Origin: Erythrobacter litoralis
GTDB lineage: Bacteria > Pseudomonadota > Alphaproteobacteria > Sphingomonadales > Sphingomonadaceae
Length of the DNA: 64,000 bases
Assembly (NCBI RefSeq): GCF_001719165.1
Contig: NZ_CP017057.1
Location: 1,178,001 to 1,242,000 of the forward strand
Direction: 5' to 3'
Positions 1-64,000 of this stretch are shown one piece after another (the first letter of the stretch is position 1; each line of letters opens with the position of its first letter). The position numbers and the translations under genes were made by a program. The notes beneath the pieces are model-generated. The model did not search any database and was not told the origin of the DNA. It worked only from the letters and a program-made list of their open reading frames with translations.

Positions 1-2527
1 TCGTCTGCTCGGCTTCGGCGAGCTCCTTCGCCAGCCGCTCACGCAGCGTGTCGCCCTGTTCGATCTCGGCCATCAGCGCGGCCGGCTTGGCCGCATGGAT
101 CGCGCGCTCCTCCTCGATTTCCTCGAGCCGGCTCGCCGCTTCCGACATGCGCCGCTCGGCATCGGAAGAGCGCGCCTGCCAGCCCGCATGGTCCGATTTC
201 TGCGCCGCAAGCCGTTCGCGCGCGACGGCGAGGGACTGGTCGTGCGAGGCGAGTTCGGCGAGCGTTGCCTGCACCGCCGAGCGGGCGGCCTCGTTCTTCG
301 CCTGCGCCGCCTCTAGCGCGGCACGGCCCGCATCGGGGGCGGGAAGTTCGGCGCGTTTCGCCTTTGCGGCTTCAAGGTCGCTTGTCGCGGCGGAGAGCTG
401 TTCGGCGAGATCGTCTTCGCTGTCCGACAATTCTGCCAGGCGCGCAGCGATCCGCTCCCTCGCGGCCTCGGCCTGGTCGAGCGCGCGCCATGCCTGGCGT
501 TCGGTCTCGACGGTTCCTGCAAGTTCGCGTTCGAGCGCGACGAGGGCGGTCTGCAGTGCGGAGAGTTCCTCGCGCGCGGCGGTCTCGCTCGTGGCGGCGT
601 TCCCGGCGGCGGCGCGCAGGGCGGGGAGCTGTTCTTCGAGTTCCGCCAGCCGGTTGGCCGCTTCGAGCCGCGCCGCCTCGGCGGAGCCTTCGCCGCGCGC
701 CAGAAAGCCGTCCCAGCGGCGCAGATGCCCGGCGCTCGTCACCAGCCATTCGCCCGGCGCGAGGTCGCGCCCGTCATCCTCCTCGGCGACATGGACAAGG
801 GCGAGGCGCGCGCGCAGTTCAGCGGGGCAATCGGTGACATGGGCAAGGAGGCTGTCAGGCAATTCGCGCGGCGTCTCGCTTCCACTCCAGAAGCGTCCCT
901 CGGCTCCGGCTTCGGGCGCGCCGAGCGGCGATTTCGCATCGCGCCCCAGCACCGCGGCAAGCGCGCGTTCATAGCCCTTGGCGACGCTCACGCGGTCGAG
1001 CGCCGCAGGCAGGCCGTGGCGGCCCTTCTCGCGCTTCTCGCGAGCATCGCGGTCGCGGGCGAGGGCGTTGTATTCGCGTTCGATCCCGGCCAGTTCGGCC
1101 TTCGCGCCCGCCAGCTGTGCCGACGCTTCGTCGCGGGCGGATTGCAGTTCGGCCTTGCGCGCCTGCTCGGTCTCGAGCCGTTCGCGCAGCCGGGCCACGT
1201 CTCCCGCCGCCTCTTGCGCAGCCTCGCGCGCGGCGATGACAGCGGCCTCGGTATCCTGTGCTTCTTCAAGCTCGGCGCGGGTCCGCTCCAGCCGTTCGCG
1301 TTCCGCCGTCAGCCGCGAAAGACGCGCTTCGGCCTGTTCGATCGCGGCCTCGGCCACGCGCCATTCGGCCTCGACCCCGGCATGGTCGGCGGTCGCCTTC
1401 GCCAGAGCGAGTTCGGCGGCGCGGCTTGCGCGTTCGGCCTTCTCGGCAGCATCGGCGAGCGCGGGGCGCTCCTTCTCGGCCTCTTCCACCGCCTTGCGGC
1501 TCGCTTCGAGTTCCCGCGACAGGCGGCTGAGCGCGTCGACCGCATCGGTCGTGAGCCGGTCGGCATCCTCGCGGTCGGCCTCGAGCCGCTCGCGCTGGCG
1601 AGTGAGGTCGGAGAGCCGCGCTTCGGCCGCTTCGAGTTTTTCCGACAGGGCCGCCATCCGGTGCCCGTGCGCGCTGGCATCGTCGCGGCGATCGGCAAGC
1701 TCGTCGCGCGCCGCGGCAAGCGTCTTGGCCGCTGCGGCCTGTTCCTTCTGCGCCTCGGCGACCTTGGCCTGCGCTTCGGCGACGCGCGCCTCGGCCCCTT
1801 CGGCCGCCGCGCGCGCTTCCTTGGCCGAACGCGCCGCATCGCGCCAGCGGGCGAAGAGTAGCCGCGCCTCGGCGGTGCCGATTTCGTCGGTCAGGGCCTT
1901 GTAGCGCTCGGCCTGCTTTGCCTGCCGGCGGAGCGAATTCATCTGCGCATCGAGTCCCGCCATGAGGTCTTCGAGCCGGGCGAGATTGGCCTCGGTCTGG
2001 CGCAGCTTGCTTTCGGCATCCTTGCGCCGCACATGCAGCCCGGCGATTCCGGCTGCCTCTTCCAGCATGGCGCGGCGTTCGGCGGGCTTGGCGGCGATCA
2101 CCTGCGCGATCTTGCCCTGGCTGACAAGAGCGGGGGAATGCGCACCGGTCGCGGCATCGGCGAAGGTCAGCGCCACGTCCTTGGCCCGCACGTCGCGCCC
2201 GTTGACGCGGTAGGCACTGCCCGCGCCGCGTTCGATCCGGCGGGTGACGACGAGATCCTCGCCATCCTCGTCATGGGCGTGGAGCACGACCTCGGCGAAG
2301 GCGCGGGGCGGACGGGTAGAGGTCCCCGCGAAGATCACGTCTTCCATTCCGCCCGAGCGCATGGATTTGGGGCTGTTTTCGCCCATCACCCAGCGGATCG
2401 CTTCGAGCAGGTTGGACTTGCCGCAGCCATTCGGGCCGACGACCCCGGTCAGGCCCGGCTCGATGCGCAGTTCGGCCGGCTCGACGAAGCTCTTGAATCC
2501 GCTGAGCTTGAGCCGGCTGATCTGCAT
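1..2527 (-). CDS. smc: Chromosome segregation ATPase SMC (3' end outside window)
   Basis: SMC forms the long-armed core of bacterial condensin and organises the chromosome. About 842 residues are visible with no stop. The N-terminus (MQISRLKLSGFKSFVEP) carries a Walker A motif, GPNGCGKS, at residues 31-38. Long Ala/Glu/Arg-rich coiled coil runs from about residue 170 to 500, then a hinge-like stretch from about 505 to 660, then the returning coil. The second head half, with the signature motif and Walker B, lies beyond base 1. The ATG at 2525-2527 is the natural start for this family. It lies 12 bases below the stop of the DsbA-like lipoprotein gene, so it probably ends a minus-strand operon with dciA. 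The large plus-strand open frames here are antisense artefacts of the high GC. Confidence 0.96.
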   Translation of the reverse strand, partial: MQISRLKLSGFKSFVEPAELRIEPGLTGVVGPNGCGKSNLLEAIRWVMGENSPKSMRSGGMEDVIFAGTSTRPPRAFAEVVLHAHDEDGEDLVVTRRIERGAGSAYRVNGRDVRAKDVALTFADAATGAHSPALVSQGKIAQVIAAKPAERRAMLEEAAGIAGLHVRRKDAESKLRQTEANLARLEDLMAGLDAQMNSLRRQAKQAERYKALTDEIGTAEARLLFARWRDAARSAKEARAAAEGAEARVAEAQAKVAEAQKEQAAAAKTLAAARDELADRRDDASAHGHRMAALSEKLEAAEARLSDLTRQRERLEADREDADRLTTDAVDALSRLSRELEASRKAVEEAEKERPALADAAEKAERASRAAELALAKATADHAGVEAEWRVAEAAIEQAEARLSRLTAERERLERTRAELEEAQDTEAAVIAAREAAQEAAGDVARLRERLETEQARKAELQSARDEASAQLAGAKAELAGIEREYNALARDRDAREKREKGRHGLPAALDRVSVAKGYERALAAVLGRDAKSPLGAPEAGAEGRFWSGSETPRELPDSLLAHVTDCPAELRARLALVHVAEEDDGRDLAPGEWLVTSAGHLRRWDGFLARGEGSAEAARLEAANRLAELEEQLPALRAAAGNAATSETAAREELSALQTALVALERELAGTVETERQAWRALDQAEAARERIAARLAELSDSEDDLAEQLSAATSDLEAAKAKRAELPAPDAGRAALEAAQAKNEAARSAVQATLAELASHDQSLAVARERLAAQKSDHAGWQARSSDAERRMSEAASRLEEIEEERAIHAAKPAALMAEIEQGDTLRERLAKELAEAEQT

Positions 2528-2539
2528 GCGCGTATCCGC

Positions 2540-3313
2540 TTACTCGGCCGGCCGCGCGCCGGCGTTCTGCAGCGCGGGCTCGACGGAGGACCATTGCGGG
2601 CCGTCGACCCTGCTGCCGTTGATGAAGAAGGTGGGAGTGGCCGTCACCTCGTCTTCCTGCGCGAGCGCATCGGCACCCTTGACCATGTCCTCGATCGCGG
2701 CGGCATCGGACAGGCACGTGCGCGCCTCGTCCGCCGAAAGCCCGCGCGCGGCGAAGAAGTCGATGAACCCCGCCAGTTCCGCCATCCGTACGAAGCGCTG
2801 CTCCATCGGCAGATTGCCTGCCGCCTGGATCGCCTCGCCGTTCTGCTGGACTCCGTTCATGACCTGGCCGAGATTGCCCCAGACTTCGTCCGAAAGCGCA
2901 TGGACCCGTTCGGGCGGGCCGCACTGGATCATGGCCGCGAGCACCACGTCGAACGTATTGAGGAATACCTCGCGCTGTTCGATGCTGACGGTGCCGGTCG
3001 AGATGTATTCCTGCTTGAGTTCCGGTTTGCCCTGCATCGCGAAGGCGGCGCAAGCTCCGCAGGTGTGCGATGCGTATTCGACCAGCTTGAGCGGCGCATC
3101 GGGATTGCCGAGCACGTAACCGCCTTCCTCCGAGACGGTGACGGTGTCGGTCCACGAGGTGCCTTCGGGCGCGGCGATCGGATCGATCGGCCCGCTCGCA
3201 TCGGTCGTGACATCGGCTTCCTCGCCCCCGCATGCGGAAAGGGCGAGGGCAAGCGGCGCTGCGATCAGCGCGGCCATGGGCTTCGATGCGTAACGAAAGC
3301 GGGTCGGGATCAT
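2540..3313 (-). CDS. DsbA-family thiol-disulfide lipoprotein
   Basis: A 257-residue periplasmic thioredoxin-fold protein, probably a disulfide oxidoreductase or isomerase. The N-terminus has Arg/Lys residues, a hydrophobic segment and a lipobox ending LSAC, with the lipidated Cys at position 28. The redox motif is CGAC at residues 85-88 and the cis-proline motif ATPTFF lies near 225-230, both typical of DsbA/DsbG-type folds. CGAC is not the usual CPHC, so redox behaviour may differ from the neighbouring paralogue at 3430-4194. It sits directly upstream of smc on the same strand. An inner start at Met13 would keep the signal peptide but lose its positive residues, so the longer start is preferred. 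The substrate is unknown. Confidence 0.9.
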   Translation of the reverse strand: MIPTRFRYASKPMAALIAAPLALALSACGGEEADVTTDASGPIDPIAAPEGTSWTDTVTVSEEGGYVLGNPDAPLKLVEYASHTCGACAAFAMQGKPELKQEYISTGTVSIEQREVFLNTFDVVLAAMIQCGPPERVHALSDEVWGNLGQVMNGVQQNGEAIQAAGNLPMEQRFVRMAELAGFIDFFAARGLSADEARTCLSDAAAIEDMVKGADALAQEDEVTATPTFFINGSRVDGPQWSSVEPALQNAGARPAE

Positions 3314-3429
3314 CTTCGGTCTTGTCCTTCGGATCGATGGGAGAAGTTACAGGCTCGGTTCCGGGGCTCAATAGCCGCGCGGGGCGTGCTTGTGCACAAA
3401 TATGTGGGCAGGCGCAGCCAGGGCGCGCG

Positions 3430-4194
3430 TCATTCGCCCGCTGCGGGGGCTCCCGCGGGGGCGTAGCGCGCCGCGAGCACGCCGCGCAGCGCCCCCCAGC
3501 TGTGCACCTTGTCGAGCAATTCGCCGTCGAGCGCGAAGCTGGGCGTGCCGGGAATGCCGAGGTCCGTCTTGTCCGCGAGGCTGTTTTGCGCGATCCGTTT
3601 CGCCGCCGCGTCGTCGCTCAGGCAGGCATCGATCTCCGACAGGCTCATGCCTTTCTTCGCCAGCGTATCGTCGAGATCGAGAGCGCGCGCCGCGCTCAGC
3701 CGCGCCGCCGCATCGCCGCGCGCCCAGGCGGCCTGCTGGCTGCGCGGCGCATTGGCCGCCCGGCCGAGCCATTCGTCCTGGGTGTAGAGGAACAGCCGGT
3801 GGCGGTCCTTGAAGCCCGCGACATCGCCGCACTGGACAAGCAGGCTGACCGTCATGTCGAGCCAGTTGCGGATGACCGGGCGCACCTCCACTCCGAGCTT
3901 GCCCGGCGCGATGAGCACAAGGTCCATCGACGGCCCCGCTTCTTTGGCGAATTCGGCGCAATGGGGGCAGGTGTAGCTCATGAACTCGATCAGCTGCGCC
4001 TCGGCCTCGGGATTGCCGATCAGGTGGCCGCGCTCGGTCTGCGCGATTTCCGCCTGCCAGACCTTGGTCGGAGTCGTGTCGACGAAATTGCTGTCGGGAT
4101 TGGAAAGGTCCTGGTTCTGCGCCGCTGCCGGGGCGGCCAGAACGGCAAGGCCGGCGGCAAGGCCGGCCGAAAGCGCGACGAATGCTGTTCTCAC
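3430..4194 (-). CDS. Periplasmic DsbA-family protein (CPHC)
   Basis: A 254-residue exported thioredoxin-fold protein. A Sec signal peptide with the apparent cut after APAAAQ occupies the first 26 residues or so. The redox motif CPHC is at 76-79, preceded by a DsbA-like strand, and a cis-Pro motif (GIPGTPSF) lies near residue 213. The alpha-helical insert contains a further Cys pair. It is predicted to introduce or reshuffle disulfides in the periplasm. Its ATG overlaps the dciA stop by four bases, so the two are translationally coupled. It is followed 116 bases later by a second family member, an unusual pairing next to smc. Confidence 0.93.
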   Translation of the reverse strand: MRTAFVALSAGLAAGLAVLAAPAAAQNQDLSNPDSNFVDTTPTKVWQAEIAQTERGHLIGNPEAEAQLIEFMSYTCPHCAEFAKEAGPSMDLVLIAPGKLGVEVRPVIRNWLDMTVSLLVQCGDVAGFKDRHRLFLYTQDEWLGRAANAPRSQQAAWARGDAAARLSAARALDLDDTLAKKGMSLSEIDACLSDDAAAKRIAQNSLADKTDLGIPGTPSFALDGELLDKVHSWGALRGVLAARYAPAGAPAAGE

Positions 4195-4766
4195 GTCTCG
4201 TCCTTTTTCGTCTGTTCCTGCGCGTCGAAGCTGCGTGCGAGCGATTCGAGCACGGTGCGCAGTTCCGGATCGCCGATATCGCGCAAGCTGTCGCCCAGTT
4301 CCATCGGGATCGGCTTGAGCGAAGGCGGCGGCTTGGCGGGCCTGTCAGCAGGCGGCGCCTTAACCGCGCCTTGCCGGATCTTAACCCGCGCAAGCGCCCG
4401 GTAGCCGAAGAAGCGGTTCACCCGTTCGATGATTTCGGGCGTCACCTGCTGGATAAGCGGGGCATGGGCCGGGGCGACGACGAGGTGGAGCGTCCCCTCT
4501 GCGCGCTCTCCGGGGGGAAAGCGGATCGCCTCGGGACTGCACACCCTTGCATGCCGAGGACCGACGATTTCGTGCCAGCGCGTGACGACCGAGCTTTGCA
4601 CGAAGCCGAAGCGGCGAAATGCGGTGCGGCCGATTTCGGGCATGAGATCGCCGATCGGCTTCGCCCCGCCGCCGCGCGGGCGCTGATAGGGCGTGGCGGT
4701 CCCCTTCTTGCCTCTGCCGCTCGACTTCGGTTTATCGCTGCCTGTTCCCATGACGCGCCGAGCCAT
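4191..4766 (-). CDS. DciA/DUF721 family protein
   Basis: A 191-residue basic protein of the DUF721 (DciA) family. DciA proteins help load the replicative helicase DnaB in bacteria that lack DnaC. The N-terminus is a low-complexity basic tail (KPKSSGRGKKG). The DUF721 core is about residues 40-120 and includes a W-x-E-I-V-G motif (WHEIVGPRHARVCSP). The C-terminus is Pro-rich then acidic. The gene starts the dciA-dsbA-dsbA-smc run. Its start lies only 14 bases from the mutY start on the other strand, so both promoters must sit inside neighbouring coding DNA. A second in-frame ATG at 4749-4751 is possible. Confidence 0.85.
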   Translation of the reverse strand: MARRVMGTGSDKPKSSGRGKKGTATPYQRPRGGGAKPIGDLMPEIGRTAFRRFGFVQSSVVTRWHEIVGPRHARVCSPEAIRFPPGERAEGTLHLVVAPAHAPLIQQVTPEIIERVNRFFGYRALARVKIRQGAVKAPPADRPAKPPPSLKPIPMELGDSLRDIGDPELRTVLESLARSFDAQEQTKKDET

Positions 4767-4780
4767 GCCATAGGCGTGGC

Positions 4781-5857
4781 GTGACCGCCAGCATCTCCGA
4801 CGCGCTTCTCGACTGGTATGACCGCAATGCCCGCGCGCTGCCGTGGCGCAATCCTCCCGGCGCGCCGCTGCCAGATGACGCCGCGTGGCCCTATCGCGTG
4901 TGGCTGTCGGAAGTGATGCTCCAGCAGACGACGGTGGCGGCGGTGAAACCCTATTTCGAGGCCTTCACCCGGCGCTGGCCGACGGTCGAGGACCTTGCCG
5001 CGGCACCTGAGGATGACGTCATGGCGGCATGGGCCGGGCTCGGCTATTATTCGCGCGCCCGCAATCTCGTGAAATGCGCGCGCGCAGTCGCGGCGCGGGG
5101 CGGCTTTCCCGCCGAAGAGGCCGGACTGCGCGAGTTGCCGGGCCTGGGTGCCTACACGTCAGCTGCGATCGCCGCGATCGCCTTCGGGCGCCGTGCGGTG
5201 GTGGTCGATGCCAATGTCGAGCGGGTGGTGGCGCGGCTGTTCGCGCTTCGCCAGCCGCTGCCGGGGGCGCGCAAGCCGATCCGCGAAAAGGCCGAGGCGA
5301 TCACGCCCGAAATGCGCGCGGGCGATTTCGCGCAGGCGATGATGGATCTCGGATCGCAGGTCTGCACCGCAAAAGCCCCGCGCTGCCTGTTGTGCCCGCT
5401 TTCGTCCGACTGCGAGGGACGCGAAAAGGGCATCGCTGAAAGCCTGCCGATCAAGCCCGCGAAGAAGGCCAAGCCCGAGCGGCGCGGCACCGCTTTCTGG
5501 ATCGAGCGCATCAACGGGCCGGGGCGCGAGGTCTGGCTCGTCAAGCGGCCGGGCACCGGGATGCTAGGCGGGATGCGCGCGCTGCCGGACGACGGCTGGT
5601 CGGCGCGCGATGACGGTTCGGGTGCCGCGCCATGGGGAGGGAATCCGGAGGGCATGTGGGCGGGCGTGTGGGAGGACCTGGGCGCGGTGCGCCACACCTT
5701 CACCCACGCGCATCTCACCCTTGGCCTAAGGCGGGCCGAAATCTCGGGCGAACCGGGGGGCGAGGGCGAATGGTGGCCGATCGAACGGCTGGAGGAGGCG
5801 GGGCTGCCTACCCTCTATGCCAAGGCCGCGCGACTCGCGCTGGCCCGGGAAAGTTAG
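4781..5857 (+). CDS. mutY: A/G-specific adenine glycosylase MutY
   Basis: MutY removes adenine mispaired with 8-oxoguanine. The 358-residue protein has the catalytic Glu44 in EVMLQQT, a helix-hairpin-helix (LPGLGAYTS, about 119-127), the catalytic Asp143 in VVDANVERV, and the iron-sulfur ligands Cys195, Cys202, Cys205 and Cys211 with the standard C-x6-C-x2-C-x5-C spacing. A C-terminal NUDIX-like recognition domain follows, with an FTHAHLTL motif. The start is a GTG, 14 bases from the divergent dciA. The stop overlaps the convergent small membrane gene in a shared TTAG. Confidence 0.97.
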   Translation: MTASISDALLDWYDRNARALPWRNPPGAPLPDDAAWPYRVWLSEVMLQQTTVAAVKPYFEAFTRRWPTVEDLAAAPEDDVMAAWAGLGYYSRARNLVKCARAVAARGGFPAEEAGLRELPGLGAYTSAAIAAIAFGRRAVVVDANVERVVARLFALRQPLPGARKPIREKAEAITPEMRAGDFAQAMMDLGSQVCTAKAPRCLLCPLSSDCEGREKGIAESLPIKPAKKAKPERRGTAFWIERINGPGREVWLVKRPGTGMLGGMRALPDDGWSARDDGSGAAPWGGNPEGMWAGVWEDLGAVRHTFTHAHLTLGLRRAEISGEPGGEGEWWPIERLEEAGLPTLYAKAARLALARES

Positions 5858-6075
5858 AGGATCCCGCCGCCCAGCATCAGGCGCACGACCGCGATCAGCA
5901 GCACGATGAGGCAGAAATTGCGTCCCCCGTCCCTTGATGAGAGCGCGCCGAGCACCACGCCGATCACGATGATCGGCAGCGCGACCCAGTTGGCGGCGCC
6001 GAGCAGCGGCAGCTGCGCCGGAATGACGATGACGAGGCTGAGAAGCCCGACGAGATAGGCAAGAGCGTTGAGCAT
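5854..6075 (-). CDS. Small two-helix membrane protein
   Basis: A 73-residue hydrophobic protein starting MLNALAYLVG. It has three closely spaced hydrophobic stretches, around residues 3-20, 24-42 and 52-70, with a short RDGGRN turn. The open frame extends 17 codons upstream, but those codons look unlike a membrane-protein start. No family is recognised. It converges on mutY with a four-base overlap of stop codons. Function unknown. Confidence 0.65.
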   Translation of the reverse strand: MLNALAYLVGLLSLVIVIPAQLPLLGAANWVALPIIVIGVVLGALSSRDGGRNFCLIVLLIAVVRLMLGGGIL

Positions 6076-6207
6076 GTGTGTTATATAGATAGCACACTTT
6101 GCCGCTGCAAGAACCCGCAACGCCAAAGCGCCCGATTGACCCTGCGGCCCAAGTCACGCACACAGCGAACCGACCCTTTCAGACCATCTGCCGGAGATTT
6201 TTCGCCC

Positions 6208-7524
6208 ATGGCTTTCCGCGACCTCGACACCCCCGATTTCTCGCGCCGCTCGCTGCTGCGCCTCGGCGGCCTGGGTGCCGCTGCGGCAGCGCTTTCTGGC
6301 CTGCCGTTCGGCCGCGCCCTGATGGCGCATGACGTGTCCGAGGCCTGGCCGAATGTCGCCGCGCTCGCCGAACGCTATGTCTCGCAGGGCAAGGTCGCGA
6401 ACATGATGCTGACCTTCGGCTGGGGACGCGAGGAACACGCCCACATAATCGCGCGCGGCGCACCGAGCGTGGGCGCGCGCGGCGAGGTCGATGCGGATTC
6501 GCTCTACCGCATCTATTCGATGACCAAGCCGATCACCGGCATGGCGGCGATGATGCTGGTCGATGAAGGAAAGCTCGGTCTCGACCAGCCTGTTCACGAT
6601 CTCATCCCCGCATTCCGCGACATGCAGGTGCTGGTCGATCCGGACGGGCCGCTCGACGAGGTCGAACCGGCGATCCGCCCGATGACGGTGCGCCAGCTTA
6701 TGACGCACACGTCCGGGCTCGGCTATGACATCGTCTCCAAGGGGCCGCTGCAGAAGGCTTACCAGGAAGCGGGCGTGGTCAGCGGGCGGGTCAGCAAGAT
6801 GCCGATCCCCGGCTTTCCCGACGTTACCCCCGCGCCGGGCCTCGAAGCCTTCGCCGAACGGCTGGCCGAAATCCCGCTGATGTATCAGCCGGCGACGAAA
6901 TGGAGCTATTCCTTCGGGCTCGACGTGTTGGGCCGGGTGATCGAGGTCGCCTCGGGGCAGAGCTTCGATGCTTTCCTCCAGGAGCGCTTCTTCGGACCGC
7001 TGGGCATGACCAGCACCTTCTTCGAAGTGCCCGAAAGCGAGGCCGGCCGGCTCACCACCAATTACGGCATATTGAACGGCATGCCGCTGCCGCTCGACCT
7101 TGCGAGCAATTCGATCTTTACCGAGGCGCCGCCGATCCTGTGGGGCGGATCCGGCCTCGTCAGCAGCCCGCGCGATTACGACCGGTTTCTCGCCATGGTC
7201 CTCGGCCACGGTGTCTTCGAGGGCAAAAGGGTGATGAGCGAACTCGCCGTGCGCGTGGGCACATCCGACCTCATCCCCGCCACGGTCGACAAGAAGGGCT
7301 CATGGTCGGAGAATGAAGGCCACGGCGCAGGCGGTCGGGTGCAGGGGCGCACCTTTGGCTGGGGCGGGGCGGCCGGCACTCTCGCCGCGGTCGATTACGG
7401 CATGGGGCTGCGCACGACGCTCTTCACCCAGTACATGCCGAGCGAGGCCTATCCGGTGCGCGAGGAATTCCTCGCCGCGCTCGAAGCCGATCTCGCCGGG
7501 ATGCGCGAAAGCAAGGCGGCCTGA
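6208..7524 (+). CDS. Tat-exported serine hydrolase, beta-lactamase class C fold
   Basis: A 438-residue protein of the beta-lactamase/transpeptidase-like (EstB, class C) family. The start chosen gives a twin-arginine leader (FSRRSLLRLGGLG, residues 11-23), implying export of a folded enzyme. The nucleophile motif SMTK is at 104-107, and an HTSG motif typical of these esterases follows near residue 168. A Tyr in WSYSFGLD fits the YxN position loosely. Most family members with this layout are esterases or peptidases, not true beta-lactamases, and the substrate cannot be read from sequence. It abuts nudC: its stop overlaps the nudC ATG. Confidence 0.93.
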   Translation: MAFRDLDTPDFSRRSLLRLGGLGAAAAALSGLPFGRALMAHDVSEAWPNVAALAERYVSQGKVANMMLTFGWGREEHAHIIARGAPSVGARGEVDADSLYRIYSMTKPITGMAAMMLVDEGKLGLDQPVHDLIPAFRDMQVLVDPDGPLDEVEPAIRPMTVRQLMTHTSGLGYDIVSKGPLQKAYQEAGVVSGRVSKMPIPGFPDVTPAPGLEAFAERLAEIPLMYQPATKWSYSFGLDVLGRVIEVASGQSFDAFLQERFFGPLGMTSTFFEVPESEAGRLTTNYGILNGMPLPLDLASNSIFTEAPPILWGGSGLVSSPRDYDRFLAMVLGHGVFEGKRVMSELAVRVGTSDLIPATVDKKGSWSENEGHGAGGRVQGRTFGWGGAAGTLAAVDYGMGLRTTLFTQYMPSEAYPVREEFLAALEADLAGMRESKAA

Positions 7525-8450
7525 TGGCCCATGACATGAGCCATCCCGCAAAAGCCGGTTCGCCCGCCCGATCGATCGCTGGCGCGCCGATCGCCTTTGC
7601 CGGTTCGCCGATCGACCGCGCCGACCACATCCGCACCGATCCCGCAGCGCTCGGCAATCTGATGAACTGGCGCGCTCGGGTGCTGAACCTCGACGGGTTG
7701 CTGCCCGAATTCGACGACGAGGGCCGCCTGCTCTGGCACACGCTGGCCGATGTTGGCGAGGATACCGAACTCGTCTTTCTGGGCCTGCTCGACGACAAGG
7801 CCCATTTCGCGCCCGTCCCGCAGGAGGGCGCTTCGGGCCCGGCCATGCCGCGGGCGTGGCAGGCGATGCAGATGCTGCAGCCTGACGATCTCGCGCTTTA
7901 TGGCGGGGCGAGGAGCCTCGTCGACTGGCACGCGCGCCACCGCTTCTGCGCCAATTGCGGGTCGCCCACTGCAATCGCCAAGGGCGGCTGGCAGAGGAAT
8001 TGCGGCAATTGCGGCGCGCAGCATTTTCCCCGCACCGACCCGGTCACGATCATGCTGGTCGAACACGAAGACCGACTGCTTCTGGGCCGCCAGCCGCGTT
8101 TCCCCCCGCGCATGTATTCCGCGCTCGCGGGCTTCGTCGAACCGGGCGAGACGATCGAGGAAGCGGTCGCGCGCGAGGTGCAGGAGGAAGCGGGCATCAC
8201 CGTGCGCGACGTGCGCTATCTGGCGAGCCAGCCCTGGCCGTTCCCGAGCCAGCTGATGATCGGCTGCACGAGCGTTGCCGACAGTCCCGAACTCGAAATC
8301 GACCGGACCGAACTCGACGATGCGCGCTGGTTCACCCGCGAGGAACTGGAGGACGCCCGCCGCGCCGGGCCCGATGGCAACGAGACGCTCATCTTCCCGC
8401 AGAAATTCGCGATCGCCCACAGGCTCATCACATGGTGGCTCGACAGATGA
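7524..8450 (+). CDS. nudC: NAD+ diphosphatase NudC
   Basis: NudC hydrolyses NAD(H) to NMN and AMP and can remove NAD caps from RNA. The 308-residue protein has a four-Cys zinc ribbon (Cys142, 145, 160, 163), then the NUDIX box at about 203-225 (G-x5-E-x7-REVQEEAG), and the NudC signature SQPWPFP near residue 239, which separates it from other NUDIX enzymes. The ATG shares one base with the stop of the serine hydrolase, and its TGA overlaps the ATG of the next gene (ATGA), so the three genes look like one operon. Confidence 0.97.
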   Translation: MAHDMSHPAKAGSPARSIAGAPIAFAGSPIDRADHIRTDPAALGNLMNWRARVLNLDGLLPEFDDEGRLLWHTLADVGEDTELVFLGLLDDKAHFAPVPQEGASGPAMPRAWQAMQMLQPDDLALYGGARSLVDWHARHRFCANCGSPTAIAKGGWQRNCGNCGAQHFPRTDPVTIMLVEHEDRLLLGRQPRFPPRMYSALAGFVEPGETIEEAVAREVQEEAGITVRDVRYLASQPWPFPSQLMIGCTSVADSPELEIDRTELDDARWFTREELEDARRAGPDGNETLIFPQKFAIAHRLITWWLDR

Positions 8451-9130
8451 CCGACCGACTTACCATCGACATCTATTCCGACGTGGTCTGCCCTTGGTGC
8501 GCGATCGGATACGGCCAGCTGACGAAGGCTCTGGCGCAGCTCGAAGGAGAGATCGAGGCCGAGGTGCGCTGGCGCCCCTTCGAGCTCAATCCCGACATGC
8601 CGTCCGAAGGCGAGGAGCAGGAAACGCACCTTCAGCGCAAATACGGCCGTTCGATGGAGGAAGGCGCGGCGATGCGCGGGCGGATGAAGGAGATTGCCGC
8701 GGGCGCAGGCGTCTCGCTGTCCTATGAAGGGGAGGGGGATGCGCCGCCCGCGATGATGTGGAACACGCGCGATTGCCACAAGCTGCTGGGCTTCGCGCTC
8801 GAACAGGCGGGGCCGCAGGTGCAGACGCGGCTCAAGCTTGCGCTGTTCAAGGCCCATTTCAATCACCGCGCGGACCTTTCCGACCGGGACACGCTGCTGG
8901 ATATTGCCGCTGGCGTCGGCCTCCACCGCGAGGCGGCGAAGGCGGCGCTGGACGATGCCGATCTGGAAGCGCGCGTCATCGCCGAGGAGCGGCAGGCCTG
9001 GGACCTCAACATCACCGGCGTTCCAGCGATGATCGTGGGCGGCAAGTTCCTGATCCCCGGCGCGCAGGCCCCCGAGACCTACGTCAACGCGCTGCGCCGG
9101 GTGGCGGAGAAGAGCCGAGCAGCGGGATAG
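8447..9130 (+). CDS. DsbA-family oxidoreductase, FrnE-like
   Basis: A 227-residue cytoplasmic thioredoxin-fold protein with no signal peptide. The motif CPWC is at residues 15-18 after the strand IDIYSDVV, a hallmark of the FrnE/2-hydroxychromene-2-carboxylate isomerase branch. The cis-Pro motif is in ITGVPAMIVGG near the C-terminus. Family members act as cytoplasmic disulfide or stress oxidoreductases. It is coupled to nudC by an ATGA overlap. Start choice is firm because of that overlap and the immediate MTDRLTIDIY strand. Confidence 0.94.
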   Translation: MTDRLTIDIYSDVVCPWCAIGYGQLTKALAQLEGEIEAEVRWRPFELNPDMPSEGEEQETHLQRKYGRSMEEGAAMRGRMKEIAAGAGVSLSYEGEGDAPPAMMWNTRDCHKLLGFALEQAGPQVQTRLKLALFKAHFNHRADLSDRDTLLDIAAGVGLHREAAKAALDDADLEARVIAEERQAWDLNITGVPAMIVGGKFLIPGAQAPETYVNALRRVAEKSRAAG

Positions 9131-9293
9131 ACAGCACGGGAAAGGCGCGCGATTACTGCGAGGCAAAGTAATCCAAAGTAAATTATTGTTGCCCTTCCCG
9201 GGATTTTGCTTGCGCGCCGCCCAATTCGGACGGATTGTCCGATCACGGGGCGGCGCAATCTCGCGGGTCCGCTCCCGGGGGACATCAAAACAT

Positions 9294-9815
9294 ATGAAGA
9301 TTGATCTTTTCGCGCTCGGCGTCGTGGCGACGGCGTTCGTTCTGCATCCGACCGCCTTTGAACAGGACACGGACGCCCCGGAGCACGAAGCCGAGGCTAT
9401 GACCGATGAGCCGGGCAAGCCCTGCGAACTCCATGTCTGGCCGACCGAGAATTATCTCGGCGTGAAGATGGGGCTTCTGAGCGGCTTCGGAGGGATCGGC
9501 GCAGTCGCCGACCTGGCGGCGAACAAGAAGGGCGTCACCAACGTGAAGACCCTGATGCGCGAGTATCTCAGGCCGGAAATCCAGCTGGCCGAGCTCGAAA
9601 AGCTCGATTATGTCACACGGCTCGGGCTCGATCCGGCGCAGTACCGCGTGGTCAATGGAGACAGGCTGGTCTCGAAAGGCATCGGACAGGTCAAGAACCC
9701 GCTAGAGAACTTCCCGCCCAAGGACGATACGATGGTGGCGGCCGCGCAGGAAGAGCTGCGCGATGCCTATTCGAAGGGCTTTGCGGAGTGGGTGGAGAAA
9801 AAGTCGGGTACCTGA
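9294..9815 (+). CDS. Hypothetical secreted protein
   Basis: A 173-residue protein with a short N-terminal hydrophobic segment (FALGVVATAFVL) that could be a signal peptide, followed by an acidic stretch and a soluble domain. A Shine-Dalgarno-like GGGGGA lies about nine bases before the ATG at 9294. The sequence CELHVWPTENYLGVKMG resembles no family I can name. A longer in-frame start exists at 9186 but would bury the signal. Function unknown. Confidence 0.7.
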   Translation: MKIDLFALGVVATAFVLHPTAFEQDTDAPEHEAEAMTDEPGKPCELHVWPTENYLGVKMGLLSGFGGIGAVADLAANKKGVTNVKTLMREYLRPEIQLAELEKLDYVTRLGLDPAQYRVVNGDRLVSKGIGQVKNPLENFPPKDDTMVAAAQEELRDAYSKGFAEWVEKKSGT

Positions 9816-9904
9816 GCTTGACGGAAATGCGGGATCGGGAGGAGCGGCGCGGCTCCTTCCCGGTCGCGCCTTGCGGATAAGATACCTTAGCCCCCGACCC
9901 GTGT

Positions 9905-10318
9905 CTAGTTCCGGCGCATGACGAGAAAGGTGGCGGCGGCGAGCATGGCCGCCGCTGCGGCAAATCCTGCAAGATTGCTGTTCACGCCGAATATCAAGAT
10001 TCCGTGGCCGACGCCCGAAAGCGATCCGTCATAGCCTGGCATGGCCAGCGCGGCGAGCCCGAAGGGCGCGAGCGCGACCCAGCCCAATGCGGCCGCAACG
10101 GCGAGATTGACGCGCGCCTCGGCGGGCTTGCCGCGCCAAGTCATCACCAGCATGACAAGCGCCAGCGCGCCCAGCACAAGCACCAGCCACACCGTGTGGA
10201 AACGGGCGTGCGGCGGCCATGCCTCGTTGAAGGCATGGCTCATCGAAAGGTCGGTCACGAAAGGCGCAAGGCCGAAACCGAGAGCCGTCGCGGTGAGCAA
10301 GAGCCGGGCGAGCAGCAT
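9905..10318 (-). CDS. Four-helix membrane protein, unknown
   Basis: A 137-residue integral membrane protein with four predicted helices, at about residues 3-22, 44-62, 72-95 and 108-132. A conserved-looking loop, FNEAWPPHARFHTVW, lies between helices 1 and 2. The loop suggests a small DUF family, but I cannot name it with certainty. It is followed upstream, on the same strand, by a small hydrophilic gene. Function unknown. Confidence 0.75.
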   Translation of the reverse strand: MLLARLLLTATALGFGLAPFVTDLSMSHAFNEAWPPHARFHTVWLVLVLGALALVMLVMTWRGKPAEARVNLAVAAALGWVALAPFGLAALAMPGYDGSLSGVGHGILIFGVNSNLAGFAAAAAMLAAATFLVMRRN

Positions 10319-10333
10319 GGCGTCGGTCCGGCG

Positions 10334-10582
10334 TCAGCCGTCCTGCTTGCCCTGCTTGATCTTGTTCATCGTTTTTGGACCCTTGCGCGCATCGTCTTCG
10401 GGATTGTCGGAGCCGATCTCGGGCTCTCGATTGTCGGGATCGGTCGCGCTTTTCGTCTCGTCGCGCTTGCCCACGCGGCGATTGACCTCACCCCCGGAAG
10501 AGCTTTGCTGCGAGGGTGTCTTTTCCTCGGTCATGCGGTCGATTAGGTCGTTGTCGGGATGGCGGCTCTGGCGTTTGGGCAT
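10334..10582 (-). CDS. Small hydrophilic protein, unknown
   Basis: An 82-residue, very hydrophilic, low-complexity protein rich in Lys, Arg, Asp, Ser and Gly, probably disordered. A Shine-Dalgarno-like GGAG (minus strand, from TTTCTCCTTT) lies just before the ATG. It has no recognisable domain. Its position 15 bases upstream of the four-helix protein suggests co-transcription. Confidence 0.6.
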   Translation of the reverse strand: MPKRQSRHPDNDLIDRMTEEKTPSQQSSSGGEVNRRVGKRDETKSATDPDNREPEIGSDNPEDDARKGPKTMNKIKQGKQDG

Positions 10583-10750
10583 GATGTTTCTCCTTTACCA
10601 GACCAATGGGCGGGGCGGGGGCGATGTTCCGAAGCCGATCGCCGCGGATACATTCGCCGCGTCCATGCGTTCAGGAAATATGCCAAGCGGCAGACATAGC
10701 CGCGTACCGCGCAACAAAGCGCGCGGAGCCGAAAACATGGGAGGAGAGCC

Positions 10751-11401
10751 ATGAACACGACCGCCAGCGATGCAAGGGACGGCACGGCCGCCAATCGAGG
10801 CGGGCCGACGCCCGTTCCGAACACCGACACCACCGATCCCGTGGTCGGTGCGATGCCCGATTCGAGCCGCGTCATCCCCGCGCAGGGGGAACTGGGCCGC
10901 GGCTGGTTCATCGCGCTCGGCATATTGCTGGTGCTGACCGGGGCCGGCGCGCTGGTATTCCCGCTTGCCATGGCGCTGTCGGTCAATCTGCTGGTCGGGA
11001 TCACGCTGCTCGTTGGCGGGATTCTCACGCTTGTCCACGCGATCAGGGCCAAGGGTTGGAAAGGCCGCGCGCTGACCGCGCTCATCGGCCTGCTCTATCT
11101 GGCAGGCGGGTTGTTCTTCCTCGCCGATCCGCTCGCGGGGCTGTTCACGCTCGCGATCATGCTCGGCGCGTTCTTCGCAGCCGACGGGGTCGCGCGGCTG
11201 ATGCTCGCCTTGCGCATCCGGCCCGAGCGCGCCTGGTGGCTGTTCCTCGCATCGGGGCTGTTGTCCCTCTTGATCGGGGTGATGCTGTTCTTCGGCATGG
11301 CGACCGGCATATCGATCGCGTTTCTCGGCATCCTTGTCGGCGTCAACCTGATCTTTTCGGGCGTGTCCTATGTCTGCTGCTCGGGCGTGAGCGGCGACTA
11401 G
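10751..11401 (+). CDS. HdeD-family (DUF308) membrane protein
   Basis: A 216-residue protein with a hydrophilic N-terminus of about 50 residues followed by six closely spaced hydrophobic helices with the repeated Gly-rich pattern (LVGITLLVGGILTLV, FFAADGVARL) typical of HdeD/DUF308. HdeD is linked to acid resistance in enterics, but most family members have no tested role. A GGAG Shine-Dalgarno precedes the ATG. The stop overlaps the convergent DUF1489 gene in a shared CTAG. Confidence 0.85.
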   Translation: MNTTASDARDGTAANRGGPTPVPNTDTTDPVVGAMPDSSRVIPAQGELGRGWFIALGILLVLTGAGALVFPLAMALSVNLLVGITLLVGGILTLVHAIRAKGWKGRALTALIGLLYLAGGLFFLADPLAGLFTLAIMLGAFFAADGVARLMLALRIRPERAWWLFLASGLLSLLIGVMLFFGMATGISIAFLGILVGVNLIFSGVSYVCCSGVSGD

Positions 11402-11787
11402 ATCAGCGCGAGCCTTTCGAGTTTCGCCGCGAGCTTGCCGGGCAGGGTGTCGCCGATATCCTCGCCCTCGGCGAGGTCGCGCGGAGGATCGCCCTTGAGA
11501 TAGCGCCAGCCCTGATGCGCGCGCTTGCGCACCGGGTGGACGCGGATCAACTCCGGTTCGAGATCGATGTTCCAGCGCCCGTCGCTCGTCTCCGAGAAGC
11601 CGAGAATGCGCGAACGCGCGACAAGCTGGTGGTTGAGGATCCAGTAGAGCGACCCGCCGACGAGTTCCTCGTGGCGCTTCGGGCAATAGCGGGTGGTCAG
11701 CGCGATGCGCTTGCGCCCTTCGTACCAGCCCGCGAGATCGGCATAGCTCTTCGCCCCGAAGGCGATCTTGGTCATGTGGAGCGGCAT
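11398..11787 (-). CDS. DUF1489 family protein
   Basis: A 129-residue soluble protein. The start MPLHMTKIAFGAKSYADL at 11785-11787 is favoured because the upstream codons of the open frame are Ser/Pro/Arg-rich shadow sequence of the SDR gene. The core KSYADLAGWYEGRKR with a Cys (TRYCPKRHEEL) matches my memory of DUF1489, a family conserved in Alphaproteobacteria with unknown function. Its stop overlaps that of the HdeD-like gene. Confidence 0.83.
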   Translation of the reverse strand: MPLHMTKIAFGAKSYADLAGWYEGRKRIALTTRYCPKRHEELVGGSLYWILNHQLVARSRILGFSETSDGRWNIDLEPELIRVHPVRKRAHQGWRYLKGDPPRDLAEGEDIGDTLPGKLAAKLERLALI

Positions 11788-11818
11788 GCCTGCCAATGTG
11801 GCGGCTCGCCCGGCGCGG

Positions 11819-12574
11819 TCAAGCGATCGACAGGCCCCCGTCCACGATAAAGGGCGCGCCGGTGGCGAACCTGCTTTCGTCGCTGGCGAGATAGACGACG
11901 AGATGCGCAATGTCCTCGGGCTCGCCCATGTGGCCGACCGGCTGGGCCACGCTGAACGCTTCGCGCGTCGCGTCGGGATCGGGCGTTCCGGCGATGACGC
12001 TTTCGACATTAGGGGTCAGGATCGTCCCCGGCTGGACCGAATTGACGCGGATGCCGTTCTTCTCGCGCGCGCACCACAGCGCGATCGACTTGGTCAGCAT
12101 GGGCACGGCGGCCTTGGCGCTGTTGTAGGCGGCTAGATCCGCGCTCGGCTTGTTCGCGGCGGCGCTGGAAAAATTGACGATCGACCCGCCGCCGGACCTG
12201 GCCATCAGCGGGATCGCCGCCTTGCAGCCCATGAAGATCGAATCGACATCGACGGTGTAGCAGCGCCGGAAATCCTCGACGCTGATGTCCATGACCGAAC
12301 CGAAGACGGTGATCGCGGCGTTGTTCACGAGCACGTCGAGCCGGCCATGGTCACGCTCGATTTCGGCGATCACGGCGAGCCAGCGGTCCCAGTCGGTCAC
12401 GTCCTGAGCGATGAAGCTGCAGCCAACCTCCTGCGCCGTGGCCCGGCCGGCATCCTCGTCGATATCGGTGATGACGACCTGTGCGCCTTCGGCCACCAGT
12501 GCCTTTGCCGCCGCCTTGCCAAGGCCCATGGCGCCGCCCGTCAGCAGCACGACCTTGCCCGAAACCCGTCCCAT
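11819..12574 (-). CDS. Short-chain dehydrogenase/reductase
   Basis: A 251-residue classical SDR. The cofactor motif TGGAMGLG is at 12-19, an Asp that favours NAD follows (VVITDIDEDA), the NNAA motif is near 88, and the catalytic Ser and Tyr-x3-Lys (YNSAK) are near 141 and 154-158. The C-terminal VDGGLSIA is standard. The closest classes are 3-alpha/7-beta-hydroxysteroid or cyclopentanol-type dehydrogenases, but the substrate is not readable. It lies between DUF1489 and mgtE on the same strand. Confidence 0.95.
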   Translation of the reverse strand: MGRVSGKVVLLTGGAMGLGKAAAKALVAEGAQVVITDIDEDAGRATAQEVGCSFIAQDVTDWDRWLAVIAEIERDHGRLDVLVNNAAITVFGSVMDISVEDFRRCYTVDVDSIFMGCKAAIPLMARSGGGSIVNFSSAAANKPSADLAAYNSAKAAVPMLTKSIALWCAREKNGIRVNSVQPGTILTPNVESVIAGTPDPDATREAFSVAQPVGHMGEPEDIAHLVVYLASDESRFATGAPFIVDGGLSIA

Positions 12575-12607
12575 TCCCGCTCTCCCTCTTCCTGTCGGGG
12601 AAAGGAG

Positions 12608-14053
12608 CTAGAGCGAGGCGAGCCCGCTTGCCACTGCCAAACCTAGGAAGGCGAAAAAGCCCATCGAATCCGTGATCATCGTGACGAACACGCTGGAGGC
12701 GACCGCCGGGTCCTGCCCGAGCCGTTCGAAGATCACCGGGACCAGCACGCCCGCAAGCCCCGCGACCGCGATGTTGATGACCATGGCCGCTGCGATCACC
12801 GCGCCCATCATCGGCGAGAACAGCAGGCCCGCCGCGATCCCGATCAGCACCGCGACCGTCACCCCGTTCAGCATCGCGACGCGCATTTCGCGCCACAGGA
12901 TGCGCTTGGTGTTGGAGCGGGTCAGCTGGTTGGTGGCGATCGCGCGGACCGAAACCGCCATGGTCTGCGTCCCCGCATTGCCGCCGATGCTGGCGACGAT
13001 CGGCATCAGCACGGCCAATGCCACCAGTTCCTCGATCGCAGCGCCGAACAGGGCGATGATGCCGGAGGCCACCACCGCCGTGCCAAGATTGGCGACCAGC
13101 CAGCGCACGCGGCTCGAATAGGCCTCGCGGATCGGTTCGTTGATGTCGCCGTCGCCCGCGCCCGACATCAGCAGCGCGTCCTCGCCCGCTTCCTCGGAGA
13201 TGATGTGAACGACGTCGTCGACCGTCATCTGGCCGACCAGCCGCCCGCTTTCGTCCACGACGGCGGCGGAGATCAGGGCGTACTTCTGGAACATCAGCGC
13301 GACTTCCTCCTGGTCCATCGTGACCGGGATGAGCGTCTGGTCGCGCTTCATGATGTCGGTGAGCCTGACCCAGCGCGGGGCGGTGAGAATCCAGTTCAGC
13401 GCGCACGACCCCACAGGGTGATGCGCTGCGTCGATCACGAATACCTCGTGGAAATCGTGCGTGAAATCCCCGTTCTCGCGCAGATAGTCGATGAGGTCGC
13501 CGACCGTCAGGTGTTCGGGCACCGCCATGACGTGGCGGTTCATCAGCCGCCCGGCGGTCTCTTCCGGATAGGACAGCGCCGAATTGACCACGACCTGCGT
13601 TTCGGGCTGCAGATTGGCGATGATCGCCTTCTGGTCTTCCTCGTCGAGGTCCTCCAGAAGCTGCACCGCATCGTCGGTTTCGAGCTGCTGCGCGATCAGC
13701 GCGACCGCCTGGGCGGGCAGGGCCGTCATCATCTCGCCGCGCACGAAGTCGTTGAGTTCGGCGATGACATCGACCGTCATCAGGTCGGTGATGGCGGTGG
13801 CAAGCTGCTCGCGTTCGTCGCGGTCCAGCAGTTCCAGAAGGTCCGCGATGTCGGCCGGGTGGAGCGGCTCGACCAGGTCGTAGACCGCGCCCTTTTCGCC
13901 TTCTTCGAGCGCCTCGCGCACCGCGCTCACATATTCAGGCTTGAGCCGGTTCTCCTCGTCGTGGCGTTCGTCGTCGATGCGGTCGTCGGGACGCACGTCG
14001 TCCTCGAGCGCATCGGCAAGCAGCACGGCGTCCTTATCGGCGGGTTCGACCAT
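12608..14053 (-). CDS. mgtE: Magnesium transporter MgtE
   Basis: A 481-residue MgtE channel. The first 160 residues or so form the superhelical N domain (PLHPADIADLLELL, LPAQAVALIAQQL). A CBS pair follows at about 165-290, and five transmembrane helices occupy about 310-481, with the ion-pore region LPIVASIGGNAGTQT. MgtE takes up Mg2+ and closes when cytosolic Mg2+ binds the N and CBS domains. It is a single gene with its own start at 14053, 114 bases from the divergent cyclophilin gene. Confidence 0.97.
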   Translation of the reverse strand: MVEPADKDAVLLADALEDDVRPDDRIDDERHDEENRLKPEYVSAVREALEEGEKGAVYDLVEPLHPADIADLLELLDRDEREQLATAITDLMTVDVIAELNDFVRGEMMTALPAQAVALIAQQLETDDAVQLLEDLDEEDQKAIIANLQPETQVVVNSALSYPEETAGRLMNRHVMAVPEHLTVGDLIDYLRENGDFTHDFHEVFVIDAAHHPVGSCALNWILTAPRWVRLTDIMKRDQTLIPVTMDQEEVALMFQKYALISAAVVDESGRLVGQMTVDDVVHIISEEAGEDALLMSGAGDGDINEPIREAYSSRVRWLVANLGTAVVASGIIALFGAAIEELVALAVLMPIVASIGGNAGTQTMAVSVRAIATNQLTRSNTKRILWREMRVAMLNGVTVAVLIGIAAGLLFSPMMGAVIAAAMVINIAVAGLAGVLVPVIFERLGQDPAVASSVFVTMITDSMGFFAFLGLAVASGLASL

Positions 14054-14167
14054 GCCGCCCGGTCTAGGGATGGGCCGAGGAAAAGCAAGCCGGGCGCGCG
14101 CACTCAGGGGTGACTCGGCGGCTCAAGCCACTATACCGACACGCCAACCATTACGGGAGATTCACGC

Positions 14168-14632
14168 ATGGCAGACCAGACGCTTACCCTCACGCTCGAC
14201 ACCGGAAACGGGGAGGGCGGCGATGTCGTTATCAAGCTGCGGCCCGATCTCGCACCCGGCCATGTCGAACGGATCACCGAGCTTGCGAAAGAGGGTTTCT
14301 ATGACGGCGTCGTCTTCCACCGCGTGATCCCCGGCTTCATGGCGCAGGGCGGCGATCCGACCGGGACCGGAACGGGCGGCAGCGACAGGCCCGACCTCAA
14401 GGCCGAATTCAGCGCCGAACCGCACGTGCGCGGCGTGTGCTCGATGGCCCGCACGCCCAACCCGGACAGCGCCAATTCGCAGTTCTTCATCGTGTTCGAC
14501 GACGCGACCTTCCTCGACAAGCAATACACCGTTTGGGGCGAGGTCCAGAGCGGCATGGAACACGTCGACGCGCTGCCCAAGGGCGAGCCGCCGGCCAATC
14601 CGGGCAAGATCGTGAAGGCGAGCGTTTCCTGA
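14168..14632 (+). CDS. Cyclophilin-type peptidyl-prolyl isomerase
   Basis: A 154-residue cytoplasmic PpiB-like protein. The active-site motif FHRVIPGFMAQGGDPTGTGTGG spans about residues 50-71, and the second motif (MARTPNPDSANSQFFI) about 95-110. It catalyses cis-trans isomerisation of prolyl bonds during folding. A CGGGAG Shine-Dalgarno-like sequence sits before the ATG. The next gene, a lipoprotein, follows 50 bases later. Confidence 0.96.
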   Translation: MADQTLTLTLDTGNGEGGDVVIKLRPDLAPGHVERITELAKEGFYDGVVFHRVIPGFMAQGGDPTGTGTGGSDRPDLKAEFSAEPHVRGVCSMARTPNPDSANSQFFIVFDDATFLDKQYTVWGEVQSGMEHVDALPKGEPPANPGKIVKASVS

Positions 14633-14682
14633 ACGCAAGCACGCCGCCCGGCGAGACGAACGGAGCCTGCGAAGGAGGAACC

Positions 14683-15168
14683 ATGAGAAATCCCAGCATC
14701 ACCGCGCTTGCAGCGGGCGCAGCCTTGACGCTTGCCGCCTGTGGCGGCGAAAGCGGGGCGGAGACCGACGCATCCGCGCCCGAGGCGAGCGAAGGCAGCG
14801 GGGCCGACGCGGCGTTTCCCGAACTGAGCGAGGGCAAGGGGCCGGGCTCTGTTTCCGGCATGATCGCGGGCAATCCGGTCGAAGCGGAAGGGGTCTGTGC
14901 GACTTCGACCCAATCGTTCGATTTCTGGACCGACGGGACCGATTTCGCCAACGCGCGGGACACCACGGGCGATGGGCAGTATCTCATCCTGAACGTCGTC
15001 AACATGAACGGCAAAGTCCGCTCGGCCCTTCGATACAGCAAGGATGGCGAGACGATCTACAACGGCCTCGTCAGTTACGAATCCTTCGATGGCAGCACGG
15101 TGCGGGTCGATACGCCGCTCGGCCGTGAGCAGAAGATCTCGGCGGACTTGACGATATCTTGCGAATGA
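14683..15168 (+). CDS. Hypothetical lipoprotein
   Basis: A 161-residue lipoprotein. The lipobox ends LAAC about 19 residues in, followed by an acidic, Ser/Ala-rich linker (EASEGSGADA) and a small soluble domain from about residue 48. A strong Shine-Dalgarno, AGGAGG, at about 14673-14678 sets the start at 14683. The domain has a TTGDGQYLILNVVNMNGK core and two Cys that could pair. No family is recognised. A hairpin just downstream may end the transcript. Confidence 0.78.
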   Translation: MRNPSITALAAGAALTLAACGGESGAETDASAPEASEGSGADAAFPELSEGKGPGSVSGMIAGNPVEAEGVCATSTQSFDFWTDGTDFANARDTTGDGQYLILNVVNMNGKVRSALRYSKDGETIYNGLVSYESFDGSTVRVDTPLGREQKISADLTISCE

Positions 15169-15179
15169 ACCGGCAGGGC

Positions 15180-15206
15180 CCCACGAAGTCGGGGCCCCTT
15201 CGTGGG
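15180..15206 (+). terminator. Hairpin between lipoprotein gene and miaB
   Basis: Arms CCCACGAA and TTCGTGGG (15180-15187 and 15199-15206) enclose a GC-rich loop, 12 bases after the lipoprotein stop. An alternative stem GGGGCCCC is also possible. No T-run follows, so this is only a probable terminator or attenuating hairpin. Confidence 0.4.
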
Positions 15207-15257
15207 AGCGTGTGCCTTGTTGAACCCGCCGTCCATCGGCGCTAAGGCGCGCGCCTC

Positions 15258-16601
15258 ATGAAACCGCAGAATCCCCCTAGGACCTACCGGGTCAAGAGCT
15301 TCGGCTGCCAGATGAACGTCTATGACGGCGAGCGCATGGCCGAGCTGCTGGCGGAGCGCGGCATCACCCCCGCGGCCGAAGGGGATGAGGCCGATCTCGT
15401 GGTCCTCAACACCTGTCACATCCGCGAAAAGGCTGCTGAAAAGGTCTATTCCGACATCGGCAGGCTGGTGAAGGCGGGCGAGGAAGCGGGCCGCAAGCCC
15501 ATGATCGCGGTCGCGGGCTGCGTCGCGCAGGCCGAGGGCGAGGAGATCATGGCGCGCGCTCCGGCGGTGAGCATGGTGGTCGGCCCGCAGGCCTATCACC
15601 GCCTGCCCGAAATGCTCGACCGGGCGGCGCGCGGCGAGCGCTCGACCGACACCGACATGCCCGCGATCGCCAAGTTCGACGCGCTGCCGAAACGCAGGCG
15701 GCGCGCGCCCAATGCCTTCCTCACCGTGCAGGAAGGCTGCGACAAGTTCTGCACCTATTGCGTCGTGCCCTATACGCGCGGCGCGGAAATCTCGCGGCCC
15801 TTCCATGATCTGGGCGAGGAAGCGCGCAGGCTGGTCGATGCGGGCGCGATGGAAATCACCCTGCTCGGCCAGAACGTCAATGCCTGGCGCGGCGAGGACG
15901 ACAGGGGCCGCGCGGTCGGCCTTGCGGGCCTGATCCGCGCGCTCGCAAAAATCGACGGGCTCGAGCGCATCCGCTACACCACCTCGCACCCCAACGACAT
16001 GGAAGACGACCTCATCGCCGCGCATGGCGAGGTCGGCAAGCTCATGCCGTATCTCCACTTGCCCGTGCAGGCGGGCAGCGACCGGGTGCTCAAGGCGATG
16101 AACCGCCAGCACACCGCCGATAGCTATCTCAAACTGCTCGAACGCTTTCGCGAAGCGCGGCCCGACATCGCGCTGTCGGGCGATTTCATTGTCGGGTTTC
16201 CGGGCGAGACCGAGGCCGAGTTCGACGAAACGCTCGCGCTCGTCGACGCCGTCAGATACGCCCACGCCTTCAGCTTCAAGTATTCCCCGCGTCCCGGAAC
16301 GCCCGCCGCGACAATGGCGGACCAGCTCCCGCGCGAGGTCATGGACGAACGCCTCCAGCGCCTGCAGGCGCGCCTCAATCGCGACCAGCTCGCCTTCAAC
16401 GAGGCGAGCGTAGGCGGGACCTGCACCGTCCTCGTCGAGCGCAAGGGCAAGCATCCCGGCCAGTGGCTCGGCAAGTCGCCCTGGCTGCAGAGCGTCTGGT
16501 TCGAGGGAGCCGCGCAGATCGGCGACATCGTGAGCGTCGAACTCGCCGAGGCCGGACCCAATTCGATGCGCGGGCTCCTGCGGGAAACCGCGCTCGCCTG
16601 A
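15258..16601 (+). CDS. miaB: tRNA methylthiotransferase MiaB
   Basis: A radical-SAM enzyme that adds the methylthio group to i6A37 of tRNAs. The 447-residue protein has the N-terminal cluster ligands Cys17, Cys53 and a third in AVAGCVAQ near 87, the radical-SAM C-x3-C-x2-C at Cys161/165/168, and a C-terminal TRAM domain (about 375-440). All needed Cys are present. It begins the miaB-phoH-ybeY-corC block that is common in Alphaproteobacteria. Confidence 0.98.
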
Positions 16602-16756
16602 CGCTGCGACCCGTTACGAAATCGCGACGGACCCGCGGCGTTCCCGTGACTTTCCACCGTCTTGGAAAGGGGGCGCGCTTGCTTTGCGCCCCGCGCACCT
16701 TACCTTGACGAGTCGAGGAACGGCCAACCGCAAAAGGGCCAACCGCGAAGGAGCAT

Positions 16757-17788
16757 ATGGGCCGACGACCATCCCGCGCAGCCGATCCGGCGATCTCGCC
16801 CGATCCCCCCCGCACTGCGGTCCCCCGGCGCGCGCAGGCGGAGCTTTCCTTCGACAACCAGTCGCTGCTCGGCCCACTGTTTGGCCAGTTCGATGCGAAT
16901 CTCGTCCAGGTGGAAAACCGCCTTGGCGTTTTCATCCATGCACGCGGCGACAAGGTCATGATCGAGGGGCCGGAGGACAATGTCGCCCGCGCCCGCGACA
17001 CGCTCCAGACCATGTATGATCGCCTCGCCATGGGGCAGGACCTCGACGCGGGCGCGATCGAATCGCTCATTGCGATGTCGAACGAGCCGACATTGGAAGG
17101 CATCATTTCGGGCGAGACGAACGAGCCGCCGATCATGATTCGCACGCGGCGCAAGACGATCGTGCCGCGTTCGGCGACGCAGATCGCCTATATGCGCTCC
17201 CTTGCGCGCGACGACATCATCTTCGCATTGGGCCCGGCAGGGACCGGCAAGACCTATCTCGCCGTCGCGCAGGCGGTGAGCCAGCTGATGACCGGCAGCG
17301 TCCAGCGCCTGATCCTCTCGCGCCCCGCGGTCGAGGCGGGCGAGAAGATCGGCTTCCTGCCCGGCGACATGAAGGACAAGGTCGATCCCTACCTGCGCCC
17401 GCTCTACGACGCGCTCTACGACTGCATGCCGCCCGAACAGGTCGAGCGGCGGATCTTGAGCGGCGAGATCGAGATCGCGCCCATCGCCTTCATGCGCGGG
17501 CGCACGCTGGCCGATGCTTTCGTCATCCTCGACGAGGCGCAGAACACGACGCGCGAACAGATGAAGATGTTTCTGACCCGCTTCGGCATGAACAGCCGGA
17601 TGGTGATCTGCGGCGACCCGCGCCAGGTCGACATTCCGGGCGGCCCTAACATGAGCGGTCTGAACGATGCGGTCGGAAGGCTCGAAGGGGTGGACGGCTT
17701 CGGCACGATCCGCTTCACCGCCGCCGACGTGGTGCGCCATCCGATCGTGGGCCGGATCGTCGAGGCCTATGAGGGCGAGGGGGCGTAA
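16757..17788 (+). CDS. PhoH-family ATPase
   Basis: A 343-residue P-loop protein of the PhoH/PhoL group that usually neighbours ybeY. Walker A GPAGTGKT is at 159-166 and Walker B FVILDEAQNTT near 252-262. An N-terminal KH-like segment lies at about 40-100. PhoH-like proteins are thought to act in RNA metabolism with YbeY. A GAAGGAG Shine-Dalgarno precedes the ATG at 16757. The expected partner, ybeY, lies 3.4 kb downstream instead of next door, because an accessory cluster is inserted. Confidence 0.95.
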   Translation: MGRRPSRAADPAISPDPPRTAVPRRAQAELSFDNQSLLGPLFGQFDANLVQVENRLGVFIHARGDKVMIEGPEDNVARARDTLQTMYDRLAMGQDLDAGAIESLIAMSNEPTLEGIISGETNEPPIMIRTRRKTIVPRSATQIAYMRSLARDDIIFALGPAGTGKTYLAVAQAVSQLMTGSVQRLILSRPAVEAGEKIGFLPGDMKDKVDPYLRPLYDALYDCMPPEQVERRILSGEIEIAPIAFMRGRTLADAFVILDEAQNTTREQMKMFLTRFGMNSRMVICGDPRQVDIPGGPNMSGLNDAVGRLEGVDGFGTIRFTAADVVRHPIVGRIVEAYEGEGA

Positions 17789-18109
17789 GCCCGCAGGCGA
17801 ATGTCTGGTTTCGCCGGTTTGAACCCATAAGCAGTCTTACCGCTTGCGATCCCGTTCCGGCCATCCGGTCAAGCTTGACTCTGCCCGGCTAAGCTGAGGG
17901 CGAAATGCGGATCCCTTGACCGGTAGCAAGGCATGCAATCGCACGGCTGACTGTCCCACGATCCTTCCTCTTTTGCTGAACGCCCCGCGGATCGAGGCCG
18001 GTAGTCCTCAAGCCGCGCATAAAATCGATCAGACTGATCGCATCATTCAGGTAGTAGTCCTGCCATTATCGGCTAAGCACCGCCGGCGCATCATCGCGCA
18101 ACCCTAACG
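17789..18109. other. Non-coding gap after phoH
   Basis: About 320 bases with no convincing gene and more A+T than the flanking genes. The only structure I see is a perfect 15-base palindrome at 18026-18040. This marks the left boundary of the accessory insert between phoH and ybeY. No insertion-sequence ends or direct repeats were recognised at the boundary. Confidence 0.5.
18026..18040. promoter_or_regulatory. Operator-like palindrome
   Basis: CGATCAG-A-CTGATCG is a perfect inverted repeat with seven-base arms around a single base. It lies 70-115 bases before the possible starts of the next gene. This shape fits a dimeric repressor site, but no regulator is identified. Confidence 0.35.
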
Positions 18110-18454
18110 TTGTCTAAATTTCAACCTTTTGATGGCTTTTCTGGACCCGTGAATATGTATCGAGAAGTCAGGATTTGGGATGAGCGACAGCGTGAGGAAA
18201 CGTATCCTCCCGAAGCGCTCCGCGCCATTGAGGGCGATGAAGACATTCTCCCCATTTTCGCCCAAACAAGTGGGCCAACTGAGGACCATCACTTCGCAGC
18301 TGACAGCCAGCTCACGGTCCTCGCGATCGGCATTCTTGCCGCCGCGGCAGCCGTATTCGTGGTCGTCGGAGTAGAGCAGGCGCTTTCGACGGCTATCGAT
18401 AGCGGCTGGATCATCCAGCCGCCCGGGCCTGAAGCTTACAACCTACTCGACTAA
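18110..18454 (+). CDS. Small single-pass membrane protein, unknown
   Basis: Up to 114 residues from a TTG start, or 99 from the ATG at 18155; neither has a clear Shine-Dalgarno. An acidic, charged N-terminal half (ERQREETYPPEALRAIEGDEDILP) is followed by one hydrophobic helix (TVLAIGILAAAAAVFVVVGV) and a short tail. Codon use is less GC-rich than phoH. It lies in the insert that also carries a GT2 glycosyltransferase, so it might be an accessory membrane subunit, comparable in size to PgaD. That role is only inferred from position. Its stop overlaps that of a 30-residue gene on the other strand. Confidence 0.55.
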   Translation: MSKFQPFDGFSGPVNMYREVRIWDERQREETYPPEALRAIEGDEDILPIFAQTSGPTEDHHFAADSQLTVLAIGILAAAAAVFVVVGVEQALSTAIDSGWIIQPPGPEAYNLLD

Positions 18455-18543
18455 ATCGCGACGAGGGCGACTGCTGCCTTGCCTGCGAAGAGGCTGATCA
18501 GCAGCGCGAAGTCGATTGCACGGGTAACAGTCTCTTGCGCCAT
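18451..18543 (-). CDS. 30-residue membrane microprotein (candidate)
   Basis: A 30-codon frame starting MAQETVTRAIDF and ending in a hydrophobic helix (ALLISLFAGKAAVALVAI). A GGAGAG ribosome-binding site lies seven bases before the ATG. A second in-frame ATG five codons upstream has no such site. The gene is divergent from the GT2 gene across 155 bases and convergent with the 18110-18454 gene through a shared CTAA. The combination of a good ribosome-binding site, one helix and tight packing supports a real gene, but it is too short to be certain. Confidence 0.45.
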   Translation of the reverse strand: MAQETVTRAIDFALLISLFAGKAAVALVAI

Positions 18544-18698
18544 CTTGCAGCTCTCCATCGTTGCAGAGAGGGTCTGGCGGCTGAACCTTTCAGAAGAGAT
18601 TTCAGGATAGTCTTAACGCACCATTCACCCATCTCACGCGGCACCTGCGGCGATCAGCATTGAAGCGTAATACGATGACGAACCCGGAGGCGGCAGGA

Positions 18699-20084
18699 AT
18701 GACCGCTGCACTGCACAATCTGCCTGAACGCCGGGACTTCGGTCTCCGGCGAGGACGTCCCTATTGGGTCGGGCGGGCTCGGCGACGAAACGCCGTATAC
18801 GCAACGAGCCTGGTCTTCGCCTTGGTTTGGATGCTCTTTTCGCTTTGGCTTTCGCTTCCTTGGCTGGCCGATCTCAGCGAACTGACACATCCGACCCTCG
18901 CCATCACGGTCCTGACGTTCATCGCCTACATCCCTGGCTTCATGAATGCCTTTCTGCTCGCTTCGCTCGTGCTTCGCCCTTCGTCGCTGCGCGCCGATCC
19001 TCCGGTGTGGCCGGGCATCTCAATCCTGATTGCCGCTTACCAGGAAGAGGAGATGATCTCGCAGACCCTGCGCTCTCTTAGTGAACTGGACTATCAGGGA
19101 CCGCTGGAAGTGATCGTGATCGATGACGGGTCGCAAGACAACACCTTCGCCGTCGCCTCCTCTTGCCAGAGCCTGTGCGAGGCGCGGGACGACTTTTCCC
19201 TGATTCCTCTGAGATTGGCCAAGAACAGTGGAAAGGCGGCAGCTCTGAATTTCGGGCTAGCAAAGGCCTTTCACGATCTCGTCATCACTATTGATGCCGA
19301 TACTCGTCTGGAGCCGGGGGCGATCTCGGCGCTCGTTGCGCACCTTTATGCCGCACCGCCCCAGACCGCCGCCATTGCAGGAACCGTGCTGGTCGATAAC
19401 CCCAAGGCGACCCTCGTAACAGCAGCTCAGCAATGGGATTATTTCCACGGCATCGCGGCGGTTAAACGGATGCAGGGGATGTTCAATTCGACCCTGGTCG
19501 CCCAAGGTGCATTTTCGCTCTATCGAAAAGCGGCGCTGATCGAAGCCGGCGGTTGGCCTGATACCGTCGGCGAAGACATCGTCCTTACCTGGTCCTTCCT
19601 GCGACGGGGTTACCGGGTGCGGCATGCCGAAGATGCGATCGCCTGGACCCATGCGCCCGAGAGCTTTTCCGCGCTCGCCCGGCAGCGCAAGCGCTGGGCG
19701 CGAGGGATGATCGAGGCGCTCAATTTGCACAAGCGCCTTTTGATCATGCCGAGGCTCGGGACCATGTTTATTTATTGGAACCTGCTGTTCATCGCGATCG
19801 ACCTGGCTTTCACTTTCGCGTTCCTGCCGGGGATCGTGCTAGCCTTCCTTGGCATCTTCTGGCTTGCCGGGCCAATCACGTTGTTCGTGCTACCCCTCGC
19901 AGCGCTGTGGAATGTCATCATCTATCGCATCCAGACCCGCATGATGAAGCGAGAAGGTATCGCGATGGAGAAGAGCGCTTTGGGCTTTGTCCTTTTTGCA
20001 TTCTTTTATCCTGTCGTGATGCAACCGGTTTCTGTTTGGGGTTACATCTCGGAATTTTTCGGAAGGACCAAGCAATGGGGTTGA
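18699..20084 (+). CDS. Processive GT2 glycosyltransferase (PgaC/NfrB-like)
   Basis: An inner-membrane family 2 glycosyltransferase of about 461 residues. Two N-terminal helices are followed by a cytoplasmic catalytic domain with DDGS (nucleotide binding), the IDADTR DxD-type motif, a GED motif and RQRKRW (the Q/RxxRW motif of processive enzymes), then two or three C-terminal helices. This layout matches poly-GlcNAc synthase PgaC/IcaA and related polymerases such as NfrB. A GGAGG site eight bases before the ATG at 18699 favours that start over the upstream TTG at 18660 or ATG at 18675. The next gene overlaps its end and encodes a beta-barrel protein, suggesting synthesis plus export of a polysaccharide. 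Confidence 0.9.
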   Translation: MTAALHNLPERRDFGLRRGRPYWVGRARRRNAVYATSLVFALVWMLFSLWLSLPWLADLSELTHPTLAITVLTFIAYIPGFMNAFLLASLVLRPSSLRADPPVWPGISILIAAYQEEEMISQTLRSLSELDYQGPLEVIVIDDGSQDNTFAVASSCQSLCEARDDFSLIPLRLAKNSGKAAALNFGLAKAFHDLVITIDADTRLEPGAISALVAHLYAAPPQTAAIAGTVLVDNPKATLVTAAQQWDYFHGIAAVKRMQGMFNSTLVAQGAFSLYRKAALIEAGGWPDTVGEDIVLTWSFLRRGYRVRHAEDAIAWTHAPESFSALARQRKRWARGMIEALNLHKRLLIMPRLGTMFIYWNLLFIAIDLAFTFAFLPGIVLAFLGIFWLAGPITLFVLPLAALWNVIIYRIQTRMMKREGIAMEKSALGFVLFAFFYPVVMQPVSVWGYISEFFGRTKQWG

Positions 20085-21004
20085 ACCGCCTGAAGTGCAT
20101 GCTGCTGGTAAGCGGAGCAATGGCGGTCGGCGTGCCAGGCCAAGCGCAAGACGTGAACGGCCCCGGACCGGCTATCGGCACAGAGATATTCGTCTCCGAC
20201 GATAGCGACGAAAATACGATCGTGCGCACTGCGGTTGATCTGGACTTGCGGAATGACGGCGATGCTAAGCGTCTAGGCATCAGAATAGAGAACGCTTGGT
20301 ATCAGCCGCTGGGGCAACCGACCGAACAACGTCAGCGTGTGTTCTTGCAAGTTGGCGACCGCTCGGACGGCTGGACCTGGTCAGCGCGGGTCGGCACTGA
20401 TGGTGACGATGTCATAGGGTCCGCGTCGGTTTATGACGACTCCCGCTTCCGCAAGGAGTTTTTCATCGAGCGCGACGTCATTGAAACCCCGCTCGGGCTC
20501 GAGCGCGAACTTTATACCACGTTCGGCGGTGCGGCAGTCGATCTGCCTGTGAATGATAGGAACATCTTCACCGTGCTTGCTGGATTGCAGGAGTTTTCCG
20601 GCGAAAATGAACGCGTTCATCTTCGCGCGAATTTCGTGCACGTCGTCAAGCCCGAACTCGGATTGAGTGTTCAGCTACGTGGCCGGTATTTTCACAGCAC
20701 CGCCCCGGGCGAGTTCGACTATTTCTCGCCCCGGGATTTTGGACAGGTCCTCCCCGTGGTGCAGTTACGCCGCTTCATCGGAGGCTGGCAGTTTCTCGCG
20801 GTAGGCGGGATCGGAGCGCAGCGTTTCACGGGTTCGGATTGGCAGCAGGCGAACTACGCGGAACTCAAGGTGGAGGGCCCTGCGCGAGGACCATGGCGTG
20901 CGGCGGCCGAGGTGATCTACACAGACACTCCTGGAAACAATGCCGTTCAAACCGATAACTACAACTACGTCCAGGGTCGGTTTTCGCTGAGCCGGCGCTT
21001 CTGA
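20075..21004 (+). CDS. Outer-membrane beta-barrel protein, putative polysaccharide exporter
   Basis: A 309-residue protein with a signal peptide ending near GQAQ (about residue 24). The mature part is a series of alternating hydrophobic strands with aromatic girdle residues, and it ends in Phe (SLSRRF), the usual outer-membrane insertion signal. The segment GEFDYFSPRDFGQVLPVVQLRR resembles the barrel domains of exopolysaccharide secretins such as PgaA, BcsC and NfrA, but there is no TPR domain. Its ATG overlaps the end of the glycosyltransferase gene by ten bases. The exporter role is inferred from that pairing. Confidence 0.75.
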   Translation: MGLNRLKCMLLVSGAMAVGVPGQAQDVNGPGPAIGTEIFVSDDSDENTIVRTAVDLDLRNDGDAKRLGIRIENAWYQPLGQPTEQRQRVFLQVGDRSDGWTWSARVGTDGDDVIGSASVYDDSRFRKEFFIERDVIETPLGLERELYTTFGGAAVDLPVNDRNIFTVLAGLQEFSGENERVHLRANFVHVVKPELGLSVQLRGRYFHSTAPGEFDYFSPRDFGQVLPVVQLRRFIGGWQFLAVGGIGAQRFTGSDWQQANYAELKVEGPARGPWRAAAEVIYTDTPGNNAVQTDNYNYVQGRFSLSRRF

Positions 21005-21161
21005 AGGTTCGTTCAGGACATTCACGGCAATCCTGATCGTCCACTGAGCACCCACGCCCGGTCAATCGCCATCGGTCGATTACCCGCTCCTTCCTGACGG
21101 CTCGCACCTCTCCGACTCCCTTCTTTCCGGCGGGGACCGATCCGCGCTAAGGGCCCGCGTC

Positions 21162-21659
21162 ATGCAGCTCGACATCGACATCGACGAATGGCCGGCGGGC
21201 GATTGGGAGGCACTAGCCGCGCGCGCGGCCGGGGCGGCGGGGAAGGTCGCCCGCGAACTCGCCAATGCGCGACTCGCGGTGAGCGTGCTGTTCACCTCCA
21301 ACGAGGAGGTGCATGAACTCAACCGCGAATGGCGAGGGCGCGACAAGCCGACCAATGTCCTCTCCTTCCCCATGTTGGAGCGCGCCGAACTGCTTGGCCT
21401 TGCGCCCGACGGCCCGCCGGTCCTCCTCGGCGACATCGCATTGGCGCTCGGCGTCTGCATGCGCGAAGCGGAGGCCAAGGGCGCGAGTCTAGAGGCCCAC
21501 GCAGCGCATCTGATCGTCCACGGACTGCTTCACCTTGCCGGACACGACCACGTCGATTCCGACGAACAGGCCGAGGCGATGGAGGCGCTGGAAATCGCAG
21601 CCCTTGCAAAAATGGGCATCGCGGACCCATATGGGGATCGCGAAACGCCAGGAGCGTAA
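21162..21659 (+). CDS. ybeY: Endoribonuclease YbeY
   Basis: A 165-residue metal-dependent RNase involved in 16S rRNA 3'-end maturation and ribosome quality control. The zinc motif HGLLHLAGHDH with following D-S-D-E is near residues 120-135, and the RGxDKPTNVLSFP motif is near 60-71. Normally it follows phoH directly; here a 3.4-kb insert separates them. corC follows after 20 bases. Confidence 0.97.
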   Translation: MQLDIDIDEWPAGDWEALAARAAGAAGKVARELANARLAVSVLFTSNEEVHELNREWRGRDKPTNVLSFPMLERAELLGLAPDGPPVLLGDIALALGVCMREAEAKGASLEAHAAHLIVHGLLHLAGHDHVDSDEQAEAMEALEIAALAKMGIADPYGDRETPGA

Positions 21660-21679
21660 AGGAGCCTAGAGCAAGGGCC

Positions 21680-22642
21680 ATGCCCGATTCCCCATCCCCC
21701 TCCGGAGAAGCGGAGAGTAGCGGCGGATTGTGGTCCAATTTGGGGCCCGCGATCCGGAAAGCATTGAGACTCGGCGAAGGCGACCGCAGCCTGCGCGCAC
21801 AGCTCGAAGAGGCGATCGACGAGCACGAGGACGAAAACGAGGACGAGGAACAGCACGAAAGCTCCGCGGGCGGCAATGGTGACCTCTCGCCGGTCGAGCG
21901 GCAGATGTTACGCAACCTCCTGCATTTCTCCGACAACGATGCCGACGACGTCGCCGTCCCGCGCGGCGAGATCGTCGCGGTCGAGGCGGGGATCGGCTGG
22001 GACGAGCTTGTCGCGACCTTCTCCGAACACGGCCACTCGCGCATGCCGGTCTATCGCGGCACGCTCGACGACGTGATCGGCATGATCCACATTAAGGACG
22101 TCTTCGGCTATCTTGCGAACGGGAAGAAGCCGCCGCGCGACTGGACGGTGCTGATGCGCCAGCCGCTCTACGTGCCGCAGGCGCGCGGCGCGCTCGACGT
22201 GCTTGCCGACATGCGCGCGCGCCGGGTCCATCTCGCCATCGTTCTCGACGAGTTCTCCGGCACGGACGGCATCATAACGATCGAGGACCTCGTCGAGGAA
22301 ATCGTCGGCGAAATCGAGGACGAACACGATGAGACGCCCGAGGCGCTGATCGTTCCGATCGGCGACGGCATGTGGGATTGCGACGCGCGCGCCGAGCTCG
22401 ACGATGTCGCCGAACATGTCGACCCGCGCCTTGCCGAGGTCGAGGAATCGGTCGACACGCTGGGCGGGCTCGCCTTCGTGCTGGGCGAGGCGGTTCCGCC
22501 GGTCGGCGCGGTGCTGGAACATTCGAGCGGATGGCGCATTGAGGTCACCGAAGGCGACGACACCCATGTGAAGCGCCTCCGGCTCCATGCGCCGCATACG
22601 CGCCCGACCGAGCCTCTGCCCCAGCCGGCCGGCGTGCAATAA
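21680..22642 (+). CDS. CorC/HlyC-family CBS-domain protein
   Basis: A 320-residue cytoplasmic protein. An acidic linker (about 50-65) is followed by a CBS pair (about 80-200; RMPVYRGTLDDVIGMIHIKDVF and VLDEFSGTDGIITIEDLVEEIVGEI) and a C-terminal CorC_HlyC domain (about 225-305). It lacks the transmembrane DUF21 domain, so it is the CorC type, linked to magnesium/cobalt homeostasis. It follows ybeY as expected. The usual next gene, lnt, is absent; a LysR regulator follows instead. Confidence 0.93.
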   Translation: MPDSPSPSGEAESSGGLWSNLGPAIRKALRLGEGDRSLRAQLEEAIDEHEDENEDEEQHESSAGGNGDLSPVERQMLRNLLHFSDNDADDVAVPRGEIVAVEAGIGWDELVATFSEHGHSRMPVYRGTLDDVIGMIHIKDVFGYLANGKKPPRDWTVLMRQPLYVPQARGALDVLADMRARRVHLAIVLDEFSGTDGIITIEDLVEEIVGEIEDEHDETPEALIVPIGDGMWDCDARAELDDVAEHVDPRLAEVEESVDTLGGLAFVLGEAVPPVGAVLEHSSGWRIEVTEGDDTHVKRLRLHAPHTRPTEPLPQPAGVQ

Positions 22643-22659
22643 TCGCACATTCCCACCAG

Positions 22660-22686
22660 AAAAATCGATTTCGCTTCGATTTTTTG
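22660..22686 (+). terminator. AT-rich hairpin with T-run after corC
   Basis: Arms AAAAATCGA and TCGATTTTT (22660-22668 and 22676-22684) with a seven-base loop and a T-run. It lies 18 bases after the corC stop and 50 bases before the LysR start. It fits an intrinsic terminator, though the stem is A/T-rich. It could also serve as a LysR-type binding site. Confidence 0.5.
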
Positions 22687-22735
22687 CATCCAATCCGCTC
22701 GACATGCGTATCTCCTCCCACCAAGGAGTTCGTCC

Positions 22736-23620
22736 ATGCCGTCACGCCGTCTGCCTCCCCTTCGTGCGCTCGAAGCGTTCATGCGCACTGTCCGTCTCGG
22801 TTCCGCCCGCGCCGCGGCCGAGGAGATCGGATTGAGCCCATCGGCGCTTTCCCGCCGGATCACCAATCTGGAAGAATTCGTCGGCAAGAAGCTGTTCACG
22901 CGCGCGCGCCAGTCGATGCAGCTAACCGATGAGGGGCAGGCCTTCTACGAAGCGGTGAACCCGCATCTCGAAGCACTCGCGCGGGCGGTCGAAAGCCAGT
23001 CGGACAATGTCTCGCTGCTGCGCTTGCGCCTCGGCGTCCTGCCGATGTTCGGCAGCCAGCGCCTGTTCCCGCGGCTCGGCGAACTGAGAAAGCGCCACCC
23101 GCTGCTTCATATCGATATCGACACCGCGCCGCACCTCGAAGACCGTGTGGGCGATACGCTCGATGCCGCGATCATCCTGTCGCGGGGGCCGGCGAGCGGG
23201 CTCCACGCCGTGCGGCTCGACCACAATCTCGTCCATGCGATCTGCTCCAGGGACGTGGCCGATGCGATTGGCGATGCGATCACGCCCGAAAGCCTCTCGC
23301 GCCAGACCTTCCTTATCCATAACGAATTGCCCGAAAGCTTCGTCGCGTGGAAGAAAGCGAACGACCTGGAAGACATGGATCCGGCCGCGATCGACCATTA
23401 CGATTCGGGCCAGCTCATGCTCGAGGCCGCGGCGCAGGGGTTGGGCATTGCGATTATGCACGACGACCACCTGCGGCGGGCGGCGGACAACCGGCTCACC
23501 AACTTGCCGGGCGCCGAGGTGCAGAGCCCTTATTCCTACTGGTTCGTGTGCAAGCCGACCGCGCTCGAAATGCGGCCGGTCCGACTGTTTCACGACTGGC
23601 TGGTGCGCGCGGGGCTCTAG
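22736..23620 (+). CDS. LysR-family regulator
   Basis: A 294-residue regulator. The helix-turn-helix is at about 5-60 (LRALEAFMRTVRLGSARAAAEEIGLSPSALSRRI), followed by a linker helix and a substrate-binding domain. The pattern resembles the GcvA branch that has an RxLPPLRALEAF start. An AAGGAG site precedes the ATG. It has no divergent partner in the usual place, so its target is unclear. It ends three bases before the convergent plsC stop. Confidence 0.94.
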   Translation: MPSRRLPPLRALEAFMRTVRLGSARAAAEEIGLSPSALSRRITNLEEFVGKKLFTRARQSMQLTDEGQAFYEAVNPHLEALARAVESQSDNVSLLRLRLGVLPMFGSQRLFPRLGELRKRHPLLHIDIDTAPHLEDRVGDTLDAAIILSRGPASGLHAVRLDHNLVHAICSRDVADAIGDAITPESLSRQTFLIHNELPESFVAWKKANDLEDMDPAAIDHYDSGQLMLEAAAQGLGIAIMHDDHLRRAADNRLTNLPGAEVQSPYSYWFVCKPTALEMRPVRLFHDWLVRAGL

Positions 23621-23623
23621 GCG

Positions 23624-24541
23624 CTATTGCAGCGTTTCGGGGGTCGCTTCGCGGCGGCCCTGGTAACGCACCGGCGGAACGTCGTGGGCGAAATCGCGCA
23701 GCGGCTTGCCGAGCGCCTCGCGCAGCGCCTCCTCGATCCGGCGGCGCGCTTCGACGCTTATCGCCTTGCGGCCGCGGAAGTCCTCCGGGCTGAACGGTTC
23801 GAGGAACTCGATCCGCAGCACAAAGCTGCCCTTGCGCGAGAGCACCCGCTTGGCGTTGTTGAGCCCGCCTTCCTCGCCGATCCAGCCGATCCATTCGGCG
23901 ACCGAACCGTAATCGAGCAGCACCGGCTGCACGAGCACGCCGGGCGGCGGCGGTTCGAGCACGCTCAGCATGCTCGTCTTGAACGGGAGCAGCGATTGCC
24001 CGTCTGTGGTCGTGCCTTCGGGGAAGACCGTGACCGACCAGTTGTCGGCGAGAGCTTCCTTGAGGGCATTGATCTGTTCGGCGACGCCCATGCGGTGTTC
24101 GCGCTTTACGAAGACGGTGCGGTTGAGCGAGGAGAGCCAGCCCACCAGCGGCGCCTGCGCGAGCTCAGCCTTGGCGACGAATGCCGTTCCGCAGGCACCG
24201 GCAAGCGCAAGGATGTCGATCCAGGAGACGTGGTTCGCGACATAGAAAACGTCGCGTTTCAGGTGGGTGCCGACCACCTCGACCCTCGCCCCCGACACGC
24301 GCGCCGCATAGCGCAGGAACAGCATCGGGAAAGGGGAGCCATAGGCGAACACGCGATAGGCGTAATGGAGCGGCACGAAGACCAGCATCAGCACGAGCAG
24401 CGCAATCGAGCGCAGCACGATCCGCACCCAGCCCATCGCCGTGATCGGCGTCGCCTCTCCGCGCGCGGCGGCCTGGCGCAATTCCCACTGCGCCGCATCG
24501 CCGGACGCACCGGCATAGGCCTCGAACGAACCGTCAGTCAT
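23624..24541 (-). CDS. plsC: 1-acyl-sn-glycerol-3-phosphate acyltransferase
   Basis: A 305-residue membrane acyltransferase that makes phosphatidic acid. A hydrophobic helix at about 40-62 is followed by the catalytic NHVSWID (His104, Asp109) and FPEGTTTDGQS near 174-184. A 40-residue N-terminal extension and a C-terminal tail are longer than the minimal PlsC. In many Alphaproteobacteria this gene sits between fur and miaB. Here it follows fur, but miaB is on the other side and opposite strand. Its ATG lies in a 13-base tandem repeat that also holds the fur stop. Confidence 0.93.
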   Translation of the reverse strand: MTDGSFEAYAGASGDAAQWELRQAAARGEATPITAMGWVRIVLRSIALLVLMLVFVPLHYAYRVFAYGSPFPMLFLRYAARVSGARVEVVGTHLKRDVFYVANHVSWIDILALAGACGTAFVAKAELAQAPLVGWLSSLNRTVFVKREHRMGVAEQINALKEALADNWSVTVFPEGTTTDGQSLLPFKTSMLSVLEPPPPGVLVQPVLLDYGSVAEWIGWIGEEGGLNNAKRVLSRKGSFVLRIEFLEPFSPEDFRGRKAISVEARRRIEEALREALGKPLRDFAHDVPPVRYQGRREATPETLQ

Positions 24542-24567
24542 GGCTGTCAGTCATCGCCGTCAGTCAT
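24531..24567. repeat. 13-base tandem repeat across fur stop and plsC start
   Basis: Three near-identical copies of a unit containing GTCAGTCAT start at 24533, 24546 and 24559. On the minus strand each copy reads ATGACTGA. The fur stop is in the first copy on that strand and the plsC ATG is in the last. The two upstream ATG copies are in other frames and stop quickly. Confidence 0.85.
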
Positions 24568-24982
24568 CGCGCGAGAGCCGAACGCCGTATAGCTCCATGC
24601 GGTGATCGACGAGGCGGTAGCCCAGTTTTTCGGCGATCTGGCGCTGGAGCGATTCGACTTCGGGATCGACGAATTCGACGACCTTGCCGGTCTCGACGTC
24701 GATCAGGTGATCGTGATGCGCCTCTGGCACGGGTTCGTAGCGCGAGCGGCCGTCGCCGAAATCGTGCCGGTCGAGAATGCCCGCTTCCTCAAACAGGCGC
24801 ACGGTGCGATAGACGGTCGCGATCGAGATCTTGGGATCGATCGCGCTGGCCCGGCTGTGGAGCAGTTCAACATCGGGATGGTCGTCGCTTTCCGAAAGCA
24901 CCCTGGCGATGACGCGGCGCTGTTCGGTGATGCGCAGGCCTTTTTCCGCGCACAATTGTTCAAGATCGATTTTCTGGTTCAA
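24560..24982 (-). CDS. fur: Ferric uptake regulator, Fur family
   Basis: A metal-responsive repressor of about 140 residues. The winged helix occupies residues 10-80 (RITEQRRVIARVLSESDDHPDVELLHSR... ISIATVYRTVRLFEEAGI), then the His-rich metal site (AHHDHLIDVETGKVVEF) and the dimerisation domain. The C-terminal CxxC zinc pairs are missing, as in many alphaproteobacterial Fur/Mur proteins. The preferred start is a TTG at 24980-24982 giving MNQKIDLEQLC, six bases after AGGGAG; a GTG at 24998-25000 would add six residues. Next to plsC and rimI, as in the common alphaproteobacterial block. Confidence 0.93.
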   Translation of the reverse strand: MNQKIDLEQLCAEKGLRITEQRRVIARVLSESDDHPDVELLHSRASAIDPKISIATVYRTVRLFEEAGILDRHDFGDGRSRYEPVPEAHHDHLIDVETGKVVEFVDPEVESLQRQIAEKLGYRLVDHRMELYGVRLSRDD

Positions 24983-25163
24983 GCGTATCTCCCTCGCCAC
25001 GGGGCAGGCCGCGCCTGCAAGAAGGCTCGCACCCGGACTTATCTGGGTAAGACCTTACCGGGACCGGGCAGAATGCTCAAGCAGGGCAGGTCCGAAAGCG
25101 GCGGAAGGACGGTGCGACCCGAAGGACGACCTCCCGCCCGCTTCGCGGTCCGTCAGCGGACGA

Positions 25164-25601
25164 TCAGGACGTTTTCTTGAGCCCGCGGCCCGAACCCGGC
25201 TTGCGCCCGAGGCCGATCTTCTTGGCCAGATCGCGGCGGGTTTCGGCGTAATTGGGCGCGACCATCGGGTAGTCGGAGGGGAGATTCCAGCGCTTGCGAT
25301 ATTCTTCCGGGGTCATGTTGTAATTGGTGCGCAGATAGCGCTTGAGCATCTTGAGCTTCTTGCCGTCCTCGAGACAGACGATGTAATCAGGCTTGACCGA
25401 AGCGCGGATCGAAACTGCTGGTTCGGGCGGTTCGGTTTGCGTTTCCTGTTCCTGTCCGAGCTGCGAAAGCGCGCCGAAGACACTCGTGATAAGTGCGGGG
25501 ACATCGCCCACCGCGACATCATTGTTGCTGACATGAGCGGCGACAATATCGCTCGTCAGCGTGATCAGTGTTTCCTTCATGTCGTTTTCCAGATCCTGCA
25601 T
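25164..25601 (-). CDS. MucR/Ros-family regulator
   Basis: A 145-residue zinc-finger regulator typical of Alphaproteobacteria. An N-terminal oligomerisation region (LITLTSDIVAAHVSNN) is followed by the Ros/MucR finger (IVCLEDGKKLKMLKRYLRTNYNMTPEEYRKRWNLPSDYPMVAPNYAETR), then a basic tail. In this copy the second Cys of the finger is replaced by Asp and one His by Asn, as occurs in several MucR proteins. The start at 25601 has GAGG five bases upstream; the open frame goes on another 20 codons. Such proteins are H-NS-like gene silencers that often control exopolysaccharide, which is relevant to the GT2 cluster upstream. Confidence 0.92.
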   Translation of the reverse strand: MQDLENDMKETLITLTSDIVAAHVSNNDVAVGDVPALITSVFGALSQLGQEQETQTEPPEPAVSIRASVKPDYIVCLEDGKKLKMLKRYLRTNYNMTPEEYRKRWNLPSDYPMVAPNYAETRRDLAKKIGLGRKPGSGRGLKKTS

Positions 25602-25729
25602 GAGTTCCTCATTGTTTATCGGGTTTTCCCCTTTGCCGGCGTCGTGCCGATTTTTGCGCAATGAAGCAGCTTTGCCCGCATTGCAAGCAGGCAGCGTTCT
25701 TATTGTGCGAATTACAGGGTCAGATAAAA

Positions 25730-26236
25730 TTAGATCGAACGGCCGAAAGTAATGGCGTCCACTCGGTTGCCATTGGCGAGCCGGTAATAGTTGGGGCGTT
25801 CGCCGATCGGCTCAAAGCCGACCTTGCGATAGAGATTGATCGCCGGATTGCCGCGCCGCATTTCGAGGAAAATGCGCGTTGCCCCGCGCGCCCGGGCGGC
25901 ATCGAACAGGCGGTCGATCAGCATCTGGCCGAGCCCACGCCGGCGGCACGCGGGGACGACGCCGATCAGCAGCAATTCCTCCTCGTCGACGGCATGGCGC
26001 GTGAGGACGAAGCCCGCTGGCGATCCGGCGTCGTCCTGCGCGCTCCATTCGCCGTGCCCGGTCCGGTCGCTCGATGCGATGATGTTGCCGCCCGCGTCGA
26101 GCACGAGCGCATGGGTGCTCGGCAAAACCAGCGCATCGGCGACCTGGCGCCGGTTCCACGCCTCGCCGAAAGCGGGGTCGAAGGCGGCCTCCATCACTTC
26201 CATGATCTGATCGACGAGCTGGTCGCGTGGGCTCAT
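25730..26236 (-). CDS. rimI: Ribosomal-protein-alanine N-acetyltransferase RimI
   Basis: A 168-residue GNAT acetyltransferase. The acetyl-CoA motif is VVPACRRRGLGQMLIDRL, and the C-terminal part has the RimI-like NPAINLYRKVGFEPIGERPNYY. It acetylates the N-terminus of ribosomal protein S18 in enterics. Its ATG overlaps the tsaB stop by four bases; this coupling to tsaB is the usual arrangement and supports the assignment over other GNAT proteins. Confidence 0.9.
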   Translation of the reverse strand: MSPRDQLVDQIMEVMEAAFDPAFGEAWNRRQVADALVLPSTHALVLDAGGNIIASSDRTGHGEWSAQDDAGSPAGFVLTRHAVDEEELLLIGVVPACRRRGLGQMLIDRLFDAARARGATRIFLEMRRGNPAINLYRKVGFEPIGERPNYYRLANGNRVDAITFGRSI

Positions 26237-26904
26237 CGCGGCGTGCCCGTGTCTGGGTTGGCGGGAGATTGCGGGGTGGCGTCGGGCGGGCGGCCGTAGA
26301 TCGCGCCGACGTCGTGCGTCAGCAGTTCCGGCGGCAGCGCCGGCAGGGCGCGCGCATCGGGCAGCAGGTCCAGCGCGCGGCTGGTGTCGCCTTTGCGCGC
26401 CGCGACGAATTCGCGCGCCTTGCTGCCCGCAACGAGCGGGTGGGCGGGCCATTCGCGCGCGGCATCGGGGGTGAGCGAAGCGAACGCGCCCTGCGGCAGG
26501 CCGTCGGCATCGAAATCGGCGAGGAACCATTCGCCATGCCCGCCGGTCATGCACACCGTCACCGGCTCGCCGGGATGCTCGCGGCGGGCCATTGCGGCGA
26601 CCAGGGCGAGGGTGGGGTAACCCAGCACTTCGGCGCCCCAGGCAAGGCCGAGCGCACGCGCCGCGGCGATGCCGATGCGGACCCCGGTGAAACTGCCCGG
26701 CCCACGCGAGACGCAGATCCGACCGGCTCGGCCGCTTTCGGGAAGCTGCGCGATCATCGGCACGAGACGTTCGGCATGGCCGCGTCCGAGCACGGCATGG
26801 TCGTGGGCGAGCAGCGCGCCGTCCTCGAAACCGCCTTTGAATAGGGCGATTGAGCAGGCCTCGCTCGCGGTCTCGATGGCAAGGATGCGTGACGGCCCGG
26901 ACAT
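26233..26904 (-). CDS. tsaB: tRNA t6A biosynthesis protein TsaB
   Basis: A 223-residue ASKHA-fold partner of TsaD in making N6-threonylcarbamoyl-adenosine at position 37 of tRNA. The N-terminal ILAIETASEACSIAL strand, HAERLVPMI, and SRGPGSFTGVRIGIAAARALGLA are signatures of TsaB (former YeaZ). The start at 26902-26904 gives MSGPSRILAIET. The frame is open further upstream but loses family likeness. It overlaps rimI. Confidence 0.96.
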   Translation of the reverse strand: MSGPSRILAIETASEACSIALFKGGFEDGALLAHDHAVLGRGHAERLVPMIAQLPESGRAGRICVSRGPGSFTGVRIGIAAARALGLAWGAEVLGYPTLALVAAMARREHPGEPVTVCMTGGHGEWFLADFDADGLPQGAFASLTPDAAREWPAHPLVAGSKAREFVAARKGDTSRALDLLPDARALPALPPELLTHDVGAIYGRPPDATPQSPANPDTGTPR

Positions 26905-26981
26905 GGGTGAGCCGATGCCCCAAGCCGCGCGCCTTCGCAAGATACTAGGCGCAAGATGCCAGAGCGCCCGGAAAAGGACGA

Positions 26982-27590
26982 TCAGGCGATGCGGTTGAAC
27001 CGGTCGAAATCGGGGCGCGGGCTGCGCTCGAAGATGCTTTCCGGGTCGCCATATCCGATCGAGCACAGGAAATTGGCCCGGTGGCGCGGCTCGTCGGCGA
27101 AGAAGGCCTTGTTCACCGCTTCGGCGTCGAAACCCGACATCGGTCCGCAATCGAGCCCCACCGCCCGCGCGGCGAGGATAAGGTAGGCCCCTTGGAGCGA
27201 GGAATTGCGGAACGCGCCTTCCCTGCGGCTTTCCTCGTCACCCTCGAACCAGCTCTTCGCGTCGGTGTGCGGGAACAGCCAAGGCAGTTCCTCGTGAAAG
27301 TCGATGTCATAGCCGATGATCGCGGTAACGGGAGCGGCGCGGATCTTGTCCTTGTTGCCCTCCATCGCGCATTCGGCGAGCTTCGTCTTCGCCTCGTCGC
27401 TCTTCGCCCAGACGATGCGGGCAGGCTGCATGTTGGCCGAAGTCGGCGCCATCTTCACGAGGTTCCAGATTGCGTGCAATTGTTCGTCGGTGACCGGCTT
27501 GTCGAGCCAGCCGTTATACGTGCGCGCTTCGTTGAAGATCTGGTCGAGCGCATGGTCCGAAAGGACGTGCCCGTGGAACTGCTTGGTCAT
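26982..27590 (-). CDS. Nitroreductase-family protein, RutE-like
   Basis: A 202-residue flavin reductase. MTKQFHGHVLSDHALDQIFNEARTYNGW and APTSANMQPARIVW are close in pattern to the malonic semialdehyde reductase RutE. SSLQGAYLILAARAVGLDCGPMSGFD matches the nitroreductase core. The rest of the rut pathway is not nearby, so the substrate is open. It lies between nifU and tsaB on the same strand, an unusual member for that block. Start at 27590 follows the sequence GGGGCC; an upstream frame extension is not supported. Confidence 0.9.
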   Translation of the reverse strand: MTKQFHGHVLSDHALDQIFNEARTYNGWLDKPVTDEQLHAIWNLVKMAPTSANMQPARIVWAKSDEAKTKLAECAMEGNKDKIRAAPVTAIIGYDIDFHEELPWLFPHTDAKSWFEGDEESRREGAFRNSSLQGAYLILAARAVGLDCGPMSGFDAEAVNKAFFADEPRHRANFLCSIGYGDPESIFERSPRPDFDRFNRIA

Positions 27591-27618
27591 GAAAGGCCCC
27601 GGTAGATGAAAGCGAGAG

Positions 27619-28197
27619 TCAGGCGGCTCGCACTTCAACGACTTCGGGGACGTAATGTTTCAGCAGGCTTTCGATTCCCTGCTTGAGTGTCGCCGTGCTC
27701 GACGGGCAGCCCGAACAGGCGCCCTGCAGGGTGAGATAGACGACGCCGTCCTTGAAACCGCGATAGGCGATGTCGCCGCCATCGCCCGCGACGGCGGGGC
27801 GCACCCGGGTTTCGAGCAATTCGTTGATCGCCGCGACGGTTTCGGCATCGGCCTCGTCCTCTTCGACGACCGGCTCGTCCTCGGCCGGGACCGCGATCCC
27901 GTCCGCGCTGCCGCCCTGGAACAGCGGCGCCTCCGAGACGAAGTGATCGAGCAGGATCGCGACCACCTGCGGCTTCAACGCACCCCAGTCCGCGCCCGGC
28001 GCGGCGGTGACGGTGATGAAGTTCCAGCCATAGAACACGTTCACCACCTCGCCCGTGTCGAACAGCGCCTGTGCCAGCGGGCTTGCGGCCGCCGCTTCGG
28101 GCGAAGCGAATTCGCGCGTGCCCGAAGGCATGACGGTGCGGCCCGGCAGGAACTTGAGGCTGGCGGGGTTCGGGGTGGTTTCGGTTTCGATGAACAT
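27619..28197 (-). CDS. NifU/NfuA-type iron-sulfur scaffold
   Basis: A 192-residue protein with an N-terminal Nfu_N domain (MFIETETTPNPASLKFLPG) and a C-terminal NifU domain with the cluster-binding pair CSGC (in LQGACSGCPSSTATLKQGIE). An acidic linker of about 20 residues joins them. It carries or delivers Fe-S clusters. It is divergent from the M16 peptidase gene with 115 bases between starts. The frame extends past 28197, but MFIETETTPNP is the family start. Confidence 0.95.
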   Translation of the reverse strand: MFIETETTPNPASLKFLPGRTVMPSGTREFASPEAAAASPLAQALFDTGEVVNVFYGWNFITVTAAPGADWGALKPQVVAILLDHFVSEAPLFQGGSADGIAVPAEDEPVVEEDEADAETVAAINELLETRVRPAVAGDGGDIAYRGFKDGVVYLTLQGACSGCPSSTATLKQGIESLLKHYVPEVVEVRAA

Positions 28198-28312
28198 AAC
28201 TGAGATATAGTATCGACGCGTGGCCCTGCCAACTGTGAGATTTGCGAAGTTTCGTGCCGGCATGACGGGACATTCACTGGTCCTTCATGGCCCGAACCCC
28301 TATAGGACAGTC

Positions 28313-31300
28313 ATGAAAGTCCTCGTCCGGGCCAGTGCCGCCCTTTCGCTTCTCTTCGCCCCGCTCGCGTTCGCCGCCCCTTCCTTCGCGCAGGAGGCGG
28401 CTCCGGCCGAGGCGGCCGTGGCCAAAGAGATCGCCATTCCCGCGCCCACCGCGATCCAGACGGGCGATGAAACGCCGTGGCTCTACGAAGGCAGCAATGT
28501 GCCCGTAGACCGCGAATGGCTGTTCGGCGCGATGGATAACGGCTTGCGCTATGCGGTGCGCCGCAACGGCGTGCCGCCCGGCCAGGTTTCGATCCGGGTG
28601 CGGATCGATGCGGGTTCCCTGCATGAGCGCGACGACGAACAGGGCTTCGCCCACCTTCTCGAACACCTCCTGTTCCGGGAGAGCAAATATCTCGGCCAGG
28701 CCGAGGCGATCGCGGCGTGGCAGCGGCTGGGCGCGACGTTCGGCAGCGATGCCAATGCCGAGACCAGCCCGACGCATACCGCCTACCGGCTCGACATCCC
28801 GAATATCGACCAGGCGAAACTGGTCGAAAGCTTCAGACTGCTTTCCGGCATGATCCGCGAGCCGGTGCTGAGCGAAGAGAACGTGGCCGCTGAACGCCGG
28901 ATCGTCCTTGCCGAAAAACGCGAGCGGGGCGGGGCGGGACAGCGCGTCGCCGACCTGACGCGGAGGACCTTCTTCGCCGGCCAGCGGCTTGCGACGCGCA
29001 ATCCGATCGGCACGGTGGCAACTCTCGAAGCGGCGGATGCGCAAGGCGTGCAGGGCTTCTATAATCGCTGGTACCGGCCCGAGAACACCGTCATCGTCGT
29101 CGCTGGCGATGCCGAGCCCGAAGTGCTCGCGGGCCTCGTCGAACAATGGTTCGGTGACTGGCAGGGCAAGGGCGAAGCCGGAACGCCGCCCGATTTTGGA
29201 GATCCCGCGGCCCCCGAAGGCGCCAAGGCCAGCCCGGTGCTCAGCGCGCCGATCGGCGATCTCGGCATCGCGACCGAACCCGACCTGCCGCGCAATCTCA
29301 CCTATGCCGTGATGCGGCCGTGGCGGAAGGTCGACGACACGATCGTCTACAATGAAGGCCTGCTGCTCGACGCGGTGGCGCAGGCGATCATCAACCGGCG
29401 GCTCGAGGCGCGCGCACGCGCCGGGGGCAGCTTCCTCTACGCTGCGGTCAGGCAGGAGGACATCTCGCGTTCGACCGATGCGACGTTCGTCAGCCTCGCG
29501 CCGCTCACCGATGACTGGCAGGCCGCGCTTGCCGAGGTCCGCGCCGTCATCGCCGATGCTCTAGCCAGTCCGCCCACGCAGGAGGAGATTGACCGCGAGG
29601 CGGCCGAATTCGATGTCGTCTTTGCCAACCAGGTCGAACAGCGCAGCGTGCAGGCGGGCAGCGAACTCGCCGACAATCTCGTCAATGCCGTCGATATCCG
29701 CGAAACCGTCGCCGCGCCCGAAGTGGTGCTCGAGGTCTTTCGCGGCATGAAGGACCGCCTGAATCCGGCCGAAGTGCTCGAACGCACGCGAGGCCTGTTC
29801 GAAGGCAGCGTGATCCGTTCGGTCTATGTCACGCCCGAACTGGGCGAGGCCGACGAGGGTCGCTTCAAGCTTGCCCTTTCGAGCGAGGTCGAAGTGGACG
29901 GCAGCGCCCGCCTCGCTGCGCAGACCATCGAATTCGGCGACCTCCCGCCGGTCGGCGAGCCGGGCACGATCGTCAGCCGCGTACCGCTCGGCGTGCTCGA
30001 GATCGAGCGGATCGATTTCGACAATGGCGTCAAGGCGCTGATCTGGGCGAACGATGCGGAGCCGGGCCGGGTGACAGTGCGCGTGCGCTTCGGCGCAGGC
30101 TACCGCGCTTTCGACGAGGAAAGCGCGGTCTACGCCCCGCTGGGCGAAGTCGCGCTGGTCGGCTCGGGCCTTGGTGAACTGGGGCAGGAAGAGCTCGACC
30201 GGATTTCGACCGGGCGCAAGATCGGCTTCGAATTCGGCATCGACGATGCGGTCTTCACCTTCACCGCACAGACCCGGTCGGAGGATGTCGCCGACCAGCT
30301 CTATCTCTTCGCCGCCAAGCTCGGCATGCCGCGCTGGGACCCGGACCCGGTGAAGCGCGCCAAGGCCGCGGCCGAGCTTGCCTATAACACCTTCGCCACG
30401 AGCCCCGGCGGGATCCTCGCCCGGGATCTCGAATATATCCAGACCGACATGGACCCGCGCTTTGCGACCCCCGACCCGGAGGCACTCGAAAGCGTCACGC
30501 CCGAGGGTTTCCGCAAGGTGTGGGAGCCGCTGCTTGCCCAAGGCCCGGTCGAAGTGCTGGTGTTCGGCCAGTTCGACAAGGAAGCGATCGTCGAGAAGCT
30601 GCGCAGGACTTTTGGCGCGCTGCCCGAGCGTGAGCCGATCGCGCCCGAAATTGCCGCGCGCGTGCCCGATTTCCCGGTCACCGGTGGCGAGCCGGTGGTG
30701 CGCTTTCATCGCGGCGATGAAAACCAGGCCGCGGCGGTCGTCACCTGGCCGAGCGCGGGCGGCACGGCCCGGATCCGCGAGGCGCGCCAGCTCGAAATCC
30801 TGACGCAGGTGTTCAACAACCGTCTGATGGACGCGCTGCGCGAGCAGGCCGGCGCCAGCTATTCACCGCAGGTCTTCTCCAAGTGGCCCGAGGACCTTTC
30901 GAGCGGCGGGCGGATCACCGCGCTTGCTCAGCTCGAGCCGGAATTCGTGCCGTTCTTCTTCGCCGCGGCGGACAAGATCGCCGATGATCTCGCGACCAAT
31001 CCGCCGACCGAGGACGAGCTCGAACGCGTCACCGCACCGCTTGCCGAGCGGATCCGGCGGGCCTCGACCGGCAACCAGTTCTGGCTCTACAATCTCGAAG
31101 GCGCGACCACCGATCCGGCGCGGGTGCGGTTCCTGCGTTCGCTGCTGGCGGATTATTCGCAGACAACGCCCGAGATCATGCTGCTTCTCGCGGATCGGTA
31201 TTTCGTGCAGAAGACGCCGCTCAAGCTGGCGATCATCCCCGAAGGACAGGACCTCGCCGAAACGCCCCCGGCAAGCGCGATCCCCGACGTGGCGCCCGCT

Positions 31301-31345
31301 CCGACGGCGGCGCAGCGAGAGCGCGTACAGGTGATCGGACGGTGA
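28313..31345 (+). CDS. Periplasmic M16 metallopeptidase (double domain)
   Basis: A 1010-residue zinc peptidase of the pitrilysin family. A signal peptide ends near SFAQ (residue 27). The inverted zinc motif HLLEH is at 114-118, with the downstream Glu in the NAETSPTHTAY region. A second, inactive M16 half follows from about residue 520. Two full halves of about 480 residues make the closed clam-shell chamber for degrading peptides. The start is chosen at MKVLVRASAALS because it begins the signal peptide; 31 codons of open frame upstream are ignored. Confidence 0.95.
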   Translation: MKVLVRASAALSLLFAPLAFAAPSFAQEAAPAEAAVAKEIAIPAPTAIQTGDETPWLYEGSNVPVDREWLFGAMDNGLRYAVRRNGVPPGQVSIRVRIDAGSLHERDDEQGFAHLLEHLLFRESKYLGQAEAIAAWQRLGATFGSDANAETSPTHTAYRLDIPNIDQAKLVESFRLLSGMIREPVLSEENVAAERRIVLAEKRERGGAGQRVADLTRRTFFAGQRLATRNPIGTVATLEAADAQGVQGFYNRWYRPENTVIVVAGDAEPEVLAGLVEQWFGDWQGKGEAGTPPDFGDPAAPEGAKASPVLSAPIGDLGIATEPDLPRNLTYAVMRPWRKVDDTIVYNEGLLLDAVAQAIINRRLEARARAGGSFLYAAVRQEDISRSTDATFVSLAPLTDDWQAALAEVRAVIADALASPPTQEEIDREAAEFDVVFANQVEQRSVQAGSELADNLVNAVDIRETVAAPEVVLEVFRGMKDRLNPAEVLERTRGLFEGSVIRSVYVTPELGEADEGRFKLALSSEVEVDGSARLAAQTIEFGDLPPVGEPGTIVSRVPLGVLEIERIDFDNGVKALIWANDAEPGRVTVRVRFGAGYRAFDEESAVYAPLGEVALVGSGLGELGQEELDRISTGRKIGFEFGIDDAVFTFTAQTRSEDVADQLYLFAAKLGMPRWDPDPVKRAKAAAELAYNTFATSPGGILARDLEYIQTDMDPRFATPDPEALESVTPEGFRKVWEPLLAQGPVEVLVFGQFDKEAIVEKLRRTFGALPEREPIAPEIAARVPDFPVTGGEPVVRFHRGDENQAAAVVTWPSAGGTARIREARQLEILTQVFNNRLMDALREQAGASYSPQVFSKWPEDLSSGGRITALAQLEPEFVPFFFAAADKIADDLATNPPTEDELERVTAPLAERIRRASTGNQFWLYNLEGATTDPARVRFLRSLLADYSQTTPEIMLLLADRYFVQKTPLKLAIIPEGQDLAETPPASAIPDVAPAPTAAQRERVQVIGR

Positions 31346-31446
31346 TCGAGCCCTGAATCGGGCGCGACACATTGTTGTCGCAAGGCCCCTTGCGGCTTTA
31401 CAGATGGAATACGCGGGCCTAGGCGCGCTGCCCTTGGCAAAGTGAC

Positions 31447-32856
31447 ATGACGGATGTGAACGAGTTGAACGTGGCGAAGGACTGGAAACCCGACGGCTGG
31501 AAGGCCCATGAAGCGCGGCATCTGCCGCATTACGAGGATGCAGGCGAACTGGCCGCGGCCGAGCAGACGCTCGGCAATTATCCGCCGCTCGTCTTCGCGG
31601 GCGAGGCACGGGCGCTGAAGGCCGATCTTGCCGATGTCGCGAACGGGCACGGTTTCCTGCTCCAGGGCGGGGACTGCGCCGAAAGCTTCGCCGAATTCCA
31701 CCCGAACAACATCCGCGACACGTTCCGCGTGCTGCTGCAGATGGCGGTCGTCATGACTTTCGCCAGCAAGCGCCCGGTGGTGAAGGTCGGCCGGATGGCG
31801 GGCCAGTTCGCCAAGCCGCGGTCCTCGCCCACGGAAACGATCGGCGACATGACGCTGCCGAGCTATTTCGGCGACAATATCAACGGCATCGATTTCGACC
31901 CCGAACAGCGCCGCAACGATCCCCAGCGCATGCTGCGCGCCTATTCGCAGGCGGCGGCGACGCTCAACCTGCTGCGCGCCTTTGCCGGCGGGGGCTATGC
32001 GAACCTGCGCCAGGTCCACCAGTGGACGCTCGATTTCATGGGCCGCACGCCGTGGACCGAGAAATTTAGCCAGACCGCCGACCGGATCGGCGAGGCACTG
32101 GATTTCATGGAAGCCTGCGGGATTGACCCCGCCACCGTGCCGCAATTGCAGGGCACGAGCTTCTACACCAGCCATGAAGGCCTGCTTCTGCCCTACGAAC
32201 AGGCGATGACGCGGCAGGATTCGCTCACCGGCCGGTGGTATGCGACCTCCGCGCACATGCTGTGGATCGGCGATCGCACCCGTTTTCCGGGCAGCGCGCA
32301 TATCGAATGGGCGCGCGGGATCGCCAATCCGCTCGGCATGAAATGCGGGCCCAGCCTCGAACCCGACGACCTGCTGCGCCTTCTCGACACGCTCGACCCG
32401 CAGCGCGAGCCAGGTCGGATCACGCTCATCACCCGGTTCGGCCACGACAAGGTCGAGGACGGCCTGCCGCGGCTGGTGCGCGCGGTGAAGCGCGAGGGGC
32501 ACCCGGTGGTGTGGAGCTGCGACCCGATGCACGGCAATGTCGTGAAATCGGACACCGGCTTCAAGACGCGGCCCTTTGACCGCATCCTCAAGGAAGTGAA
32601 GGGCTTCTTCGCGGTCCACCGCGAGGAAGGCACGCACCCCGGCGGTATCCATATCGAGATGACCGGGCAGGACGTGACCGAATGCGTCGGCGGCGCGGTC
32701 GCGATCACCGAGGAACGGCTCGGCGATCGCTACCACACGCATTGCGACCCGCGGCTCAATGCCGAGCAATCGCTCGAACTCGCTTTCCTCATCGCCGAAA
32801 TGCTTAACGAAGCGGCGAACGAGCGCGGGGCAGGTGCGAAGGCCGACGCGGCCTAG
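31447..32856 (+). CDS. Class II DAHP synthase
   Basis: A 469-residue 3-deoxy-7-phosphoheptulonate synthase, the first step of the shikimate pathway. The plant-like (type II) motifs are clear: [61 protein letters not shown] and a C-terminal [18 protein letters not shown]. Cys and acidic metal ligands are in place. It is a single gene downstream of the M16 peptidase. Confidence 0.97.
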
Positions 32857-32918
32857 GCAAAGCTGCTCGGGGGCGCGTTCGTCCTTGTTAAGGCATGATC
32901 GGAGCAGGATCGCGCCCC

Positions 32919-33113
32919 ATGCCTGCTGCCGACCCGTTCCTTCTTGCCGCCAGTATCGCGATCGGCTGCGCTGCGCTCGGTGCGCTGCGCCCGATCCTCG
33001 CCGCGCGCCGCGAAGCCCGCGCGGCAGCGCGCGCGGCGCGGGAACGTTCGCGGCGCATGCATGCCGAGATCGAGGCCCGGCTCGAGGCGCTGCGAGCGGA
33101 TCGGGGCGTATAG
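32919..33113 (+). CDS. Small single-pass membrane protein, unknown
   Basis: A 64-residue protein: one N-terminal helix (PFLLAASIAIGCAALGAL) and a long Arg/Ala/Glu helix (ARREARAAARAARERSRRMHAEIEARLEALRAD) that is likely a coiled coil in the cytoplasm. A GGAGCAGG site lies upstream. An earlier ATG at 32895 is also possible. No family recognised. It sits between DAHP synthase and egtB. Confidence 0.55.
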   Translation: MPAADPFLLAASIAIGCAALGALRPILAARREARAAARAARERSRRMHAEIEARLEALRADRGV

Positions 33114-33270
33114 ACGGACCGGCACGCGCACTCGATCCGGCTTATGGCAGGCACGGTGCATCTCGCCGTTCGATGCTGTTGCAACCCTTTCATTCCAATC
33201 GCGTTTGCTTCATGTCGGCATCCGAACGGGCCCTCTTACCTGCGGCCCGGCCGATGCGAGGAGGTCCCGC

Positions 33271-34563
33271 TTGACCCGATCCATGCCGACCGAGGCGTCG
33301 TCCGTTCCCGCCGCAAGCAGCGAAGAAACCCCTCTTGCTCAGAGTTTTGCCGCCACCCGCGCGCTGAGCGAGGCGCTGGTCGAACCGCTGTCCGATGCCG
33401 ATGCCACCATCCAGTCGATGGAGGATGCAAGCCCGGCCAAGTGGCATCTCGCCCATACGACATGGTTCTGGGAGACGTTCCTGCTGCGCGACCACGTGCC
33501 GGGATACGAAAGGTACGACGCGGACTGGCCGTTCCTGTTCAATTCCTATTACGAGGCGGAAGGAGCGCGCATCGCGCGCTTTTCGCGCGGGCTGCTCTCG
33601 CGCCCGACGCTGGGCGAGGTGCTCGACTGGCGCGCGGCGGTGAACGAGGCGATGGAGCCGCTGCTCTCCGACCCGGCCTGCAAGGATCTCATCCGGCTCG
33701 GCATCGCGCACGAACAGCAGCACATCGAATTGCTGCTCACCGACATCAAGCACGCGCTTTGGCACAACCCCCTTGGCCCGGCGATGTGGGATGCGGCACC
33801 CGGACCGTCCGCGCCCGCAGGCGAGCAGGGCTGGCACGAACACCCCGGCGGCATCGCGCTGGTCGGCCATGACGGGTCGGCTCCCGACGAGGCCTTCGCC
33901 TTCGACAACGAAGGCCCGCGCCACCGCGTGCTGCTCGAACCCTTCGCGCTGGCGGACCGGCTGGTGACGAACGGCGAGTGGGCCGAATTCATCGCCGATG
34001 GCGGCTATGATACCGCCTCGCTCTGGCTTTCCGACGGCTGGGCCTGGGTCGGGGAAACGGGTGCGCGCGCACCGCTCTACTGGCGCGAAGGCGAGGCCTT
34101 CACTCATGCCGGCTGGCAGAAGCGCGACCCGCACGCCCCTGTCACCCACATCAACTATTTCGAAGCCGATGCCTTTGCGAGCTGGGCAGGCATGCGGCTC
34201 CCGACCGAATTCGAATGGGAAGCGATCGCGCGCGGGCAGGACGGGTCGGCCAGTGCCACGGCCCACGATGCGTGCGCTGGCAACCAGCTCGACGATGCCG
34301 CCGCGCCGGCCCCGCGCGGGGGCAAGGAGCTGTTCGGCGATTGCTGGCAATTCACCCGCTCGGCCTATCTGCCCTATCCCCGCTTCCGCCCGGCGGCCGG
34401 CGCGGTGGGCGAATACAACGGCAAGTTCATGAGCGGGCAGTTCGTATTGAAAGGCGCAAGCTGCGCCACGGTGCGCGGCCATTCGCGCGCCTCGTACCGC
34501 AATTTCTTCTACCCGCACCAGCAATGGCAATTCACCGGGTTGAGGCTCGCAAGGGATCTGTAA
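33271..34563 (+). CDS. egtB: Ergothioneine biosynthesis sulfoxide synthase EgtB
   Basis: A non-heme iron enzyme joining hercynine with a thiol donor. The 430-residue protein has a DinB-like N-terminal half with iron ligands in WHLAHTTWFWETF (His59 or His62) and HEQQHIELLL (His147, His151), and a C-terminal FGE-sulfatase domain (HINYFEADAFASWAGMRLPTEFEWE to NFFYPHQQWQFTGLRLARDL). A TTG start at 33271 is preferred: GAGGAGG lies six bases before it, while the ATG at 33283 is too far. egtD follows after three bases. Confidence 0.95.
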   Translation: MTRSMPTEASSVPAASSEETPLAQSFAATRALSEALVEPLSDADATIQSMEDASPAKWHLAHTTWFWETFLLRDHVPGYERYDADWPFLFNSYYEAEGARIARFSRGLLSRPTLGEVLDWRAAVNEAMEPLLSDPACKDLIRLGIAHEQQHIELLLTDIKHALWHNPLGPAMWDAAPGPSAPAGEQGWHEHPGGIALVGHDGSAPDEAFAFDNEGPRHRVLLEPFALADRLVTNGEWAEFIADGGYDTASLWLSDGWAWVGETGARAPLYWREGEAFTHAGWQKRDPHAPVTHINYFEADAFASWAGMRLPTEFEWEAIARGQDGSASATAHDACAGNQLDDAAAPAPRGGKELFGDCWQFTRSAYLPYPRFRPAAGAVGEYNGKFMSGQFVLKGASCATVRGHSRASYRNFFYPHQQWQFTGLRLARDL

Positions 34564-34566
34564 GGC

Positions 34567-35568
34567 ATGACGAAGAACAAGGGGGCCACGAAGACCGGCC
34601 TCGCGCTGGTGGAACGCGATGAAAGCGGGATCGATCTCGCCTTCCGCGCCGACGTGCTCGAAGGCCTCCGCGGCTCGCCCAAGGCGATCTCCGCGCGCTG
34701 GCTCTATGACGATGCGGGCTCGCAATTGTTCGAGGACATCACCAAGGTCCCCGAATATTACCCGACCCGCGCCGAGACCGAGATATTGAAGACCCGCGCC
34801 GGGGAATTCGCGGAGATGATCGGATCGGGCCGGGCCGTGGTCGAATTCGGATCGGGTTCCTCGGTCAAGACGCCGCTGCTGCTCTCCGCGATCGAGCCCG
34901 CCTCCTATGTGCCGCTCGACATTGCGGGCGATTTCCTGCGCGCGGCGGCTGCCGATCTCGCGGAGAAATTCCCGGCCCTGCCGGTCCATCCGGTCGAGGC
35001 CGATTTCATGCGCCGCGTCGAATTGCCGGGCGAAGTCGCGGACCAGCCCAAACTGGGCTTCTTCCCCGGATCGACCATCGGCAATATGGTCGCGCGCACC
35101 GCTGTGGACCTCTTGCGCTCGATGCGCGAGACGCTTGGCACCGGAGCGCAGCTGCTGATCGGGATGGACCTCATCAAGAACGAGGAGGTGCTGGTCGCCG
35201 CCTATGACGATGCGGGCGGGGTGACGGCCCAGTTCAACACAAACCTCGTGCGGCGGATCAACCGCGAACTCGAAGGCGACATTCCGCTGGACAAGCTTCA
35301 CCACGAAGCGCGCTGGAACGACGACTATGCCCGGATCGAGATGCATCTCGTCGCCGAGGAGGCGATCGGCTTCACGGTCAGCGGCGAGGCATTCGGGATG
35401 GAGAAGGGCGAGACGATCCACACCGAGAACAGCCACAAGTTCAACCGCCGCACTTCGAACATGCTGCTGCTCGCCGGCGGCTGGGAGCCGGTCCAGCGCT
35501 GGCTCGATGCGGAGGGGCGCTTCTCGATGATCCTCGCCGAAGCCCGGCCCCCGCGCTCTGCGCCGTGA
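34567..35568 (+). CDS. egtD: L-histidine N-alpha-methyltransferase EgtD
   Basis: EgtD trimethylates histidine to hercynine, the first step of ergothioneine synthesis. The 333-residue protein shows the family pattern SARWLYDDAGSQLFEDITKVPEYYPTRAETEIL, the SAM loop VVEFGSGSSVKT, and GFFPGSTIGNM. It is co-transcribed with egtB. egtA, egtC and egtE are not present nearby, so the two-gene form is inferred. Its stop lies in a 23-base tandem duplication. Confidence 0.97.
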   Translation: MTKNKGATKTGLALVERDESGIDLAFRADVLEGLRGSPKAISARWLYDDAGSQLFEDITKVPEYYPTRAETEILKTRAGEFAEMIGSGRAVVEFGSGSSVKTPLLLSAIEPASYVPLDIAGDFLRAAAADLAEKFPALPVHPVEADFMRRVELPGEVADQPKLGFFPGSTIGNMVARTAVDLLRSMRETLGTGAQLLIGMDLIKNEEVLVAAYDDAGGVTAQFNTNLVRRINRELEGDIPLDKLHHEARWNDDYARIEMHLVAEEAIGFTVSGEAFGMEKGETIHTENSHKFNRRTSNMLLLAGGWEPVQRWLDAEGRFSMILAEARPPRSAP

Positions 35569-35598
35569 CGAAAACGCGCTCCGCGCCGTGACGAAAAG
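35553..35598. repeat. 23-base tandem duplication across the egtD stop
   Basis: Two copies of a unit starting GCGCT and ending CCGTGACGAAAA lie at 35553-35575 and 35576-35598 and differ by two bases. The egtD stop codon (TGA, 35566-35568) is inside the first copy. The second copy is out of frame by two bases. Confidence 0.85.
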
Positions 35599-35652
35599 GC
35601 ATTGCGTGCCACAAGCCGGAAACCCCGTGCGGCACCGCGCGTTGGGGCTCGG

Positions 35653-36609
35653 ATGAACACGCGCACCCACGACATTCTCGTCATCGGCGCCGGCATGGCC
35701 GGCCTCGCCTGCGCCACGCGCCTCGCCGCAGCGGGGCGCGAGGTCGCCCTGATCGACAAGGGCCGCGGCCCCGGCGGGCGCATGGCCGCGCGCCGGGCAG
35801 AGATCGGCGGCGAAACCGTTTCCTTCGATCATGGCGCGCAATATTTCACCGCCCGCGACCCCGTTTTCGTCGAGGCCGTGGCAGACTGGGAAGCGGCTGG
35901 CGCCGCCGCGCGCTGGCCCGAAGCGGGCGAAGACGCCTTCGTCGGCACGCCGGGCATGAACGGCCCTATCAAGGCCATGGCGGGCAAGGTGTCTGTCAGC
36001 TGGTCGGTGCGAGCGACAAGCCTGCTGCGCGGTGGCGATGCTTGGCGGGTGGAGGCGGGGGAAGAGGCCTTTGCCGCGCGCACCGTGCTGGTCGCGATCC
36101 CCGCAGAACAGGCCGTCGACCTGCTGACAGAGCCGGCCGCCCACCTTGCCGGGCTGGCGAGCGAAGTGGTCTCCGAGCCGTGCTGGGCGGTAATGGCGGG
36201 CTTCGCTGAAAGGCTCGACATCACCGCTGACACTTTTCGCAGGGAGGATGGCCCGATCGCCTGGGCCGCGCGCAATTCAGCAAAACCCGGCCGCACCGGT
36301 GCGGAGAACTGGGTGATCCATGCAAGCACAGCCCGCAGCCGCGAATTGCTGGAGGCGGAAAAGGAAGAGGTAGCCGAGCGCTTGCTCGCCGATTTTTTCG
36401 TGACAAGCGGCGCTGCGTCCGCAAGGCCGCTCCACCTCGCTGCGCATCGCTGGCTCTACGCCATGCCGGCGAGCCTAGGCGGCGAAGCGGCCCGGTATGA
36501 CGCGCAGGCGCGTATCGGCATCGCGGGCGACTGGCTGCATTCCCCCCGCGTCGAAGGCGCATTCCTATCGGGCCTCGCACTCGCCAAAAGCGTGCTCGTC
36601 CATGGCTGA
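35653..36609 (+). CDS. FAD-dependent amine-oxidase-like oxidoreductase (renalase-like)
   Basis: A 318-residue flavoprotein. The Rossmann motif VIGAGMAGLACA is at about 11-22, followed by the second FAD motif IDKGRGPGGRMAARR and SFDHGAQYFTARDP, which is typical of the renalase-like/NAD(P)-binding FAD family. The C-terminal IAGDWLHSPRVEGAFLSGLALA closes the FAD site. Substrate unknown. It starts 84 bases after egtD and may share its transcript. Confidence 0.92.
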   Translation: MNTRTHDILVIGAGMAGLACATRLAAAGREVALIDKGRGPGGRMAARRAEIGGETVSFDHGAQYFTARDPVFVEAVADWEAAGAAARWPEAGEDAFVGTPGMNGPIKAMAGKVSVSWSVRATSLLRGGDAWRVEAGEEAFAARTVLVAIPAEQAVDLLTEPAAHLAGLASEVVSEPCWAVMAGFAERLDITADTFRREDGPIAWAARNSAKPGRTGAENWVIHASTARSRELLEAEKEEVAERLLADFFVTSGAASARPLHLAAHRWLYAMPASLGGEAARYDAQARIGIAGDWLHSPRVEGAFLSGLALAKSVLVHG

Positions 36610-36688
36610 GAGGCCGCGAAAAGGCTAGTGGACCCACAGCCCCTGCGCCGCGTAGCCCGCGCGAGTGAGAGCTGCGGGGAAAGAGACA

Positions 36689-37453
36689 ATGCATGACCTT
36701 TTCGACCTATCGGGCAAGTCCGCTGTAGTCACCGGATCGGGGCGCGGTATCGGCAAGGGGATCGCCACCCTGCTCGCCGAAGCGGGCGCCAACGTGGTTT
36801 GCGCGGCACGTTCGGCCGACCAGATTGAGAGCGTGGCCGCCGCGATCAACGCCTCCGACGCGCCCGGCCGCGCCATCGCGAAGGTCACCGACGTGTCGAG
36901 CGCCGATGCGATGAGCGCGCTCGCGGCCCGCGCGGCGGAGGAATTTGGGCGGCTCGACATCTGGGTGAATAATGCCGGAGGATCGCTTGTTTCCGCGCCA
37001 ATCGTCGAACTTGATCCGGAGGAGTGGGAAAGGACGCTAGCGGTCAATCTCTCCTCCGTCTTTCACGGCGTGCGCGCGGCCGTGAAGCAAATGGGCGAGG
37101 GCGGCAGCATAGTTAACACATCCAGCATGGCGGGGCGCGACCCGTTTCCCGGCAGCGGCCACTATAGTGCGGCCAAGGCCGGAGTGAACATGCTCACCAA
37201 GACGCTCGCGCTCGAGCTCGGTGAGAAGAGGATCCGCGTGAACGCGATCCTTCCCGGCTTCGTGCCGACCGATACGGTTAAGAAGGCGCTCGACATGACC
37301 GATGCGGATTTCGGCCCGCTACTCGAACAGCTCAATCTGCCCGCTGGGCGGCTAGGCACGCCGCGCGATATCGCGGCCTGCGTGCTCTACCTCGTCGGCG
37401 ATTCAGGCGAATGGGTGACCGGACAGTGCCTGACGGTCGCTGGCACGGTGTGA
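36689..37453 (+). CDS. Short-chain dehydrogenase/reductase
   Basis: A 254-residue classical SDR. The cofactor motif TGSGRGIG is at 15-22, NNAGG near 91-95, the catalytic Ser in NTSSMAG, and YSAAK near 158-162. The start MHDLFDLSGKSAVVTG is preferred over a longer frame because GGGGAAAGAG precedes it. Substrate unknown; the family includes 7-alpha-hydroxysteroid and glucose dehydrogenases. Confidence 0.95.
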   Translation: MHDLFDLSGKSAVVTGSGRGIGKGIATLLAEAGANVVCAARSADQIESVAAAINASDAPGRAIAKVTDVSSADAMSALAARAAEEFGRLDIWVNNAGGSLVSAPIVELDPEEWERTLAVNLSSVFHGVRAAVKQMGEGGSIVNTSSMAGRDPFPGSGHYSAAKAGVNMLTKTLALELGEKRIRVNAILPGFVPTDTVKKALDMTDADFGPLLEQLNLPAGRLGTPRDIAACVLYLVGDSGEWVTGQCLTVAGTV

Positions 37454-37540
37454 CTTGGTGCGGTACACGCGGCCACGCTCACATCCCCTTTCGTGGCGAA
37501 ACTCGCTGATAGCCTTTGCGGTTCTCGTCTTTGCGCCTAG

Positions 37541-37848
37541 GCTTGGGAGCATAAAGCGCAAATCGACATTGGCCGGGATTCCTGCCGGCTGACCATACCC
37601 ATAGATCCCAAGGAATTGCGTGCCCCGCGCCCACCGGTGCAGGGCAATTCGGGCTCAGGCAGATCACAAACCGTGCGCCGTCTGCTCGAGGAAGCGCCGG
37701 TGAAGTGCAGCAGGTCGTACTCGATCCCGAGGGCGATTTCGTTTCGCTCGCCGATCATTTCGAACACATCTTGATCGATAGCGCGGATTACTCCCCCGTG
37801 ATGTCGCGGCGCTTGCTTCCTGCGCGCGATAGCACCGAGCCTCGGTAA
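37541..37848 (+). pseudogene. Remnant of a HerA-like (DUF87) ATPase
   Basis: Two reading frames together encode the start of a HerA/DUF87 P-loop ATPase. Frame one gives IDIGRDS...LTIPIDPKEL...VQGNSGSGRSQTVRRLLEEA, with the Walker A Lys replaced by Arg. Frame two, from about 37704, gives VQQVVLDPEGDFVSLADHFEHILIDSADYSP, and a stop follows at 37846-37848. One missing base near 37697-37703 would rejoin them. No clear start codon is present in frame one. Only about 100 of the usual 500 or so residues remain. The rest of the gene was not found, so this is a truncated, frameshifted relic. Confidence 0.7.
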
Positions 37849-37933
37849 TGAAGGAGAGCCAACTTGGGCTTTCGTACAGAGTGCGACCTTTCGCCTATTG
37901 CATGCTATCGCCGTACCGAAGTCTACAGCGTTC

Positions 37934-39925
37934 CTACCTTAACAAGTTGTTTGAGCCGCCAATTTGCGTTGCTGGAACGGTCGACGTTCGCGGCGATGAC
38001 ATCCGCTGTCCGCCAAGATCGGGCATGCCAAGCGCTGGCCTTCCAAGGTAATAGCCTTGTGCGAAATCGCAGCCCATCGCTTTTATGAGCATCAACTGTT
38101 CCAAAGTCTCGACGTGCTCGGCGACGCATTTCGCTCCCGTTGCATGACAGAGGTCGATGAGCCCGAGCAGAATCTGACGCGAGCGGTCACTATACTCGAT
38201 CTCGGCCGTTAATGAACCGTCGAGCTTAACGACGTCGAATACGAGATCACGAAGATATGATACAGATGCATGGCCTGAGCCGAAGTCATCGAGAGCAATC
38301 ATGCAGCCAGCTTCCCGGAGCCTCTCCAACTCTTGCTTGGCCGTCGACAGATCTGCGAGAAACGCGGTTTCGGTCACTTCGAACTGAATTCGTCCTGGCG
38401 AGATGCCGGCGCTTTCGATCAGCCCCAGCAGCCGGATCGAGGATCCTCGTTCGCTAATCTCCAGCGCGCTTAAGTTGAACGAAACGCCAAGGTCGACCGG
38501 CCAAGAGCTTGCGAGGTTTGCCGCTTCTCGCAGCAAAACCCCATTCAGCTCGGTGATCGCGCCAAGTTGCTCTGCAACTGGAATAAATTCGTCCGGGGGA
38601 ATAAAGCCAAACCCAGGGTTATTCCAACGGGCAAGGGCTTCTGCATACACGGTCGAATTCGTATCGAGGCAAACGATTGGTTGAAACTCTACCGTCATTT
38701 CACCGTAATTTTCGCGGTTGAGTAGAATTCTCTCCAGACCAGCTCGGCGCTGGTCCAGTTCTAGCAACCCATGATCGTAGATTTGCCAGACACCTCTTCC
38801 GCGGGCTTTCGCCCGGTAAAGGGCTGAATCCGCTTGGCGAAGGAACTCGCTGACAGTCTCTGACAGGGGGCCAGCTTCTGTCAGGCCGCAAGACGCTCCT
38901 ACATGGAGGTGCTTCCCCTTCCAATCGATCGGAACGCTGGCCAGCCTGCAGATCTCGTGCCCGATAGCCTCAATTTCGGTGCGGGTGAGGCCGTCGCGCC
39001 AAAACAGGACGAATTCATCGCCTCCGGTCCGCGCGACAAGGGCTCGATCCCCAAACGCTTCCCGCAGGCGGCTAGCATAGGTCTTAAGGATCGCGTCGCC
39101 AGCAGCATGACCAAAGACATCGTTGGCGGCTTTAAAGCCGTCGAGATCGCTGATCGCGACAAGGCTGCCTCCTCCCTCCGGTGGCCCTTGTACCATCGTG
39201 CGCTCGATTTCTCGGAACATCCTCGACCTGTTGGCGAGCCTGGTCAGCGAATCTTCGTCAGCTCTCTTGATGGCAGCTACCTCAGCAGAAATTGCGCGGT
39301 TTCGCTCCTTCGCGACAGCTAGCCGGCTTGTGACCAATTCTGCCATCACGCCGCTATGCGTTTGCAACAGGCGCATCAGCAGCAGGATCACGAGCAACAG
39401 GCTGATCCCCATGCCTGTGGTCTCAGCATCCTTTATGAACAGCAGCCTGATGGCCATGGGCAACCCAAGGATCGTCAACGGCACCATTGCTGCCCGGGGA
39501 AAGCTACTGAGGCCATAAGCAGCTCCGAGGGCAGCCAGAATGCTGAACAGGACGATGCTAATTGCCTTGTCCGGATGCCCATCGATCAGTGACAATGCCC
39601 AAATCGAGAAACCGATACACTGGACAACAGTGAGCACTACCGTTGTGATTAACTTTGGGGCTATCTCATCGAAGTCATCGGAATCGCGCTGAAAGAATAT
39701 CCAGACTGTCATTCTCCACGCCAAAAGCGCTGTCAGGAAATTCACCGCAGAGAAGGGTGTAAGGTCCTGTCCATCGGTTGCGATATGCAAGCCGATCAGA
39801 TTGACCAGAGCTGCCGCATATAGGAGCGGGATTTGCTTGCGCAGATTTTTGAAATTCTCCACCACCTGCTCGCGCAGCTCCCAAGGTGAGCTGGTAGGTA
39901 GTAAAAATCCCATCAGTCGCAACAT
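37934..39925 (-). CDS. GGDEF-EAL cyclic-di-GMP enzyme with membrane domain
   Basis: A 663-residue protein. About six hydrophobic helices (residues 32-190) form a membrane domain of unknown sensing type, followed by a coil, a GGDEF domain with an intact GGDEF at 301-305, and an EAL domain with EAL at 429-431, DDFGSG at 546-551, VKLDGSL and VAEHVET. Both domains keep their catalytic motifs, so it may make and/or degrade cyclic di-GMP. No RxxD inhibitory site lies in the usual place before GGDEF. Codon use is less GC-rich than in the flanking core genes. Confidence 0.94.
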   Translation of the reverse strand: MLRLMGFLLPTSSPWELREQVVENFKNLRKQIPLLYAAALVNLIGLHIATDGQDLTPFSAVNFLTALLAWRMTVWIFFQRDSDDFDEIAPKLITTVVLTVVQCIGFSIWALSLIDGHPDKAISIVLFSILAALGAAYGLSSFPRAAMVPLTILGLPMAIRLLFIKDAETTGMGISLLLVILLLMRLLQTHSGVMAELVTSRLAVAKERNRAISAEVAAIKRADEDSLTRLANRSRMFREIERTMVQGPPEGGGSLVAISDLDGFKAANDVFGHAAGDAILKTYASRLREAFGDRALVARTGGDEFVLFWRDGLTRTEIEAIGHEICRLASVPIDWKGKHLHVGASCGLTEAGPLSETVSEFLRQADSALYRAKARGRGVWQIYDHGLLELDQRRAGLERILLNRENYGEMTVEFQPIVCLDTNSTVYAEALARWNNPGFGFIPPDEFIPVAEQLGAITELNGVLLREAANLASSWPVDLGVSFNLSALEISERGSSIRLLGLIESAGISPGRIQFEVTETAFLADLSTAKQELERLREAGCMIALDDFGSGHASVSYLRDLVFDVVKLDGSLTAEIEYSDRSRQILLGLIDLCHATGAKCVAEHVETLEQLMLIKAMGCDFAQGYYLGRPALGMPDLGGQRMSSPRTSTVPATQIGGSNNLLR

Positions 39926-40314
39926 TGCGCATGCCTAGGGCTGGCACCGCGAAAGAAGCGTTAATTTTTAGCCTCGACTCATCCCTCTTTCTAACGCGTT
40001 TAGCGATAACCGTAGTGAGGCCGCTCGAAATCGCGGGCTCGCTGCGAAAATGCCCTCTGGAGCCTGGCCAAATGCTCTTGGGCTAATTGCCCAGAGACCG
40101 AGCGCGTTAGGAAGTTGCGGCCGATTTTGGGATCACCGCGCTTCGCTAGAAATTCAAAAGGTCGCTAAGCAACGAGTGCGCGAAGGCAGCAGTACTTGCC
40201 AGAGCGTGTTTTCGGTTTCGAGCCGGGACGAACCGCGCAATTGAATTTCAAGGTGACATCGCCCGCTTCTCGCAAGTACATCCTTCAACAGATCAGAAAG
40301 TGCTTGCGTAGCGA
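39926..40314. other. Non-coding gap between GGDEF-EAL and DUF1501 genes
   Basis: About 390 bases with no gene that I can support. The part next to 39925 must hold the promoter of the GGDEF-EAL gene. The rest lies downstream of the DUF1501 stop. No strong hairpin or repeat was seen. Confidence 0.4.
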
Positions 40315-41748
40315 TCAGGTATGCATTGTCGAACTGCGCAAGAAACCGACATCGCTGGACGCAAAACGCCCGATGTTGGGCGCGATGGAGGGTAGATCGG
40401 AAGGGCTAACGCCAAACCAGAGTGCGAGGGTCGAGGAATATTCGTCCACGGACGTTGTCGGCAGCAAACGGCCCCGCCCCACCTGGTCCGGCGTATCGAC
40501 CGAAACATGGGGCGCCCGGCCATAGAAACGGCCTCCGTTGACGCTCCCACCGAGAACAAAATGATGCCCGCCCCAGCCATGGTCGGAGCCATCTCCATTA
40601 GAAGCGAGAGTGCGCCCGAAGTCCGATGCGGTGAATGTCGTGACCTGGTCTGCAACGCCAAGCTCGATTGTCGCTTGATAGAAGGCGTCGAGAGCGAAAT
40701 CGAGTTCGGCAAGCAATCCTTCGTGCCGTCCAATCAGGCCGTCATGATTGTCGAAGCCCCCCATTGATACCATGAAGACCTGCCGAGTGACACCAAGCGA
40801 GCCGCGTGCAGCGATCATGCCGGCCACCGCCTTGAGCTGATCCGCTAGCCGGTTGCCGTCTCCAAAATCTGTGCTGATCGCGGCATTTTCCAGGGCATCG
40901 TTGACGAACGAACCGAATTTGATCGACCGGTCATTGATGGTCGCGTAATCGGCCGCGAGGATATTTCCAGAGCCAGTCGTTAAGATTGTTTCGAGTGCGC
41001 TCGTTGCAGCACCCGACCGGAACAACCGGCCGCGCTCCAAAGGCCTGAATAGCACCGCGCCCGAGGAAGAGACCTGATAGGGGAGGGCTTGCTCACCGCT
41101 CAGAAATACCGCGTTCCCCGTCGCGTTGATGGCAGTGAACATGGCATTGGTGTTGGCGGACTGGGCAAGGTCGCCCATCCGTCCGCCCCAGCCGGTCTGC
41201 GAGCCTTCAGGTTGCGAACTTTGCCAGGTCGATTGCTGGTCATTGTGGGAAAAGAGCTTTGGAGGCCGCGGCACTGACCTGTTGTCATACTCCGCTCTTG
41301 TCATTGGCGCGAGCAGCGGACCTACGTTGAGTATAGGCGCCATGCTCCCTTGGTCGAACCTTGCCTTGAGGCGCGGCATGGTCGGGGCCAAAGCATAGGT
41401 GATGTCGTCAGTCACCGTTTGGCCGCCCGCTGGCATTAGGACTGTACTGGCAAGCGAGGAACGGGGAAGCGCGATGCCGCCCCCCTGGTCGTCGATGCCT
41501 CCCCGGATCGCGGCATACCTAGCATAGTTCGTCGGATCGAAGGGAATGAGTGTGTTCCCGTGATCGTTACCCCCGTATAGGAAAACGCAGACGAGCGCCT
41601 TGTACCCGCCGGACGACGAGAAGGCTGCAGCCTCGCCGATACCCGCAAGGTCAAGCGCATAAGAGGAGGCTGCCCCCATAGCAGCAAGCTGGCTGCTACG
41701 CCGAAGGAAGGCGCGGCGGGAAAGCTCGAGTTCTCTGCTGATGTGCAT
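40315..41748 (-). CDS. DUF1501 family protein, Tat-exported
   Basis: A 477-residue protein with a twin-arginine leader (LSRRAFLRRSSQLAAMGAA, about 9-27). The mature part is sulfatase/alkaline-phosphatase-like: KALVCVFLYGGNDHGNTLIPFD near the N-terminus and TFTASDFGRTLASNGDGSDHGWGGHHFVLGG near the C-terminus are the DUF1501 hallmarks with likely metal ligands. It is 12 bases below the DUF1800 gene, its usual partner. No biochemical role is established for the pair that I know of. Confidence 0.93.
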   Translation of the reverse strand: MHISRELELSRRAFLRRSSQLAAMGAASSYALDLAGIGEAAAFSSSGGYKALVCVFLYGGNDHGNTLIPFDPTNYARYAAIRGGIDDQGGGIALPRSSLASTVLMPAGGQTVTDDITYALAPTMPRLKARFDQGSMAPILNVGPLLAPMTRAEYDNRSVPRPPKLFSHNDQQSTWQSSQPEGSQTGWGGRMGDLAQSANTNAMFTAINATGNAVFLSGEQALPYQVSSSGAVLFRPLERGRLFRSGAATSALETILTTGSGNILAADYATINDRSIKFGSFVNDALENAAISTDFGDGNRLADQLKAVAGMIAARGSLGVTRQVFMVSMGGFDNHDGLIGRHEGLLAELDFALDAFYQATIELGVADQVTTFTASDFGRTLASNGDGSDHGWGGHHFVLGGSVNGGRFYGRAPHVSVDTPDQVGRGRLLPTTSVDEYSSTLALWFGVSPSDLPSIAPNIGRFASSDVGFLRSSTMHT

Positions 41749-41760
41749 GCTTGAACAGCC

Positions 41761-43605
41761 TTACTTCTGAACGAGGTAATCGGTGGAGGCCATAACCAGC
41801 ACGACGCCCGCATGAATGCGCCGTAACTTATCGGTATCGGGGCTGTTCTGTTCCACCGGGATGTCCTCCAGCGCGGAGAGAATGGTGTCCTTGACCGAGG
41901 CGGAAAGCTGGTTCGCCGTGAGGACCAGGTCGAGATGTTCGACCAGGCCTGCCGCATCATGCGCAAGCGGCAGTTCAGCGGAGTATCTGAGCGATAGATC
42001 GCGGAGAAACCATGCCGACGTATCAACGGCTCGCTCGAGAAAATTGACGTAACCCGCGACCGATGTCTCGTTGACCAGCTGGAACTCGGGCGCGAGGAGG
42101 TTGTTCGCTGCCGATTGCGATCCAGTCGGAAAGTATCCGGGGCGAAAGAAATTGAAGACGGAAGGCGAACGCAGCGGCGACTGGCCCAACTGATTGGCGG
42201 GATTTGAAAGATTCCTGACTTCGAAGTTGCCGCTTTCCGATCGCACGCCGAAGGTTCTCGCCAACTGAACGAACCGTAGCATTGGCTCGCGAAGCTTGCC
42301 GAAGGAGGGATCTGCCACCTTGGCCGGGTCAAGCGCCTCCTCGTCGAGAAGGATCGCCTTGAACACGGAGCCCAGATCGCCACGCTGGCCCCGCCCATTG
42401 TTCGCGAAAACGGCAGCAACGCGCGATATGTACCCCGGGCTCGGGTTGCTAGTGACCAGTCGCTGGATCATCTGGCGTGCGAAAAACGGGCCAACGTTCG
42501 GATGGTCAACGAGGTGATCAAGCGCGAGCCGAAGAGATTCCTCGGCGCTCGTCCCAGCGGGTATGGTGAGCCCCAGGAATTGTTTTTCTTCCGTCGCGTG
42601 AAACCCGTCATTTAGAGATCGTGACCATTTGCTCGGATCAGCCGTCATCGGCCGCCTTACGTGATCGACGCTCGCGATGGTGCGGCTTGGATTGCCCGGA
42701 TCAGGTGTGAAGGTCGTTTGCGAATAATCGAGGTCGTATCCTGTGAAGACCTTGGCGATCTCCGTTACATCGTCATTCGTGTAGGTCTCGATCAGTTCAC
42801 CACTATTGAGCCGGGGCGTGCCGTCCTGATTAAGCTCAAACAGGCCAATCGAGAACAGCTGCATGATTTCGCGGCCGAAGTTCTCGTCGGGCACGCGCCC
42901 TCTTCGCGGATCCGCTCGGCGATTGCCGCGTGTATTCAGGTAAACCCCCATGGCCGGGTTGAGAGTGATTTCCTCGATCAGCGCACGAAAACTGCCGAAC
43001 GCATTTCGGTTGAGGATGTCCCAGTACTCTCCGATTGCTGGTCCACGCCACGATAGGTTGATATCATTGAGTGAAACAACGAAGAATTCCGAAAGGGCGA
43101 GCGCGAAGCGCTTGCGCACAGCGCTACCGCCACTCAGAAGCTGCGACCAGATCATATAGTCGCCGGTCGAGGTGCCGTTGAAGAACCGGTTGTCGTCGAC
43201 CTGATCAAACCCGCGGGCTTCGAAATATTGTTGGGCAGTGAAGTCGTTTGCCTGCCGCATCTCGCGATTAAGCCACGGTTCGTATCCTTCGCTCATCACC
43301 TGGTTGATGGCACCGGGACTAGCCGAGAAAGTGGCTTGGAGAAGGAAGCGGGCAGCCTCCGCATCCGATTGGGGTTTCCTCGCAAGAGAAGTGGGGGGCG
43401 CGAAGTTTATCGCTGAGGAGGAATTTGAATTGCCTCCCCCGCCGCCGCACGCCGACAATGCAGCAGCTGTGCCAATCAGGGCAGAGTTCCGAGAAAGCGT
43501 TACAGCGCCCTGAGTGCCTGAATTGTCTGCTTCCTTCGCACAAACGCTCGCCGGCGCTTCTCGCTCGGTTTCGACTGCCTCGGACGCGCGCTCGTTCGTC
43601 AACAT
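41761..43605 (-). CDS. DUF1800 family protein
   Basis: A 614-residue protein. The N-terminus is a long polar stretch, then a hydrophobic segment ending LSACGGGGGNS near residue 55, which may be a lipoprotein anchor after a long leader. The DUF1800 core (AARFLLQATFSASPGAINQVMSEGYEPWLNREM... NRVFAL... EYWDILNRNAFGSFRALIEEITLNPAMGVYLN) matches the family. It precedes and is coupled with the DUF1501 gene. The unusually long leader suggests that the true start could be internal. Confidence 0.92.
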   Translation of the reverse strand: MLTNERASEAVETEREAPASVCAKEADNSGTQGAVTLSRNSALIGTAAALSACGGGGGNSNSSSAINFAPPTSLARKPQSDAEAARFLLQATFSASPGAINQVMSEGYEPWLNREMRQANDFTAQQYFEARGFDQVDDNRFFNGTSTGDYMIWSQLLSGGSAVRKRFALALSEFFVVSLNDINLSWRGPAIGEYWDILNRNAFGSFRALIEEITLNPAMGVYLNTRGNRRADPRRGRVPDENFGREIMQLFSIGLFELNQDGTPRLNSGELIETYTNDDVTEIAKVFTGYDLDYSQTTFTPDPGNPSRTIASVDHVRRPMTADPSKWSRSLNDGFHATEEKQFLGLTIPAGTSAEESLRLALDHLVDHPNVGPFFARQMIQRLVTSNPSPGYISRVAAVFANNGRGQRGDLGSVFKAILLDEEALDPAKVADPSFGKLREPMLRFVQLARTFGVRSESGNFEVRNLSNPANQLGQSPLRSPSVFNFFRPGYFPTGSQSAANNLLAPEFQLVNETSVAGYVNFLERAVDTSAWFLRDLSLRYSAELPLAHDAAGLVEHLDLVLTANQLSASVKDTILSALEDIPVEQNSPDTDKLRRIHAGVVLVMASTDYLVQK

Positions 43606-43781
43606 TGCAGAGGCCCCAAACCGATTTGATTTATTTGAGATGGCGATTATTCGTTCATAATTTCTTCTTGATTTTGGTTAATTTTGAAGAAGGGCGGCGC
43701 GCCCATTTTCAGCTGTCCTAAAGAGCTTCTTATCCTCGGTCTCGATCCAACCGTCACCTTCCCTCGGCGGGCCAAGCTTAC

Positions 43782-44837
43782 TTAGCGTGCTTTTGCCAGT
43801 CTCTCGCTGTCTTGATCTGACTGAGGCAGGGAATTGAAGATATCGATGCTCTCTGCAAATTTTTGCGTAAGCTCGCCATCGAAGTGATTGTTCAGTGCCA
43901 GCATCTCCTGCATCGCCTGCGCAGGCAACCAAGCCTTCTTGTAGGATCGGTTTGAAGTGAGGGCATCATAGACATCACAGATCGCTGCCATTCGCGCGAT
44001 CTGCGGGATTTGCTCGCCGCTGAGGCCGAATGGGTAACCCGATCCATCTATCCTTTCGTGATGCAAATGAGCAACTTCGACCGCTCCAGCCGGGAGGCTC
44101 GCAACGCCTTTCAGGATTGAGTGACCCTTAGTAACATGTGACCTGATCAGCTCGAACTCATCGTCCTTGAGAGCTCCAGGCTTGTGCAGCAACGCGCTGG
44201 GGATGTGCATCTTGCCCACATCGTGCATCAAGCCTGCCAATCCACATTCCCGGATTTCGGCTTCCGTCATCTCAAGGTGACGGGCGAATTTAAGCATCAA
44301 GGCGCATACGGCAACAGAATGCAGATGAGTGTATTCATCCGCGGTTTTCATGCGCACCATCTCGATCAGCAGGTGTTCTCCCCGATCGAACAGTCGATTG
44401 ATTTCCGCAACAAGCGCAAGCGCTTGAGCCACGGGAACGTCTTTGCCAAGCCTTGCCGCACTGAAGATCTCGGAAACCACGCTCTTCGCTCGCGCGACTG
44501 TGCGGTTAGCGCGAGCATGTTCAGCCCGGAATTCGGCGTTCATGTTCGCAGCGAAAGAGAGCGCCTTTCTCGGAAGACTTCGTTCGACGTTTTCTCCGAT
44601 CCGTCCCACACGGCCCCTTCCGCTTTTCAGCTGCGTGGCTTCTTTCTCAACCGGGCCAAACCCTAGGTCGGTATCGATTTCGACGAATTCGGCGCTGCTC
44701 GTGCGGAGCCGATCGACTTCCCGCTGCGAGGTGAGTTTGAAACGGGACCGCCAGAAGGGATGGCTGAGCCACGAGCCGCCGACGCTCGTGACAAACATAC
44801 CGAGCCGTGCTTGATCGGGTGAGATGCGTTGGATCAT
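43782..44837 (-). CDS. HD-GYP cyclic-di-GMP phosphodiesterase
   Basis: A 351-residue cytoplasmic protein. An N-terminal DUF3391-like domain (about 3-150) is followed by an HD-GYP domain with HDVGK at 205-209 and HHERIDGSGYP at 259-269. HD-GYP enzymes fully degrade cyclic di-GMP to GMP. With the GGDEF-EAL protein 4 kb away it gives this segment two opposing cyclic-di-GMP enzymes. The gene is alone on its transcript. Confidence 0.94.
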   Translation of the reverse strand: MIQRISPDQARLGMFVTSVGGSWLSHPFWRSRFKLTSQREVDRLRTSSAEFVEIDTDLGFGPVEKEATQLKSGRGRVGRIGENVERSLPRKALSFAANMNAEFRAEHARANRTVARAKSVVSEIFSAARLGKDVPVAQALALVAEINRLFDRGEHLLIEMVRMKTADEYTHLHSVAVCALMLKFARHLEMTEAEIRECGLAGLMHDVGKMHIPSALLHKPGALKDDEFELIRSHVTKGHSILKGVASLPAGAVEVAHLHHERIDGSGYPFGLSGEQIPQIARMAAICDVYDALTSNRSYKKAWLPAQAMQEMLALNNHFDGELTQKFAESIDIFNSLPQSDQDSERLAKAR

Positions 44838-45540
44838 TTTGCTGTTGCCTCGGGGAACTAGTGCCGGGAAGAACTTCCGTCTGATAGAACAGGATTGCTT
44901 TATCAGAGGCTTGCTTCTGATCCATTCTAAATTATTGCGACGACTTCGCGTGGAAGTACGTAGATGAAATTTTATATCTTGTTAGCATTTATGTTGTTTT
45001 AAGTTGGAAAACACAAAGTGCTGACCGATTACATATCACGGTCTGGAATGAAAGCCCCGCGCACGGGCTTCAGAAACTCTCAAATACGTTCCTGGAGGCG
45101 ATCTCTGTCTGGCTCATTGTTCCGGCGTGCCTTGCGGCGCGAGAGCCCGACTTAGAATTAGCTATTTAATAGTCGTATTTGAATCGTTGCAAGACTGACC
45201 CTAGGGCTCACATTGCGTCGGCGCCGATACGCGGCTTGTGCACAAGAAAAGGCTTAGAAACCGCAAGGGTAAATCCACGTTTCTTCGCAATCTCATTATT
45301 TTCGGGTCGGGTCCGGCCTTTGGCCTCTGTAAAACCGTGAAGGCTAGCCGAGAACTGGAAAAGACGAAGGCGCAGCAACGCTGATCGGACCTTCTTGCGC
45401 GTTTGTAGCGATGCGCGCGAGAATGGGTCGTCTCGATCGCGCGCGCTCCGGGCTCGTCTTCGACAAGAGCGTGGTAGGTGCTGCTACAGCGGCCTTTTTT
45501 CGTCGTTGTCTGTAAGAGCAGCTGGCTGTACCCATTGACT
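44838..45540. other. AT-richer, largely non-coding stretch upstream of the HD-GYP gene
   Basis: About 700 bases without a gene I can support. The part next to 44838 holds the HD-GYP promoter and is A+T-rich around 44930-45040. A weak hairpin with arms AAGCCC/GGGCTT lies at about 45053-45071. On the minus strand at about 45400-45565, the frame reading QTTTKKGRCSSTYHAL may be a further decayed piece of the GMC oxidoreductase described next; this is uncertain. Confidence 0.4.
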
Positions 45541-45822
45541 TCACTTGTAAAAATCGCCTGGGTGGCCGCAGACATAGGCCATGTAGCTCATTCTTAAGGA
45601 CCCACCGAGCATCTTGCCGCGAGGGACAAAACTCTTTCCGTCGCGCAGGCCGCGTCGAGCCTTCCTAGGCTTCGCGCGATACATCCAGTTGGTTTCGGGA
45701 TCGAGCCGCAGCATCGCGGTAGCCATCGGCACCCGTTCATGCGGTGGCGGGTGGCCACCCGCCTCGATCAACGCCAAGCCGCAACCGGGGTCTTCGCAAT
45801 TTTTTGTCGGTAAACTAATCAC
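45541..45822 (-). pseudogene. Remnant of a GMC-family oxidoreductase
   Basis: A 93-codon fragment that matches residues of a choline dehydrogenase-like GMC flavoenzyme: CEDPGCGLALIEAGG (end of the FAD motif region), DPETNWMYRAKP, and FVPRGKMLGGSLRMSYMAYVCGHPGDF (GMC signature 1). The expected N-terminal GxGxxG FAD motif is missing, and a stop follows GDFYK at once, leaving less than one fifth of the gene. It is a decayed remnant, as with the HerA-like piece at the far side of the same segment. Confidence 0.72.
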
Positions 45823-46024
45823 TTGCAGTCATAAAAAAGGCTATGACGGCTCCTGAAAGCCGTATAGCTGAAATTCGGAAAGAGACCCCATGGGACGTGG
45901 CGGCTACGACGGCTTTCGGGAACTGCGGGCGATGGAGCTAAGCAGCCGTTTCTGTGGAGAAACCGCCCCCCCGGCGCCAACCAAACGCCCTGGAAGATAT
46001 TGAAAGATGACAGGAAAGGAAGGG

Positions 46025-46099
46025 TGGCTGGGGTGGCAGGATTCGAACCTGCGCATGGCGGTACCAAAAACCGCTGCCTTACCGCTTGGCTACACCCCA
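46025..46099 (-). tRNA. tRNA-Gln (anticodon TTG)
   Basis: A full cloverleaf on the minus strand: acceptor TGGGGTG/CACCCCA, D arm, anticodon stem GCGGT/ACCGC with loop TTTTGGT (anticodon TTG, reading CAA), and T arm GCAGG-TTCGAAT-CCTGC. The discriminator is G at 46028, and CCA is encoded at 46025-46027. It stands alone. Its 3' end faces the accessory segment 37.5-46.0 kb. Confidence 0.96.
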
Positions 46100-46149
46100 G
46101 CAGGAGCGGCGCTCTATAGCGCCTTGTTCCCGAATGTGAAGGGGGCGCT

Positions 46150-47016
46150 TCAGAAGCTCCAGTCGAGTTTCTTGCCCTCGAAATCGGCTGCTGAATGACG
46201 CTCGAGGAGCTTCTCGTCGTCCTCGCCCCAGGTCTTGTTGACGATCCGCCCGCGCTTCACCGCAGGACGCGCGGCGATCTCGCGCGCCCAGCGGGCGACA
46301 TGTTCGTATTCGTCGATCGCGAGGAAGGTCTTCGCGTCATTGTAGATCTGCCCCGCCACGAAGGGCGCAAGCCACGGCCAGTTTGCCATGTCGGCGATCG
46401 TGTAGCCCTCGCCGCCGAGATAGCGCGTTTCGGCGAGCCGCTTGTCCGCCACATCGAAGATGCGCTTCGCTTCCATCGCGTAGCGGTTGATCGGGTATTC
46501 GTATTTCTCCGGCGCATAGGCGTAGAAATGGCCGAAGCCGCCGCCGATGAAGGGACCGGTGCCGACCTGCCAGAACACCCAGGACATAACCTCGGCGCGG
46601 CTCGCCGGGTCGCTCGGCAGGAATTCGCCGAACTTCTCCGCGAGATGGACGAGGATCGCGCCGCTTTCGAACACGCGGAAGGGCTCCGGCCCGCTGCGGT
46701 CGACGAGCGCGGGGATCTTGGAATTGGGATTGATCTCGACGAAGCCGCTGGTGAACTGTTCGCCGTCGCCGATATTAATCGTGTAGGCGTCGTATTCCGC
46801 GCCCGCATGGCCTTTCTCGAGCAATTCCTCGAGCATGATCGTCACCTTCACCCCGTTGGGCGTTGCGAGCGAGTGGAGCTGGAAGGGATGTTCGCCCTGG
46901 GGCAGGTCCTTTTCCTCGCGCGCTCCGGCGGTCGGGCGGTTGATGCTGGCGAAGCGTCCGCCAGAAACGGTGTCCGGGCTCCAGACCTTGGGCGGGGTGT
47001 AGGTGGGGTCGGCCAT
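46150..47016 (-). CDS. yghU: Glutathione S-transferase, YghU-like
   Basis: A 288-residue GST of the YghU/YfcG disulfide-bond oxidoreductase type. The N-terminal thioredoxin fold includes HPFQLHSLATPNGVKVTIMLEELLEKG and the conserved NPNSKIPALVD, with ESGAILVHLAEKFG. The extended N-terminus (about 50 residues before the fold) is characteristic of YghU. The start at 47014-47016 leaves nine bases after an AGGAG; the ATG nine bases upstream has none. It reduces disulfides using glutathione. Confidence 0.94.
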   Translation of the reverse strand: MADPTYTPPKVWSPDTVSGGRFASINRPTAGAREEKDLPQGEHPFQLHSLATPNGVKVTIMLEELLEKGHAGAEYDAYTINIGDGEQFTSGFVEINPNSKIPALVDRSGPEPFRVFESGAILVHLAEKFGEFLPSDPASRAEVMSWVFWQVGTGPFIGGGFGHFYAYAPEKYEYPINRYAMEAKRIFDVADKRLAETRYLGGEGYTIADMANWPWLAPFVAGQIYNDAKTFLAIDEYEHVARWAREIAARPAVKRGRIVNKTWGEDDEKLLERHSAADFEGKKLDWSF

Positions 47017-47223
47017 GTCTCGCATCTCCTTCGGCGCCGGGCAGGGCCCATTTGTCGCCGCTCCAAGTGGCGCAGCGTCTCTTCAAGCGCAAGCACCTCG
47101 GCGCATGGCTTTCCTGTGGGCGGGGATAGAACCGCTTTCACCCGCAATCCCTAGGAAGAGCGCGCGAGAGCGGCTAGGAGCCAAGGCAAGAGGCCGCAAC
47201 AGGCGAAGGACGATACCGCCACC

Positions 47224-49302
47224 ATGGCAGACACGACGCATCCTTTCTTCGACATGCATGCCCACGGCCTCGTCCGGGTGGCGACCGCAACGCCTGCGAC
47301 ACGCACCGCCGACGTCGCCTTCAATACCGCCGGCGTGCTGGCCGAGGCGGCGCGCGCGCACGAAGCCAATGTCGACCTAGTGGTCTATCCCGAACTCACG
47401 CTGTCTTCCTATGCGATAGACGACCTGCACCTCCAGCAGGCCATGCTCGAAAGGGTGGAGCAGGCGGTCGCCGAAGTGGTCGAGGCATCGGACGATTTCA
47501 CCCCCGTCCTTGTGCTCGGCGCGCCTCTGAGGCGAGGGGACAAGATATACAATTGCGCGCTCGTCATCGCGGGGGGCGAACTGCTCGGCGTTATTCCCAA
47601 GAGCTACCTGCCCAGTTACCGCGAATTCTACGAAAAACGCTATTTCGCGCATGGCCGCGGCTGCGAGGACATGTGGATCGCGGTGAACGGGGAGGAAGTG
47701 CCGTTCGGGACCGATCTTGTCTTTGGCGCGGCGAACCTTCCCGGTTTCACGTTCGGCGTCGAGATCTGCGAGGATTACTGGGCCCCGCTGCCGCCGGGCA
47801 ACATGGCCGCGCTCGCCGGGGCGCATATCCTGTGCAACCTGTCCGCCTCTCCCATAACGATCGGGCGGGCGGACGACCGACACCTCCACTGTCGTTCGTC
47901 GTCGAGCCGCGCGATCTGTGCCTATGTCTATTCGGCAAGCGGGCACGGGGAGAGCACGACCGACCTCGCCTGGGACGGGCAGGGGGTGGTCTACGAACTG
48001 GGCGACCTGCTCACCGAAAGCGTGCGCTTCGATCTCGAACCGGCGCTGTGCGTCGTCGATGTCGACACCGATCGCATCGCGCTCGAGCGGATGCGCAACC
48101 AGACCTTTGCCGATGCCGCCGAGGCGCATGGCCGGCCCGAGGACCGTTATCGCCGGATCGTGTTCGAGCATGCCTATAGCGAGGGCGATGTCGGCCTTAT
48201 CCGACCGGTGCGGCGTTTTCCCTTCGTGCCGAACAATCCCAAGACGCTGGACGAGGATTGCTACGAGGCCTTCAACATCCAGGTCGATGCGCTGATGCGG
48301 CGGATCCAGGCGACCAGGGCGAAGAGCCTCGTCATCGGCATTTCGGGCGGGCTCGACAGCACCCACGCGCTGATCGTCGCGGCCAAGGCGTGCGACCGGC
48401 TGGGCCTGCCGCGGACCACTATCCGCGGCTACACCATGCCCGGCTTCGCCACTTCGGAAGAGACCAAGGCCAATGCCTGGAAGCTGATGGAGAGTTTCGG
48501 CATCACGGCGGAGGAAATCGACATCCGCCCCGCCGCGCAGCGTATGCTTGAGGACATGGGCCACCCCTTTGCGGACGGCGAGGCGCATTACGACGTCACC
48601 TTCGAGAACGTGCAGGCGGGCCTGAGGACCGATTATCTCTTCCGCCTTGCAGGGCTGCATGGCGGTTTCGTGATCGGGACGGGCGACCTGTCCGAACTGG
48701 CGCTGGGCTGGTGCACCTATGGCGTGGGCGACCAGATGAGCCATTACGGGGTCAATGCGGGCGTGCCCAAGACGCTGATCCGATATCTCATCCGCTGGAC
48801 GATCCAGACCGAGCAGTTCCTCGGCGAATGCAACGCGGTGCTGCAGGCCGTGCACGACACCGTCATCAGCCCCGAACTGGTGCCCGCGGGCGAGGACGGC
48901 GCGATCCAGTCGACCGAGGACATGATCGGCCCCTACGAACTCAACGATTTCTTCCTCCACCACACGGTGCGTTTCGGCCAGCGCCCCTCCAAGATCGCCT
49001 TTCTTGCCTGGCATGCGTGGAAGGACCGGAACGAGGGAGAGTGGCCGGTCGCCTTCCCCGAAGACAACCGCAACGAATACGACCTGGCGACGATCGCGCA
49101 CTGGCTGGAGAAATTCGCGCGGCGCTTCTTCGGCTTCTCGCAGTTCAAGCGCAGCGCGCTGCCCAATGGGCCGAAAGTGTCATCGGGCGGTGCATTGAGC
49201 CCGCGCGGCGACTGGCGCGCGCCGTCCGATGCGGTGGCGGACGTATGGGTCGAGGAATTGCGCGAAAGCCTGCCCGAAGACACCTTTCCGGCAAGGGACT
49301 GA
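47224..49302 (+). CDS. nadE: Glutamine-dependent NAD+ synthetase
   Basis: A 692-residue two-domain enzyme. The N-terminal nitrilase-type amidase has the Glu57-Lys125-Cys181 triad (YPELTLSSYAI, PKSYLPSYREFYEKRYF, VEICEDYW) to release ammonia from glutamine. The C-terminal synthetase has the PP-loop SGGLDS at 374-379 and GTGDLSELALGWCTYG. It makes NAD+ from deamido-NAD+. Length and domain order match the long NadE form. The gene stands between the GST (divergent) and a drug/metabolite transporter. Confidence 0.97.
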   Translation: MADTTHPFFDMHAHGLVRVATATPATRTADVAFNTAGVLAEAARAHEANVDLVVYPELTLSSYAIDDLHLQQAMLERVEQAVAEVVEASDDFTPVLVLGAPLRRGDKIYNCALVIAGGELLGVIPKSYLPSYREFYEKRYFAHGRGCEDMWIAVNGEEVPFGTDLVFGAANLPGFTFGVEICEDYWAPLPPGNMAALAGAHILCNLSASPITIGRADDRHLHCRSSSSRAICAYVYSASGHGESTTDLAWDGQGVVYELGDLLTESVRFDLEPALCVVDVDTDRIALERMRNQTFADAAEAHGRPEDRYRRIVFEHAYSEGDVGLIRPVRRFPFVPNNPKTLDEDCYEAFNIQVDALMRRIQATRAKSLVIGISGGLDSTHALIVAAKACDRLGLPRTTIRGYTMPGFATSEETKANAWKLMESFGITAEEIDIRPAAQRMLEDMGHPFADGEAHYDVTFENVQAGLRTDYLFRLAGLHGGFVIGTGDLSELALGWCTYGVGDQMSHYGVNAGVPKTLIRYLIRWTIQTEQFLGECNAVLQAVHDTVISPELVPAGEDGAIQSTEDMIGPYELNDFFLHHTVRFGQRPSKIAFLAWHAWKDRNEGEWPVAFPEDNRNEYDLATIAHWLEKFARRFFGFSQFKRSALPNGPKVSSGGALSPRGDWRAPSDAVADVWVEELRESLPEDTFPARD

Positions 49303-49359
49303 AGCAAGCTGCCCGGTTCGCTGCCTTTTTCCGCTGTCCTGATCCTCGTCGCCTGCAAC

Positions 49360-50208
49360 GTGCTGTGGGCGCTCAATGTCGTCGTCTCGAAGATCGCGGT
49401 CGATGACCTTGCGCTGCCGCCGCTGTTCTATGCCGCGCTGCGTTCGCTGCTGGTCGTGCTCGCGCTCGCTCCCCTGCTGCGGCGCGTGCCGGAAAAGCTG
49501 CCGCGCGTGCTTGCCGTGGGGCTGGCGATCAGCGGCGGGTCCTTCGCGCTTCTTTTCATCGGCCTCCAGACAGCCTCTCCGTCCGCCGCCGGGATCGTCA
49601 GCCTGTCGGGCGCGCCGCTCACCGTCCTGTTCGCGATCCTGTTCCTCAAGGAGCAGGTGCGCTGGCGGCGCGGCATCGGCATTGCGCTGACTTTCATCGG
49701 AGTGGCGGTGGCGATCGGTTCGCCATCGGGTCTGGAAAGCGGCTGGGGGCTCGCCTTCGTCTTTGCCTCGGCCCTGATCGGGGCGCTGGGCTCGGTTTTC
49801 TTCAAGCGGCTCAGCATCGGTGCGGTCGAAATGCAGGCGTGGGCCGGGCTGTCCTCGGTCGCCGTGCTGTTTCCGGTCTCCTTCGCGCTGGAAAGCGGGC
49901 AGGGGGCCGCGCTCGCTGCCGAACCGCTCGCGGCGGCGGCCTGCATGCTGTTCGCGGGGCTTGTCGTCTCGGTCGGCGCGCATTCGAGCTATTACCGGCT
50001 GTTTCAGCGCTATGACGCGAACATGATCGTGCCCTTCACGCTGCTCACCCCGCTGCTCACGATCGGTTTCGGCGCGTGGCTGACGGGCGATGCGATCGGC
50101 TGGCGGCTGCTGGTGGGCGCGGGGCTGGCGCTCGCCGGGGTGGCGATCATCGTGCTGAGGCCGAGCCGCGCGCTGTTCAAACCGCTGCTGGTGCGCCCGA
50201 GGCTCTAG
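49360..50208 (+). CDS. EamA-family (DMT) transporter
   Basis: A membrane protein of about 282 residues or slightly more with ten hydrophobic helices in two EamA repeats (ISGGSFALLFIGLQTASPSAAGIVS and GAHSSYYRLFQRYDANMIVPFTLLTPLLTIGFGA). The frame is open from just after the nadE stop, and the first helix seems to begin upstream (PFSAVLILVACNVLWALN). However, the only ATG, GTG or TTG in frame is the GTG at 49360; a CTG at 49309 would restore the whole helix. The true start is therefore uncertain. Substrate unknown. Confidence 0.87.
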   Translation: MLWALNVVVSKIAVDDLALPPLFYAALRSLLVVLALAPLLRRVPEKLPRVLAVGLAISGGSFALLFIGLQTASPSAAGIVSLSGAPLTVLFAILFLKEQVRWRRGIGIALTFIGVAVAIGSPSGLESGWGLAFVFASALIGALGSVFFKRLSIGAVEMQAWAGLSSVAVLFPVSFALESGQGAALAAEPLAAAACMLFAGLVVSVGAHSSYYRLFQRYDANMIVPFTLLTPLLTIGFGAWLTGDAIGWRLLVGAGLALAGVAIIVLRPSRALFKPLLVRPRL

Positions 50209-50299
50209 CTGCCCCCGATTTGGCATACCGCCGCAAGGCCGTTACACTTCCGCCCATCGGGTCGCCCGGACCGCACGGAATTGCGGTTGGGCGAAACAT

Positions 50300-51664
50300 A
50301 TGGACACTGCACACCCCGCATCCGGGCTGGTGCTCGAACACAGCCGTCCCTTGCGGCTGTTCACTCTCTTCATCCTCTATGTCGGTCAGGGCATGCCGAT
50401 CGGGCTGTTCTGGTTCGCCGTCCCCGCCTGGATGGCGGTGAACGGAGCTTCGGCCGGAGATGTCGGAACGGTCGCCGGCTTCACCGCGCTGCCATGGTCG
50501 CTGAAACTGGTGAACGGCTTCATCATGGATCGCTACACCTACCTGCCGATGGGCCGCAGGCGAGCCTGGCTGCTCGGTGCGCAGGGGGTGATGATCGCGA
50601 GCCTTCTGGTCGCCGCCGGAATCGCGCCCGAGGCGAACGACGTCGCCTTCCTCGCCGCGATCGGATTTGCCGTGAACATGGCTACGACCTTTCAGGACGT
50701 GGCCGTCGATGGCCTCGCGGTCGACATCATGAGCGAGGACGAGCGCGCGCGGGGTGCGGGGATGATGTTCGGCGGGCAGGCGATCGGGATCGCCGCTGCG
50801 GCTGCGATCTGCGGTTTCGTGATCGAGGATTACGGCGCGCCCGCCGCCTTCATGGTGATCGCCGCGCTGATTGCCGCGCTGTGCGGCTACATCGCCGCGT
50901 TCGCCGAACGCGAGGGGGAACAGCGCCTGCCGTGGAGCGAGGGGCGCTCGCATGAGCGAAATCTCGCGATCCAGCTCGAGGCCTGGGGCCCGCTGCTCAA
51001 ATCGACCTTCGGATCGCTGACGAAGCTCGTCAGCCTGCTCTGGCTGCCTGTCCTGTTCGGCCGCGGCATCCTTTATGGCGGGATGACCGGGGCGACGCCG
51101 CTGATCGGTGCGAATTACGCCGGATGGGACACGAGCGCGATTTCCAGCCTGACGGCCATGGCGGGACTTGTCGGAGGCGTGCTGGCGATGACGCTGGGCG
51201 GCTGGCTCGGCGACAGGTTCGGGGCGAAGCGGATCGGGATCGTCTGGCTGTGCGTCCAGCTTGCGGGTCTGGCGGCGATGTATTTCTCACAAAGTCTGTG
51301 GGGCAATCCGGCCGTATTCACCGCCTTTGTCATCGGCTGGGTCTCGCTCGACCTGCTGCTGACGGTGGCGCTCCTGCCGATTTCGATGCGGCTGTGCGAT
51401 CCGAGCGTGGCGGCGACCCAGTTCACGATCTACATGGCGGTGTCGAATTTCGGCATATCCTTCGGCGCGTTCATGCTGGGCCGCACCGACGCGATGGGCG
51501 GTCTGTCCTCGATCTTTCTCGTCGTGGGCGCGGGCTGCGCGGTGGCTCTCGCGCTGCTGCTGGCGGTCCGGTATCCGCGCCGCCCGGAATATTACGCCCG
51601 CCAGGCGGAGGCGGCGATGGTGTTCGACAGCGCCGCGCCGGTCCCGAGGGAACGGCGCGGCTAG
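50300..51664 (+). CDS. Major facilitator superfamily transporter
   Basis: A 454-residue permease with about 12 helices. Helices 1-6 lie before a loop around residues 205-230 (EREGEQRLPWSEGRSHERN) and the rest follow. The segment DRYTYLPMGRRRAWLLGAQG is an MFS A-loop variant, and QDVAVDGLAVDIM is like the AmpG/acetyl-CoA transporter branch. That branch imports muropeptides or acyl carriers, but I cannot assign a substrate. Its 3' flank contains a 15-base tandem repeat. Confidence 0.9.
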   Translation: MDTAHPASGLVLEHSRPLRLFTLFILYVGQGMPIGLFWFAVPAWMAVNGASAGDVGTVAGFTALPWSLKLVNGFIMDRYTYLPMGRRRAWLLGAQGVMIASLLVAAGIAPEANDVAFLAAIGFAVNMATTFQDVAVDGLAVDIMSEDERARGAGMMFGGQAIGIAAAAAICGFVIEDYGAPAAFMVIAALIAALCGYIAAFAEREGEQRLPWSEGRSHERNLAIQLEAWGPLLKSTFGSLTKLVSLLWLPVLFGRGILYGGMTGATPLIGANYAGWDTSAISSLTAMAGLVGGVLAMTLGGWLGDRFGAKRIGIVWLCVQLAGLAAMYFSQSLWGNPAVFTAFVIGWVSLDLLLTVALLPISMRLCDPSVAATQFTIYMAVSNFGISFGAFMLGRTDAMGGLSSIFLVVGAGCAVALALLLAVRYPRRPEYYARQAEAAMVFDSAAPVPRERRG

Positions 51665-51675
51665 GTCGGGGGATC

Positions 51676-51763
51676 ACGCAGCCCTGAGTTACGCAGCCCT
51701 GAGTTACGCAGCCCTGAATTACGCAGCCCTGAGTTACGCAGCCCTGAATTACGCAGCGATGCG
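51676..51763. repeat. 15-base tandem repeat across the azoR stop
   Basis: Five full copies of ACGCAGCCCTGAGTT (with G/A variation) fill 51676-51750, and a partial sixth runs into azoR. The azoR stop (TAA on the minus strand) is at 51749-51751. Because 15 is a multiple of three, each copy places another in-frame TAA downstream of the real stop. Confidence 0.92.
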
Positions 51764-52342
51764 TTCTGCCTGTTCCTGCGCGGCGGCGATCACCGCTTCG
51801 CCGTCTGCGCCCATGATCCCGTCGGCGGCGACGATTTCGACTTCGGTGATGCCGAGAAAACCCAGGAAGAAGGTCAGCCACGGGCTCATGAAGTCGATCT
51901 CGCTGCCGATCTTGGTCCCGCCCGATGCGGCGGCGATATAGGCCTTCCTGCCGGTCAGCAGGCCGACGGGGCCGTTCTCTGTATATTTGAAGGTCTGCCC
52001 GGCGCGCGCGACGAGATCGGCCCAGGCCTTGAGGCTCGCCGGCACGCCGAAATTGTAGACCGGGGTCGATATCACGATCGTGTCTGCGTTCTCGAGTTCC
52101 TCGATCAGCCGGTCCGAGATCGCTGCCAGTTCGGCCTGCCCGGCGGTGCGTTCGTCGGCGGGGGCAAGGTTCGCGGCGAAGCGCTCCGCACTGACGAAGG
52201 GCAATTCCTCGGCGGCGAGGTCGCGGATGGCGAGGCGGCTGTCGCCCTTTTCGCGAAGCCCGGCGACGATCCGGTCGCCGAGCTGGTTCGAGATGCTTTC
52301 ATCGCCGCGAATGCTGGCCTTGATGTGCAGGATATTCCTCAT
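51749..52342 (-). CDS. azoR: FMN-dependent NADH azoreductase
   Basis: A 197-residue flavodoxin-like quinone/azo reductase. ILHIKASIRGDESISNQLGDRIVAGL at the N-terminus, the FMN-loop motif PVYNFGVPASLKAWADLVARAGQTFKY, and AASGGTKIGS are AzoR signatures. It reduces quinones and azo compounds with NADH. It is co-oriented with the pirin gene and both are divergent from a LysR gene, a common arrangement. Confidence 0.95.
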   Translation of the reverse strand: MRNILHIKASIRGDESISNQLGDRIVAGLREKGDSRLAIRDLAAEELPFVSAERFAANLAPADERTAGQAELAAISDRLIEELENADTIVISTPVYNFGVPASLKAWADLVARAGQTFKYTENGPVGLLTGRKAYIAAASGGTKIGSEIDFMSPWLTFFLGFLGITEVEIVAADGIMGADGEAVIAAAQEQAERIAA

Positions 52343-52417
52343 TTGATGGCTCCTTTGCCGGAAAATGGATGGAGGGGTGGAGCCGGCCGCGGGGGACCGG
52401 CCGGCTCCGTGGGAATG

Positions 52418-53131
52418 TCAGGCCGCGTCGACGAGCACGAGTTCGGCATCCTCAAGCGCAGTGACGCTCACTTCGTCCATCGCGGTGATCGCGATGCCGT
52501 CGCGCGCCTTCGCCTCGACGTCCCCGACCCGCACCTTGCCGGTGGCAGGGACGAGGTAGAGATGGCGCCCGGCCGAGCGGGGGCGGTAGGTGACGCAGTC
52601 ACCCGCCTTCACCGTCGCCCCCAGCACGCGGGCATCGGCGCGGATCGGCAGGGCCCCCTGAGCCTTGTCGCCGTCGCCTTCCATCCCGCTCGCAAGCGGA
52701 ACGAAGGCGCCGCTGCGTTCGCCCCTGGGAAACTGCCGCGCGCCCCAGCCGGGTTCTCCCCCACGGGTGTCGGGGATAATCCAGATCTGGAACAGCGTCG
52801 TCTCGGTCTCTTCGAGGTTGTATTCGGAGTGGCGCACGCCGGTCCCGGCGCTCATCACCTGCACGTCGCCCGCTTCGGTGCGGCCTTCATTGCCCATCGA
52901 ATCGCGGTGCGTGATCGCGCCTTTGCGGACATAGGTGATGATTTCCATGTCGTTGTGCGGGTGGGTGGGAAAGCCGGTCCCGGGGGCGATCGCGTCGTCG
53001 TTCCAGACACGCAAGGCTCCCCAGTGGACGCGCGCCGGGTCGTGATAGCCGGCGAAGGAAAAGTGGTGGTGTGCATCGAGCCAGCCGTGATTGGCCGCGC
53101 CGAGGCTTTCGAAGGGGCGCAGTTCGATCAT
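52418..53131 (-). CDS. Pirin family protein
   Basis: A 237-residue double cupin. The iron site in the N-terminal cupin is seen in HHHFSFAGYHDPARVHWGALRVWNDD, GFPTHPHNDMEIITYV and GVRHSEYNLEE. Pirins of this type have quercetinase or redox-sensing roles. It begins the pirin-azoR pair on the minus strand and is divergent from the LysR gene at 53264, with about 130 bases between. Confidence 0.95.
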   Translation of the reverse strand: MIELRPFESLGAANHGWLDAHHHFSFAGYHDPARVHWGALRVWNDDAIAPGTGFPTHPHNDMEIITYVRKGAITHRDSMGNEGRTEAGDVQVMSAGTGVRHSEYNLEETETTLFQIWIIPDTRGGEPGWGARQFPRGERSGAFVPLASGMEGDGDKAQGALPIRADARVLGATVKAGDCVTYRPRSAGRHLYLVPATGKVRVGDVEAKARDGIAITAMDEVSVTALEDAELVLVDAA

Positions 53132-53214
53132 TGCTCATTCTCCTGTTCGCGGCGGGCCCGGGGTGAGGGCTCGCCTGTTGGAACGGCAGATAGGGGGATC
53201 GGTTCAGACGGATA

Positions 53215-53230
53215 AGTGCGATAAAACTTG
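53215..53230. promoter_or_regulatory. Possible LysR-type site between pirin and LysR genes
   Basis: A short inverted repeat AAGT-N8-ACTT lies in the divergent intergenic region, a position expected for a LysR operator. The arms are short, so the evidence is weak. Confidence 0.3.
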
Positions 53231-53263
53231 CAAAGATGTTCGGAAAAATCGAACACAGCCGCG

Positions 53264-54172
53264 ATGAAGCTCGGCGAACCCAGTCTCGACCAGATCCGCA
53301 TCTTTCTCTCCGTTGCCGAGGAAGGCAGCTTCGGCGGCGCAGCGCGGCGCATGGGGCGCGCCGTTTCGGCGATCAGCTATGGCATCGCGCAACTCGAAGC
53401 GCAGCTTGCCGTGACCCTGTTCGAACGCGAAGGTTCGCGCCGCCCGGTCCTGACCGAGGCGGGCAAGGGCCTGCTCGCCGAGGCGCGCGGCGTCGCCGAC
53501 CGGGTCGATGCGCTGCTGGCAAAGACACAAAGCCTGCATGCGGGCCTTGAGTCCTCGGTCCGGCTGGTCATCGACGTGATGGTGCCGGGCGAAGTCACGG
53601 CGGGCGTGCTGCGCGAATTTCGCCGGATATTCCCGACTTCGGCGCTGACACTGAATATCGAGGGGCTGGGCGCGGTCGCGGCCTGCCTGCTGGACGAGGA
53701 CGCGGACCTTGCCATCGGCGGCCCCGTCATCGGTGAACATCCCGCGCTCGAACGGCAGGCGGTGGGCGAGGTCGAACTGGTCCCCGTCGCTGCGCCCGAT
53801 CACCCGCTCGCGGTGCTGTCGCGCGAAGGCCGCGCGGGGCCGGACGAGAGCCGCGATCATCTGCAACTTGTCCTGGCAGACCGTTCGAAACTGACCGAGG
53901 GGCGCGAATTCTCCGTGCTGAGCCCGCTCACCTGGCGATTGGGCGATCTCGGCGCTAAGCACACGCTGCTGCTCGAAGGGCTGGGCTGGGGCAACATGCC
54001 GCGCGCGATGGTGGCGGGCGATCTCGAACGGGGGCGGCTGGTGGAACTCGATCTGCCCGAGCGGCCCGGCGCGCATTACCGGCTGAGCGCGCTGTGGCGG
54101 CGCAATGCCCGGCTGGGTCCGGCGACGAGCTGGCTGATCGATGCCTTCCGCGACCGGCTGGCGGAGAGCTAG
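53264..54172 (+). CDS. LysR-family regulator
   Basis: A 302-residue regulator. The helix-turn-helix occupies about 5-62 (PSLDQIRIFLSVAEEGSFGGAARRMGRAVSAISYGIAQLEAQL), followed by an effector-binding domain. Divergence from pirin-azoR makes it the likely controller of those redox genes. The start MKLGEPSLDQIRIF is preferred over a 12-codon longer frame. Its stop overlaps the convergent gene in a shared CTAG. Confidence 0.94.
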   Translation: MKLGEPSLDQIRIFLSVAEEGSFGGAARRMGRAVSAISYGIAQLEAQLAVTLFEREGSRRPVLTEAGKGLLAEARGVADRVDALLAKTQSLHAGLESSVRLVIDVMVPGEVTAGVLREFRRIFPTSALTLNIEGLGAVAACLLDEDADLAIGGPVIGEHPALERQAVGEVELVPVAAPDHPLAVLSREGRAGPDESRDHLQLVLADRSKLTEGREFSVLSPLTWRLGDLGAKHTLLLEGLGWGNMPRAMVAGDLERGRLVELDLPERPGAHYRLSALWRRNARLGPATSWLIDAFRDRLAES

Positions 54173-54549
54173 GCGCTGCGCAGCCAGCGCCGCGCTTCGT
54201 CGGGTGCGTCGAAGAAATTGACCTCGACTCCGTCGGCGATGCGGCGATATTGCATGCGCACCAGCGGCGCGGAGGAGACGACGGCGAAGCGGGTCAGGCC
54301 GTTGTCACGCCCGGCAAGGATCGAATCCCTTATCACCTGCGCGGTCTCGCGGTCCTGCGGCACGAAGTCGCGCAGGTCGCCCAGCGCGCTGAATGGCGCG
54401 CGATCCCGCAGGAATGGCTTGGCCTTGCCCAGCAGCTCATCAAGGAAATCCTGCATGCTCGCCTTGGCCCACAGCCCGCTGATCGCGAAATGCAGTTCCG
54501 CGTGGTGCCGATCGACCGAGATCGAATGCGAGGGAGCAAGCGAGGCCAT
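54169..54549 (-). CDS. SpoIIAA-like (STAS-fold) protein, paralogue A
   Basis: A 126-residue protein starting MASLAPSHSISVDRHHAELHFAISG. The predicted alternation of strands and helices and the ending FFDAPDEARRWLRSA resemble the SpoIIAA-like/STAS group. It is clearly paralogous to the gene at 55506-55886: both start MASLAP, share LGDLR/IGDLR with matching following helices, and end with EA-x2-WLR. An insertion sequence lies 14 bases upstream of the ATG, between gene and ancestral promoter, so its expression may be lost or changed. Longer starts within the insertion sequence are not ancestral. Function unknown. Confidence 0.75.
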   Translation of the reverse strand: MASLAPSHSISVDRHHAELHFAISGLWAKASMQDFLDELLGKAKPFLRDRAPFSALGDLRDFVPQDRETAQVIRDSILAGRDNGLTRFAVVSSAPLVRMQYRRIADGVEVNFFDAPDEARRWLRSA

Positions 54550-54637
54550 GGGGCCTGAACTAGGCTCAGGACCCATTAAATCACTTGCGCTGGCGGCAGT
54601 CGATTGATTCAATAGCGGCAGCAAGGAGGTGCTGCCG

Positions 54638-55398
54638 ATGTCCGGGCTGTGGTTGTTGAGCGAGGCGCAGATGCGCCGGATTGAGCCCTATTTTCCGTTG
54701 TCGCATGGGATCCCACGGGTCGATGACCGGCGGATTGTGAGTGGTATCATCTTCGTGATCAGGAATGGATTGCGCTGGCGTGATGCGCCTGCCGGCTACG
54801 GCCCGCACAAGACGATCTATAATCGCTTCATCCGCTGGAGCCGCCTGGGCGTGTTCAACAGGATCTTTGCCCAGCTCGCCGCCAAGGGCGGAAAGCCCGA
54901 TCAGCTGATGATCGACGCCACCCACCTCAAGGCGCACCGGACGGCGGCAAGCCTGCTAAAAAAGGGGCTCTACCCAGACGTATCGGCCGCACCAAAGGCG
55001 GACTGAACTCCAAGCTGCATGCAGTCTGCGATGGCAAGGGCCGGCCATTGATCATGCTGCTCAGCGAAGGGCAGATGAGCGACTACAAAGGGGCTGCGCT
55101 GATGATCGAAGCCTTCCCCAAGGCCGAGGCGTTGCTCGCCGATCGGGGCTACGATGCCGACTGGTTCCGCGCCGCTCTGGAACAGCGCGGTATCGCTGCC
55201 TGCATCCCGTCAAAAACGAACCGCAAAGTGCCCATCCCCCACGACGCGGTGCTCTATCGCCAACGCCACAAAGTCGAGAACATGTTCGGCAAACTCAAGG
55301 ACTGGCGACGCATCCACACCCGTTACGACCGATGCGCCCACACGTTCATGTCCGCCATATGCATCGCCGCAACCGTCATCTTCTGGCTGCCGCAATGA
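54638..55398 (+). CDS. IS5/IS427 transposase (orfA-orfB, -1 frameshift)
   Basis: A DDE transposase made by frameshifting. OrfA (54638-55006) starts MSGLWLLSEAQMRRIEPYFPL after an AAGGAGG site and contains the first Asp (LMIDATHLKAHRTA). At 54958-54964 the heptamer A_AAA_AAG permits a -1 shift into orfB, which continues PRRIGRTKGGLNSKLHAVCDG and contains the second Asp (LADRGYDADW) and the Glu (RHKVENMFGKLKDWRR). OrfB has its own ATG at 55048, but the fusion is needed for activity. The orfB stop lies in the right inverted repeat. Confidence 0.92.
54958..54964 (+). other. Programmed -1 frameshift heptamer
   Basis: The sequence A_AAA_AAG fits the standard X_XXY_YYZ slippery site in the orfA frame (CTA AAA AAG). 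Slipping one base back gives AAA AAA GGG and continues in orfB. This is the canonical high-efficiency heptamer of bacterial insertion sequences. Confidence 0.8.
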
Positions 55399-55505
55399 GT
55401 CCTGACCCTAGCCTTGCCTGCGTAAATATATCGATAATCTGTGCGGCTTTTTCTTTACTTCTTGGGTCGTTCGACTTGCGGCTACGCCATGAGCGGCAAA
55501 GTCGA

Positions 55506-55886
55506 TCAGTCCTTGCGAAGCCAGTCCAGCGCTTCGGCCATCTCGGTGAAATAGCCCATGTCGAGCGCGTTGCTGACCCGGCGCAGCTGCTGCATCTGGA
55601 GAACCGAGCTGTAGACGATCGCCATTTTCGTCACGCCCACCTTGGCCGAGATGTCCTGCGACATCTGCATCCGTTCGGCCACGTCGCGCGGCTGGACGCT
55701 GTATTGTCTCAGATCGCCGATCGCGCGGAAACCCTTGCGGTCCTCCATGAAAGGACCGGCCACGCGCCGCAATTCCTCGAAGAAGCGGTCGATCGCCTCG
55801 ATCGTGAACAGGCCGGTCAGCGCATAATGCACTTCGCGCCGCGCATCGTCGCGGGTGACGGTGAAGGTGGGAGCCAGGCTGGCCAT
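55506..55886 (-). CDS. SpoIIAA-like (STAS-fold) protein, paralogue B
   Basis: A 126-residue protein starting MASLAPTFTVTRDDARREVHYALTG and ending FTEMAEALDWLRKD. Length, start and end match paralogue A at 54169-54549, so the two arose by tandem duplication before the insertion sequence entered between them. SpoIIAA-like proteins are small STAS-type folds that bind partners or lipids, but no role is known here. An ATG 12 bases upstream is an alternative start. Confidence 0.78.
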   Translation of the reverse strand: MASLAPTFTVTRDDARREVHYALTGLFTIEAIDRFFEELRRVAGPFMEDRKGFRAIGDLRQYSVQPRDVAERMQMSQDISAKVGVTKMAIVYSSVLQMQQLRRVSNALDMGYFTEMAEALDWLRKD

Positions 55887-55920
55887 GTCCGCGCCCATAG
55901 CAAGTCGCGGTAAACGCCTC

Positions 55921-57000
55921 CTAAATCCGCGTGACCCAGCCATGGGGGTCGGGCGCGGTACCGCGCTGGATGCCGACCAGCCGTTCACGGATCTTCGTGG
56001 TGAGCTGCCCGGTTCCGCCTGCGCCGATGGTGAATTCGCCCTCGGGCGAGGCGACGGTGCCGACCGGTGTCACCACGGCAGCGGTGCCGCATGCCATCGT
56101 CTCGAGCAGGTCCCCGCTTTGCGCCTCGTCACGCCACTGGTCGAGCGAATAGGGCTCCTCGCGCACGTCGAGCCCCTCTTCGCGCAGCAGCTGGATGAGG
56201 CTGTCGCGGGTGATGCCGGGCAGGATCGTGCCGGTGAGCGGCGGGGTGATGACGCTGCCGTCGGCGCGCACGAAGAACAGGTTCATGCCGCCCAGCTCCT
56301 CGATCCACCTGTTCTCGACCGCATCCAGGAAGACGACCTGGTCGCAGCCGTGCTGGGTCGCCTGCGCCTGCGGCACGAGGCTGGCGGCATAGTTCCCGCC
56401 GGTCTTGGCCGCGCCCGTCCCGCCGGGCGCGGCGCGGACATAGCCTTGCGCAACCCAGATCTTCACCGGGGCGACGCCGCCCTTGAAATAGCTGCCCGCC
56501 GCCGACAGCAGGACGATGAACTTGTACTGTTTCGCCGGACGCACGCCGAGAAATGCTTCCGATGCGAACATGAAGGGGCGGATATAGATCGACCCGCCCT
56601 CGATCGGCGGGAGCCAGTCGGCATCGGCGGCGACGGCCTCGCGCACCGCGGCGAGAAAGGTTTCCTCGGGCAATTCGGGCATCGCCATGCGCCGCGCGCT
56701 GTCGCTGAAGCGCCGCGCATTGGCCTCTGGCCTGAACAGGGCGAGCCCGCCATCGGCATGGGCGAAGGCCTTCATGCCCTCGAAGATTTCCTGCGCGTAA
56801 TGCAGCACGCTCGCCGCCGGATCGAGCGTCAGCGGCTCACGCGGGCCGATCGTCGCTGCCTGCCAGCCGCCGCGATCCTCGTCATAGTCGATCACGACCA
56901 TGTGGTCGGTGAAGATCTTGCCGAAACCGGGATCGGCGATGAGCTCGGCGCGCCGCTCGGCGGGCGTGGGCGAGGGGTGGGGGAGGCGGGTGAATTGCAT
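55921..57000 (-). CDS. ilvE: Branched-chain amino-acid aminotransferase
   Basis: A 359-residue class IV PLP aminotransferase acting last in Val, Leu and Ile synthesis. QEIFEGMKAFAHADGGLALFRPEANARRF, SIYIRPFMFASE, and the PLP-lysine region KTGGNYAASL (Lys199) are the markers of the long (BCAT type) form. It is alone on the minus strand. The upstream region holds a separate short transcript with its own hairpin, not a recognisable attenuator. Confidence 0.96.
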   Translation of the reverse strand: MQFTRLPHPSPTPAERRAELIADPGFGKIFTDHMVVIDYDEDRGGWQAATIGPREPLTLDPAASVLHYAQEIFEGMKAFAHADGGLALFRPEANARRFSDSARRMAMPELPEETFLAAVREAVAADADWLPPIEGGSIYIRPFMFASEAFLGVRPAKQYKFIVLLSAAGSYFKGGVAPVKIWVAQGYVRAAPGGTGAAKTGGNYAASLVPQAQATQHGCDQVVFLDAVENRWIEELGGMNLFFVRADGSVITPPLTGTILPGITRDSLIQLLREEGLDVREEPYSLDQWRDEAQSGDLLETMACGTAAVVTPVGTVASPEGEFTIGAGGTGQLTTKIRERLVGIQRGTAPDPHGWVTRI

Positions 57001-57242
57001 GGCTTGCCGGTAATATGGCCCGGCGGGTTGGGCAATCCTTGTTTGCGCGCGCCATCCGGCGTGCGATCTCGTTACGCCTTCGGCGCTGCGGGCGGGCGGT
57101 CGCCCCTGCGGCCCGCTGCGCGGGCCGGACCAGCGCCATACGCCAGCGCGGGAGAGGAATACATCCGCGAAGAAGCGCTCATCGGCGTTCGTAGCCGCCG
57201 AAAGGGCGACGCCCGCCCGGATCGGCGATCGAAAGAAAGGAA
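57001..57242. other. ilvE upstream region
   Basis: About 240 bases with no gene I can support. It must hold the ilvE promoter and leader. Frames on the plus strand here are out-of-frame continuations of ilvE antisense and were not accepted. Confidence 0.4.
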
Positions 57243-57286
57243 ATGAAAGGGGCGCTTCCAGCCCGTCGGTGGAAACGCCCCTTCAT
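57243..57286 (-). terminator. Strong hairpin below the 18-codon gene
   Basis: Arms ATGAA(A)GGGGCG(C)TTCCA and TGGAA(A)CGCCCCTTCAT enclose a nine-base loop. On the minus strand a T-rich run (TTTCCTTTCTTTC) follows directly. It lies 48 bases beyond the stop of the 18-codon frame and 243 bases above the ilvE start, so it would end the short transcript before ilvE. Confidence 0.7.
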
Positions 57287-57334
57287 GGTCAGCGGCCAGG
57301 AAGTGCCGCTCACGAAGCCTCTAAGGGTTGTGTC

Positions 57335-57391
57335 TTACCGATAGTGCTCCGCGCGGAAACTTGCCGACCTCTCTGCTGAACCATGAGACAT
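57335..57391 (-). CDS. 18-residue peptide gene with perfect Shine-Dalgarno (candidate)
   Basis: The minus strand reads AAAGGAGGTGATCC (57393-57406), a 14-base complement of the 16S rRNA 3' end, then seven bases after GGAGG an ATG at 57389-57391. The frame MSHGSAERSASFRAEHYR ends in TAA at 57335. The peptide is basic and soluble, with no codon bias towards Ile, Leu or Val, so it does not look like an ilv leader peptide. A terminator-like hairpin follows after 48 bases. The ribosome-binding site is too complete to be chance, but translation or function of the peptide is unproven. An upstream in-frame extension exists but lacks support. Confidence 0.6.
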   Translation of the reverse strand: MSHGSAERSASFRAEHYR

Positions 57392-57565
57392 CGGATCACC
57401 TCCTTTCGCGCTAGATAGCCAAGACCCTGCCGTATCACCGGGGGCCGAGAACCGCGTTCGCCGCTGGCCTCGTCCCCATATGTGAATCATGCAAAAGGCG
57501 TCCGCAAGACTTGAAAAAATCTTTTCCCACGTCAGAATGGTCCGCCGTTGCATTGAGGCCTTATC

Positions 57566-57599
57566 AAGGCGTCCGGGGGAAATTCCGGGCGCCTTTTTT
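57566..57599 (+). terminator. Intrinsic terminator, plus strand, with no gene upstream
   Basis: An 11-bp stem (AAGGCGTCCGG with CCGGGCGCCTT, one G-U pair), eight-base loop and a T6 run: a textbook intrinsic terminator. No plus-strand gene precedes it. A possible -35/-10 pair (TTGAAA and AGAATG, 17 bases apart, about 57510-57540) would give a transcript of some 50 bases, or a longer one from further upstream. A small RNA is the simplest explanation. Confidence 0.75.
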
Positions 57600-57665
57600 C
57601 TGTTACATGCGCGTGACTGCCGAATAGGTGTTCGCGCCTGTGGAAAAGCGCGAATCCGTGCGTGC

Positions 57666-58268
57666 TTACCTGCAGTCCTCGATCACCCGGCTGACCTCGA
57701 CCCAGGCGGGTAGGTAGAGCGATCTCTGGCCCTCGACCAGGACGGCGAAACGGCCCTTGGTGATCGCCATCGCGTCGAGCAACGGGTCGGAGGGCGCGAG
57801 GAAGGCGGCCAGCAATTCGCCCTGTCCGGCGACGGGCCGCGCTTCGATCGTGCGGGTGAGCGTTTCGGTGCGGATCGTCATCGCGCGCGCGGCCGTCTGG
57901 GCGCGCCCGGTGACATAGGCGAGCCCGACCTGTCCGTCGGCGCAGCGCAGGATGAAGCGCGCCTCGGAAATGCCGGTGCCGAACTGCGCCAACGTCTCGC
58001 CGGGCTCGCGCGCATAGCCCCAGTCGCCCGGCGTCTGCGGGGCATCGAGATAGTTCTCGTAGACCGGCCCGGAAGAGACCGGGGGCGGGGCAGGCTGCGG
58101 AGTCGGCGTCGGTGCCGGCGTCGGTGCAGTGCGGGGCGCCGCCGCGGGAGCGGGGGGCGGTGACTGCGACGGGGGCGGCGGCAGCGGCACGTCGGGCTCG
58201 GGAATGCAGGCGGCAAGGGCGAACGTCAGCGCCAGCGCGCCAATGGCGGTCAGATAGGTCGCTTTCAT
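57666..58268 (-). CDS. Hypothetical lipoprotein with Pro-rich linker
   Basis: A 200-residue lipoprotein. The lipobox ends LAAC (Cys21) after a standard leader. Residues 28-68 are a Pro/Ala-rich linker (PPPPSQSPPPAPAAAP...), followed by a globular domain from about 70 with two Cys (ILRCADGQ and IEDCR at the end) that could form a disulfide. The domain has an RTETLTRTIEARP core and no family I can name. Divergent from tlyA with 34 bases between starts. Confidence 0.8.
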   Translation of the reverse strand: MKATYLTAIGALALTFALAACIPEPDVPLPPPPSQSPPPAPAAAPRTAPTPAPTPTPQPAPPPVSSGPVYENYLDAPQTPGDWGYAREPGETLAQFGTGISEARFILRCADGQVGLAYVTGRAQTAARAMTIRTETLTRTIEARPVAGQGELLAAFLAPSDPLLDAMAITKGRFAVLVEGQRSLYLPAWVEVSRVIEDCR

Positions 58269-58302
58269 GCCCCCTCAATGCGCGCTAACGAATGAAGCGT
58301 CC

Positions 58303-59067
58303 ATGACCAATCCGGCGAAATCCTCTCCAAAGGCGGCGAAACGGCGCGCCGACCACTTGCTGGTCGAACGTGGCCTGGCGGAAAGTCGTACCCGTGCGCA
58401 GGCGCTCATCATGGCGGGGGTCGTGTTCGCGGGCGAAGCGAAGGTGGACAAGCCCGGGCAGCAATTGCCCGCGGATGCCCCGCTGGAGGTGCGTGGGCGC
58501 GACCATCCCTGGGTCAGCCGCGGCGGGATCAAGCTCGACCATGCGCTCGCCCATTTCGGGATCGACGTGGCGGGCGCGGTGGCCATGGATATCGGATCGT
58601 CCACCGGCGGCTTTACCGATGTTCTCCTCACGCGCGGCGCGGCGCATGTCTTTGCCGTCGACAGCGGCACGAACCAGCTCGCCTGGAAATTGCGGCAGGA
58701 CGATCACGTCACCGTGCTCGAACAGACCAGCGCGCGGATCCTCACCCGCGATCAGATTGACCGCGAATGCGACCTCGTCGTGTGCGATGCGAGCTTCATC
58801 TCGCTTGCCAAGGTGCTTGAACGCCCGCTTGAACTCGCCGCGCCGCGCTGCCGGGTGGTCGCCCTTATCAAGCCGCAATTCGAAGTCGCCCGCGAAGAAG
58901 TCGGCAAGGGCGGAGTGGTGCGCGATGCCCGCCTGCACGAACGGGTCTGCGGCGAAGTGCGCGACTGGCTCGAAGGGATCGGCTTTTCGGTCGAGGGTGT
59001 CGAGACAAGCCCGATCACCGGGCCGCAGGGCAATATCGAATTCCTGGTCAGCGCGCGGCGCAGCTGA
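58303..59067 (+). CDS. tlyA: TlyA-family rRNA methyltransferase
   Basis: A 254-residue protein with an N-terminal S4 domain (RRADHLLVERGLAESRTRAQALIMAGVVFAGE, about 10-42) and an FtsJ-like methyltransferase (AMDIGSSTGGFTDVLLTRGAAHVFAVDSGTNQLAWKL). TlyA proteins 2'-O-methylate 16S and 23S rRNA cytidines in mycobacteria; they are often called hemolysin A. The start at 58303 gives MTNPAKSSPK; an earlier one 12 codons up overlaps the divergent gene. The stop is in a 15-16-base repeat. Confidence 0.95.
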   Translation: MTNPAKSSPKAAKRRADHLLVERGLAESRTRAQALIMAGVVFAGEAKVDKPGQQLPADAPLEVRGRDHPWVSRGGIKLDHALAHFGIDVAGAVAMDIGSSTGGFTDVLLTRGAAHVFAVDSGTNQLAWKLRQDDHVTVLEQTSARILTRDQIDRECDLVVCDASFISLAKVLERPLELAAPRCRVVALIKPQFEVAREEVGKGGVVRDARLHERVCGEVRDWLEGIGFSVEGVETSPITGPQGNIEFLVSARRS

Positions 59068-59104
59068 AAGGGGTGCGGCTGAAAGGGCGAACGGCTGAAA
59101 AGGC
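59061..59104. repeat. 15-16-base tandem repeat across the tlyA stop
   Basis: GCTGAAAGG occurs three times, with CTG at 59064, 59079 and 59095. The tlyA TGA is inside the first copy. Spacing of 15 then 16 bases means that only the first duplicated TGA is in frame with tlyA. Confidence 0.8.
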
Positions 59105-59119
59105 GGCGCCCAATGAAAA

Positions 59120-59151
59120 CGGCCGGCGGCAGAGAGAACTGCCACCGGCCG
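59120..59151 (-). terminator. Terminator of the acidic lipoprotein gene
   Basis: A 13-base stem (CGGCCGGCGGCAG with CTGCCACCGGCCG, one mismatch) with a six-base loop. On the minus strand GTTTTCATT follows, a T-rich tail. It lies 35 bases beyond the stop of the lipoprotein gene at 59187, so it ends that gene. It may also slow plus-strand tlyA transcripts. Confidence 0.75.
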
Positions 59152-59186
59152 CCTGATTTCGCGACCAGGGTCGCGCGAAGGGAGGA

Positions 59187-59441
59187 TTACTCCGCTTCGG
59201 CCGCTTCTTCGGTCATTTCGCCTTCGACGGCTTCTTCGCCTTCGGCCATCATTTCTTCGCCTTCGGCCATGGCGTCTTCAGCCATCATTTCGCCTTCGGC
59301 CATCGCGTCTTCGGTGGTTTCCTCGACCGACATGGTGTCGGCTTCGGTTTCGGTGGCTTCGTCGGCCGGCTCGGCGCAGGCGGCGGTGAGAGCGAGGCCG
59401 CCGGCAACGGCGATCAGCGAGAAAAGGTTGGTGTTCTTCAT
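59187..59441 (-). CDS. Small acidic repeat lipoprotein
   Basis: An 84-residue protein with a lipobox ending TAAC (Cys22). The mature part is almost wholly acidic and Ala/Met-rich, with repeated AMAEGE/MMAEGE units of about 6-8 residues (DAMAEGEMMAEDAMAEGEEMMAEGEE). It lacks aromatic residues and is probably an extended, disordered outer-membrane-anchored polymer. A CCCCC-TT-GGGGG hairpin lies in its 5' leader. The repeats can expand and contract. Function unknown. Confidence 0.75.
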   Translation of the reverse strand: MKNTNLFSLIAVAGGLALTAACAEPADEATETEADTMSVEETTEDAMAEGEMMAEDAMAEGEEMMAEGEEAVEGEMTEEAAEAE

Positions 59442-59817
59442 TTTCGTGTTCCCCTAATCAGCCCCCTTGGGGGACCATGATCGGTCTTTGGAGCGCGAAT
59501 GGGAATTTCCTGCCGTCTAGCGCCCCGAATCACGGCAAGAATGTGGCGTGATTAGCAGATCGAGCGGCCGACGCTAACGGATTAAACATATTTTTGCCCC
59601 ATTTCGCCGCTCGAACGCCGATCAGCGCGCAATTTCGAGGCTTTCGGGACACGCCGAAACACGAGAGCGCGGCGCAATGCGCGCAAGATTGGCCTTGGCG
59701 CGAGGCTTGTGTATCGCCGGTGCGTCCGAAACTTAACGGGCGAATCGCTGGGGGCAGGGCCGGCGCGGCCGGGCAGGAGGCCCGCTCGCCGGAACGCCCG
59801 GAAGGTCGGGAGACGTG
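59442..59817. other. Non-coding gap between the acidic lipoprotein and tspO
   Basis: About 375 bases. Its left end holds the lipoprotein leader hairpin (CCCCCTTGGGGG at about 59464-59475) and promoter. The right end has the GGGAG site for tspO. Open frames on either strand here were judged shadows. Confidence 0.4.
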
Positions 59818-60375
59818 ATGCAGACACTCGCTTCCAAGGGTCAGTTGCGGGCAAGTTTCGTGCGCTGGGCCCTGTTCTTCGTGCCGCTGATCCTGCTGCT
59901 CGGCTTCGTCTCGGGCGAATTCGGCGGTGCCGACACGCCCTGGTTCGCAGGTCTGGACAAGCCCGCCATCTTCCCGCCACCGGCCGTTTTCGGGATCGTG
60001 TGGGGAGTGCTCTACGTCATGATCGGGCTCGCCGGAGCCATGGTGGCGAGCGCATGGGGAGCGCGCGGCCGGGCGATGGCGCTCGGTGCATTCGCGCTGC
60101 ATTTCGTCGGCCCGATGGCATGGACGCCGGTCTTCTTCGGCCTGCAGGAGATGCAGATCGCGCTCTACGTGCTCGGCTATTCGGTGGTGAGCCTCTTGGT
60201 GGTGATCGTCCTTTACTGGCGAGTGCGCAGATTGGCCGGTATCATGCTGCTGCCCTATTTCGCCTGGGCGAGCTTTGCCACGGTGCTCAACTACCAGTTC
60301 ATCGTCCAGAATCCCGGTGGCGGGGCTGCCGATCCCAATGGCGCGGTGGAACGCTTTGACCTGGGCGAGGAGTGA
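59818..60375 (+). CDS. tspO: TspO/MBR-family protein
   Basis: A 185-residue membrane protein with five helices. The TspO pattern is visible: WFAGLDKPAIFPPPAVFGIVWGVLYVMIGLA, MAWTPVFFGLQEMQIAL and YFAWASFATVLNYQFIVQN. TspO binds porphyrins and is a regulator of stress and tetrapyrrole metabolism. It is divergent from the acidic lipoprotein. ATG at 59818 is favoured over GTG at 59815 because a GGGAG lies five bases upstream. Confidence 0.94.
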   Translation: MQTLASKGQLRASFVRWALFFVPLILLLGFVSGEFGGADTPWFAGLDKPAIFPPPAVFGIVWGVLYVMIGLAGAMVASAWGARGRAMALGAFALHFVGPMAWTPVFFGLQEMQIALYVLGYSVVSLLVVIVLYWRVRRLAGIMLLPYFAWASFATVLNYQFIVQNPGGGAADPNGAVERFDLGEE

Positions 60376-60460
60376 TCGTCCTGCCTTCGGGATGAACCGG
60401 CCCTTCCCGAGATACGGGGCCGTCTGGACAAACGGGCGGAGCGCGACCAAATAGGGCATC

Positions 60461-60712
60461 ATGCAGAGCCAGAATCCTATCATCGCCGATTTCGTCAAAC
60501 TCGCCAACAGCGCGGCCGGGACCGTCGCCGGCATGAGCCGGGAGGCGCGCGACAATGCGCGCGAACGCCTGCGCGAACGGCTGGGCGGCATCGACTTCGT
60601 GAGCCGCGAGGAATTCGATACGGTCAAGGCGATGGCGCAGAAGGCCCGCGAACAGGCCGACGCGCTCGAAGCCAAGGTCGCCGAACTCGAGGCGAAGCTC
60701 GCGAAGAAGTGA
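60461..60712 (+). CDS. ubiK: Ubiquinone accessory factor UbiK
   Basis: An 83-residue BMFP-domain protein. NPIIADFVKLANSAAGTVAGM at the N-terminus is amphipathic, then ERLGGIDFVSREEFDTVKAMAQKAREQADALEAKVAELEAKL forms a coiled coil. UbiK assists ubiquinone synthesis with UbiJ in enterics. It lies 18 bases above recO. Confidence 0.9.
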   Translation: MQSQNPIIADFVKLANSAAGTVAGMSREARDNARERLRERLGGIDFVSREEFDTVKAMAQKAREQADALEAKVAELEAKLAKK

Positions 60713-60730
60713 CCCGCTGAGGCGCGCGTC

Positions 60731-61345
60731 ATGCACTTGCGCGCCCCGGCCATCCTCGTCGCATCGCGCGCGCACGGAGAAACGGCCGCGATCGCGCGGC
60801 TGATGACCGAACAATACGGCCTTGTCGCCGCCTATGTCGCGGGCGGGCGCGGGCGGCGGATGCGCCCGGTCGTCATCCCCGGAAACCGCGTCGCGCTCGA
60901 ACTCAGCGCGAAATCCGACACCCAGCTTCCCTTTGCCCGGCTTGAGCTCGAGGAAAGCCGCGCGCCGTGGATGACCGAGCCGCTGCCTGCCGCCGCGATC
61001 CAGTGGGCCTGCACGCTCACCGCCTCGGCGCTGCCCGAACGCAATCCCTATCCCGCGCTCCATTCGGCGCTCGACGCGCTGCTCGCCGCGATCTGCCATG
61101 CGCCTTCGGCGCGCGGCTGGCTCGGCGCGATGGTCGGGTACGAGGCGCTGCTGCTGCGCGAGATGGGCTATGGCGCGCCGCTCGGCGACAGCGCCCCGCC
61201 GCTCGATGCGCCGCTTGCCGACCAGTTCGAGGCGTTCCGCGTGCTGCACCGGCCAATGGGCCGCCATGCCCTTGCAGGAGCGGCGGGCGATGGTATGGCC
61301 GCGCGCGTGCTGCTGGGCGAACGGCTCGCCCGGATGATGGAGTGA
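60731..61345 (+). CDS. recO: DNA repair protein RecO
   Basis: A 204-residue RecO. The N-terminal OB fold (APAILVASRAHGETAAIARLMTEQYGLVAAYVAGGRGRRMRPVVIPGNRVALELSAK) is followed by a helical domain. It lacks the Cys of the zinc-binding loop found in some family members and is somewhat short, as in other alphaproteobacterial versions. RecO loads RecA on SSB-coated DNA. leuB starts 10 bases later. Confidence 0.92.
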   Translation: MHLRAPAILVASRAHGETAAIARLMTEQYGLVAAYVAGGRGRRMRPVVIPGNRVALELSAKSDTQLPFARLELEESRAPWMTEPLPAAAIQWACTLTASALPERNPYPALHSALDALLAAICHAPSARGWLGAMVGYEALLLREMGYGAPLGDSAPPLDAPLADQFEAFRVLHRPMGRHALAGAAGDGMAARVLLGERLARMME

Positions 61346-61355
61346 GGGGCTGGTC

Positions 61356-62414
61356 ATGAAGATTGCGGTTCTGCCCGGCGACGGGATCGGTCCCGAAGTG
61401 ACGCGCGAAGCGGTAAAGGTGCTCGAAAGCCTCGATCTGCCGCATCTCGCCTTGTCCGAGGGCGATGTCGGCGGCGCGGCCTACAGGCGCCACGGCGTGC
61501 CCCTTCCTCCTGAGACGCTGGAAATGGCGCATCACGCCGATGCGGTCCTGTTCGGCGCGGTCGGCGATCCCGCCTGCGACGATCTGGAACGCCATTTGCG
61601 CCCCGAACAGGCGATCCTCGGCCTCAGAAAGGAACTGGGCTTGTTCGCGAACCTGCGCCCGGCGCGGGTGTTCGAGGGGCTCGAACATCTCTCCCCGCTG
61701 CGCCCCGAGATCGCCCGCACTCTCGACATGCTGATCGTGCGCGAGCTTACGGGGGACGTCTATTTCGGGAAGAAGGGCGAGCGCACGACCGAGGACGGCG
61801 AGCGCGAGGGCTGGGACGAGATGGCCTATTCCGCCCCCGAAATCCGGCGCATCGCCCATGTCGCCTTTCGCGCCGCGAAGGCCATGGGGGCAGGGCTGAC
61901 CAGCGTCGACAAGGCGAACGTGCTCGAAACCAGCCAGGTCTGGCGTGACACGGTAACCGAGGTGGCGCAGGGATATCGCGAAGTCGCGCTATCCCACATG
62001 TATGTCGACAACGCGGCGATGCAGGTGATCGCGAATCCCGCGCAGTTCCGGGTGATGCTCACCGGCAATCTGTTCGGCGACATCCTGTCGGACCTCGCCA
62101 GCGCGGCCGTCGGTTCGATCGGGCTGCTGCCCAGCGCCTCGCTGGGCGAACGGCAGACCGGATACGGAACCTTCGGCCTTTACGAACCGATCCACGGCAG
62201 CGCGCCCGATATCGCAGGCGAGGGCAAGGCGAACCCGATGGCGACGATCCTGTCGGCGGCGATGATGCTGCGCCATTCCTTCGGCCGAGAGGACGAGGCT
62301 GCGCGGATCGAGCGCGCCGTTGCGAAGGCACTGACCGACGGGATTCGCGGCGGCGACCTCGGCGGCGATCACGGGACCGAGGCGATCGGCGCGGCGGTGC
62401 GCGAGCGGCTCTGA
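61356..62414 (+). CDS. leuB: 3-isopropylmalate dehydrogenase
   Basis: A 352-residue enzyme of leucine synthesis. MKIAVLPGDGIGPEVTREAVKVL, FGAVGDPACDDLERHLRPEQAILGLRKELGLFANLRPARVF, VRELTGDVYFG, DKANVLETSQVWRDTV and ANPMATILSAAMMLRHSFGR are its hallmarks; the Lys-Asp-Asp catalytic set is present. It is in line with recO and the GT2-GtrA gene. Confidence 0.98.
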   Translation: MKIAVLPGDGIGPEVTREAVKVLESLDLPHLALSEGDVGGAAYRRHGVPLPPETLEMAHHADAVLFGAVGDPACDDLERHLRPEQAILGLRKELGLFANLRPARVFEGLEHLSPLRPEIARTLDMLIVRELTGDVYFGKKGERTTEDGEREGWDEMAYSAPEIRRIAHVAFRAAKAMGAGLTSVDKANVLETSQVWRDTVTEVAQGYREVALSHMYVDNAAMQVIANPAQFRVMLTGNLFGDILSDLASAAVGSIGLLPSASLGERQTGYGTFGLYEPIHGSAPDIAGEGKANPMATILSAAMMLRHSFGREDEAARIERAVAKALTDGIRGGDLGGDHGTEAIGAAVRERL

Positions 62415-62429
62415 CGCCGGGCGCGGGCC

Positions 62430-63530
62430 ATGCTCGAGCTGGCGATCATTCTTCCGACGCTCAACGAGCGCGGCAACCTTGCCTCGCTGGTCGAGCGGAT
62501 CGATGGCGCGTTGGGGCCGATGCTGGGGGATGGGGGCTGGGAAGTCCTGATAGTCGACGACGACAGCCGGGACGGCACGGCGGACGAGGCGCGCGCGCTG
62601 GCGCTAACGGACCGGCGCGTGCGGGTGATCCAGCGGATCGGGCGGCGCGGCCTCGCCAGCGCGGCGATGGAGGGTTTCTGCGCCACCGCCGCTCCTTTCG
62701 CCGCCGTGATGGACGCCGATCACCAGCACGATCCGGCGCTGCTGCCGAAAATGCTCGCCGCGCTGAAAGCCGGGGAGGCGGAGGTCTGCGTCGCCAGCCG
62801 CTTTGCCGAAGGGGCGAGCACGGCGAACTGGGCCGATCCGGAACGCGAAAAGCTCTCCGGCCTTGCCAACCGCGTCGCGCGCGCGCTGACGGGCGTCGAT
62901 CTGACCGATCCGATGAGCGGCTATTTCATGCTCCCGACCGCGACCGCGCGCGCCATGGTCCCGCGCCTTTCGGGGATCGGCTTCAAGATCCTGCTCGATC
63001 TCCTCGCCACATCGGACCGGCCCTTGCGCGTGAAGGAATTCCCGCTCGATTTCGCCGCACGGCGCGAAGGCACTAGCAAACTGGACCGCGCGATCCTGTT
63101 CGATTTTCTCGCCGGGCTCTATGACCGGACGATGGGCCGCCTCGTCCCCACCCGTTTCGCCCTGTTCGGCACGGTCGGCGCGCTGGGCGTGATTGTTCAT
63201 TTCGCGGTGCTTTCTGCGCTGCTCCTCGTGTTCGAGGAAGGCTTTACTCTCGCGCAGGGCGCGGCGGTGCTGGTGGCGATGAGCTTCAATTTCTGGCTCA
63301 ACAATTACCTTACCTATCGCGACCAGCGGCTGAAGGGCTGGGGCGCGGTGCTGCGCGGCTGGCTGGGTTTCTGCGGAACTTGCGCGATCGGCGGCTTCGC
63401 CAACGTGGCGGTGGCGACCTTGCTCGAATCGCAGGGGCTGTTCTGGGCGTTCGCTGCGCTGGCCGGGATCCTGGTCGGGTCGGTCTGGAACTATGCGCTC
63501 TCCAGCCGCTTCGTCTGGGGTCGGTTCTAG
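62430..63530 (+). CDS. GT2-GtrA fusion (dolichol-phosphate mannosyltransferase-like)
   Basis: A 366-residue two-part protein. Residues 1-230 are a DPM1-like GT2: AIILPTLNERGNLASLVERI, VDDDSRDGTADEARA, MDADHQHDPALLPKML and a PMSGYFMLPTA tail. Residues 240-366 are a GtrA flippase-like domain with four helices (FALFGTVGALGVIVHFAVL, AMSFNFWLNNYLTYRDQRLKG). Such fusions make and flip polyprenyl-phosphate sugars for transfer in the periplasm. Its stop overlaps that of the convergent PMT-like gene in a shared CTAG, which suggests a functional link. Confidence 0.92.
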   Translation: MLELAIILPTLNERGNLASLVERIDGALGPMLGDGGWEVLIVDDDSRDGTADEARALALTDRRVRVIQRIGRRGLASAAMEGFCATAAPFAAVMDADHQHDPALLPKMLAALKAGEAEVCVASRFAEGASTANWADPEREKLSGLANRVARALTGVDLTDPMSGYFMLPTATARAMVPRLSGIGFKILLDLLATSDRPLRVKEFPLDFAARREGTSKLDRAILFDFLAGLYDRTMGRLVPTRFALFGTVGALGVIVHFAVLSALLLVFEEGFTLAQGAAVLVAMSFNFWLNNYLTYRDQRLKGWGAVLRGWLGFCGTCAIGGFANVAVATLLESQGLFWAFAALAGILVGSVWNYALSSRFVWGRF

Positions 63531-64000
63531 CGCCAGCCCGAAATCCAGGTCCAGTCGGCAAAGCTCATCGGCCCGTCCAATGGCGCGGCGGAGAGGACTT
63601 TCCAGAACAGCGCGAAGAAAAGCGCGCTCCCAAGCGGCACCGCCCAGCCGAGCCAGCGCAGCCGCTCCACCTGGCGCAGGTTCGACAGCGCCAGCGCGAG
63701 CGCGGCCAGCAGGAACACGCTTGGCATCATGTAGTGGTAATAGAACTGCACCGGCTTGGGCGCGATCACCCACAGGCCGAGGCTCGCGGCATAGCCGATC
63801 ACCGCCGCGACCTTGGCCCATTCGCGCCGCCACAATCCGGTCACCATGCACCACACCAGCGCGAACAGGCCAAGGAGCATGGTCAGCGGGTTGCCGATCA
63901 GCAGCACCCCGCGCTGGGCCCCGTCGGCGAATTCGTAGAGATACCAGATGCCGCGCGTGTTCGTGACCCATTGGGCCCAGGTGCTCTGGTAACTGTGAGG
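63527..64000 (-). CDS. PMT-like membrane protein, C-terminal part (5' end outside window)
   Basis: The visible 157 residues are the C-terminal end. They begin PHSYQSTWAQWVTNTRGIWYLYEFADGAQRGVLLIGNPLTM and carry four helices (LLGLFALVWCMVTGL, VAAVIGYAASLGLWVIA, FLLAALALALSNL, LGWAVPLGSALFFALFW). The pattern HSYxSxW...IWYLYE...GNP and the FYYHYMMPSVF loop match the C-terminal four-helix domain of protein O-mannosyltransferases (PMT). It is probably the glycosyltransferase that uses the lipid-linked sugar from the neighbouring GT2-GtrA fusion. Confidence 0.8.
   Translation of the reverse strand, partial: PHSYQSTWAQWVTNTRGIWYLYEFADGAQRGVLLIGNPLTMLLGLFALVWCMVTGLWRREWAKVAAVIGYAASLGLWVIAPKPVQFYYHYMMPSVFLLAALALALSNLRQVERLRWLGWAVPLGSALFFALFWKVLSAAPLDGPMSFADWTWISGWR

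Follow-up and report, generated by a model that had tools for sequence, protein, structure and literature searches.

The junction between the core genes phoH and ybeY is a recurrent site of gene gain and loss, a hotspot of cargo turnover, within the genus of Erythrobacter litoralis, and in E. litoralis itself this hotspot is probably occupied by a minimal, transferable module for a synthase-dependent exopolysaccharide. We analyzed a 64,000-nucleotide stretch of contig NZ_CP017057.1 (the window), for which a preliminary description had placed phoH and ybeY 3.4 kb apart, with miaB before phoH and corC after ybeY. This arrangement was borne out: 3,373 bp separate the phoH stop (17788) from the ybeY ATG (21162), and miaB and corC lie outside the pair both in the window and in relatives. 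Because phoH and ybeY pass their Pfam cut-offs, the interval spans exactly 17789-21161, and we assigned the following features to it and its borders:

16757..17788, + strand: phoH (PF02562, E 4.8e-89), left border of the variable interval
17789..18154, no strand: leader of raised AT content (GC 0.56), to which we assigned no gene
18155..18454, + strand: 99 aa protein with one TM segment; translation could alternatively begin at a TTG at 18110
18451..18558, - strand: micro-protein, 35 aa, one hydrophobic segment; divergent from the GT2 gene, convergent with the 99 aa protein gene
18559..18674, no strand: putative promoter region for the divergent micro-protein and GT2 genes, proposed from gene geometry
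18675..20084, + strand: GT2 glycosyltransferase, PgaC-like (PF13641, E 1.8e-28); start codon uncertain
20075..21004, + strand: 309 aa protein predicted to form a 16-stranded beta-barrel in the outer membrane, of exopolysaccharide-secretin type; N-terminal hydrophobic helix
21144..21153, + strand: GCGCTAAGGG, putative -10 element of a near-leaderless ybeY promoter, directly upstream of ybeY
21162..21659, + strand: ybeY (PF02130, E 1.9e-32), right border

Gene turnover at the phoH-ybeY junction

At the DNA level, similarity that crosses the phoH stop breaks off at 17789-17791, one to three bases beyond it (four loci), and on the right similarity restarts at 21125-21161 (20 loci). The lower GC attributed to the insert was recovered upon computation in 500-base windows (0.55-0.61 from roughly 17.75 to 21.0 kb vs 0.63-0.70 outside) and extended to third codon positions, where three insert genes have a GC3 of 0.62-0.69 vs 0.77-0.87 for miaB, phoH, ybeY, and corC. 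All four of the cargo genes originally described, encoding two one-TM proteins of 99 and 35 aa, a GT2, and an outer-membrane barrel, are present. The leader gave zero blastn matches to the interval of a sister genome, and an Rfam scan of 16500-22800, leader included, returned no match up to E 0.1. Insertion-sequence or prophage cargo was ruled out by a Pfam search of the interval, which contained no such match and no integrase or recombinase.

Comparison across the order revealed that the adjacency of phoH and ybeY, initially taken to be the norm, holds in other families (within 143 bp in 8/8) but not within the genus, where a gap of 406-8,483 bp with mostly different cargo was found in 29 of 33 other genomes and an empty site in the remaining four. 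These counts omit four of the 37 fetched ybeY stretches from the genus that lack phoH, three of which end at a contig edge (L077, L083, and L093) while L069 has no phoH in 9.9 kb upstream; a ybeY match was missing in three of 41 genus genomes, and one of 20 outgroup stretches (L151) lacked phoH. The 64 cargo ORFs yielded seven cross-genome pairs, some being overlapping ORFs. The insert, described earlier as a unit placed in a core operon, is not a one-off break of an intact operon, since the junction gains and loses genes recurrently.

We considered whether the junction merely reflects the usual growth of intergenic regions in plastic genomes, phoH-ybeY being no exception. The neighboring gap between miaB and phoH is likewise longer than 700 bp in 14 of 32 genus genomes, and the E. 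litoralis junction carries neither a repeat pair bracketing both borders (only short, chance-like repeats were found, in line with the earlier report of no insertion-sequence ends) nor a tRNA in a search of 12000-26000. Against this, a split of at least 400 bp occurs in 29/33 genomes of the genus vs 3/19 outside, sister genomes already differ in cargo, and ybeY and corC matches lie within about 100 bp of one another in 37/37 stretches, a spacing taken from match positions in place of gap values, some of which were negative because corC matched in part. We therefore regard ordinary expansion as possible but the less probable account, and retain the junction as a turnover hotspot. Integration hotspots and genomic islets at core-gene junctions are similar in their shared junction, mostly different cargo, and occasional empty sites; the E. 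litoralis interval differs from integration hotspots in having no integrase, bracketing repeat, or tRNA, with integrase-family genes found only beside the module copy of a second genome (G003). In most of the species sampled in this genus, a conserved housekeeping gene pair has come to accommodate cargo. In a narrow literature search, titles and abstract openings described neither this hotspot nor the module.

Of 38 genus genomes, 15 carry the motif GCTA[ATG]GG no more than 30 nt upstream of the ybeY start, where about 0.14 would be expected, and this enrichment suggests that ybeY may often be transcribed on its own in the genus.

Distribution and origin of the module

The presence of the module is patchy and its genomic site differs between carriers. 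A close GT2 was found in two of 37 genus genomes, E. litoralis included. In the nearest sister (G026) the module was not found, the best of its weak genomic glycosyltransferase matches reaching E 2.2e-4, and its phoH-ybeY site holds other cargo. The other carrier, G003, has the module at a different site beside integrase-family (recombinase) genes. GT2 and barrel remain linked in 22 of the 23 loci fetched. These observations support the description of the insert as an acquired, self-contained accessory unit, and the comparison with close relatives did not return the same four genes with matching GC in all of them.

Identity between the G003 and E. litoralis copies is 75% for GT2 and 68-72% for the barrel, compared with 72-86% for core genes, so that the module of G003 appears about as diverged as the core genes, which may speak against a distant donor. 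Relatives bearing names, a minority of the hits, are all Sphingomonadales and gave no indication of a donor outside the order. These same two observations would suit a module of long standing in the family that has passed down vertically and been lost or moved many times, in which case its position here would reflect rearrangement and not transfer. We consider this rather unlikely given its occurrence in so few genus genomes, its absence from searches of the nearest sister, the differing sites of the two carriers, one of them next to integrase-family genes, and the GC3 of the E. litoralis copy, which is lower than that of its host. Module GC matches flank GC in several hosts (62.4 vs 62.6% in G003), and the low GC therefore belongs to the E. 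litoralis copy and not to the module. Collectively, the evidence supports acquisition of an accessory unit.

A candidate minimal exopolysaccharide exporter

The gene content, the conserved linkage of GT2 and barrel, the secretin-type fold predicted for the barrel, the conservation of the micro-protein, and the patchy occurrence of the module at differing sites are computational results. We propose a mechanism in which the GT2 would polymerize a sugar nucleotide, the product probably being a beta-linked polymer of glucose or GlcNAc type, and would thread the chain through the membrane helices of the enzyme itself; the 16-stranded barrel, whose gene overlaps that of the GT2 (20075 vs 20084), would then release the chain through the outer membrane. 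The GT2 matches PF13641/PF00535 and carries hydrophobic segments at both its N- and C-terminal ends, and it may act processively. Its PDB matches include cellulose and hyaluronan synthases, and it falls below the NCBIfam cut-offs for PgaC, CelA, and NodC. A structure prediction for the GT2 from three sequences was poor (pLDDT 48.6) and was left unused. Structure comparison of the predicted barrel gave PgaA as the best match, which fits the surface-polysaccharide role originally assigned to the insert.

Alternatively, the GT2 product could be a short or lipid-linked glycan, and the barrel could be an ordinary porin travelling along with the GT2, as lipid-linked sugar transferases are also among the GT2 matches and other porins reach Foldseek E-values of 1e-7 to 1e-6 against the barrel. 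Secretins nevertheless lead the next barrels by about 7-8 Z units, the barrel is found across 14 genera, the pair is kept together in nearly all fetched loci, and the terminal hydrophobic segments suit a processive synthase, making a porin improbable and favoring a predicted exopolysaccharide secretin.

The two small membrane proteins may assist or regulate the synthase as subunits, replacing PgaD-type or PilZ control. The 99 aa protein has a homologue of identical length (P0121, 91% identical) and relatives upstream of GT2 in six of 23 fetched module loci, while a profile search recovered 14 proteins, input rows among them, all of which lack a Pfam domain. In all seven loci with this protein, the window counted, the micro-protein ORF occupies the same strand and place, with a length of 30-35 aa and the consensus RxIDxALxxxxFAGKAAxAL. 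When each micro-ORF was left out of the HMM in turn, it topped the non-training segments in every case (E < 0.01 in 6/7, and 0.3 for L122), and among 397 family genomes the HMM matched six, all module carriers and model members, with two more marginal. Additional hydrophobic ORFs, one on the minus strand in each of the window and L123 and unrelated ones in L131 and L134, were set aside. No sigma70-like site was found in 18559..18674, and the overall scan gave one site vs 0.9 by chance. The remaining 17 fetched module loci yielded neither of the small proteins, and both are therefore inessential to the GT2-barrel pair. The 35 aa type nonetheless represents a conserved membrane protein of 30-35 aa, and short-gene cut-offs can miss such genes.

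A bolder and more tentative proposal is that GT2 and a bare 16-stranded secretin suffice as a mobile, TPR-less exporter gated by the tiny protein pair, with the micro-protein as a new kind of synthase regulator. A bare pair recurring over many genera would reveal a minimal machine and offer a small system for reconstitution. The Pfam search found no TPR, deacetylase, or PilZ domain in the interval, and since secretion in the Pga system requires partial deacetylation according to PMC9384988, a pair of GT2 and barrel by itself may fail to export; outside the interval, the E. litoralis genome has four matches to PF01522. A separate TPR partner is also possible, as one protein beside the L133 module gave a borderline TPR_4 match (28.4 vs 27 bits) and few neighbors were scanned (20 proteins in other loci and six in G003).

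Comparison with known polysaccharide systems

Synthase-dependent exopolysaccharide systems feature an inner-membrane polysaccharide synthase, and the E. litoralis module appears to share this in its PgaC-like GT2, together with an outer-membrane pore in the predicted barrel. As set out in PMC7112194, these systems additionally couple the pore to a periplasmic TPR domain or scaffold, employ periplasmic polymer-modifying enzymes, and possess a c-di-GMP-binding domain or co-polymerase; in contrast to that portrayal, the E. litoralis interval has no periplasmic TPR and no polymer-modifying enzyme. The small proteins could take the role of the c-di-GMP-binding domain or co-polymerase, and GGDEF genes lie near six of 23 loci, counted in blast-selected clusters of related loci for which the expectation is rough.

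A classical PNAG or cellulose operon was rejected. The Bcs cellulose system (BcsA, BcsC) differs in that the interval's proteins have no PilZ or TPR match and the GT2 scores 63.8 bits against the CelA cut-off of 699. The interval likewise departs from the PelB/PelC pore, with only four genes, none recognized as PelC-like, and no TPR. PgaABCD shares a PgaC-like GT2 and a 16-stranded barrel, but the E. litoralis barrel has no TPR, the interval has no PgaB-like gene, PgaD (PF13994) gave zero matches in the genome (a control search found it in one of 14 control genomes, E. coli), and the GT2 scores 164 bits against the PgaC_IcaA equivalog model (TIGR03937, cut-off 422). The module thus resembles the poly-GlcNAc system in its synthase and predicted secretin while departing from it in the components that accompany them.

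Gene content and turnover of the phoH-ybeY interval

Both genes bordering the interval, PhoH and YbeY, were verified by Pfam, and the following features were assigned between them.

Features of the phoH-ybeY interval (window coordinates)
17789-21161: phoH-ybeY interval, all bases between the phoH stop codon and the ybeY ATG
directly after phoH, before the 99 aa protein gene: region with no gene assigned
18155-18454, + strand: 99 aa one-TM protein
18451-18558, - strand: 35 aa one-TM protein
18675-20084, + strand: GT2, start uncertain
20075-21004, + strand: barrel protein, 309 aa

The 35 aa and 99 aa protein genes overlap at their ends, and the GT2 and barrel genes share 10 bp. The preliminary description had placed an acquired surface-polysaccharide unit here, with two small membrane proteins and lower GC; the one-TM proteins at 18155-18454 and 18451-18558 therefore bear out the former, and both GC and GC3 fall across the interval. 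Its observation stands, and its interpretation holds in part and is extended here.

It had also called phoH and ybeY normally adjacent, which is true of other families (gap of at least 400 bp in 0/8 genomes) but not of this genus. Of ybeY regions fetched from 37 other genus genomes, 33 also showed phoH; the two genes lay 406-8,483 bp apart in 29 and 0-6 bp apart in four (empty sites), with a median of 1,611 bp over all 33. Elsewhere in the family, 3/11 genomes of other genera carried a gap of at least 400 bp. The proposed comparison with close relatives revealed that the nearest sister, G026, whose phoH is 98% identical, holds 2,530 bp of different cargo. On a core tree of four concatenated proteins, shown without branch support, empty sites were dispersed and adjacent to filled ones (L090/L091, L096/L081 and L092/L070). 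Because empty sites are scattered beside filled genomes and the sister carries other cargo, the junction is a site of repeated gene gain and loss. The miaB-phoH gap also varies (103-4,513 bp, above 700 bp in 14/32 genus genomes, L063-L099), which speaks against treating phoH-ybeY as special; the entire gene string is therefore loosened. Comparison of the sister region (L094) with window 16757-21659 gave identities of 98% for PhoH, only 79% for YbeY, 89% for MiaB and 90% for CorC (partial), and the low YbeY value possibly reflects recombination or fast change beside the hotspot.

A Pfam scan of 50 cargo proteins from other genomes, many without a match, identified pili with usher and chaperone, MacB/HlyD/OEP export, TrkH/TrkA, erythromycin-esterase-like proteins, a protoglobin chemoreceptor, CobW, RimK, an M3 peptidase with an amino-acid permease, and Cu/Zn superoxide dismutase, among others. 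Only seven cross-genome pairs matched among 64 cargo ORFs, some of which overlap, and none of these ORFs matched the window's small protein, GT2 or barrel.

Sequence elements upstream of ybeY

The motif GCTA[ATG]GG lies within 30 nt of the ybeY start in 15/38 genus genomes, the window included, against an expected total of about 0.14 from its frequency in the same stretches. This fits a putative near-leaderless promoter freeing ybeY from phoH. A tandem-repeat element precedes ybeY in nine genus genomes, in some in looser form, and one of these also has GCTA[ATG]GG. Neither element occurs in any of the four empty sites, and both are also absent from 10/29 filled sites.

In L069, L082, L083, L095 and L097 (ybeY regions), a perfect tandem 9-bp repeat of unit GTGTNNCAN starts about 40-55 bp before ybeY. 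The pattern was found in 15/41 genus genomes, with 5-34 copies each in ten of them, and a reversed-pattern control gave four hits in total; its NN is largely genome-specific (TC, CT, CG or GT). No such sites were found on searching the window genome. When sites were read in G012, G024 and G030 (L162-L201), 5/21 G012 sites, including that of ybeY, lay ahead of a gene with a homologue downstream of one of the 18 sites read in G024, with moaC, lpdA and chpT presumably among the shared genes. Because of this correspondence, the repeat looks like an operator for a regulator, with a sequence that co-evolves from one species to another.

Linkage, conservation and distribution of the module

Only 2/37 genus genomes carry a close GT2, the window genome and G003 (75% identity), the next best match reaching 32%. 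The G003 module lies at 1.62 Mb, away from phoH-ybeY (ybeY at 59.6 kb). In that region (L100:4314-9441) it is accompanied by two genes of the integrase family, one of them for a tyrosine recombinase some 0.5 kb away and the other close by, and by a TonB-dependent receptor. The barrel occurs in 19/397 family genomes and 14/96 genera, and a protein search returned 454 homologues, 120 of them among the matches listed. Neighbourhoods of 20 other barrel copies plus L002, L003 and L100 (23 loci) placed a GT2 directly upstream in 22, the exception having a short match only; GT2 and barrel therefore travel as a pair. In L125 the GT2 match is split into two pieces in different frames (L125:6254-7568) and may be broken or carry a sequencing error; upstream of it is a gene for an IS605-type transposase (L125:3570-4799).

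In the six loci whose GT2s most resemble the window's (L100, L122-L126; 6/23), the GT2 match is preceded, at a distance of 210-376 bp, by a gene for a one-TM protein that aligns with the 99 aa protein. A profile search with this small protein recovered at least 14 proteins, input rows partly among them, and the 14 matches listed contained no Pfam domain. A hydrophobic minus-strand ORF lies between the small-protein gene and GT2 in 7/7 loci, window included, spanning 30-66 codons from the first start and 30-35 once trimmed to its conserved part. Run against 31,268 segments, leave-one-out HMMs ranked each omitted micro-ORF first among those outside the training set. E was below 0.01 for 6/7 (L122, 0.3), scores raised somewhat by preselection on place and hydrophobicity. 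Across 397 family genomes the micro-protein profile matched six, all module carriers and model members, and two more marginally (E 0.007-0.008). We take the micro-ORF as a genuine conserved micro-protein confined to its branch of the module.

Close to the module, 6/23 loci together encode seven GGDEF proteins, two of which have EAL as well, whereas the density in the window genome (14 GGDEF matches over 3.25 Mb) would predict about one; this enrichment is suggestive only, as the loci are related and neighbours were taken from blast clusters. The window's phoH-ybeY interval contains no GGDEF. At G000:C1:2265796-2286179 in the window genome, a pair of GGDEF matches separated by 20 kb score identically, which suggests a recent duplication.

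A predicted synthase-secretin module

The GT2 synthase and the barrel, of predicted secretin-type fold, would make a minimal exopolysaccharide module, of which the two small membrane proteins may be micro-subunits. The comparisons establish its linkage, predicted fold, conservation and distribution; its product and control we infer. That such a synthase-secretin module with two membrane micro-subunits sits as cargo at a genus hotspot is, in our judgment, reasonably probable. Against NCBIfam, the best 25 of 31 models for the GT2 all scored under their cut-offs; PgaC/IcaA came top (164 bits vs a cut-off of 422), followed by an XrtG-associated family, NodC, MftF and CelA. Its sequence contains QRKRW, which we take to be the Q-x-x-R-W motif that characterises processive GT2s.
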